Source of the DNA: Pelagibacteraceae bacterium AG-325-C03
GTDB lineage: Bacteria; Pseudomonadota; Alphaproteobacteria; Pelagibacterales; Pelagibacteraceae
Direction of reading: 5' to 3'
NCBI GenBank assembly: GCA_003283025.1
Contig: QBYC01000010.1
Location: 1-34,550, forward strand
Length of the DNA stretch: 34,550 nucleotides
Below, one piece after another: positions 1-34,550 of this stretch. The stretch's first letter is position 1. Every line of letters begins with the position of its first letter. A model generated the notes under the pieces. It did no database searches, was not told where the DNA came from, and worked only from the letters and a program-made list of their open reading frames with translations. Both the position numbers and the translations under genes were made by a program.

Positions 1-725
1 AAAGAAATTTAAAAAAAAAAAATCAGTCTAAATTTGATTTAATTATTGATTTACAATCAAAATTTAGAAATTCTTTAATACTAAAAAGAATTCCACATGT
101 GCATTTTTATTCAACAACGTTTAATAACATTTTTTCTTCAAAAAAAATTAAATTTAAATCGAAGAGTCACTTGGAAAATTTAAGTATTTTTTTAGGTGAA
201 AAAATTAAACTTATAAATTTTAATTGTAATAAATTACCTAAAAATTTATTAAGCGAAGCAAAAAAATTATTACCAAAAAATAATTATATTGGATTTTCTA
301 TAACACAAGGAAATGAATATAGAAAAAAAAGTTGGTCAATATATAAATTTATTAGGTTGGCTAATAAATCTTTGATTAAAAATAAAATTCCTGTTTTTTT
401 TATTGAAAAAAATCAAGAGCACATAATTGAAAAAATAAAAAATCAAGTACCATCTGCTATATTTCCTGAGACTAACTCTGAGCTTTCTTGTCCAGCCCTT
501 GTAACTGCTTTATCATCAAGATTAGATTATGCTGTTTCTATAGATAATGGCGTAATGCATATGATGGGTTTATCTAATACACCCATGATAGTCTTGTTTG
601 GACCAACCAGTTCTATAAAATTTGCTCCTAAAAATAATTATACAAAAGTACTAGATAGTAAAAAAATTCACAATACTTCTGATATTGAGTCTATCTCTGT
701 AGAGGAAGTTTACAATTTAATTTAA
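1..725 (+). CDS. Glycosyltransferase family 9 (ADP-heptose:LPS heptosyltransferase-like), 5' truncated by window edge
   Basis: The frame stays open from base 3 with no stop, and residues encoded before the GTG at 99 (FDLIIDLQSKFRNSLILKR) match the conserved start of heptosyltransferases, so that GTG is internal and the true start lies before the window. The C-terminal half carries the family 9 donor-site region: SIDNGVMHMMGLSNTP, then VLFGPTSSIKFAP. Family members transfer ADP-heptose or related sugars to the LPS core at the inner face of the cytoplasmic membrane. The exact donor and acceptor cannot be read from the sequence. The stop overlaps the convergent cinA stop by 4 nt. Confidence 0.85.
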   Translation, partial: RNLKKKNQSKFDLIIDLQSKFRNSLILKRIPHVHFYSTTFNNIFSSKKIKFKSKSHLENLSIFLGEKIKLINFNCNKLPKNLLSEAKKLLPKNNYIGFSITQGNEYRKKSWSIYKFIRLANKSLIKNKIPVFFIEKNQEHIIEKIKNQVPSAIFPETNSELSCPALVTALSSRLDYAVSIDNGVMHMMGLSNTPMIVLFGPTSSIKFAPKNNYTKVLDSKKIHNTSDIESISVEEVYNLI

Positions 726-1480
726 AGTTTTAGTATTTCTATTTTTTTTGAATTAGCCAATCTTAATAATTCTTGATTTACTACCCTCAATTTAATTATT
801 GAAACTGATCTTATAACTATTGCTACACCAATTTTTCCAAGTCTAAAAAATGGATAGCTTCCTATTTCCACGTTTCTTTTGTATTTTTTTTGTATTAATC
901 CTAATTTTTTTGAAATATTACTTTCAACAGTATAAAGGTTTATTGTTTTACTATGAACTTTTAAGCCTTTAATTAAATATTTTTTACAATTATTTATCAT
1001 TGAATTTAAAATCAAAGGTACGCCAGGCAAAGACAAAACATTCTTTATTATAAACCCTGGTGCAGCACTTGAAGGATTGTAAATTAATTTTGCGCCTTCA
1101 GGCATTTTTGCCATTTTTTTTCTTCCATCATTAAATTTTTTCTTTCCATAATATTTTTCTAAAATTGAATAGGCTTCTTTGTGGTATTCATACTTAACTT
1201 TAAATGCTTTTGATATCGATTGTGCTGTAATATCGTCGTGAGTGGGGCCTATTCCACCTGTAGTAAAAACATAATTAAATTTTTTTGATAAAATTATAAC
1301 ATTCTCTATAATTGTTTTTTCTACGTCAGGTATTATTCTAACTTCACTTACAGTAATTCCGCAAGTTGAATTTAGCCAATTCGAAATAAAAATGATATTT
1401 TTATCCTGTGTTCGCCCAGAAAGGATTTCATTTCCAATTATTAAAATTGCAGCATTTACTTTCTTTATTTTTTTCTTCAT
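722..1480 (-). CDS. cinA: CinA-type molybdopterin-binding (MoaB/MogA-like) domain protein
   Basis: A 252-residue protein with the CinA N-terminal fold: GNEILSGRTQDKN (residues about 16-28) and GGIGPTHDDIT (75-85) are signature motifs of the MoCF/CinA nucleotide-binding domain. The C-terminal PncC-type nicotinamide-nucleotide amidase domain of full-length CinA is missing, as in many alphaproteobacterial stand-alone versions. CinA proteins are linked to pyridine-nucleotide repair, but the role of this short form is uncertain. I chose the ATG at 1480. An upstream start at 1549 would add 23 hydrophobic, non-conserved residues and would overlap the divergent sfsA start at 1500. Only 19 nt separate the two starts, so the promoters must overlap the coding ends. 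Confidence 0.85.
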   Translation of the reverse strand: MKKKIKKVNAAILIIGNEILSGRTQDKNIIFISNWLNSTCGITVSEVRIIPDVEKTIIENVIILSKKFNYVFTTGGIGPTHDDITAQSISKAFKVKYEYHKEAYSILEKYYGKKKFNDGRKKMAKMPEGAKLIYNPSSAAPGFIIKNVLSLPGVPLILNSMINNCKKYLIKGLKVHSKTINLYTVESNISKKLGLIQKKYKRNVEIGSYPFFRLGKIGVAIVIRSVSIIKLRVVNQELLRLANSKKIEILKL

Positions 1481-1499
1481 AGAAGTAATAATAATATAA

Positions 1500-2195
1500 A
1501 TGAATTTTAAAAATAAACTAATATCAGGACAATTTATAAAAAGATACAAACGATTTTTTGTTGATATTAAAATTAATAATCATATTATTACTGCTCATTG
1601 TCCAAACACTGGTTCAATGTATGGTCTATTAACAGAGGGAAATAAGGCCTGGATAAGTAAATCTAATAACCCAAATCGTAAATTAAAATATACTCTCGAA
1701 ATAATTGAAGTTAATGAGTCTAGAGTCGGTGTTAATACACACTCAGCAAACAAAATTGTTCTACATGCTCTTCAAAATAATTTAATTAGTGAATTAGGAG
1801 ATGTATTAGATATCAATCCTGAAAAAAAATTTGGTACTAACACAAGGTTTGACTTTTTGGTCAATAGTAAAAAAAATAGGACATTTATTGAGGTTAAAAA
1901 TGTCACTCTCTCTAGAACGAAAGGTCTTGCAGAATTCCCGGATGCTGTGACTGACAGAGGATTAAAACATTTAAAAGAACTTATTAAAGCTAGTAAAAAA
2001 AATTATAAAATTTTTATATTATATTTAATACAAAGAGATGATTGTAAATCTTTTGCTATTGCTAAAGATATTGATCTAAAATATGCAAACGCTTTAAATA
2101 AAGCTGTTAAGAATAAACTTAAAATTCTTTGCTATGATTGTAAATTTTCATCAAAAGGAATAAAACTTAATAACCAAATAAATTATAAAATATAA
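1500..2195 (+). CDS. sfsA: SfsA family protein (sugar fermentation stimulation homologue, putative nuclease)
   Basis: 231 residues, normal SfsA length. The conserved CPNTGSM block (34-40) and a PD-(D/E)xK-type nuclease core, with D118 in RFDFLV and E131-x-K133 in FIEVKN, are visible. E. coli SfsA was named for stimulating maltose metabolism and binds nucleic acid; nuclease activity is attributed from the fold. The gene overlaps map by 1 nt (TAATG), so translational coupling is likely. It is the first gene of the plus-strand run leading into the purine genes, starting 19 nt from the divergent cinA start. Confidence 0.9.
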   Translation: MNFKNKLISGQFIKRYKRFFVDIKINNHIITAHCPNTGSMYGLLTEGNKAWISKSNNPNRKLKYTLEIIEVNESRVGVNTHSANKIVLHALQNNLISELGDVLDINPEKKFGTNTRFDFLVNSKKNRTFIEVKNVTLSRTKGLAEFPDAVTDRGLKHLKELIKASKKNYKIFILYLIQRDDCKSFAIAKDIDLKYANALNKAVKNKLKILCYDCKFSSKGIKLNNQINYKI

Positions 2196-2950
2196 TGAGT
2201 AATAATTATAAAGAGTCCTTTGAGAAAACTAAAATTGCGGGCTCAATAGCTGCTGGAGCTTTAGATGAGGTAAATAAAATTGCCCGGCCTGGGATATCTA
2301 CAGCTGAAATAGATAAAATTTGTTATGAATATATAAATGATTATAAAGCATATTCTGCTCCCCTCTTTTATAGAGGTTTTCCTAAATCTTGTTGTACATC
2401 TGCTAATCATGTTGTGTGTCACGGAATGCCCTCTGATAAAATTTTAAAAGAGGGAGATATTGTAAATGTTGATGTTACGGCTTTTAAAAATGGTTGGCAT
2501 GGAGACACAAGTCGAATGTTTAAAATTGGAAATGTATCAGTTAAAGCTGAAAAATTAATTAAAACTACTTATGACTCAATGATGAAAGCAATTAAATTAG
2601 TAAAAGATGGAATACATTTAGGAGATATAGGTTCGACAATACAATCTCATGTAGAAGAACAAGGATTTTCAGTTGTTCAGGATTTTTGTGGGCATGGTAT
2701 TGGAAGAACTTTTCACAAAGAACCAAATATTTTACATTATGGTGTAAAAGGAACTGGAAAAAAAATAAGCACTGGTATGATTTTTACCATAGAACCAATG
2801 ATCAATCTTGGTGATTACAAAACTAAAACATTAAACGATGGATGGACAGCCGTTACTAAAGATAAATCTTTATCAGCACAATTTGAACATACAATAGGTG
2901 TAACAAAAGATGGTTATGAAATTTTTACTCTATCAAATACAAATAATTAA
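2195..2950 (+). CDS. map: Type I methionine aminopeptidase
   Basis: 251 residues. Removes the N-terminal Met from nascent proteins in the cytosol. The five metal ligands of the dinuclear site are in place: D93 (NVDV), D104 (GDTS), H167 (CGHGIG), E200 (FTIEP) and E231 (QFEHT). H76, equivalent to the substrate-contact His of E. coli MetAP, is also present. There is no N-terminal SH3-type or zinc-finger extension, so this is the short bacterial type Ia form. It starts on the last base of the sfsA stop, and purB follows after 5 nt. Confidence 0.96.
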   Translation: MSNNYKESFEKTKIAGSIAAGALDEVNKIARPGISTAEIDKICYEYINDYKAYSAPLFYRGFPKSCCTSANHVVCHGMPSDKILKEGDIVNVDVTAFKNGWHGDTSRMFKIGNVSVKAEKLIKTTYDSMMKAIKLVKDGIHLGDIGSTIQSHVEEQGFSVVQDFCGHGIGRTFHKEPNILHYGVKGTGKKISTGMIFTIEPMINLGDYKTKTLNDGWTAVTKDKSLSAQFEHTIGVTKDGYEIFTLSNTNN

Positions 2951-2955
2951 ATAAT

Positions 2956-4251
2956 ATGATTGAAAGATATACAAGACAACAATTAAAGAATATTTGGACA
3001 GACTATAACAGATATTCTATTTGGTTAGAAATTGAGCTGGCTGCCGCAGAGGCAATGGAGAAGTTAAAGATTATACCTAAGGGTGTTACAAAAAAAGTTA
3101 GATCTAAAGCAAAGATAAATCCAAAAAGAATTTTGCAAATAGAAAGTAAAGTAAAACATGATATAATTGCTTTTTTAACATCCATCACTGAAAGAGTTGG
3201 AAATGAAGCAAAATTTCTACATAAAGGTATGACATCATCAGATGTTTTGGATACTTGTTTTAATCTACAATTAAAACAATCAGGTCAAATTTTAATTAAA
3301 GATATTAATGAATTGCTTCGATCTATCAAAAAACAAGCTGTTAAACATAAATATACTTTATGTATTGGTAGAAGCCATGGAATTCATGCAGAACCTTTAA
3401 CATTTGGATTAAAAATGTTAAGTTTTTATCAAGAGTTTGTAAGAAATAAAAAACGTTTAGAAAATGCTATTAAAGAAATTTCAACTTGTGCTATCTCCGG
3501 AGCTGTTGGAACTTTTGCTAATGTTGATCCTAGAATAGAAATTTTTGTTGCTAAAAAATTAAAACTCGATGTAGAACCTATTTCGACACAAGTAATCCCT
3601 AGAGATAGGCATGCTCATTTTTTTTCTACTCTAGGAATTATTGCTAGTTCAATTGAGAGATTTGCATTAGAAATAAGACATCTACAAAGAACAGAGGTTT
3701 TAGAGGTTGAAGAATTTTTTGGAAAAAAACAAAAAGGATCTTCGGCTATGCCACATAAAAAAAATCCAATATTGAGTGAAAATCTTACTGGTTTAGCAAG
3801 ATTAATTAGATCTAGTGTTATACCGGCTTTAGAAAATGTGGCTCTTTGGCATGAAAGAGATATCTCTCACTCTGCTGTTGAAAGAAATATAGGCCCTGAT
3901 GCAACAATAACTTTGGATTTTGCTCTAAATAGATTAAGCAATCTAGTAAATAATTTAAATATTTACCCAAAAAATATGAAGAAAAATCTTACTATTACAA
4001 ATGGTATTTTTTTTTCCCAAAGAGTGCTTTTAGAGTTAACTATTGTAGGGTTTACTAGAGAGGAGTCTTATAAAATGGTTCAAAGAGATGCTATGCAAGC
4101 ATGGAAGGAAAATTCTTCTTTTTATGATAAAATTGTCTCTAATAAAAAAATTACAAATAAAATACCTGTTAATAAACTTAAAAAACTATTTGATTTTAGT
4201 TACCATACAAAAAATATTAATATAATTTTTAAAAGAAGCCTAAAAAATTAA
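2956..4251 (+). CDS. purB: Adenylosuccinate lyase
   Basis: 431 residues of the fumarase/aspartase superfamily. It cleaves SAICAR to AICAR and adenylosuccinate to AMP, each time releasing fumarate. The superfamily signature GSSAMPHKKNP is at 261-271 and contains the flexible loop with the catalytic Ser. The general-acid region RSHGIHAEP contains H141, and GMTSSDV is at 91-97. The length matches the Bacillus-type short PurB. It begins 5 nt after map and is followed by purC after 4 nt, making it the first of five consecutive purine genes. Its product acts directly after PurC and again at the AMP branch. Confidence 0.97.
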   Translation: MIERYTRQQLKNIWTDYNRYSIWLEIELAAAEAMEKLKIIPKGVTKKVRSKAKINPKRILQIESKVKHDIIAFLTSITERVGNEAKFLHKGMTSSDVLDTCFNLQLKQSGQILIKDINELLRSIKKQAVKHKYTLCIGRSHGIHAEPLTFGLKMLSFYQEFVRNKKRLENAIKEISTCAISGAVGTFANVDPRIEIFVAKKLKLDVEPISTQVIPRDRHAHFFSTLGIIASSIERFALEIRHLQRTEVLEVEEFFGKKQKGSSAMPHKKNPILSENLTGLARLIRSSVIPALENVALWHERDISHSAVERNIGPDATITLDFALNRLSNLVNNLNIYPKNMKKNLTITNGIFFSQRVLLELTIVGFTREESYKMVQRDAMQAWKENSSFYDKIVSNKKITNKIPVNKLKKLFDFSYHTKNINIIFKRSLKN

Positions 4252-4255
4252 TCAA

Positions 4256-5047
4256 ATGAATAAAGGCAAAAAACTATACGAGGGTAAAGCAAAAGTACTT
4301 TACGAGACAAAAGATAAAGATTTGATAATTCAACATTTTAAAGACGACGCTACAGCATTTAATAATTTAAAAAAATCAAAAGTTGAAGGTAAGGGTGTTC
4401 TTAATAATAGAATATCTGAACACATTTTAACCAATCTTTCTCAATGTGGAATTAAAACACACTTCGTAAAAAGATTAAATATGAGGGAACAGCTAATTAA
4501 AAAAGCTGAAATTTTTCCAATTGAATTTATAGTTAGAAACATTGCAACAGGTTCTTTAACAAAAAGACTTGGTATACCAGAGGGAACTGTATTGGATAAT
4601 CCATTATTAGAATATTGTTACAAAAAAGATGAACTTAATGATCCATTAATTTCAAAAGAGCATATTTACTCTTTCGACTGGGCAAGTGAAAAAGAAATTA
4701 AGATAATTGATAAAATGACTTTAAGAATTAATGATTTATTAATTGGTTTGTTTAGAGGTATAGGCATTAAACTTGTAGATTTTAAAATTGAATATGGCAA
4801 AACATGGAATAAAGACAATGAAAAAAAAGAAATAGTTTTAGTTGATGAGATTAGCCCTGATACATGTAGGCTATGGGACTCCAAAACTGAAAAAAAATTA
4901 GATAAAGATAGATTTAGAAAAGATTTAGGAAATATTATCCAGGGATATCAAGAAGTTGCAAGAAGATTGGGAATTATGCCGGAAGAAACTAATATTAGTG
5001 AAGTAAACTTTGGTAAAACTATCCCAATAAAATTCAAAAAAAAATAA
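4256..5047 (+). CDS. purC: Phosphoribosylaminoimidazole-succinocarboxamide synthase (SAICAR synthetase)
   Basis: 263 residues. Joins CAIR and aspartate, with ATP hydrolysis, to make SAICAR. The N-terminal KLYEGKAKVLYET glycine-rich nucleotide-binding strand and both SAICAR signatures, around FIVRNIATGSL and KLVDFKIEYG, are present. Near the C terminus lies EISPDTCRLWD, the conserved metal/ATP region. It is slightly longer than the E. coli enzyme (237 residues) owing to its C-terminal tail. It sits 4 nt after purB and ends 1 nt before the TTG start of purS. Confidence 0.97.
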   Translation: MNKGKKLYEGKAKVLYETKDKDLIIQHFKDDATAFNNLKKSKVEGKGVLNNRISEHILTNLSQCGIKTHFVKRLNMREQLIKKAEIFPIEFIVRNIATGSLTKRLGIPEGTVLDNPLLEYCYKKDELNDPLISKEHIYSFDWASEKEIKIIDKMTLRINDLLIGLFRGIGIKLVDFKIEYGKTWNKDNEKKEIVLVDEISPDTCRLWDSKTEKKLDKDRFRKDLGNIIQGYQEVARRLGIMPEETNISEVNFGKTIPIKFKKK

Positions 5048-5048
5048 C

Positions 5049-5288
5049 TTGAAATTCTCCGTAATAATTACTCTCAAGAAAGATGTTCTAGATCCACAAG
5101 GAAAAGTTGTTCAAAATACTTTGGTAAATATGGGTATGAGTAATCTTAAAAGCATAAGACAAGGTAAACATTTTGAAATAGAAGTTGATGAAAATGATCA
5201 ATCTACTGCAGAGAGAAAAGTTGATATGATGTGTAAAAAACTTTTAGTAAACTTAATAATTGAAGACTATAAAATTTATAAAATTTAA
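5049..5288 (+). CDS. purS: FGAM synthetase small subunit PurS
   Basis: 79 residues, typical for PurS. PurS links PurL and PurQ in the three-part formylglycinamidine ribonucleotide synthetase complex. The conserved LDPQGKVV and MGM motifs are visible at the start, and KHFEIEV in the middle. The start is TTG at 5049, 1 nt after the purC stop. No ATG precedes the conserved FSVIITLKKDVLDPQG segment. The stop overlaps the purQ ATG (TAATG). The presence of purS fits the small PurL encoded two genes on. Confidence 0.94.
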   Translation: MKFSVIITLKKDVLDPQGKVVQNTLVNMGMSNLKSIRQGKHFEIEVDENDQSTAERKVDMMCKKLLVNLIIEDYKIYKI

Positions 5289-5965
5289 TGAAATCATCTG
5301 TGATTGTTTTTCCGGGGTCAAATTGCGATAGAGATATAGCTATTGCTTTAGAAAAAATGCAATTTAAAAATCAAATGGTGTGGCATAAAGAAACAAAATT
5401 GCCAAAAACTGATTTAATAGTTGTGCCAGGAGGTTTTTCATATGGAGATTATTTAAGATCTGGCGCAATAGCTGGTAAATCATTTATTATTGATGAAGTG
5501 ATAAAAGCAGCTAACTTAGGATGTCTAGTTCTTGGAATATGTAATGGATTTCAAATTTTAACTGAAACAGGTCTTTTAAAAGGAACTTTATTAAAAAACA
5601 AAAATTTAAAATTTATTAATAAGGACGTAAATTTGAAAGTAATGAATAATTATACAAGATTTACAAATAAATATAAAAAAGAAAAAATTTTAAAAATTAA
5701 TATTGCCCACAATGAAGGTAATTTTTTTACAGATGCTAATCACATTGAGGAATTAAAAAAAGAAAATTTAATAGCTTTTAAATATTGTGATGAAAAAGGA
5801 AATATTAATGAGGACTCAAATCCTAATGGATCTTTAGATAATATCGCTGGAATTTTTAACACAAATAAAAATATTTTAGGAATGATGCCTCATCCAGAAA
5901 GAATGGTAGATGAGCTTATTTCAAATAAAGATGGAGTCAACTTGTTTTCAAGTTTGTTCAATTAA
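5288..5965 (+). CDS. purQ: FGAM synthetase glutaminase subunit PurQ
   Basis: 225 residues of the class I glutamine amidotransferase fold. It releases ammonia from glutamine and passes it to PurL. The catalytic triad is visible: nucleophile C85 in GICNGFQ, and H202/E204 in MMPHPERM. The N-terminal [12 protein letters not shown] block and [13 protein letters not shown] are family signatures. It starts on the purS stop by a 1-nt overlap and ends 1 nt before the chosen purL start. Confidence 0.97.
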
Positions 5966-5966
5966 A

Positions 5967-8147
5967 ATGAAAATTACTAATCAAATAATTGAAAAACACG
6001 GATTAAAACTTGAAGAGTTTAAAAATATAAAAAAATTACTTAAAAGAGAACCTAATTTACTTGAACTAGGTATATTTTCTGCAATGTGGAATGAGCATTG
6101 TTCATATAAATCCTCAAGAGTTCATCTTAAAAAATTACATACAAAAGGTAAACAAGTTATTCAAGGACCCGGAGAAAATGCAGGAGTAATTGATATAGGT
6201 GATAATGATGCAATAGTTTTTAAAATAGAGAGTCATAATCATCCCTCATATATTGAGCCTTTTCAGGGAGCTGCAACTGGTGTTGGTGGAATTTTAAGAG
6301 ATGTTTTTACTATGGGCGCAAGGCCCATTGCTTTGTTAAATTCAATTCATTTTGGATCACCTGAACACTCAAAAACAAAAAGTTTGCTTAATGGCGTTGT
6401 TTCCGGAATTGGTGGTTATGGGAATTGTATTGGTATACCTACTGTGGCTGGAGAGACTAAGTTTAATGAAACTTATAATGAAAATATATTAGTAAATGCA
6501 ATGGCTGTAGGACACGTTAAAAAGGATAAAATTTTTTATTCTAAAGCAAAAGGTTTAAATAAATCTGTTGTTTATGTTGGATCAAAAACTGGTCGGGATG
6601 GGATTCACGGTGCCTCAATGGCATCAGCTGAATTTGACGAAAGTTCTGCAGGTAAGAAACCTACTGTCCAAGTGGGTGATCCTTTTACAGAAAAACTTTT
6701 GATGGAAGCCTGCTTAGAACTAATGAAAGATAATTCAATTATTTCTATTCAAGATATGGGTGCGGCAGGATTAACATCTTCAAGTGTTGAAATGGCTTCA
6801 AAGGGAGAATTGGGGATCGAACTTGAATTAGATAAGGTTCCTTGTAGAGAAGAAAATATGACACCATATGAGATGATGTTGTCAGAAAGTCAAGAAAGAA
6901 TGTTAATCATTCTAGAAGATAAAAAGGAACAAAAAGCAAAAAAAATTTTTGATAAATGGGATTTAGATTTTGTTGTGATAGGAAGAACTACTAATACAAA
7001 TAATCTCACTTTAAAATTTAATAATAAAATAGTAGGTGAAATTCCTATTGAGGCTTTAGCTTCTAAAGCACCAGTTTATGATAGACAGTGGATTAAAAAA
7101 GTAAATAAAAAAAAAGAAATTAATTTAAAAGATCTAAAAAAAATTAAAATCGAGGAGGCATTAATAAAAATATTGTCTAGCCCAAATCATTCAAATAAAA
7201 GTTGGGTAACAAATCAGTATGACCAAAGTGTAATGTGTGATACTGTTCAAAAATCTGGATCAGACGCAGCTATTATTAGAATACACAACAAAGATAAGGC
7301 AATTGCAGTTACAGTAGACTCATCAGCAAATTATTGTAAATCTCATCCAATCACAGGAGGTAAGCAAGTAGTTTGTGAAAATTGGAGAAATTTAATTACA
7401 GTTGGTGCAAAACCTTTAGCGATAACAAATTGCTTAAACTTTGGTAATCCAGAAAATAAAGAAGTAATGGGAGAATTTGTAGAATGCTTACAGGGAATAA
7501 AGGAAGCTTGTGAATTTTTAGGTTTTCCTGTGGTTTCAGGTAATGTTTCGTTTTACAACGGAACAAATAATAAAAATATTTACCCTACGCCAGTTATAGG
7601 TGGTGTTGGTTTAATTAAAAAATTATCATATCCTTTAAATCACAGTTTCAAAAAAGAAAATAATATATTATTACTGATAGGAAAAACATTTGGGCATCTT
7701 GAGCAGAGTTGTTTTTTAAAAGAAAATTACTCAATTAATGAAGGAATGCCTCCAGAAATTAATCTTTTAAATGAAAAAAATAATGGTGAAACCTTAATAA
7801 AATTAATTGAAAAAAATTTAATATTATCATCACATGATATATCAAATGGAGGATTGATTACGGCGCTTTCTGAAATGTCTATTAGTTCCAATTATGGTGC
7901 TAAAATACAAAAACCCAAAAAACTAACAAATTTATTCAAATATTTTTTCGGAGAGGATCAAGCTAGATACATAATAGAAATAGATACTGATAATTTACCC
8001 AAAGTGGAAAAAATATTGAAGGATAACAATATCTATTATGAAAATATTGGATATACACAAAAAAAATATTTTGAAATTGAAGGTGAATTAAGAATTAGTA
8101 ATAAAGATTTATTTAAAATTAACAATGAATGGTATAATAGTTATTAA
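5967..8147 (+). CDS. purL: FGAM synthetase catalytic subunit PurL (small form)
   Basis: 726 residues, the length of the small PurL that needs PurS and PurQ rather than the roughly 1300-residue fused enzyme. It makes FGAM from FGAR, ATP and ammonia. Family signatures include NEHCSYKSS near the N terminus, [40 protein letters not shown], and the second-half repeat around [12 protein letters not shown]. The ATG at 5967 is chosen. An upstream in-frame ATG at 5910 lies inside purQ and adds 19 non-conserved residues. The stop overlaps the bolA-like start by 1 nt. Confidence 0.97.
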
Positions 8148-8377
8148 TGCCCTTAGCTTTACAAGAAATAAAAAAACTAATTTTAGATAGTATCCCAGAT
8201 GCCACGATTGAAATTAAGGATTTAATGGGTGACAATAATCATTATGAGGCTAAAATTAAATCGTCCCAATTTAATAATTTAAGTAAAATCGAACAACACA
8301 AACTTGTTTATAAATCTTTAAAAGGTAAAATGGGTAACGAATTACATGCATTATCAATAATTACTGAAGGAAAATAA
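8147..8377 (+). CDS. BolA-like protein (IbaG/BolA family)
   Basis: 76 residues with the BolA/IbaG layout: a C-terminal HALSIIT segment with the invariant His (H67) and a preceding [16 protein letters not shown] helix. BolA-like proteins form [2Fe-2S]-bridged heterodimers with monothiol CGFS glutaredoxins and help traffic Fe-S clusters. The gene immediately downstream, overlapping by 1 nt, is exactly such a glutaredoxin, which supports the assignment. Whether it is BolA-type or IbaG-type cannot be settled by eye; the short length favours IbaG-like. Confidence 0.9.
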
Positions 8378-8688
8378 TGGAAATAAAAAAAAAAATAGAA
8401 AATGTAATAAATGAAAACGATGTTTGTTTATTTATGAAAGGCACGCCAGATGCACCACAATGTGGGTTTTCGATGGCCGTATCTAATATTTTAAAACATT
8501 TGAACATAAATTTCAAAAGTGTAAATGTTTTAGAAGATGAAAATTTGAGACAAGGAATCAAAGAATTTAGTGATTGGCCAACGATACCTCAATTATATGT
8601 AAAGAAAGAATTTATAGGTGGATGCGATATAGTAAAAGAAATGTTCGAAAAAGGAGAATTAAAAAAACTTTTTGAAGATAAAAAATAG
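8377..8688 (+). CDS. grxD: Monothiol CGFS glutaredoxin (Grx4 family)
   Basis: 103 residues. The diagnostic CGFS active site is at 29-32, followed by [18 protein letters not shown] (67-84), the glutathione-binding cis-Pro and GG-CD motifs. This class binds a glutathione-ligated [2Fe-2S] cluster and acts as a cluster carrier rather than a general disulphide reductase. It overlaps the bolA-like stop by 1 nt, a conserved pairing. It ends 5 nt from the convergent methyltransferase stop, and no hairpin terminator is visible in that gap. Confidence 0.96.
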
Positions 8689-8693
8689 TCTAA

Positions 8694-9437
8694 TTACTTT
8701 TTTTTAATAAAACTTATATCTGAGTCAGTCAGATTACCTTTATAAATTTGAATTTTTTCAATTGAATTTATTAAATTTATTTGCTCATTTTTACTTATTA
8801 TTTGCGAAGGAAAAAATTTTTTATTTTGTAAATTATCTAAAACTTTATTAACAAAAATATGGTCAATATTTTTATTATAATTATAATAATTAGGATGTTT
8901 AAAATCTTCGATAATTAATATTCCGGAACTTTTTAAATATTTAAAAAATATTTTTAAACTTACTAAAATATCGCTCAAATTATGTGAACCATCATCGATA
9001 ATTAAATTAAAATTTTCAAAATTATATAATTTAAATATTTTTTTTAAAGTTTTTTTTACTTCTTTCTCATTATTTATATCAATACCAAAAACATGAATTT
9101 GGTTTGATCTATATTCAAATTTTGAAATATTTATATCAAAACAAAAAATTTTTGACTCAGGAAAATATTTTGCAAAAGCTGCTGCTGAAGATCCAGCGTA
9201 AGATCCTATTTCTAAAATATTTATTTTTCTATTTTTGAAGTTTTTTAATTCATTTTCATAAAAAATTGAGTAACCATGTCCTTTAACATTTTTCTTTTTG
9301 AAAATATTAGCTTTATCACTCCCATAATAATAAAAGAGAGAGTCTAATGATTGTGTGTCATATTTATCGTTATCTATTGAAATCTTTTTTTTTAAGTTGT
9401 AGATAATTTTTCTTTTAAAAAGGCTGAAAAAATTCAA
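8694..9437 (-). CDS. Class I SAM-dependent methyltransferase, MycE/macrocin O-methyltransferase-like
   Basis: 247 residues. Motif I is LEIGSYAGSS (75-84), with the acidic DIN (101-103) closing the SAM site. IIDDGSH (146-152) and IIED (175-178) match the layout of macrocin/mycinose O-methyltransferase relatives, a group often acting on sugars. The substrate cannot be deduced. The first 60 residues are Lys-rich, with FYYYGSDKAN at 35-44. The start is TTG at 9437, directly abutting the rpsD stop with no gap; no ATG lies before the conserved region. Co-transcription with rpsD is likely, but nothing in the sequence links the function to the ribosome. Confidence 0.7.
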   Translation of the reverse strand: MNFFSLFKRKIIYNLKKKISIDNDKYDTQSLDSLFYYYGSDKANIFKKKNVKGHGYSIFYENELKNFKNRKINILEIGSYAGSSAAAFAKYFPESKIFCFDINISKFEYRSNQIHVFGIDINNEKEVKKTLKKIFKLYNFENFNLIIDDGSHNLSDILVSLKIFFKYLKSSGILIIEDFKHPNYYNYNKNIDHIFVNKVLDNLQNKKFFPSQIISKNEQINLINSIEKIQIYKGNLTDSDISFIKKK

Positions 9438-10055
9438 TTATCTCGAATAATATTCAATAACTAAACTTGGTTCCATTATTACTGGGAAAGGAACTTCTGA
9501 AAATTTTGGGACCCTCACAAGTTTAGCAGTTTTATTTTTATCATCTAACTGTATATATTCTGGTACATCTCGCTCTTTACTCTGTAAAGATCCATCAATC
9601 ACAGTTAATTTTTTTGACTTTTCTCTTATTTCTATTAGATCGGTACTCCTAACAACATAACTTGCAATATTAACTCTCTTTTTATTTACTTTAATATGTC
9701 CATGGTTAATCATTTGTCTCGCAGCAAAAACAGTAGGAGCAAATTTAGCTCTGTAAATCACAGTATCAAGTCTACTTTCAAGTAATGCTATTAAATTTTC
9801 TGTTGTATCTCCTCTTTTTGAAAGTGCTTTTCTATAAATATTTCTAAACTGTCTTTCATTTATATTTCCGTAGTATGCTTTTAGTTTTTGTTTAGCTTGT
9901 AACTGAATACCGTAATCAGTTGGTTTACCTTTTTTATTTTGTCCATGTTGTCCGGGAGGATAAGCTCTTGAGTTAAATGGACTTTTCGGTCTACCCCAAA
10001 TGTTCGCTTTTAGTCTACGATCAACTTTGTGTTTAGATTTAAGTCTTTTTGTCAT
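9438..10055 (-). CDS. rpsD: 30S ribosomal protein S4
   Basis: 205 residues, normal S4 length. The N terminus ([21 protein letters not shown]) and [11 protein letters not shown] near residue 30 are characteristic. An S4 RNA-binding domain around residues 95-160 includes [15 protein letters not shown] and [14 protein letters not shown]4 is a primary 16S rRNA binder that nucleates small-subunit assembly. It is separated from the spc/alpha ribosomal operons here and lies after trmJ, with a strong promoter of its own in the 55-nt gap. In many bacteria S4 autoregulates translation; no such leader structure is obvious here. Confidence 0.98.
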
Positions 10056-10069
10056 ATTAATTAAATTGT

Positions 10070-10097
10070 TTTATAAGCCCTAGATTTATTTTGTCAA
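10070..10097 (-). promoter_or_regulatory. Sigma-70-type promoter for rpsD
   Basis: On the minus strand a perfect -35 TTGACA (10097-10092) is followed after 16 nt by TATAAA (10075-10070), 5 of 6 to the -10 consensus. It lies in the 55-nt gap between the trmJ stop and the rpsD ATG. This would start transcription 5-10 nt further on and leave a leader of only a few nucleotides. Confidence 0.7.
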
Positions 10098-10110
10098 TTA
10101 AGCTTTAATA

Positions 10111-10824
10111 TCATTTTTTGCTTAAAGAGCTTATAATACTTGCTAAAACCCTTAATTCCTTATCATTTGGTTCCAATCTATAAATTAAATTATTTATATT
10201 TAGTAACATTGAATGTTTTTTTTCAATTGGTAGAAAAAAATCTTTTTTTTCTAAAAGATTAATTAAATGAGAAACAATTAAAGAAATTTTCGATTTTGAT
10301 GATACTCTAAAATTTGATAATTTTGTTTTGATTTTCTTATCATTAAAAGATTTAAAGATTTCATAACAAATAATTGTCAACGAATGAGATAAATTTAATG
10401 ACTTGAATTTAGAGGATGTTGGAATTTGTAATATATAATTTGAAAAAGACAAATCTTTATTTGATAATCCCGACGCTTCTGGACCAAAAATCAATCCTAT
10501 ATTAAGATTTTTTTTTTTGGTAATAATTTTTTTAAAATCTTGAATTGATATATTTTTTTTGTTGATATCTCTTCGTCTTGCGGTTAATGAAATAACAAGG
10601 TTAAAAGTGTCCAATGCTTTTTCAACTTTATCAAACACTTTGGCTTTATTAATAACGTCAAAAGCTCCTACTGAAGTCGCTTTTGCTTTAGAATTTGGAA
10701 AACTAATCTTTGGATCTACAATATAAAGCTTCTCAAATCCAAAATTTTTCATCGATCGAGCACAAGCTCCAATATTTTCACCTAGTTGAGGTCTAACTAG
10801 AATAAATCCAAATCTATTATTCAT
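10111..10824 (-). CDS. trmJ: TrmJ-like tRNA 2'-O-methyltransferase (SpoU/TrmH SPOUT family)
   Basis: 237 residues. The N terminus FILVRPQLGENIGACARSMKNFGF is the typical motif 1 of TrmJ/TrmH enzymes, with a conserved Asn and Arg. GLIFGPEASGLSN is motif 2, and IPTSSKFKSLNLSHSLTIICYE is motif 3 forming the SAM-binding trefoil knot. TrmJ methylates the ribose at position 32 in the tRNA anticodon loop. Related family members act on rRNA, so the target is inferred from closest resemblance. The C-terminal 75 residues correspond to the dimer tail. The start overlaps the cimA end by 8 nt. Confidence 0.85.
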   Translation of the reverse strand: MNNRFGFILVRPQLGENIGACARSMKNFGFEKLYIVDPKISFPNSKAKATSVGAFDVINKAKVFDKVEKALDTFNLVISLTARRRDINKKNISIQDFKKIITKKKNLNIGLIFGPEASGLSNKDLSFSNYILQIPTSSKFKSLNLSHSLTIICYEIFKSFNDKKIKTKLSNFRVSSKSKISLIVSHLINLLEKKDFFLPIEKKHSMLLNINNLIYRLEPNDKELRVLASIISSLSKK

Positions 10825-12418
10825 TAAAGTTGGCTGGAGCTTTTTCTTTATAAAGTTTATAGTCTAAACTGTCTATTAAAGCTTTGAATGAGGCTTCAAT
10901 AATATTTGGGGATACACCTACAGTAAACCAACTCTTACCCGATTTATCAGTGCTTTCAATTAATACACGTGTTGTTGCTTCTGTTCCTGTATTTAAAATT
11001 CTTACTTTGTAATCTAATAATTTTAAATCTGAGAAAAAATTGTAATATTTTTGAACTTTTTTAAAATTAGATCTGATTGCATTATCTAAAGCATTGACTG
11101 GACCATTTCCTTCTCCAAAACACTCAATTTTTTGACCATCAATAAGAAAAATTACATTAGCCTTAGTTATAATTTTTTCTGATTTTGAAACACTTACATC
11201 GTAACTTTCAACTTTTAAATATTCTGGAACTTTACCTAAAAGACGGTTAGCCAATAATTCAAATGATGCATCTGCTCCGTCATATGAATAACCACTAAAT
11301 TCCCTCTCTTTAACTTCATCTAAAATTTTTTGTATTTTTTTATCCTTTGAGTCAATTTTCACACCATAGGCCTCTAATCTAGAAAGAATATTAGATCGTC
11401 CTGCTTGATTCGAAATAATAATATTTCTATGATTGCCGACTAATTTAGGATCAATATGTTCATACGTTTTAGGATTTTTTTTTACAGCAGATACATGCAA
11501 TCCACCTTTATGCGAAAATGCAGAGGCTCCTACATAGGGTAAGCTTTTATTTGGTTTTCTATTTAAAAGTTCATCCAATAACCTTGAACACTCTGTAAGA
11601 GAGTTTAACTTTTCTTTATTAATATTTATATCAAATTTTTCAGAAAAAGATTTTTTCAAAGAAAGTGTTGGTATAATTGACATTAAATTTGCATTTCCGC
11701 ACCTTTCTCCTAAACCATTAATTGTTCCCTGTATTTGTCTTACACCAGCTTCGATAGCTATCAAAGAATTTGCAACTGCATTCTCAGTATCGTTGTGGGC
11801 ATGTATTCCTAGATTTTTTCCTGGTATGACCTTTGTAACTTTAGAAACTATTTCTCCTATTTCTTTTGGAAGTGTCCCACCATTAGTGTCGCAAAGCACT
11901 AACCAGCGAGCACCTTGATCATAAGCACTTTTCAAACAATCTAAGGCATAATCAGGATTAGATTTAAATCCATCGAAAAAATGTTCCGCATCAAATAAAA
12001 ATTCTTTTCCAGTCTTAACAATATGTTTAGCTGTATCCTTTATATTGTCTAAATTATCTTGATTTTTAATTTCAAGAGCAGTTTTTACTTGAAAGTCCCA
12101 TGTTTTGCCTACAACACAAACAGCTGAACATGAAGCATTAACTAATGAAGATAATGACGGATCATTTTCAGCGCTACGCCCAGTTTTCTTTGTCATACCA
12201 AAAGCTGTAAAAATACTATTTTTAAGATTTAAAGGCTTTGAAAAAAATTTCGTATCTATAGGGTTTGCTCCTGGCCAACCACCTTCGATATAATCAATGC
12301 CTATATCTGCTAAAATTTTCGCTATTTTATTTTTATCTTCAACAGAAAAGTCTACACCTTCGGTTTGTGCCCCGTCCCTTAAAGTTGTATCAAAAATATA
12401 TAATTTGTCTTTACTCAT
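10817..12418 (-). CDS. cimA: (R)-citramalate synthase
   Basis: 533 residues. The DRE-TIM barrel begins with DTTLRDGAQTEGVDFS, and the metal-binding HAHND (GIHAHNDTENAVANS) and NGLGERCGNA motifs follow. The C-terminal 130 residues fit the LeuA-type allosteric dimer domain. The wording DGAQTEGVDFS and EGGWPGANP marks the citramalate synthase branch (TIGR00977 type) rather than 2-isopropylmalate or homocitrate synthase. It condenses pyruvate with acetyl-CoA as the threonine-independent entry to isoleucine. Isoleucine feedback control is known for the family but not visible here. It overlaps trmJ by 8 nt and cysS by 4 nt. Confidence 0.9.
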   Translation of the reverse strand: MSKDKLYIFDTTLRDGAQTEGVDFSVEDKNKIAKILADIGIDYIEGGWPGANPIDTKFFSKPLNLKNSIFTAFGMTKKTGRSAENDPSLSSLVNASCSAVCVVGKTWDFQVKTALEIKNQDNLDNIKDTAKHIVKTGKEFLFDAEHFFDGFKSNPDYALDCLKSAYDQGARWLVLCDTNGGTLPKEIGEIVSKVTKVIPGKNLGIHAHNDTENAVANSLIAIEAGVRQIQGTINGLGERCGNANLMSIIPTLSLKKSFSEKFDININKEKLNSLTECSRLLDELLNRKPNKSLPYVGASAFSHKGGLHVSAVKKNPKTYEHIDPKLVGNHRNIIISNQAGRSNILSRLEAYGVKIDSKDKKIQKILDEVKEREFSGYSYDGADASFELLANRLLGKVPEYLKVESYDVSVSKSEKIITKANVIFLIDGQKIECFGEGNGPVNALDNAIRSNFKKVQKYYNFFSDLKLLDYKVRILNTGTEATTRVLIESTDKSGKSWFTVGVSPNIIEASFKALIDSLDYKLYKEKAPANFNE

Positions 12419-13761
12419 TTAAATTTCCAAATTGTTTTATTTTTTTGATCTTCAATTAATACCCCTTTCAATAAAAGTTCCTTCCTAATTTTATCAGCTA
12501 AAGAAAAGTTTCCCTCACTTTTAGCCTTCGCTCTTTCTTCAATTTTTTTAATAATATAACTTTCAGATACATTAATAGAGTCCTTTTTAAAACTTTGCCA
12601 ACCACTCTTACTCAAACTAAACAATCCGATCAGTTTACATGCTTGATTGAATTTTAATATTTTTTTTTCATCACCTTTGCTAGCTTCACTATATAGTTGA
12701 TGTATTTTGCTAATAAATCCAGGTGTGTTTAAATCATCTAATAGTATTTCATCTACCTCGGTAATATTTCCATTTTCTTCTGTATAAAGATTGTACCACT
12801 TATCAAGTACATTCTTTTGATTTTTTAATAATTCATCATTCCAGTCAAGTGGTTGTCTGTAGTGAGCGCTTATAAGTGCTAACCTAACTACTTGTCCAGA
12901 ATATTTTTTTACAGCATCACTAATAGATACTATATTCCCAAAAGATTTAGACATCTTTTCATTGTTAATAGTTACAAATCCATTGTGAACCCAGTAATTT
13001 GCCAAATTTTTTGTATTATTATTGCAACAAGATTGTGCGATTTCATTCTCATGATGAGGGAAAATTAAGTCTAAGCCACCTCCGTGAATGTCAAACGTTT
13101 TACCTAAATATTTTTCACTCATGACTGAGCACTCAAGATGCCACCCCGGTCTGCCTCTTCCCCAAGGTGAGTTCCACCCAGGATCCTCATCTTTTGAAGG
13201 TTTCCATAAAACGAAATCCATAGGATTTTTTTTTAAATCTGAAATTTCTATTCTTGTTCCAGCTTTTAATTCTTTGAGATTTTTATTTGATAATTTTCCA
13301 TAATCTTTATAAGAATTAACTGAAAAATAAACGTGATCCTTATTCTTATAAGCATAACCCTTGTCAATCAAAGAAGATGTCATTTGAATCATTTCTTTAA
13401 TATGATCAGTAGCCTTGGGCTCAACAGTAGGTAACAAACAATTTAAACTCTTGCAATTTTCATGAAAAATTTTGGTAACTTTATTTGTAATTTCGTAAAT
13501 TTTTTTTTTATTTTTATGAGACGCTTCAATTATTTTATCATCTATATCTGTAATATTTCTTACATAAGTAACTTTTGAGTCGTAGAGAACTTTTAATATT
13601 CTAAATAAAATATCAAAAACTATTAACGTTCGAGCATTACCAACATGAGGATTTTCATAAACAGTTGGACCACACGCATACAAAGAAATTTTTTTAGAAT
13701 TTATTGGCTTAAAAATTACTTTTTTTCTTGTAAAAGAATTAGTTAATTTTAAATTATTCAT
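12415..13761 (-). CDS. cysS: Cysteinyl-tRNA synthetase
   Basis: 448 residues of class Ia synthetase. The HIGH-type motif is HVGNA (39-43) and KMSKS is intact at 269-273. The four zinc ligands that select cysteine are present: C30, C211, H236 and E240, offset by two from E. coli numbering. It activates cysteine and charges tRNA-Cys. It overlaps nadE by 8 nt and cimA by 4 nt, so the nadE-cysS-cimA-trmJ block reads as one transcript. Confidence 0.97.
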   Translation of the reverse strand: MNNLKLTNSFTRKKVIFKPINSKKISLYACGPTVYENPHVGNARTLIVFDILFRILKVLYDSKVTYVRNITDIDDKIIEASHKNKKKIYEITNKVTKIFHENCKSLNCLLPTVEPKATDHIKEMIQMTSSLIDKGYAYKNKDHVYFSVNSYKDYGKLSNKNLKELKAGTRIEISDLKKNPMDFVLWKPSKDEDPGWNSPWGRGRPGWHLECSVMSEKYLGKTFDIHGGGLDLIFPHHENEIAQSCCNNNTKNLANYWVHNGFVTINNEKMSKSFGNIVSISDAVKKYSGQVVRLALISAHYRQPLDWNDELLKNQKNVLDKWYNLYTEENGNITEVDEILLDDLNTPGFISKIHQLYSEASKGDEKKILKFNQACKLIGLFSLSKSGWQSFKKDSINVSESYIIKKIEERAKAKSEGNFSLADKIRKELLLKGVLIEDQKNKTIWKFK

Positions 13762-14491
13762 TAAAAGTGCAAACAGGTATTGGATTCATTTTGTGTAAGT
13801 TTTTTTTTCTAATTTCTAAATATTTTTTATAGTTAGGATCGTTTTTATCCTTCATAGCTTTTTCTAATTCACCGTAACTCATACCAAGTTGTTGAACATC
13901 GTTTCTACCATCGTCCCATAGGCCGTCTGTGGGTGGCGTATTTATTATTTTATCTGACACACCTAGATACTTTCCGAGTTCCCAAACTTGAGTTTTAGTA
14001 CAATCAGCTATTGGAGATATATCTACTCCTCCATCACCATATTTAGTATAAAAACCAACACCAAAATCCTCAACTTTATTTCCTGTTCCAACTACAATTC
14101 CATTATTTGCAGCTGCTACCTGATATAAAGTTGCCATTCTAAGTCTTGCTCTTGAGTTAGCGTACCCATGTTCATTATCAAAATTATTTAAAACTTCTGA
14201 GAATGAGTTAAAGATTTTATCCATCTCTATTAAATGGTGTTGAACATTGTCATATTTTTCTTTTAACCATTTTGCATGAGTCAAACTCAAGTCATGTTGA
14301 GACTTGATCTGTTTAATTGGCATCGTTAACACAATTGTTTTACGTCCAGTGTTTGCACATATAGTACTAACTACGGATGAATCGATTCCGCCTGAAATTC
14401 CAACTACTAAGGCTTTAGGCTTATAAGACGCCGTATCGCAATAATTATTGATCCAATCAGTGATGATTTTTGCTCTTTCTTTTACTTCCAT
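13754..14491 (-). CDS. nadE: Ammonia-dependent NAD synthetase
   Basis: 245 residues. Converts nicotinic acid adenine dinucleotide to NAD using ATP and ammonia. The PP-loop SGGIDSS is at 33-39. The conserved GTGNKVEDFGVGFYTKYGDGGVDISPI region binds substrate. It lacks the N-terminal nitrilase-type glutaminase domain, so it would depend on free ammonia or a separate donor. It lies 52 nt after the DAHP synthase stop, a gap with a weak promoter candidate, and overlaps cysS by 8 nt. Confidence 0.95.
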   Translation of the reverse strand: MEVKERAKIITDWINNYCDTASYKPKALVVGISGGIDSSVVSTICANTGRKTIVLTMPIKQIKSQHDLSLTHAKWLKEKYDNVQHHLIEMDKIFNSFSEVLNNFDNEHGYANSRARLRMATLYQVAAANNGIVVGTGNKVEDFGVGFYTKYGDGGVDISPIADCTKTQVWELGKYLGVSDKIINTPPTDGLWDDGRNDVQQLGMSYGELEKAMKDKNDPNYKKYLEIRKKNLHKMNPIPVCTFNE

Positions 14492-14508
14492 AATTAATAC
14501 CTATTTCT

Positions 14509-14537
14509 CTTTTAAGGTTTACTCCTAATAATTTCAA
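14509..14537 (-). promoter_or_regulatory. Candidate promoter for nadE-cysS-cimA-trmJ
   Basis: On the minus strand TTGAAA (14537-14532) is followed after 17 nt by TAAAAG (14514-14509), each 4-5 of 6 to consensus, in the 52-nt gap before nadE. In DNA this AT-rich such matches arise by chance, so support is modest. Confidence 0.35.
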
Positions 14538-14543
14538 TAACTA

Positions 14544-15920
14544 TTAGGACGCGGCTTGGATAATTTTATTTGATATTTTTGAGTTTTTCTTAATTTCATT
14601 AGAAATTATGAAAGCTAACTCTAAAGCTTGATCAGCATTTAATCTTGGATCACAATGAGTTCTATATCTGTTAGACAAATCATTCTCTGAGATTTTTTGT
14701 GCTCCCCCAGTACACTCTGTAACATCTTGACCAGTCATTTCTATATGTAAACCACCAGCATAACTTCCCTCTGACTGACTTACTGCAAAGAAACTTTTAA
14801 CTTCTTTTATAACACTCTCAAGAGTTCTAGTTTTAAAACCTGTAGCTGCTTTTATTGTGTTTCCATGCATAGGATCGCAAGACCATAATACTTTTAAACC
14901 CTCTTTCTTGATTGATTGGATCAACTTTGGCAAATATTTTTCCACATTATTTGCTCCAAATCTTGATATCAATGTTAATCTTCCTGGTTCATTTTCAGGA
15001 TTAAGAATATTACAAAGATTTATAAGTTCATCAGGTTTTAATGTTGGACCGCATTTAAGGCCTATTGGATTTTTTATTCCTCTACAAAACTCTACATGAG
15101 CTCCATCAGGTTGTCTCGTTCTATCGCCAATCCATACAAAGTGTGCTGAAGTGTCGTGATGTTCGCCAGTAGTAGAATCAATCCTTGTCATAGATTCCTC
15201 AAAAGGTAAATGTAGCGCTTCATGTGAAGTATAAAAATTTACAGTTCTTAGTCTTCTATCGTTATCTGGATTAATTCCACAAGACTCCATAAATGCTAAT
15301 GCATCACTTATTTTATCTTCAATTTCTTTATACTTACCTTTTGTTTTATCTTTTATAAATCCTAAATTCCATAGATGTACTTGTCTTAAATCAGCAAAAC
15401 CTCCATGAGAAAAAGCTCTTAGTAAATTTAAAGTAGAAGCTGATTGCGAATAAGCTCTAAATAATCTTTTTGCATCAGGAATTCTAGCTTTTTCAGAAAA
15501 TTCCATTCCATTTATATTATCACCTAAATAACTAGGTAATTCTTTTCCATTTTTTTTCTCTATTGGCGCGCTTCGAGGTTTAGAAAATTGTCCTGCAATT
15601 CTTCCTACTTTTATAACTGGCATTGAAGCTGAGGCGGTTAAAACTAATGACATCTGTAAAAGAACTTTGAAAGTATCTCTAATGTTGTCTGGATGGAATT
15701 CTGCAAAACTTTCTGCACAGTCACCTCCCTGTAATAAAAAGGCCTTTCCCTCTGTAACCTCAGCTAAAGATTTTTTTAAAGATCTAGTCTCTCCAGCAAA
15801 CACTAAAGGCGGGTACTTCTTCATTTTACTTAAAACTAAATCAAGCTCTTCCTTATTCTGATAAACAGGCAAGTGTTTAGCAGGAAGTTTAGACCAACTA
15901 TTTAAAGACCACTTTCTCAT
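14544..15920 (-). CDS. Class II (plant-type) DAHP synthase
   Basis: 458 residues from the ATG at 15920; a TTG two codons earlier (15926) is an alternative start. It catalyses phosphoenolpyruvate plus erythrose 4-phosphate to DAHP, the first shikimate pathway step. Class II features include the N-terminal WSLNSWSKLPAKHLP, LLQGGDCAESFAEF, KVGRIAGQFSKPRS, and the C-terminal GGLHIEMTGQDVTECTGG metal-site region. Class I AroF/G/H enzymes are shorter and differ. The gene is preceded by a plausible promoter and heads the long minus-strand run. Confidence 0.95.
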   Translation of the reverse strand: MRKWSLNSWSKLPAKHLPVYQNKEELDLVLSKMKKYPPLVFAGETRSLKKSLAEVTEGKAFLLQGGDCAESFAEFHPDNIRDTFKVLLQMSLVLTASASMPVIKVGRIAGQFSKPRSAPIEKKNGKELPSYLGDNINGMEFSEKARIPDAKRLFRAYSQSASTLNLLRAFSHGGFADLRQVHLWNLGFIKDKTKGKYKEIEDKISDALAFMESCGINPDNDRRLRTVNFYTSHEALHLPFEESMTRIDSTTGEHHDTSAHFVWIGDRTRQPDGAHVEFCRGIKNPIGLKCGPTLKPDELINLCNILNPENEPGRLTLISRFGANNVEKYLPKLIQSIKKEGLKVLWSCDPMHGNTIKAATGFKTRTLESVIKEVKSFFAVSQSEGSYAGGLHIEMTGQDVTECTGGAQKISENDLSNRYRTHCDPRLNADQALELAFIISNEIKKNSKISNKIIQAAS

Positions 15921-15935
15921 ATTCAACTTATGGTA

Positions 15936-15964
15936 TATATATAGTGCTATTACAAATTTTCCAA
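15936..15964 (-). promoter_or_regulatory. Candidate promoter for the DAHP synthase gene
   Basis: On the minus strand TTGGAA (15964-15959) and TATATA (15941-15936) are separated by 17 nt, ending 15 nt before the ATG at 15920. It lies in the 157-nt divergent region shared with the DUF4956 gene. Confidence 0.45.
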
Positions 15965-16031
15965 GCCAGAATATAAAAAAAAACTAACAAATTGTGAAAA
16001 TAACCAAAAAAAAATGAAAAACCGTTAATTA

Positions 16032-16060
16032 TTGAAATTTATTAATCATTAAAATAGAGT
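16032..16060 (+). promoter_or_regulatory. Candidate promoter for the DUF4956-CotH-VTC module
   Basis: TTGAAA (16032-16037) and TAGAGT (16055-16060) are separated by 17 nt and end 17 nt before the DUF4956 ATG. The -35 is 5 of 6 and the -10 is 4 of 6 to consensus. It would drive all three genes, as their spacings leave no room for another promoter. Confidence 0.45.
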
Positions 16061-16077
16061 TCTTTAAACTAATTTTT

Positions 16078-16776
16078 ATGGATACATTATCTCTTTCGCT
16101 TGCTGATATTAAAAATTTTGAAATTGATATTTCTTTTCAAAGTTTAATTACTTCTATTATTGTAAGCGTTATATGTGCTTACATTATAAAATTAATTTAT
16201 CTTAAATTTGCAAAATCTATTAACAATAAGGAAAATTTTTCAGATATATTTGTTTTACTTTCTTTAACAACAACAATTGTGATAACAGTTGTAAAATTTT
16301 CTTTAGCTTTGTCTCTTGGTTTGGTGGGAGCTTTATCCATTGTAAGGTTTAGGGCAGCTATAAAAGAACCAGAGGAATTGGTTTATCTTTTTTTAATTAT
16401 CGGAATTGGTTTAGCCTCAGGATCTAATCAATATCAAGTTGCCTTAACTTTAACTGTTACATCTTTTTTAATTATTTTCTTTGAAAATAAACTGAGAAAA
16501 AAAAACTTAACTTACAACACTGAAATCTTAAATATTGAAATTAACAACAAGGATTTTGATAAAATTACAGACACATTAGATAAATTAACTAAATCTGAAA
16601 AGATTGAATTAGAAATGAAAAGTCTTAACAAACAAGATGAAATAGTTTATATCACTTATTTAGTTAAAAATGCGTATAAGTCTGAAAATTTTACAAGTTT
16701 TATTTCTCAATTGAAAAAAATAGAATTAAAAGAGTTTAATTTCAGCTTTTCAAAAGATATTTCTATACCTCTTTAA
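16078..16776 (+). CDS. DUF4956 multi-pass membrane protein
   Basis: 232 residues. Four hydrophobic segments are visible, around residues 24-44, 56-88, 101-115 and 119-135, followed by a soluble C-terminal domain of about 95 residues. The block GLVGALSIVRFRAAIKEPEE, then LVYLFLIIGIGLASG, is the characteristic conserved core of the DUF4956 family. The biochemical role of the family is not established. Family members often sit beside CotH-type kinases and VTC-domain proteins, which is the arrangement here. It ends exactly where the CotH gene begins, with no gap, so the products are probably made together and may work at the membrane. Confidence 0.85.
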   Translation: MDTLSLSLADIKNFEIDISFQSLITSIIVSVICAYIIKLIYLKFAKSINNKENFSDIFVLLSLTTTIVITVVKFSLALSLGLVGALSIVRFRAAIKEPEELVYLFLIIGIGLASGSNQYQVALTLTVTSFLIIFFENKLRKKNLTYNTEILNIEINNKDFDKITDTLDKLTKSEKIELEMKSLNKQDEIVYITYLVKNAYKSENFTSFISQLKKIELKEFNFSFSKDISIPL

Positions 16777-19080
16777 ATGAATAAAAAAGCACTTTACTTA
16801 ATAGTAATTTTCTTTTCTCTAATTGGTTTGTTTTTTTGTATTTCTCTATATGTTTTATTATTTTTTGGAGAAACTTCAAATGAAAGAAGAAAAATAATAA
16901 TTAATTCTGCTAATTCAATGATTGGTATCGGAGAAAAATTTGATGGCTTTATTGCCAATACTCCCAGTAAATTATCAAAAACACTTTATTACTATGTAAA
17001 GGGAAAATTCACCAATTTTAATTATGACTCAATAAATATTGAAATTAATCTTGAAAACTTAAAAAAACTTGAGAAACTTAGAAAGGAAAAATACGACAAT
17101 AAAAATGTGAATCAAATTGCAACGCCTCAACAATTTATTAATGCTAGAGCAACATTATTTAATAAAGAAAAAAATTTAAACAAAAAATTTAAAATTAAAA
17201 TCAGACCGAAAGGAGATAGAAAAATTCATTTTTTAAACTTAGATAGCATGTCATACAAGCTTGACATTAGAGGTGAGAATAAATTTATCTATGGTATGGA
17301 GGAAATGTCAATTCAAAAACCAATTACAAGAAATTTTGCTTGGGAAATTCTTTACCATGAATTACTTAAATCAAAAGGATTAATAGCATTAGATATAATC
17401 CCGATTAAACTTTTTAGAAATAGTGAATATCTAGGAATATTTGTTATTGAAGAAGGTTTTAATAAAGAGTTAATAGAAAAACAATTCAGAAAAAATGGAC
17501 CGATAATTGGAATAGATGAGAGTTTTTCTCATAATTTTCCGTTTTTAAAATATGAGTTTTACTCTGAGAATTATTGGTTAACAAAAAATAGAGATATCTA
17601 TTTTAAATCTGAAGAGAATTTACAAAAGCTTAAAGCAGAATATTTAAATGAAAATTTTGAACTTGAATCTTATTTTAATATAGATGATTGGGCGAAATTT
17701 TTTGCTATATCAGATATCTTAAAAATGTTTCATGGCACAGTACCAAAATCCGTTAAGCTTTACTACAATCCTTCATCGGGCTTATTTGAACCTATAGCTT
17801 TTGATGGTCATCATTTATCTGGTTATGAAAATTTTTCATTCATCGATTATATTTATGATTCTAAAATAAACTGTGGATATGCGTGTGAACATAAAAACTG
17901 GCTATCTTTATTTTTTGATAAAAAAAATAAAAATTTTATTAATAAGTATTTATATTATTTAAAAGAATATACATCAAAAGAAAGTTTAAAAGATATAAAT
18001 AATATTTATGAACAAAAAATCAAAGATATAAATTTTTTTTTCTACTCTGAGTATCAAAGTTCAGATAGAGCTTTTTTTAAAGGTTTCCTTCCCTACTATT
18101 TCAATTTAGATGTGACATTTAAAAGAGCAAAAGAAATTAAATCCAAAATTCCAAAATTAGAAACGTACTTAAAAAATTTCTATTTAGATTCACAAGAAAA
18201 AAAGAACAAGAAAATATCTAAAATTATCGATTTAAATACTAATGTAATAAAAATACCCTCAGGAATATGGATTTTAGAAAATATTTCGCTTCAAGATAAA
18301 AAAATTATATTTGAAGAAAATGCACTACTTATTTTGAAGGGAGACAACTATTTCAAAGGAGAACAAAAAAAATTTTTGTTCTCAGGAAAAGGAATGTTAG
18401 TTCAAGAAAATGGTAGTTTAAATCTCGATAATGTTATTCTTTCTAATTTAAAAAATCAAAAAATTAGAGGTTTAAATTGGACTGGTGCTATTAATGTTTT
18501 AAATGCTAATTTAAATCTCAAAAAAGTTCATATTAAAGACAATTTTGGAGAAGATGCAATTAATATAGTTAATTCGAATTCTAAAATATCTGATTTAAAG
18601 ATTACAAGCGCTGATAGTGATGCGATAGATATTGATTTTGGAAATATGAAATTTGACAAAATAACTTGCAAAAAATCTGGAAATGATTGCTTGGATGTCT
18701 CAGGCGCAATAATACACGGGAAGAAACTTATAGGTGAGGACATTAAAGATAAACTTGGAAGTTTTGGTGAAGATTCAAATGTAATTATTGATAAAGTTAT
18801 TGGGTCTAATATTGAAGTTGGAGTTGTTTCAAAAGACTCAACAGAAGTGAAAATTAATAATTTATCTCTTATTAATACAAACATTCATGCCGCATCATAC
18901 AATAAGAAATTTTTCTTTGATGATTCGATATTAGTAATTGAGGATTACGAGCAAGAGTCAGGTTATTCTTTAGAGGAAAAGTTTTTAATCTCGAAAAAAA
19001 ATGTAATTTTTATTAAAAATAAGAAATTGAATATGTACAAAAAAAATCAAGAAGTATTAGATAGCATATATTTTAATTGA
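16777..19080 (+). CDS. Membrane-anchored CotH-like protein kinase with C-terminal parallel beta-helix
   Basis: 767 residues. A single N-terminal membrane segment (about 6-30) suggests an extracytoplasmic body. Residues about 138-350 resemble the CotH kinase fold: IRPKGDRK (142-149), LGIFVIEEGF (219-228) and YYNPSSGLFEPIAFDGHHLSG (329-349). The usual W-D-x-D metal motif reads F-D-G-H (342-345), keeping the first Asp (D343). After a roughly 100-residue linker with charged helices, residues about 485-705 form short repeats such as GEDAINI, SDAIDIDFG, GNDCLDVSG and GVVSKDST, the pattern of a right-handed parallel beta-helix. CotH proteins phosphorylate secreted or coat proteins in Bacillus and some pathogens; the substrate here is unknown. 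Kinase activity is inferred, not shown. Confidence 0.75.
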   Translation: MNKKALYLIVIFFSLIGLFFCISLYVLLFFGETSNERRKIIINSANSMIGIGEKFDGFIANTPSKLSKTLYYYVKGKFTNFNYDSINIEINLENLKKLEKLRKEKYDNKNVNQIATPQQFINARATLFNKEKNLNKKFKIKIRPKGDRKIHFLNLDSMSYKLDIRGENKFIYGMEEMSIQKPITRNFAWEILYHELLKSKGLIALDIIPIKLFRNSEYLGIFVIEEGFNKELIEKQFRKNGPIIGIDESFSHNFPFLKYEFYSENYWLTKNRDIYFKSEENLQKLKAEYLNENFELESYFNIDDWAKFFAISDILKMFHGTVPKSVKLYYNPSSGLFEPIAFDGHHLSGYENFSFIDYIYDSKINCGYACEHKNWLSLFFDKKNKNFINKYLYYLKEYTSKESLKDINNIYEQKIKDINFFFYSEYQSSDRAFFKGFLPYYFNLDVTFKRAKEIKSKIPKLETYLKNFYLDSQEKKNKKISKIIDLNTNVIKIPSGIWILENISLQDKKIIFEENALLILKGDNYFKGEQKKFLFSGKGMLVQENGSLNLDNVILSNLKNQKIRGLNWTGAINVLNANLNLKKVHIKDNFGEDAINIVNSNSKISDLKITSADSDAIDIDFGNMKFDKITCKKSGNDCLDVSGAIIHGKKLIGEDIKDKLGSFGEDSNVIIDKVIGSNIEVGVVSKDSTEVKINNLSLINTNIHAASYNKKFFFDDSILVIEDYEQESGYSLEEKFLISKKNVIFIKNKKLNMYKKNQEVLDSIYFN

Positions 19081-19087
19081 GGCATTT

Positions 19088-19753
19088 ATGTATAATATTA
19101 TTGAAAATATTCAAAAAAAATTACCCATAAGTAAGTCTAGATTTGAAAGAAAAATTAAAGTAAATAAAAATCAAATTATTTTTTTACGAGAATTTTTTTA
19201 TGGTATAGGTTTTTTCAAAAAATACCCTGACAAGAAAATTAAATCAATTTATTTTGATGATGAAAATTTAAGTTTTGCAAAAGCAAATATAAATGGTGAA
19301 CTTTATAGAATTAAACCACGATTGAGATGGTATAATGATGACACAAACAAAATTAATCATGAATTTAAAATAAAAATTGGTTTTAATAGTTATAAGTCGA
19401 TAACAGATAAGTTTTTTTTAAAAGATGCTTCTTTAAAAGATAATATAAAGTTAACAAAAAAATTTTATGACGAAGATTTTGATTTAAATTTAAGAGAAAC
19501 TATTTCAATAAGTTATAATAGAACTTATTTAGAGCATGTTTCAGGAGTGCGACTAACAATTGATCAAAATATTTTTTCAAAAGAAACTAGTAAAAATAAA
19601 TTCTACTCTATGCCTTATGAAGTGTTAGAATTTAAATATAATAATATTCTTGATAATTATTTTAGAGAATATTTATTCAAAAAATTAAGCCATTTACCCC
19701 TTAGAATGACTAAATGTTCAAAATATATAGAGTGTTTGATGAAACTGCTATAA
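19088..19753 (+). CDS. VTC-domain protein (polyphosphate polymerase-like)
   Basis: 221 residues, essentially one VTC domain. The basic tunnel residues of yeast Vtc4 have plausible counterparts: RFERKI (18-23), the RLRWY motif (78-82), EFKIK (92-96), YNRTYLE (143-149), PYEVLEFKY (176-184) and SKYIE (211-215). Vtc4 makes inorganic polyphosphate from ATP inside a basic tunnel. The motifs suggest an intact active site, but some bacterial members are uncharacterised and may use another acceptor. There is no signal peptide or membrane span, so a cytosolic or membrane-associated location is likely. It starts 7 nt after the CotH gene and ends 2 nt from a convergent gene. Confidence 0.8.
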   Translation: MYNIIENIQKKLPISKSRFERKIKVNKNQIIFLREFFYGIGFFKKYPDKKIKSIYFDDENLSFAKANINGELYRIKPRLRWYNDDTNKINHEFKIKIGFNSYKSITDKFFLKDASLKDNIKLTKKFYDEDFDLNLRETISISYNRTYLEHVSGVRLTIDQNIFSKETSKNKFYSMPYEVLEFKYNNILDNYFREYLFKKLSHLPLRMTKCSKYIECLMKLL

Positions 19754-19755
19754 TT

Positions 19756-20172
19756 TTATTTATATTTTTGAATTTTTTTACTTGAGGATATTAAATTTAA
19801 CTCAATTTTAATTTTTGGATATTTTTTTTTCATTAATTTTTTTATATCTATGAATGCTTTTTTATGAATTTTCTCCTCACTCTTTTTGTCAAAATTCTTT
19901 TTGCCACTAACAATTTTTGCAGCACCGCAATCATTATGATTAAAAACTATTAATTTTTGTATTTTATGCAATTTAATTGATATATCTATATTATCCCAAA
20001 AGCTTTTATGCCATTTTTTAAATTTAAGAGATGTAACTCCTATAGCTGATCCAGCAATTATAAAAGAACTATATTTACCTTTAAGTTTTTTTTTAATCAA
20101 ATGATTGTTTACAGTATGCTGAAATCTTGGATCTATACATGACAAAACCATTGCCTTAAATTTAAACGACAT
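19756..20172 (-). CDS. Short beta-carbonic-anhydrase-like zinc protein
   Basis: 138 residues. The paired motifs of beta-class carbonic anhydrases are present: C12-x-D14-x-R16 (SCIDPRF) and H79-x-x-C82 (NHNDCGA), with C12, H79 and C82 as presumed zinc ligands. It is much shorter than usual beta enzymes (about 200 residues or more) because the C-terminal helical part is missing. The Cys-His spacing of 67 residues is somewhat long. It may be an anhydrase-related protein with altered or no CO2 hydration. It lies 1 nt after the glmS stop and is probably co-transcribed with it. Confidence 0.6.
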   Translation of the reverse strand: MSFKFKAMVLSCIDPRFQHTVNNHLIKKKLKGKYSSFIIAGSAIGVTSLKFKKWHKSFWDNIDISIKLHKIQKLIVFNHNDCGAAKIVSGKKNFDKKSEEKIHKKAFIDIKKLMKKKYPKIKIELNLISSSKKIQKYK

Positions 20173-20173
20173 A

Positions 20174-21991
20174 TTATTCTACTGTAACTGATTTTGCTAA
20201 ATTTCTTGGTTTATCAATATCACAATTCTTTAATAAAGCGACATGATAAGCCAAAAGTTGTAAAGGAATTGTCATTAAAATCGGAGATAAGAAATTATCA
20301 ATATTGGTTATCCTTAGTCCAAACCTGATATTTTCACTGATTAGTTCTTTTTTATTATCAGTAAAAAAAAATATTTTTCCACCTCTAGCTATTACTTCCT
20401 GCATATTAGAAAGAGTTTTTTCAAAGTATTTATCTTTGGGTGCAATTACTATTACAGGCAAACCCTCTTCAATCAAAGCCAATGGACCATGTTTCATCTC
20501 ACCAGCTGGATATCCCTCGGCATGTAGGTATGATAACTCTTTTAGTTTAAGTGCACCTTCAAGAGCAATAGGAAATGAACAACCTCTTCCCAAAAACATA
20601 GAACCTCGAGCATCTAAAAATTCTTTAGCCATTAGCTGAAGATCAGGTTCTAAAAGTAATGTATTTTTAATAGAGTTAGGAAGTTTTTCTAAATTTTTAA
20701 TTTTTTGGTAATAAATTTTTTTGTCGATTTCTTCTCTCATTGAAGAAAATTTTAAACTCAAAATATATAAAACTATCAATTGACCTATAAATGCCTTAGT
20801 GGAAGCAACTCCTATTTCAGGGCCTGCATGAATGGGGAGAACCCAGTCTGAATTTCTAGCTATTGTACTTTCTATCGTATTAACAACTGCACAAGTTTTA
20901 ACATTATTTTTTTTACAAATATCTAAGGCTGCAGCTGTATCTGCTGTTTCGCCAGATTGTGAAACAAAAATATATAAATTGTTTGAATTAAATTTTATAT
21001 TTCTGTATCTAAACTCTGAGGCAATATCTATTTCGATATCGATTTTGGTTAATTCCTCAAACCAATATTTTGCAACTAGACATGAATGATAAGCTGTCCC
21101 ACAACCAATTAATATTATCTTTTTAATTTTTTTTGGTTCTAATGGAAAATTATAAATATTGATATCTTTCTTAATACTATCGATATACTCGTTCACACAT
21201 TTTTTCGCTGTTATTGGTTGTTCAAAAATTTCTTTGGACATAAAGTTTTTATAATCTCCCTTATCTGAAATATTTTCATCTTTAGAGACGATATGAATTT
21301 TTTTATTTATTTTCTTTAGATTGGAGTCATAAAAACTGACACTATTTTCAGTTAAAATACATAATTCTCCATCGTCTAAATAAGATATTTTGTTTGTCAT
21401 TGATTTAAGTGCGTACGAATCTGATCCTAAATAATTTTCATTATTAGAGAACCCAACTGCTAAAGGGCTACCTCTTCTCGCTCCAATTATAATATCTGGA
21501 AAATCTTTAAAGATAATTCCTAGTGCAAAGCTACCTTTTAGTTTTTTTAATATACTAAAAACAGCAACAAGTGGTTCTGAATTTTTTAAAGCCTCTGTAA
21601 TTAAAAGTGTGATTACTTCAGTATCCGTTTGCGACTTAAATTTTATTCCTTTTAACTCTAATTCTTTTTTTAATTCGTCTGAATTCTCAATTATACCATT
21701 GTGGACCACTGAAACATTTTTAGATGAGTGAGGGTGTGCGTTCACAACATTAGGTACTCCGTGAGTAGCCCATCTAACATGACCTATTCCTATGTTCCCA
21801 TCAGAAGGTGATTTAAATAAAATTTTTTCTAATTCATCTACTCTTCCTGAACATTTTTTTTCATTAATAAAATTATTGATTAAAGTAGCTAAACCTGCAG
21901 AATCATATCCCCTATATTCTAATTTCTTAAGAGAATTAATAATATTTATTGAAACAGGTTTATTGCTCGCTATACCAATTATTCCACACAT
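20174..21991 (-). CDS. glmS: Glutamine--fructose-6-phosphate aminotransferase
   Basis: 605 residues, close to the usual 609. Makes glucosamine 6-phosphate, the entry to UDP-GlcNAc. The N-terminal nucleophile C2 (MCGIIGIAS) and HVRWATHGVPNVVNAHPH belong to the glutaminase domain. Two SIS isomerase domains follow, with SQSGETADT, GPEIGVASTKAF and LGRGCSFPIALEGALKLKE. The C-terminal NLAKSVTVE carries the catalytic Lys. It lies 3 nt downstream of the glmU-like gene, which keeps two steps of the same pathway together. No glmS ribozyme-like leader is possible in that gap. Confidence 0.97.
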   Translation of the reverse strand: MCGIIGIASNKPVSINIINSLKKLEYRGYDSAGLATLINNFINEKKCSGRVDELEKILFKSPSDGNIGIGHVRWATHGVPNVVNAHPHSSKNVSVVHNGIIENSDELKKELELKGIKFKSQTDTEVITLLITEALKNSEPLVAVFSILKKLKGSFALGIIFKDFPDIIIGARRGSPLAVGFSNNENYLGSDSYALKSMTNKISYLDDGELCILTENSVSFYDSNLKKINKKIHIVSKDENISDKGDYKNFMSKEIFEQPITAKKCVNEYIDSIKKDINIYNFPLEPKKIKKIILIGCGTAYHSCLVAKYWFEELTKIDIEIDIASEFRYRNIKFNSNNLYIFVSQSGETADTAAALDICKKNNVKTCAVVNTIESTIARNSDWVLPIHAGPEIGVASTKAFIGQLIVLYILSLKFSSMREEIDKKIYYQKIKNLEKLPNSIKNTLLLEPDLQLMAKEFLDARGSMFLGRGCSFPIALEGALKLKELSYLHAEGYPAGEMKHGPLALIEEGLPVIVIAPKDKYFEKTLSNMQEVIARGGKIFFFTDNKKELISENIRFGLRITNIDNFLSPILMTIPLQLLAYHVALLKNCDIDKPRNLAKSVTVE

Positions 21992-21994
21992 TAT

Positions 21995-22633
21995 TTATTT
22001 ATTTTTTTTATAATTTTTAATTTCTTTTTGATTAGCTCTAGTAAGCGCTAATGATTTTTTCTTTACGTTTTTTGTAATTACTGAGCCTGCACCTACTACA
22101 CTGTTTTTTTCTATTTTAATTGGTGCAACTAATGAAGAATTAGAACCTACAAAAACATTATCTGAAATTTTTGTTTTAGATTTTTTAAATCCATCATAGT
22201 TACAAGTAATAGTACCAGCGCCTATATTGGAATTTTTTCCAATATCAGTGTCTCCTATATAAGAAAGATGGTTTACTTTTGAATTTAGGTCAATAGTAGA
22301 TTTTTTAATTTCTACAAAATTTCCAATTTTTGTATTATCTTTTAAGGTTGTTCCAGGGCGTAATCTAGCATACGGGCCAACTATGACATTTTTTCCAATT
22401 TTTACCCCCTCAAGATAACTAAAGGACTTTATATGAGAATTATCATTAATTTTTACTTTAGTCCCAAAAACAACATAAGGTTCTACAATTATGTTCTTTC
22501 CAAAAATAGTATCTTTTGACAAAAAAATTGTTTCTGGTGCAATTAAATTTACACCTTTGGAGATTGCTTTATCCCTCAAAAGTTCTTGTGAATTTCTTTG
22601 ACATTTAACTTTATCTTTTATTTTTACTTTCAT
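21995..22633 (-). CDS. GlmU acetyltransferase half (stand-alone left-handed beta-helix), lacking the uridyltransferase domain
   Basis: 212 residues that align with about residue 230 to the end of E. coli GlmU. The hexapeptide repeats and key acetyltransferase residues are present: H122 (HLSYIGD, counterpart of H363), Y125, N136, N145-Y146 (CNYDG) and R199 (ALTRANQ). The N-terminal pyrophosphorylase domain, with its LAAGxGTRM loop, is absent. The 84 nt upstream, before the divergent PQQ gene, cannot hold it. The protein should acetylate glucosamine 1-phosphate; the UDP-transfer step must come from another gene. The neighbouring glmS supports the pathway. Related stand-alone LbH acyltransferases are an alternative. 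Confidence 0.8.
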
Positions 22634-22717
22634 AAAAAAACTTTATTTATAATATCTAGAGTGGTAAAATAATTCACAAATTATTACTTTTTAATACTTC
22701 TCTAAATAGAAAATTTA

Positions 22718-24748
22718 ATGCAAAATAGAATAATAAAAACTCTTTCAATAATATTTATTTTAGTAATTTTTTACGTCTTTTTTGAGATGATATCAATTTC
22801 AACAAAAATAGTTAATAGGGAAGTAGTAACATTTAATTTAAATAATATTAGAAATCCACAAGTAAAAAAAATAATGAGATTTTTAGATAACCATTATGCC
22901 TCTTTTTTATTATTAGTAAGTAAAGACGCAAAATCTTATTTCAACAATGATGATCAAAGAGATAAACTTCCAAATTTAAAAGTAATAAAAAAAACTGAGA
23001 GTTTTTCTAAACATTTATTCCCTTTAAAAAATAATGGAGAAAGCTGGCATAGAAATTATGGTGGACATTCCTCTAATAGATTTTCTTCTTTAAAAAAAAT
23101 TAACAAAAATAATCTAAATAAACTCACTGTGGCTTGGGAGTATAAAATTGATAAAGAAAGTATCTATGATATTCAGTCTAATGCCATTGTTGCAGAGAAT
23201 AAGATTATTATTCCAAGTTATAATAAAAAAATTATTTGTTTAGATGCAAAATCAGGAGAACTTTTGTGGAATTTTCCTTTAGAAGAAGGATCTCCAAGAA
23301 GAGGGATGGTATATTTAGATAGTAAGAAAAACGACTCTGCAAAAATATTTTTTTCTTCTTATAAAAATTTAATCTCACTAAATGTAGCAGATGGAAAAGC
23401 TAATAAAAATTTTGGTAAAAATGGAATAGTAAAATTATCGAGACCGTCTCTGACTTCTCCAGCTTTATTCAAAAATAATTTAATCGTTACTACATCTGAA
23501 CCTTCAGTAAATATTTACGATGTGAACACTGGTAAATTTTTATGGAAATTTGTTTTAATGGAAAAAAACTTAAGTAATAGAAATGGTGGTAAAAGGTATG
23601 ATTACTCTGGGGGTAACCCTTGGGGAGGTTTTTCATTAGATGAAAAAAGAGGTATTGCCTATATCACCACAGGCAACGCAGGAAGATATTTTAATGGAGT
23701 AAATAGACCAGGAAAAAATAAATTTGCAAATTCTATAATAGCTTTAGATTTAGTAAATAGAAAAAAGATATGGGATTTTCAAGAAGTAAGGCATGATATT
23801 TGGAATTTAGATATACCAGCTCCTCCAATATTAGGTTCAATTACCAAAAATAACAAAAAGGTTGATGTTGTTATTGCTTTAACTAAACTTGGAAATACAA
23901 TTGTGCTTGACAGAGAATCAGGTAAGCCTATTTTTGATTTTTATTTAAAAAAAAGCCCAAGGTCTAATCTTCCAGGTGAAAAAACAAATTTCTATCAACC
24001 TAAATTAGAATTGCCAGAACCCTTTGCTAAACAAGAATTTACAATAGACGAAATTACAAACATTAATGAAAAAAGTAAACAATACATAACTAAAAAAATT
24101 AAAGAATATAAATATGGTTTTTTTGAGCCATATGAATTGGGAAAAAAAAATATTCAGTTTAATTTTCATGGTGGTGCAGAATGGCCAGGTGGTTCATTTG
24201 ACTTAGAGACAGAAACATTATTTGTAACATCTTCCAATATTGCATGGGAAACTGAAATAGTATTAAATAAAAAAAAAAATAAATTTTCTCCAAGTCCGTA
24301 TTATAAATACAACAGTAGTTTTAAAAGATTAAAAGATCAGAATGGATATCCAGGTTCGAAACCTCCTTGGGGTACGATTTCAGCAATTAATCTTACAAAT
24401 GGAAAAATTAAATGGCAAAAGCCTTTTGGTGAATATGAAGAATTGAGTAAATTAGGAATTCCTGTTACTGGAACAGAAAATTATAGTGGTGTAACAGGAA
24501 CGGAAGCAGGTATTTTATTAGCAACTGGAACTTTGGACAAAAAATTTCGAATTTTAGACTCAGAGAATGGTGAAGAATTATGGTCTTATAAACTACCTTT
24601 TATAGGATCTAGTCCACCAATTACATATCTTATAGATGGTGAACAATATATTTTAATAAATTCTACAGGAAGTTTTTCTCTTAAAAAAGGTTATCCTGAT
24701 TTAGTTGAATTTGGCAATATGATAATTGTTTTTAAACTAGAGAAATGA
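22718..24748 (+). CDS. Membrane-anchored PQQ-type quinoprotein dehydrogenase
   Basis: 676 residues. A hydrophobic N-terminal segment (about 6-24) precedes roughly 80 linker residues, then an eight-bladed propeller starting near 108 with WHRNYGGHSSNRFSSLKKIN. Characteristic quinoprotein segments follow: NPWGGFSLDEKRGIAYITTGNA, DIWNLDIPAPPIL, LDRESGKPIF, FHGGAEWPGGSFD, PPWGTISAINL and TGTLDKKFRILDSENGEELW. This resembles the glucose/quinate-type PQQ dehydrogenases that oxidise sugars or alcohols in the periplasm and pass electrons to the quinone pool. The substrate cannot be read. No pqq synthesis genes lie in this window. Its stop overlaps gph by 4 nt. Confidence 0.85.
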   Translation: MQNRIIKTLSIIFILVIFYVFFEMISISTKIVNREVVTFNLNNIRNPQVKKIMRFLDNHYASFLLLVSKDAKSYFNNDDQRDKLPNLKVIKKTESFSKHLFPLKNNGESWHRNYGGHSSNRFSSLKKINKNNLNKLTVAWEYKIDKESIYDIQSNAIVAENKIIIPSYNKKIICLDAKSGELLWNFPLEEGSPRRGMVYLDSKKNDSAKIFFSSYKNLISLNVADGKANKNFGKNGIVKLSRPSLTSPALFKNNLIVTTSEPSVNIYDVNTGKFLWKFVLMEKNLSNRNGGKRYDYSGGNPWGGFSLDEKRGIAYITTGNAGRYFNGVNRPGKNKFANSIIALDLVNRKKIWDFQEVRHDIWNLDIPAPPILGSITKNNKKVDVVIALTKLGNTIVLDRESGKPIFDFYLKKSPRSNLPGEKTNFYQPKLELPEPFAKQEFTIDEITNINEKSKQYITKKIKEYKYGFFEPYELGKKNIQFNFHGGAEWPGGSFDLETETLFVTSSNIAWETEIVLNKKKNKFSPSPYYKYNSSFKRLKDQNGYPGSKPPWGTISAINLTNGKIKWQKPFGEYEELSKLGIPVTGTENYSGVTGTEAGILLATGTLDKKFRILDSENGEELWSYKLPFIGSSPPITYLIDGEQYILINSTGSFSLKKGYPDLVEFGNMIIVFKLEK

Positions 24749-25407
24749 ATCAAATTTTTACTATTCTTTTTGATTTAGACGGAACAATAGTTAATACAGC
24801 ACCTGACTTAATGGCAGCTCATAATCATGTTATGAAAAAATTTGGTCACACTGAGAAAAAATTATCTGATATTAAATCTTTAGCTGGAAAAGGTGCTTGG
24901 GTAATGATGCAAAGATCTTTTAAAGAAGAAATTAAAGATGAAAAAATTAAAAAAAAAATGACTAATGAATTCATAAATTTTTATGCAAAAAATATTGATC
25001 AAAATAGTCATCCATTAAAAGGATCAATCGAATTTTTTAATTGGGCAAAAAATAAAAATATTTCAATGGGAGTATGTACCAATAAACAGGAAAAATTAGC
25101 TATTGATCTCTTAAAGAAATTAGATATTTACAAATACTTTGAATACGTTGCTGGTAGCGACACTTTTCCGTTTAATAAACCTGATCCTAGACACTTAACT
25201 GATGTAGTTGAAATCATTGGTGGTGATTTAAAAAAAACAATTATGGTTGGCGACAGTGAGGTTGATGCTAATTCAGCACATAATGCTAATTTACCATTTG
25301 TGTTAGTTAAAAATGGGTATACAGAAAAATCTGAAAAAGAAATTAAACATGATGATTTGATTAGTGATTTCATGGGTTTTGAAAAAATAATAGAAAAATA
25401 TTTATGA
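24745..25407 (+). CDS. gph: Phosphoglycolate phosphatase (HAD family)
   Basis: 220 residues. HAD motifs are in order: D10-x-D12 (FDLDGTIVNTAPD), T112 (CTNKQ), K145 (NKPDP) and D170/D174 (VGDSEVD). The cap domain lies between motifs I and II. The NTAPDL and LAGKGAWVMM segments match the Gph subgroup, which dephosphorylates 2-phosphoglycolate from DNA repair or oxygenase side reactions. Other small sugar phosphates are possible. It overlaps the quinoprotein gene and the lysE gene by 4 nt each. Confidence 0.9.
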   Translation: MNQIFTILFDLDGTIVNTAPDLMAAHNHVMKKFGHTEKKLSDIKSLAGKGAWVMMQRSFKEEIKDEKIKKKMTNEFINFYAKNIDQNSHPLKGSIEFFNWAKNKNISMGVCTNKQEKLAIDLLKKLDIYKYFEYVAGSDTFPFNKPDPRHLTDVVEIIGGDLKKTIMVGDSEVDANSAHNANLPFVLVKNGYTEKSEKEIKHDDLISDFMGFEKIIEKYL

Positions 25408-26003
25408 TAAATTTTACTTTATTTTCTGCTTTATCAATTTTTTACTTTACTATGTTTTTTACTCCTGGTCCAAATAATGCGATGCTTACCGCTTCGGGAA
25501 TGAAGTTTGGCTTTATAAGAACCCTGCCTCATTTAATTGGAATTCCCTTAGGTCATATTTTACAAATTGGCTTGACTTGTTTTGGTTTAGCAAATTTATT
25601 TTTTCTGTATCCTCAAGCTCAGTTTTATATGAAAATTTTGTGTTTTGTCTATCTAGTTTATTTAGGTTGGCAAATGATTGGTTCATTCAGTATGCTACAA
25701 AAAGAAACAGGGAGGCCATTAAGATTTTATGAGGCTTCTTTATTTCAATTTATTAATCCTAAAGCTTGGTCCATTGCTATAACAGTTGCGTCAGGTTTTT
25801 TTCCCACAAAGGAAAATATTTTTATAGGTGTGGCATTTGTGACAATTACAGCTGCAATAATATGTTTTCCAACAATAAGTTTATGGGCATTATTTGGAAG
25901 TGGTTTAAGAAAATTTATTACCGATGTAAAAATTAAAAAAAAAATTGAATATTTGCTTGCAGTTCTATTGGTTTTAACTGGTTTATTTATATTATTTAAA
26001 TAA
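25404..26003 (+). CDS. LysE/RhtB family amino-acid exporter
   Basis: 199 residues with about six hydrophobic segments. The N-terminal TPGPNN motif (20-25) followed by an amphipathic ASGMKFGF stretch is the hallmark of LysE/RhtB exporters. FINPKAWSIAI around residue 112 is the second conserved block. Members export basic or neutral amino acids or homoserine lactone-like compounds; the substrate here is not evident. It is followed by a 40-nt gap before prpB. Confidence 0.9.
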   Translation: MINFTLFSALSIFYFTMFFTPGPNNAMLTASGMKFGFIRTLPHLIGIPLGHILQIGLTCFGLANLFFLYPQAQFYMKILCFVYLVYLGWQMIGSFSMLQKETGRPLRFYEASLFQFINPKAWSIAITVASGFFPTKENIFIGVAFVTITAAIICFPTISLWALFGSGLRKFITDVKIKKKIEYLLAVLLVLTGLFILFK

Positions 26004-26043
26004 TCTTTGATTTTTACATCTCGCTCTAATATAAGTTTTTCGA

Positions 26044-26940
26044 ATGCATTTTACTAAAAAATCAGTGTCTGAAAAACGTTTAAATTTAGTTAAAGCGTTA
26101 AAATCAAAAAAACTATTAAGATTTCCTGGAGCTTATAATGCACTTTGTGCAAAACTTATTGCAGAAATAGGCTTTGATGGAGTTTATGTTTCAGGTGGAG
26201 TTATGTCTAACGATCTTGGTTTACCTGACATTGGATTAACTACATTAGATCAAGTTAGTTATCGAAGCGGCCAAATATCAAGAGTTACTGATCTACCAAC
26301 AATCGTTGATATTGATACTGGTTTTGGAAGTTGTAAAAAAACTATTAAGGTGTTTGAAAGTAAAGGTTTGGCAGGATGTCATTTAGAAGATCAAATATCT
26401 GAAAAAAGATGCGGTCATCTTGATAATAAAGAACTTATATCTAAAGAAGAAATGGTAAAAAAAATTAAAGAGTCAGTGCAAGCTAGAAAAGATAAAAACT
26501 TTTTAATTATTGCTAGAACAGATGCTAATTCTGTTGAAGGATTGGGTAAAACGTTAGAAAGAGTCAAAGCATATGAAGATGCTGGAGCTGATATGATTTT
26601 TCCTGAAGCTATGAAAGATGAAAGTGAATTTGAAAAAGTAAGAAAAATAGCGAAAGGATATTTGTTAGCAAATATGACTGAATTTGGAAAATCTAAATTA
26701 CTGAATAAAAAACAATTAGAAAAACTTGGTTACAACCTAGTTATTTACCCCGTTAGTACACAGCGTCTAGCAATGAAAAATGTAGAAATGGGTCTAAAAT
26801 CAATATTTATTGACGGTCATCAGAAAAATATAATTGACAAAATGCAAACTAGAAAAAGGTTGTACGAGTTAGTAGAATATGAGAAATACAATACTTCTGA
26901 TAAAAAAATTACAGATTTTTCTACTGAGGGACATGAATAA
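26044..26940 (+). CDS. prpB: 2-Methylisocitrate lyase (isocitrate lyase/PEP mutase family)
   Basis: 298 residues of TIM-barrel fold. The active-site loop KRCGH (121-125, C123) and DIDTGFG (89-95), HLEDQ (113-117) and GADMIFPEA are typical of PrpB. It splits 2-methylisocitrate to pyruvate and succinate, the last methylcitrate cycle step. The other family members (PEP mutase, oxaloacetate hydrolase, isocitrate lyase) are less likely because prpC follows directly, overlapping by 1 nt. The DNA before the ATG holds 40 nt with no clear promoter. Confidence 0.92.
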   Translation: MHFTKKSVSEKRLNLVKALKSKKLLRFPGAYNALCAKLIAEIGFDGVYVSGGVMSNDLGLPDIGLTTLDQVSYRSGQISRVTDLPTIVDIDTGFGSCKKTIKVFESKGLAGCHLEDQISEKRCGHLDNKELISKEEMVKKIKESVQARKDKNFLIIARTDANSVEGLGKTLERVKAYEDAGADMIFPEAMKDESEFEKVRKIAKGYLLANMTEFGKSKLLNKKQLEKLGYNLVIYPVSTQRLAMKNVEMGLKSIFIDGHQKNIIDKMQTRKRLYELVEYEKYNTSDKKITDFSTEGHE

Positions 26941-28064
26941 TGACTGAAGAGATTAAAAAAGGATTGCTTGGAATAGTTGTTGATGAAACAACAATATCCC
27001 AAGTAGTGCCAGAATTAAGCGCACTAACATACAGAGGTTATACAGTTCAAGAACTTTGTGATAAATGTGATTTTGAAGAAGTTGCATATCTTGTTCTTAA
27101 TGGTGAACTTCCAAATAAAAATCAACTTAAAAAATTTATTAAACAGGAAAGGTCTGAAAGAAAACTTTCAAAACAAATATTAAGCGATATTAAAAAGATG
27201 CCAAAAAATGCACATCCAATGGATGTGATTAGAACATGTGTGAGCTTAATGTCTTTGGAAGATAAAGATACTAAAGATAACTCTCCTAAAGCTAACATGA
27301 GAAAGGCGATGAGAATTTTTGCTAAAACTCCTACTGCTGTAGCTGCATATTTTAGAGCAAGAAAAGGTAAAAGCATAATTTCTCCAAGTAAAAATTTATC
27401 TTTCTCAGAAAACTTCTTTAAAATGATGTTTAATAAAGTACCGGACAAAGAAGTAGTAAGAGCATTTGATATTTCATTAATTTTATACGCTGAACATAGT
27501 TTTAATGTTTCAACTTTTACCGCTAGAACTATTACATCTAGTTTGTCAGATTTGCACGGAGCCATAACTGGTGCCATTGCTTCCTTAAAAGGTCCACTGC
27601 ATGGTGGGGCAAACGAAGCAGTGATGCATATGATGAAAGAAATAGGTAAACCAGAAAAAGCTAAAACTTGGATTGATAGCGCCCTTGATAAAAAGAAGGT
27701 TGTAATGGGATTTGGTCACAGAGTTTACAGGACTGGAGACTCCAGAGTACCTACTATGAAACACTATATGTTTAAAGTAGCTAAACTCTTAAAAAAAGAA
27801 AAGTACACAGAGATATATGAAATTTTAGAAAAAGTGATGATAGAAAAAAAAAATATTCATCCAAACGTAGATTTTCCGTGCGGTCCAACTTATTACATGA
27901 TGGGAATAGACATAGATTTTTACACTCCGATTTTTGTCATGTCTCGGATAACTGGTTGGTCTGCACATATAATGGAACAACATACTTCCAATAAATTAAT
28001 TAGACCTTTATCTAAATATAAAGGTGAAGAGGTAAGAGAAGTCATGCTTTTAAATCAAAGATAA
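26940..28064 (+). CDS. prpC: 2-Methylcitrate synthase
   Basis: 374 residues of the citrate synthase fold. The catalytic triad is visible as H221 (LHGGANEA), H260 (GFGHRVYR) and D311 (NVDFPCGP). The short length and the N-terminal KGLLGIVVDETTIS, with YRGYTVQEL, match methylcitrate synthases. It condenses propionyl-CoA and oxaloacetate. It overlaps prpB by 1 nt and the following small ORF by 1 nt. prpD or acnD, which complete the cycle, are not in this window. Confidence 0.93.
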   Translation: MTEEIKKGLLGIVVDETTISQVVPELSALTYRGYTVQELCDKCDFEEVAYLVLNGELPNKNQLKKFIKQERSERKLSKQILSDIKKMPKNAHPMDVIRTCVSLMSLEDKDTKDNSPKANMRKAMRIFAKTPTAVAAYFRARKGKSIISPSKNLSFSENFFKMMFNKVPDKEVVRAFDISLILYAEHSFNVSTFTARTITSSLSDLHGAITGAIASLKGPLHGGANEAVMHMMKEIGKPEKAKTWIDSALDKKKVVMGFGHRVYRTGDSRVPTMKHYMFKVAKLLKKEKYTEIYEILEKVMIEKKNIHPNVDFPCGPTYYMMGIDIDFYTPIFVMSRITGWSAHIMEQHTSNKLIRPLSKYKGEEVREVMLLNQR

Positions 28065-28243
28065 TGTCTTTAACTAATTTTCTTCTTCTTTTAATTCTAA
28101 GCATTTTCACCACTTATACATTTATGTCTTGGAAAGGAATCGATAAAGGTCCAAAACTATTTATAGTTATTCAATTTATTGGTTGGTTGTTACTTTTTTT
28201 TGTAATCATTTATGTTTTTGAAATTTTTGGTTTAATTCGTTAG
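28064..28243 (+). CDS. Small hypothetical membrane protein (59 residues)
   Basis: ATG at 28064 overlaps the prpC stop by 1 nt (TAATG), and the TAG ends 2 nt before the homocysteine methyltransferase TTG. The product has two hydrophobic segments, residues about 3-21 and 32-52, joined by a polar turn containing SWKGIDKGPK (22-31), a hairpin topology. The tight packing and 1-nt overlap argue that it is translated. I do not recognise the family; a role near the cytoplasmic membrane is all that can be inferred. Confidence 0.6.
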   Translation: MSLTNFLLLLILSIFTTYTFMSWKGIDKGPKLFIVIQFIGWLLLFFVIIYVFEIFGLIR

Positions 28244-28245
28244 AT

Positions 28246-29151
28246 TTGACACTTCTGGATAACAATTTTTTTAATAAAGTTAGAATTCTTGATGGCGGTA
28301 TGGGTCAAGAATTGCTTAATAGAGGAGTGAGACCTTATAGATCGTTATGGGGAGCCTCAGCATTACTCTTTAAAAAATATCATAATACAATAATAAATAC
28401 TCATTTAGATTTTATTAAAGCTGGTGCAGAAGTAATTGTCACTAATACTTTTGGGAGTAGAATGAGAAGAGCCTTAGAATGCAATGTTGTAGATAAATAT
28501 GCGCACATGAATATAACGGCTGGAAAATTGGCTAAGATAGCTGTTAAAAAGTCTAAGAAAAAGATTTATATAGCAGGAAGTTTGCCACCTCAAAATTTCA
28601 CCTATATGTCTGATTTAGGTAAAGATCTTAATTTTATTAAAAATGGTTTTAATAGCCAGGCAAAATATTTAAACAAATACGTTGATTTTTTTTATTTAGA
28701 TGTAATGAGTAGTCATAAAGAATGTATTATTGCAATAAAAGCAATAAAAAGTTTCAAAAAAAGAATTTTAATTGGTTTACACATAAGGAAAGGTAATAAA
28801 CTACCCTCAGGTGAAAAATTTATAGATGTAGTCAAGAAGTTAGAAAAATATAAACCTTTAGGTTTTGTAGCCTCTTGTGTTTCAACAGAAGATCTATCAA
28901 TTGTCATTAAGGACATTAAAAAAATTAAATCTCCTTTTGGTTTTAAGATTAATGCTTTTAAGCATATACCAACCGGATGGAAGCCAGATGCCACTAATCC
29001 AAATTTACAACTTGGTACAAGAAAAGATTTAACACCAAAAAAGTTTTTAAAAATGTGTTTAAAATTTAATAAAATGGGAGCAAACATAATTGGCGGTTGT
29101 TGTGAAATTAAGCCTGCTCATATTAAAAAACTAGAAGTTTTAAAAAAATAA
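28246..29151 (+). CDS. Homocysteine S-methyltransferase family protein
   Basis: 301 residues of the BHMT/MmuM barrel family. The N-terminal DGGMGQELLNRG motif, TNTFGSRMRR (66-75) and the zinc-binding thiols C211 (ASCVS) and C285-C286 (GGCCEI) are all visible. It transfers a methyl group to homocysteine to make methionine. The donor could be betaine, S-methylmethionine or a dimethylsulphonio compound. The proXW betaine uptake genes next door make betaine attractive, but that is inference. The start is TTG at 28246, 2 nt after the small membrane ORF. The stop lies 9 nt from the convergent proW stop. Confidence 0.85.
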   Translation: MTLLDNNFFNKVRILDGGMGQELLNRGVRPYRSLWGASALLFKKYHNTIINTHLDFIKAGAEVIVTNTFGSRMRRALECNVVDKYAHMNITAGKLAKIAVKKSKKKIYIAGSLPPQNFTYMSDLGKDLNFIKNGFNSQAKYLNKYVDFFYLDVMSSHKECIIAIKAIKSFKKRILIGLHIRKGNKLPSGEKFIDVVKKLEKYKPLGFVASCVSTEDLSIVIKDIKKIKSPFGFKINAFKHIPTGWKPDATNPNLQLGTRKDLTPKKFLKMCLKFNKMGANIIGGCCEIKPAHIKKLEVLKK

Positions 29152-29160
29152 TACAAAAAA

Positions 29161-30012
29161 TTATCTAGATTTGACTATTTTTTGAGTAATTCTATCTAAA
29201 ATTATTGCCAAAATTACTATTCCTGTTCCACCTACAACAGCAGATCCTACATCCAGCCTTCCAAGTGCAATATAAACTGTTAATCCTAAACCACCTGCTC
29301 CAATTAAAGCTGCAATAACTACCATTGATAGAGCTAACATTAATGTTTGATTAACGCCTGCCATTATTGTTTTAAGTGATAAAGGAATTTCAATTTTTAA
29401 AAGAACTAAAAACTTTGATAATCCTAAACTAAAACCAGCTTCTTTGAATCCTTTTCCTACTTGTCTTATACCAAGGTTGGTAAGTCTAATTATAGGCGGT
29501 AATGCAAAAATAATTGTAGCAACAACTCCTGGAGTTAAACCTACACCAAACAGCATTACTACTGGTATTAAATAGACAAAGCTTGGTATTGTTTGCATGA
29601 TATCTAGCACAGGTCTTAGTATTATTTCAAAAGTATTACTTCTAGAAGCTAAAATTCCTATAGGTATACCAATTAACATACAAAATAAAACTGCAGTGAA
29701 AATCATAGCAAGAGTTGTCATGCTTTCGGTCCAAAGATCCACTAGATCAATAAAGATTAGACTCAATAAAGAAAAAATTGCAAACTTAATTCCATTCGTT
29801 TTGAAAGCTAATAAAACAAAAACTATAAGCATCAGCGGGAAAGGTATGAAGTTTAAAACAGTTTCTAGACTATTTAATACTGCATCTATTGGAGCAGAAA
29901 TTTTTTTAAAGAGTGGCCTTTGTGCAAACAGCCACTCTTTTATATTTCCTTCTATCCACTCACCTACTGGAATGTATATTTCATAATCAGATGGGGCTAA
30001 TTTTAAATTCAT
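29161..30012 (-). CDS. proW: Glycine betaine/proline-type ABC transporter permease ProW
   Basis: 283 residues. An N-terminal region of about 50 residues with PVGEWIEGNIKEWL is followed by six or more hydrophobic segments from about 54 onward. The cytoplasmic EAA-type loop is GFKEAGFSLGLSKFLVLLKIEIPLS, the contact site for the ATPase. The family imports glycine betaine, proline or related osmolytes. It lies 18 nt after proX copy 1. The ATPase gene proV, usually adjacent, is missing: downstream is the convergent methyltransferase gene. Confidence 0.93.
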   Translation of the reverse strand: MNLKLAPSDYEIYIPVGEWIEGNIKEWLFAQRPLFKKISAPIDAVLNSLETVLNFIPFPLMLIVFVLLAFKTNGIKFAIFSLLSLIFIDLVDLWTESMTTLAMIFTAVLFCMLIGIPIGILASRSNTFEIILRPVLDIMQTIPSFVYLIPVVMLFGVGLTPGVVATIIFALPPIIRLTNLGIRQVGKGFKEAGFSLGLSKFLVLLKIEIPLSLKTIMAGVNQTLMLALSMVVIAALIGAGGLGLTVYIALGRLDVGSAVVGGTGIVILAIILDRITQKIVKSR

Positions 30013-30030
30013 TAAAATTAACCTTAACCT

Positions 30031-30972
30031 TTACTTAATCCAACTATCAAAAGTGCTTTGATTAGCTTTAATCCACTCTGTAGCGTGTTTCTTAATAGCC
30101 TTCTCGCTTTTCTCGCCCTTATTCATTTTCAAGTTTTGAGCAGCAATATCACCAAGAGGTATAGAAGCTTTTTTAAGCATTTTTTCTATTTTTGGATTAG
30201 CTTTTAAAAAGTCTACGTTAGCAGCTGGTCTTATATCATCAGCACCAAAACCTAAATTCACGCTAGACTTAGTTGCATTTGCAATTTTAGTTGGTTTAGT
30301 TTTGCTGTAAGGAACTTCGATCCAAACTACATCTTTGCCAAGTTGTAAAGCACCAACAGTCCAATTAGGTGTCCAAGTATAAAACAGTATGGATTTACCA
30401 TTTTTATATTTAGATACTGCATCTGCCATAGAAGCTGAGTAGTCTGCTTGTATTGGATTTATAAAGTCTCCTAAACCAAGCTCAGCAAAATGTTTTGTGA
30501 TTTGTTTTTCACATCCCCAACCTGGAGGACAAGCTACCATATCTGCTTTACCGTCGCCATTTGAGTCAAATTGTTTAGCGTGTTTCTTAATATCCATTAC
30601 AGACTTAATACCAAATTTATCAGCTGTTTTTTTATCGATTAAGTAGCCTTGAGCTCCCCCGCCCTTCATTACATAACCAACAGGTTTAACTTTACCTTTA
30701 GACTCCGAGATGTATCCATCATGAGTTCCAAACCAACCGTTAACCCAAAGATCCACGTCACCAGAAGTTGCAGCAACGTAAAATACTTGTGGCTTCATTA
30801 CGGTAGGGCCGGAAACCTTATAGCCCATCTTTTCTAATGCCTGTTTGTAAATTTCAGCCTGAAAATAGCCTGTATCCCAATCAGCTTTACCCATTTTAAT
30901 CTCATTAGCTAGTGTTACACTACTAATAGATAATGCGATAATTGCTGACACTACATGTTTTAAATATTTCAT
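30031..30972 (-). CDS. proX: Glycine betaine-type ABC substrate-binding protein ProX, copy 1
   Basis: 313 residues with an N-terminal signal peptide (about 1-22, cut after LA-N). Periplasmic. The ligand-cage tryptophans of ProX are suggested by LWVNGWFG, GWGCE and FYTWTPNW. A DSNGDGKAD loop, a Ca-binding-like turn also found in E. coli ProX, is present. It binds glycine betaine or proline betaine and delivers it to ProW. About 80% identical to copy 2 over the mature part by hand alignment. Unlike copy 2 it has a strong Shine-Dalgarno (GGAGG, 30981-30977), so it can be translated well from its own leader. Confidence 0.93.
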   Translation of the reverse strand: MKYLKHVVSAIIALSISSVTLANEIKMGKADWDTGYFQAEIYKQALEKMGYKVSGPTVMKPQVFYVAATSGDVDLWVNGWFGTHDGYISESKGKVKPVGYVMKGGGAQGYLIDKKTADKFGIKSVMDIKKHAKQFDSNGDGKADMVACPPGWGCEKQITKHFAELGLGDFINPIQADYSASMADAVSKYKNGKSILFYTWTPNWTVGALQLGKDVVWIEVPYSKTKPTKIANATKSSVNLGFGADDIRPAANVDFLKANPKIEKMLKKASIPLGDIAAQNLKMNKGEKSEKAIKKHATEWIKANQSTFDSWIK

Positions 30973-30976
30973 TTTC

Positions 30977-30981
30977 CCTCC
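30977..30981 (-). promoter_or_regulatory. Strong ribosome binding site for proX copy 1
   Basis: On the minus strand GGAGG stands 4 nt before the ATG at 30972. This is far closer to the anti-Shine-Dalgarno consensus than the leaders of most genes here, where purine-rich sequence is weak or absent. Confidence 0.7.
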
Positions 30982-31057
30982 AAATTTTTTTATTTTTTTG
31001 TAACATGTATGAAATTCTATTGTAACCGTTATACAACTAAAAAGTGAGATATATCTT

Positions 31058-31081
31058 ATATGCGCACTTGAGTGCGTATAT
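31058..31081. repeat. Inverted repeat upstream of proX copy 1
   Basis: Arms of 11 nt (31058-31068 and 31071-31081) with a 2-nt centre match at 10 of 11 positions; the odd pair is G/T. The core CGCACT..AGTGCG is unusually GC-rich here. It lies 86-109 nt before the proX copy 1 ATG, in the 133-nt gap. It may be an operator for a dimeric regulator or a weak terminator for copy 2, although no T tract follows on the minus strand. Confidence 0.55.
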
Positions 31082-31105
31082 TTTCCTATTTGCTAATTTT
31101 TTTGT

Positions 31106-32047
31106 TTATTTAATCCAGCTATCAAATGTATTTTGATTTTCTTTGATCCATTGCTCTGCGTGTTTTTTAATTGCTTTTTCACTCTTCTCACCTTTATTCA
31201 TTTTAAGGTTTTGAGCAGCAATATCAGATAAAGGAATAGATGCTTTTTTTAAAAATTTTTCAATTTTAGGATTAGCTTTTAAAAAATCCACATTTGCAGC
31301 AGGTCTTATATCATTTACTCCAAATCCTAAATTAAGTTTAGCTTTAGTTGCATTAGGAACACTTACAACTTTTGTTTCGCTAAACGGAGCTTCAATCCAA
31401 ACAATATCTTCACCTAGTTTCAAAGTTCCAACAGTCCAATTAGGTGTCCAAGTGTAAAATAAGACAGACTTGCCATTTTTATATCTTGAAATAATATCAG
31501 CCATAGCTGCTGAGTAGTCAGCTTTGATTGGGTTAATGAATTCTCCTAAACCTAATTCTTCAAAATGACGTGAAATTATTTTTTCACATCCCCATCCCGG
31601 ATGACAAGCAACCATATCTGCTTTACCGTCTCCGTTTGCATCGAACTCTTTTGCATGATTTTTAATATCCATTACAGATTTAATATTAAATTTATCAGCT
31701 GTTTTTTTATCAATTAAATATCCTTGTAAGCCTCCACTTTTTGCAACATAGCCTACTGGTTTAACTTTACCCATAGCCTCTTTAACGTAAGAATCATGAT
31801 TCCCGAACCAGCCATTTACCCATAGATCCATATCCCCTGCTGCAGCAGCAACATAAAATACTTGTGGCTTCATAACTGTTGGGCCGGTAACTTTATAGCC
31901 CATCTTTTCTAATGCTTTTTTATAAACCTCAGCTTGGAAATAGCCAGTATCCCAATCTGCTTTTCCCATTTTAATTTCTTTTGCTTTCAACGAGACACTT
32001 ATTGAAAGAGCAAAAATTAATGATGTTAATATTTTTAATAATTTCAT
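31106..32047 (-). CDS. proX: Glycine betaine-type ABC substrate-binding protein ProX, copy 2
   Basis: 313 residues from the ATG at 32047; upstream in-frame starts to 32137 would add 30 non-conserved residues overlapping the zur end and destroy the signal peptide. The signal peptide (about 1-22) and the ligand residues LWVNGWFG, GWGCE and FYTWTPNW match copy 1, with DANGDGKAD also kept. Differences cluster in loops (for example NHDSYVKEAMG against THDGYISESKG), so ligand specificity or affinity may differ. It lies 64 nt after zur and may be read through from the znu-zur transcript. No proW or proV follows directly. Confidence 0.92.
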   Translation of the reverse strand: MKLLKILTSLIFALSISVSLKAKEIKMGKADWDTGYFQAEVYKKALEKMGYKVTGPTVMKPQVFYVAAAAGDMDLWVNGWFGNHDSYVKEAMGKVKPVGYVAKSGGLQGYLIDKKTADKFNIKSVMDIKNHAKEFDANGDGKADMVACHPGWGCEKIISRHFEELGLGEFINPIKADYSAAMADIISRYKNGKSVLFYTWTPNWTVGTLKLGEDIVWIEAPFSETKVVSVPNATKAKLNLGFGVNDIRPAANVDFLKANPKIEKFLKKASIPLSDIAAQNLKMNKGEKSEKAIKKHAEQWIKENQNTFDSWIK

Positions 32048-32111
32048 AACTTCTATTGAAATTGCTATTTTAAGTGAAGTAAAAATTATTTTAAAAGATA
32101 GTTTTGTCGCA

Positions 32112-32504
32112 TTAGGCACATTTTTTACATAATCCAAATAATTCTAGATTATATTTTTTACAGCTCATTCCAGATTTATCTTTAAATGCAAATAATACTT
32201 TTGTTATTTTAGGAATATTTATTTCTGTAACTTTTTCACATTTTTCACATATCGAAAATGCAGTTGCTTTAGAGATTTCACATTTTGAATTTTTACAAGC
32301 AACAAAAGCATTTCTACTTTCAATTTTGTGAATTTTCCCTTTTTGTATTAATTTATCTAGAGCTCTATAAATTTGAGGTGGAGCTTTAATTCCTTTTTTT
32401 TGAGCATTAAATAAAATTGAGTATGCTTTAAGAGGTTCTTTTGCTTGTTCTATAATTTTGAGAACAATTTTTTGATTTTTTGAGAGTATTTGAATTTGAG
32501 ACAT
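32112..32504 (-). CDS. zur: Fur family zinc regulator Zur
   Basis: 130 residues. A winged-helix N terminus with QIYRALDKLIQKGKIHKIES is followed by a dimer domain. The structural zinc site is clear: C86-x-x-C89 and C126-x-x-C129. For the second (sensor) zinc site of E. coli Zur (H77, C88, H96, E111), H59, C70 and E94 align, but the counterpart of H96 is Ser or Lys; C75 nearby might substitute. Location in an operon with znuBC, and the two Zur-type boxes upstream, support zinc sensing over iron sensing. It lies 22 nt after the znuB stop. Confidence 0.88.
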   Translation of the reverse strand: MSQIQILSKNQKIVLKIIEQAKEPLKAYSILFNAQKKGIKAPPQIYRALDKLIQKGKIHKIESRNAFVACKNSKCEISKATAFSICEKCEKVTEINIPKITKVLFAFKDKSGMSCKKYNLELFGLCKKCA

Positions 32505-32526
32505 CTATTAATTTACCATTCTATTT

Positions 32527-33327
32527 TTATTTATTCAATTTTGATTTTTTAAATTTTATAAGTGTTAAACAAAATAGGATTAATGCTGCAGATATTATTG
32601 AAGGACCTGATGCGGTATTGAACTCTAATGATGAAAACAATCCGATAAAGACAGATAATAATCCTGCAATAATCGATAGACCAACCATTTGTAATGGATT
32701 GCTTGAAATATTTCTTGCCATGGCGGCCGGGATAATAAGCATTCCGGTAATTAAAAGTAGTCCAACTATTTTTATAGAGATAGCAATAATTGCAGCCATT
32801 AAAATTGTGAATATTGAATTATACTTATCAGGTTTCATACCTTCGGCTTCGGCTAATTCGTAATTTATTGTAGATGCAAATAATGGTTTCCAAATTAATT
32901 TTAAAACCAAGAGAATTATCACACCACCAATCCATATAAATAATAGGTCATTTTTGTTAACAGCTAATATGTCGCCAAATAATAGTCCCATTATATCAAA
33001 TCGTATTGAAGATAAAAAACCAATTATAACTAAACCAATTGCTAAAGATGAATGTGCAAGTAAACCTAATAAAGCATCATTAGGTAAATTTGTTTTTTTT
33101 TGTAATTGTAAAAGTAAAATTGCTAAAACTGCTGAAATTATAAAGACTGAAAAAGCAATATTAATTTCAAAAACTAACGCCATTGTTACACCTAGTAAAG
33201 CCGAATGTGATAAAGTACCTGCAAAAAAAGAAAACCTCCTCCAAATAACAAAGCATCCCAAAGGACCAGTTATTAAAGCAATCCCTATGCCTGCAATAAT
33301 TGCTCTTATAAAAAAATCATCAAACAT
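32527..33327 (-). CDS. znuB: Zinc ABC transporter permease ZnuB
   Basis: 266 residues, normal length. About eight hydrophobic segments with the ABC-3 family blocks RRFSFFAGTLSHSALLGV (about 30-47) and LLITGMLIIPAAMARNIS (about 191-208), typical of metal permeases. It forms the membrane channel for Zn(II) delivered by ZnuA and powered by ZnuC. It starts 1 nt after the znuC stop, and zur follows after 22 nt. Confidence 0.95.
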   Translation of the reverse strand: MFDDFFIRAIIAGIGIALITGPLGCFVIWRRFSFFAGTLSHSALLGVTMALVFEINIAFSVFIISAVLAILLLQLQKKTNLPNDALLGLLAHSSLAIGLVIIGFLSSIRFDIMGLLFGDILAVNKNDLLFIWIGGVIILLVLKLIWKPLFASTINYELAEAEGMKPDKYNSIFTILMAAIIAISIKIVGLLLITGMLIIPAAMARNISSNPLQMVGLSIIAGLLSVFIGLFSSLEFNTASGPSIISAALILFCLTLIKFKKSKLNK

Positions 33328-33328
33328 A

Positions 33329-34093
33329 TTATTCTTTATTTATACTTCCATCTTGATTTATACTTCCATCTTGTGAATGAGTGTGATCATGCTTGTGTTC
33401 ATATAAAGATAAAATATTTGAAGCTCTATCTCCAAATAACTCTTTATATTTATCGTTTTGAACTACTACGTGTGGTTTTCCTGAACAACATACATGACCA
33501 TTTAAACATACCACAAAATCTGTAGCTGACATTACTACGTGTAAATCATGTGAAATTAAAAGTATTCCACAATTTAAAGTTTCAGAAATTTTTTTGATCA
33601 AAGTATATAAAGCAATCTCCCCTTTAAAATCAACTCCTTGTACTGGCTCATCTAAAACTAGAAGTTCTGGTTGTTTAGCGATGGCTCGAGCAATTAAAAC
33701 TCTTTGAAATTCCCCTCCAGATAAATTGCTTAAATCTTTATCTTTTAAGTGCTCAACACCTGTAAGATTTAAAGCTACATTAATTAGATTATCGGACAAA
33801 TTTTCAGTTAAAAGCATAAAATCAATAACTCTAATTGGCAAAGTCCAATCTATAGAAATTTTTTGAGGTACGTACCCCACTTTATCTGTAAACTTTTGAA
33901 CTTTTCCCTCTATATTTTTGTAAATTCCTAGAGCAATTTTAGCAGTAGTTGATTTTCCTGAACCGTTTGGACCAATTAACGTTACTATTTCACCCTTTCT
34001 TACTTGTAGGGAAACTCCTCTTACTAGAGATTTATTGTTAAATGAGACACCAGCTTCCTCTACTTTTAATAGAATTTTATTTTCTTTACTCAT
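33329..34093 (-). CDS. znuC: Zinc ABC transporter ATPase ZnuC
   Basis: 254 residues. Walker A GPNGSGKST (41-49), ABC signature LSGGEFQ (124-130), Walker B LLVLDEP (144-150) and the H-loop H182 are intact. The C-terminal tail has a His-rich HKHDHTH (233-239), a possible metal-binding segment common in ZnuC. After it comes a tandem hexapeptide QDGSIN twice, from a perfect 18-bp repeat in the DNA. It begins 78 nt from the divergent znuA, sharing the Zur-box region. Confidence 0.96.
   Translation of the reverse strand: MSKENKILLKVEEAGVSFNNKSLVRGVSLQVRKGEIVTLIGPNGSGKSTTAKIALGIYKNIEGKVQKFTDKVGYVPQKISIDWTLPIRVIDFMLLTENLSDNLINVALNLTGVEHLKDKDLSNLSGGEFQRVLIARAIAKQPELLVLDEPVQGVDFKGEIALYTLIKKISETLNCGILLISHDLHVVMSATDFVVCLNGHVCCSGKPHVVVQNDKYKELFGDRASNILSLYEHKHDHTHSQDGSINQDGSINKE
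33338..33373 (-). repeat. Two tandem copies of an 18-bp repeat at the 3' end of znuC
   Basis: Copies at 33338-33355 and 33356-33373 are identical. In the znuC frame each encodes Q-D-G-S-I-N, so changes in copy number keep the frame and only lengthen or shorten the tail after the His-rich segment. Confidence 0.9.
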
Positions 34094-34103
34094 AAATTAT
34101 TTC

Positions 34104-34130
34104 TTGACCCTACAAATGTTATATTATAAC
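34104..34130 (+). promoter_or_regulatory. Candidate znuA promoter overlapping the first Zur box
   Basis: TTGACC (34104-34109) precedes TATAAC (34125-34130) by 15 nt, a short spacer. The -10 lies inside Zur box 1, so bound Zur would block polymerase. On the minus strand a perfect TATAAT occurs in each box (34128-34123 and 34145-34140), allowing divergent transcription of znuC. Confidence 0.45.
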
Positions 34131-34131
34131 A
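34117..34131. promoter_or_regulatory. Zur box 1 (TGTTATATTATAACA)
   Basis: A 15-bp palindrome with one central base, matching the TGTTATAnTATAACA core known for gammaproteobacterial Zur boxes. It lies between divergent znuA and znuC, and zur is in the operon it would control. Confidence 0.85.
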
Positions 34132-34133
34132 CC

Positions 34134-34148
34134 TGTTATATTATAACA
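34134..34148. promoter_or_regulatory. Zur box 2 (TGTTATATTATAACA)
   Basis: Identical to box 1 and offset by 17 bp. With 2 bp between them, two Zur dimers would bind on slightly rotated faces, which fits cooperative repression. Confidence 0.85.
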
Positions 34149-34170
34149 AAACAAAAAGGAACCTAAATTT

Positions 34171-34550
34171 ATGTTTAAATACATCCAAAATCTAACGATA
34201 ACTCTATTTTTACTATTATTTACAGCAAACTCTTCAGCTATCGCTAATATTAAAGTTGTTACATCAATTAAACCTATACATTCGTTAGCAAGTTATTTAA
34301 TGGATGGAGTGGGCAAACCAGATTTAATAGTAGATGGTTATAGCTCTCCACATGGATTTACAATGAAGCCATCACACGCCAAAATGTTGCAAAATGCTGA
34401 CCTAATATTTTGGGTTGGTGAAGACTTGGAAAATTTTTTAGAAAAACCATTAAAATCTATTGCAAAAAAAGCTGAAAAAATTGAATTAATGGAAATTAAA
34501 GGATTAAACAAATTAGAATTTAGAGAAAGAAACATATTCGAAGAACATGA
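34171..34550 (+). CDS. znuA: Zinc ABC transporter substrate-binding protein ZnuA, truncated at window end
   Basis: The first 126 codons from an ATG with an AAGGA-type Shine-Dalgarno at about 34156-34160. A signal peptide (about 1-25) ends at AIA-N. Conserved cluster A-I features follow: VVTSIKPIHSLASYLM, with the first zinc His, and SPHGFTMKPSHAKMLQNADL. It captures periplasmic Zn(II) for ZnuBC. The remainder, including the usual His/Asp-rich loop whose beginning FEEH is visible at the end, lies past the window. Confidence 0.93.
   Translation, partial: MFKYIQNLTITLFLLLFTANSSAIANIKVVTSIKPIHSLASYLMDGVGKPDLIVDGYSSPHGFTMKPSHAKMLQNADLIFWVGEDLENFLEKPLKSIAKKAEKIELMEIKGLNKLEFRERNIFEEH

What the first reader, a model, noticed from the sequence alone, without database searches (positions are those of the whole stretch)
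16078..19753. DUF4956, CotH kinase with beta-helix, and VTC polyphosphate polymerase as one compact transcript
Three genes with 0 and 7 nt gaps join a membrane protein of unknown role, a membrane-anchored CotH-like kinase carrying a large beta-helix, and a VTC domain with its basic tunnel residues in place. The triad occurs elsewhere in bacteria, but its joint function is undescribed as far as I know, and it is surprising in a streamlined genome. One hypothesis is that polyphosphate made by the VTC protein is handled across the membrane by the DUF4956 protein and that the CotH protein phosphorylates a surface polymer.
Basis: partly seen in the sequence, partly recalled or inferred. Interest (0 to 1): 0.75.

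Follow-up and report, generated by a model that had tools for sequence, protein, structure and literature searches.

The report
Three-gene surface-phosphate module in marine bacterium
A marine SAR11-like bacterium carries three adjacent genes, found side by side in many unrelated bacteria, that probably make polyphosphate and use it to modify something on the cell surface; the gene set was already known, but its 'kinase' lacks the usual catalytic residue and is fused to a strongly conserved, enzyme-like beta-helix.

Summary
DUF4956 (16078-16776), a CotH-fold/beta-helix protein (16777-19080) and a VTC-domain protein (19088-19753) lie with 0 and 7 nt gaps. The association is not random. In an even sample of 249 genomes of the phylum, VTC and DUF4956 (over Pfam cut-offs) occur in the same 7 genomes, every copy adjacent. 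Of 40 DUF4956 loci with good flanks, 37 have VTC and 36 CotH within three genes. In the genus the module is a patchy cassette at six or more sites; here it sits between aroG and a carbonic-anhydrase-like gene that are neighbours in eight relatives. The VTC protein keeps every tested catalytic and tunnel residue, and no PPK1 or PPK2 was found in this incomplete genome. The middle protein has the CotH fold, but the catalytic Asp (B. subtilis D228) is His319, as in most beta-helix-fused relatives, so ordinary CotH kinase activity is doubtful. Its beta-helix is the most conserved part, with a polar ladder every 22 residues. The gene set is already described as an accessory of Gram-positive Pel operons, with deletion phenotypes for two of the three genes. 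Best guess: exported polyphosphate feeds an extracytoplasmic phosphotransfer onto a surface polymer. That is inferred, not shown.

The parts
16078..16776 (+). DUF4956 (PF16316) membrane protein, 232 aa: four hydrophobic stretches, invariant GALSI-RFR motif (residues 84-92), C-terminal ACT/MgtC-C-like domain (about 145-229)
16777..19080 (+). Membrane-anchored CotH-fold plus beta-helix protein, 767 aa
16783..16866 (+). N-terminal membrane anchor helix, residues 3-30
17020..18162 (+). CotH-fold domain, residues 82-462
   Evidence: 5jd9 Z 28.8, 3.3 A, 326 aligned residues
17452..17454 (+). Glu226, invariant in all 63 CotH-fold relatives of the helix-fused set (= 5JD9 chain position 124)
17731..17733 (+). 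His319 in the place of the CotH catalytic Asp (5JD9 chain position 224, B. subtilis D228)
17803..17805 (+). Asp343, equivalent of CotH D251 (5JD9 chain position 247), retained
18202..19065 (+). Right-handed beta-helix domain, residues 476-763, with a conserved D/K/E/S ladder (593-711) at a 22-residue pitch
19079..19082 (+). GAGG box, likely ribosome-binding site of the VTC gene
19088..19753 (+). VTC-domain (PF09359) predicted polyphosphate polymerase, 221 aa, no transmembrane stretch

Best explanation
The three genes encode a membrane-spanning phosphate-polymer module that acts on a cell-surface polymer. The cytoplasmic VTC protein polymerises phosphate from ATP (residues shown, activity inferred). 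DUF4956 is its membrane partner and, by analogy with the transmembrane part of yeast VTC, carries or gates the chain across the inner membrane (inferred). The CotH-fold/beta-helix protein, held at the outer face of the inner membrane by one N-terminal helix, binds a surface glycan or protein with its beta-helix and transfers phosphate, or polyphosphate itself, to it without needing extracytoplasmic ATP (inferred). In this lineage the module is an accessory cassette gained at variable sites (inferred from empty sites and divergence that are shown).
For: Linkage: in 249 phylum genomes the same 7 have VTC and DUF4956 over cut-off, all copies adjacent, 5 of the 7 with contiguous CotH; 37 and 36 of 40 DUF4956 loci have VTC and CotH within three genes; distances of the three proteins correlate over 45 loci, r 0.54-0.79, 0 of 2000 permutations. 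VTC: 20 invariant residues in 52 sequences include equivalents of yeast Vtc4 R264, R266 and E426, whose joint mutation impairs Vtc4. No PPK1 or PPK2 found in the genome. Yeast VTC couples synthesis to translocation through a basic channel (PMC9911596). CotH fold and beta-helix predicted with confidence; conserved ladder. Calcineurin-type phosphatases with signal-like N-termini recur beside the module, and O-antigen or sugar-nucleotide genes in several loci. S. intermedius deletions of the DUF4956 and CotH genes alter Pel and aggregation.
Against: The S. intermedius VTC-gene deletion had no reported aggregation or Pel defect. The catalytic Asp of CotH is absent here, so transfer to a substrate is unproven. 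DUF4956 resembles MgtC in its C-terminal domain, and no polyphosphate channel of this fold is known to me; its topology is unresolved (AF2 shows one long helix 57-90, charges suggest a hairpin). DUF4956-VTC pairs exist without CotH (L148-L150), and one genus member has DUF4956 plus a giant CotH protein without a detected VTC. Many loci have no polysaccharide genes next to them, the window's included.
Confidence: 0.4

Rival explanations
1. The CotH-fold domain is a non-kinase scaffold and the beta-helix is the working part: an extracytoplasmic polysaccharide-modifying or -cleaving enzyme (epimerase, lyase or esterase type). VTC and DUF4956 supply energy or phosphate signalling to regulate it.
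For: Beta-helix is the most conserved part (20 positions at 85% or more in 53 sequences across phyla) with a D/K/E ladder; nearest folds include AlgG, AlgE4, tailspikes and polysaccharide lyases, Z 21-24; CotH catalytic Asp lost; CotH part very divergent within the genus.
Against: Glu226, Asp343 and mostly His319 remain conserved in the CotH fold, which a pure scaffold would not need; Foldseek matches of the helix are weak (E 0.002 or worse) and a shared beta-helix fold shows no function.
Confidence: 0.25
2. An active atypical kinase: His319 or another residue serves as base, and the domain phosphorylates a surface protein or glycan with ATP, as CotH does in spore coats; polyphosphate has a separate role.
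For: CotH fold at Z 28.8; Glu226 and Asp343 retained; B. subtilis CotH phosphorylates coat proteins (PMC7821199).
Against: D228Q inactivates B. subtilis CotH (PMC7821199) and the corresponding residue is His in 49 of 63 helix-fused relatives; ATP is not normally available outside the inner membrane (general knowledge); no coat-like substrate gene was recognised next to it.
Confidence: 0.15
3. The VTC/DUF4956 pair is a cytoplasmic phosphate or energy-status device (MgtC-like), and the CotH protein is only co-regulated with it.
For: ACT/MgtC-like C-terminal domain of DUF4956; DUF4956-VTC pairs without CotH in two phylum genomes.
Against: CotH is close by in most loci across phyla, and sequence distances of all three correlate.
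Confidence: 0.15

Closest known systems
cotH-PPP-DUF4956 accessory cluster of Gram-positive Pel operons (PMC7112168; SIR_1592-1594 of S. intermedius, PMC12345266)
   Same: The same three families, contiguous
   Different: No pel genes beside it here; CotH is fused to a beta-helix, not FN3; catalytic Asp is His; host is a Gram-negative marine lineage; the 2025 paper failed to find the three-gene arrangement outside Pel loci, whereas here it is common in other phyla
Yeast vacuolar transporter chaperone (VTC) complex
   Same: TTM polymerase domain with the same basic tunnel residues; encoded with a membrane protein
   Different: No SPX domain or VTC1-type transmembrane domain detected; the neighbouring membrane protein is DUF4956, whose profile finds no VTC subunit in the PDB
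Bacillus CotH kinase (5JD9/5JDA)
   Same: Fold over about 330 residues; Glu124 and Asp247 (chain positions) retained
   Different: Catalytic Asp replaced by His319; membrane anchor and beta-helix added
MgtC
   Same: C-terminal ACT-like domain is structurally similar (2lqj)
   Different: PF02308 score below cut-off (19.1 of 31.4 bits)
AlgG/AlgE4 and other beta-helix polysaccharide enzymes
   Same: Right-handed beta-helix, Z about 23-24
   Different: 6-10% identity; the AlgG/AlgE catalytic DPHD motif (from memory) is not visible; own conserved ladder

Membership tests
VTC (PF09359) polyphosphate polymerase domain | Profile match over cut-off | tested here: met
   64.1 bits vs 23
VTC (PF09359) polyphosphate polymerase domain | Catalytic tunnel residues (Vtc4 K200, R264, R266, K281, R361, R373, E426, K428, S457/K458) | tested here: met
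   Equivalents K22, R78, R80, K94, R145, R155, E181, K183, S211, K212 invariant in 52 sequences; R264/R266/E426 as catalytic residues from PMC9911596; other Vtc4 numbers from memory plus alignment
VTC (PF09359) polyphosphate polymerase domain | Makes polyphosphate | not testable with these tools
   needs an assay
Eukaryotic VTC complex | SPX and VTC1-type transmembrane domains on the subunits | tested here: not met
   only PF09359 found in the 221 aa protein; no hydrophobic stretch
CotH (PF08757) fold family | Profile match and fold | tested here: met
   27.3 bits vs 23.8 in the genome search (hmmscan missed it); 5jd9 Z 28.8
Active CotH protein kinase | Catalytic Asp (D228) and second Asp (D251) | tested here: not met
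   D251 equivalent Asp343 kept, D228 equivalent is His319
DUF4956 (PF16316) | Profile match over cut-off | tested here: met
   58.7 bits vs 30.6
MgtC (PF02308) | Profile match over cut-off | tested here: not met
   19.1 bits vs 31.4
Pel accessory cotH-PPP-DUF4956 cluster | Three families contiguous | tested here: met
Pel accessory cotH-PPP-DUF4956 cluster | Next to pel genes | tested here: not met
   neighbours are DAHP synthase and a Pro_CA_2 protein
Beta-helix polysaccharide enzymes (AlgG/AlgE, PL6) | Fold | tested here: met
   Z 21-24 over about 250 residues
Beta-helix polysaccharide enzymes (AlgG/AlgE, PL6) | Family catalytic motif | tested here: inconclusive
   no DPHD in the sequence; motif recalled from memory; no profile of these enzyme families scored

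The most novel reading that the evidence does not exclude
A polyphosphate-driven extracytoplasmic transferase: bacteria make polyphosphate with VTC, export it through DUF4956, and use it in place of ATP to phosphorylate or polyphosphorylate a surface polymer by a His-variant CotH enzyme fused to a beta-helix.
Probability: 0.25. Interest if true: 0.85.

Novelty: new variant of a known kind. Interest (0 to 1): 0.52.

Why it matters
The module occurs in Bacteroidota, Chloroflexota, Planctomycetota, Verrucomicrobiota and Proteobacteria, yet no biochemical function was found for it in the papers searched. If the polyphosphate model is right, it would explain how phosphate chemistry is done outside the inner membrane without ATP, give a bacterial counterpart of the coupled synthesis and translocation of yeast VTC, and give a function to DUF4956. 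The His-for-Asp variant and the conserved beta-helix ladder give precise residues to mutate.

Tried and rejected
Random neighbourhood: rejected. No VTC tunnel or no kinase fold: rejected. CotH as an ordinary active kinase: weakened by the missing Asp. Sequence search of the middle protein against solved structures, alone or as a profile, found nothing useful; only the model found CotH. Profile search with DUF4956 found no solved relative. An apparent enrichment of inorganic pyrophosphatase beside the module (5 of 106 neighbours) was not counted: I did not identify the loci, and several sampled Pelagibacteraceae loci are syntenic copies; the one protein I guessed to be a pyrophosphatase (L073:8339-8884) gave no support. 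Promoter scan uninformative. The VIA list is one-sided (mostly the beta-helix), and families absent from it are not excluded.
Full report
OBSERVATION. The three genes lie exactly as described: DUF4956 16078-16776, the middle gene 16777-19080 and VTC 19088-19753, all on +, with gaps of 0 and 7 nt, between the divergent DAHP synthase gene (14544-15926) and a convergent carbonic-anhydrase-like gene (19756-20172). DUF4956 and VTC pass their Pfam cut-offs. CotH passes its cut-off (27.3 vs 23.8 bits) only in the whole-genome search; hmmscan reported nothing for this protein.

THE MODULE IN THE GENUS. Among 81 relatives (49 of the same genus, the window's genome included), VTC was found in 12 genomes and DUF4956 in 13, all in the same genus and none in 32 genomes of a sister family. 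I took 16 regions and called genes. All 15 VTC genes have a DUF4956 gene (cut by a contig end in G022) and a middle protein beside them; the orders are DUF-middle-VTC, DUF-VTC-middle (G015, G033) and DUF-X-middle-VTC with an extra 340-aa protein (G033, G029). Three genomes (G029, G033, G048) hold two different modules. They sit at six or more chromosomal sites, several inside sugar-nucleotide and glycosyltransferase clusters (those gene names are my reading of the sequences, not profile matches).

A CASSETTE. In eight relatives the DAHP synthase gene and the carbonic-anhydrase-like gene are direct neighbours with roughly 60-85 nt between them; in the window the module lies between them. The DAHP synthase is 84-92% identical within the genus, whereas the module proteins are mostly 18-38% identical to the window's. 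By all three proteins, the window's module is closest to modules of other Pelagibacteraceae single cells or of other taxa (L071-L073, L078, L117) rather than to those of its own genus (G017 was not in that comparison). Gain by transfer is the simplest reading; repeated loss is not excluded. The host is called SAR11-like because genus members share syntenic genes with named Pelagibacteraceae records, some at 80-90% identity; no formal classification was made.

BEYOND THE GENUS. In an even draw of 249 genomes of the phylum, VTC over cut-off is in 7 and DUF4956 in the same 7; every copy is adjacent. Leaving out the window's genome, the chance of six matching six in 248 is about 3e-12 if genomes were independent, which three of them, of one genus, are not. 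Five of the seven also have CotH contiguous; two have the DUF4956-VTC pair alone. A scan of 84,980 species genomes with the DUF4956 alignment gave 80 loci, chosen by similarity to the query. Of 40 with at least 4.5 kb on both sides, 37 have VTC, 36 CotH and 33 both within three genes; DUF4956-CotH/helix-VTC is the commonest order. Over 45 complete loci, pairwise distances of the three proteins correlate (r 0.54-0.79, 0 of 2000 permutations reach them); shared ancestry of the hosts contributes to this.

VTC PROTEIN. A profile of 52 relatives finds yeast Vtc4 and Vtc2 in the PDB (E 1.6e-16). Invariant residues are R18, E20, K22, Y55, G70, K76, R78, R80, Y82, E92, K94, K103, Y143, R145, R155, D159, E181, K183, S211 and K212. 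R78, R80 and E181 align with Vtc4 R264, R266 and E426, the triple mutant of which is catalytically impaired. No PPK1 or PPK2 match was found in this 79%-complete genome.

MIDDLE PROTEIN. AF2 on 53 sequences gives mean pLDDT 85.7: an N-terminal membrane helix, a CotH fold (82-462; 5jd9 Z 28.8) and a right-handed beta-helix (476-763; AlgG, AlgE4, tailspikes, lyases at Z 21-24). Aligned with 5JD9, the catalytic Asp at chain position 224 (taken as B. subtilis D228; spacing to the second Asp is 23 residues in both) faces His319, while chain positions Asp247 (D251) and Glu124 face Asp343 and Glu226. His is found there in 49 of 63 beta-helix-fused relatives, and Asp in 12 of 22 CotH proteins without the helix, several of which do not align there. 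D228Q inactivates B. subtilis CotH (PMC7821199). A one-residue shift of the alignment in this loop is possible, but the loop contains no Asp in the window protein. The beta-helix holds 20 positions conserved in at least 85% of the 53 sequences; strands end at 598, 620, 642, 664, 686 and 708, an exact 22-residue pitch, so D593/D615/D637/K659 and N596/D618/D640/S662 should stack on one face. That looks like an active or binding site, but no coordinates were at hand to measure it.

DUF4956. Residues G84-I88, R90-R92, F105 and G111 are invariant in 61 sequences. The C-terminal domain resembles MgtC's and other ACT-like domains. Charges suggest N-terminus out, C-terminus in, with five membrane passes (my reading), while AF2 joins residues 57-90 in one helix (lower confidence there) and PMC12345266 assigns four segments to its homologue. 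Some Chloroflexota versions carry a signal peptide and, in the one scanned, a PF06439 domain in front, which puts the N-terminus outside.

OTHER PARTNERS. A calcineurin-like phosphatase with a signal-peptide-like or membrane N-terminus recurs beside the module: found in 19 of the 80 fetched stretches, 14 in the close co-directional sample. Glycosyltransferases and O-antigen ligases also recur.

LITERATURE. The cluster is described in Gram-positive Pel operons (PMC7112168). In S. intermedius, deletion of the DUF4956 gene raised Pel and lowered aggregation; deletion of the CotH gene lowered both; deletion of the VTC gene had no reported effect (PMC12345266). That paper did not find the three-gene arrangement outside Pel loci; the present survey does. 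C. perfringens NELoc-2 holds VTC and CotH genes too (PMC2879425). 'DUF4956' occurs in only three papers of the library. Subscription papers are mostly not held, so absence of a described function is not proven.

MECHANISM. Shown: the linkage, the residues, the predicted folds, the missing Asp, the conserved ladder, the occupied and empty sites. Inferred: polyphosphate synthesis, export by DUF4956, extracytoplasmic phosphotransfer, a surface polymer as substrate. The model is favoured because VTC in yeast couples synthesis to translocation, because a CotH-fold protein outside the inner membrane would lack ATP, and because phosphatases and surface-glycan genes recur nearby. The silent VTC deletion in S. 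intermedius is the strongest evidence against it. Confidence 0.4.

Noticed in passing
L052:3397-11535 (G017): DUF4956 gene followed by a 2479-aa protein that starts as a CotH/beta-helix protein; part of it is masked with N; no VTC found in that 82%-complete genome.
   Followed up: partly
L098:6602-7984, L105, L106, L111, L113: Chloroflexota DUF4956 proteins with an N-terminal signal peptide; the one scanned (L098) carries a PF06439 (3-keto-disaccharide hydrolase type) domain in front of the membrane part.
   Followed up: partly
L055:9144-10166 and L057:14013-15041: A 340-aa membrane-anchored protein of no known family (no Pfam match for the L057 copy) sits between DUF4956 and CotH in two genus members.
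   Followed up: partly
L072, L074, L092, L107, L110, L112, L125, L129, L132, L140, L143 and others: A calcineurin-like phosphatase with a signal-like N-terminus is a recurrent extra gene of the module across phyla.
   Followed up: partly
L055:1423-4509: Tandem array of about five or six pseudopilin-like genes with a nearly identical N-terminus (AFTLIELLVVVAIIGILAAVG) near a module.
   Followed up: no
L148:8620-10091, L149:8881-10283, L150:8615-10011: Short DUF4956 plus longer VTC pair without CotH in two genomes of the same class: a second form of the module.
   Followed up: partly
window 22718-24748: Membrane PQQ-dehydrogenase-like protein that stays far below the NCBIfam cut-off (275.6 of 832.65 bits).
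   Followed up: no
window 16777-19080: hmmscan missed the CotH domain up to E=1 while the genome search scored it over the gathering cut-off; annotation pipelines would probably leave this protein unnamed.
   Followed up: yes
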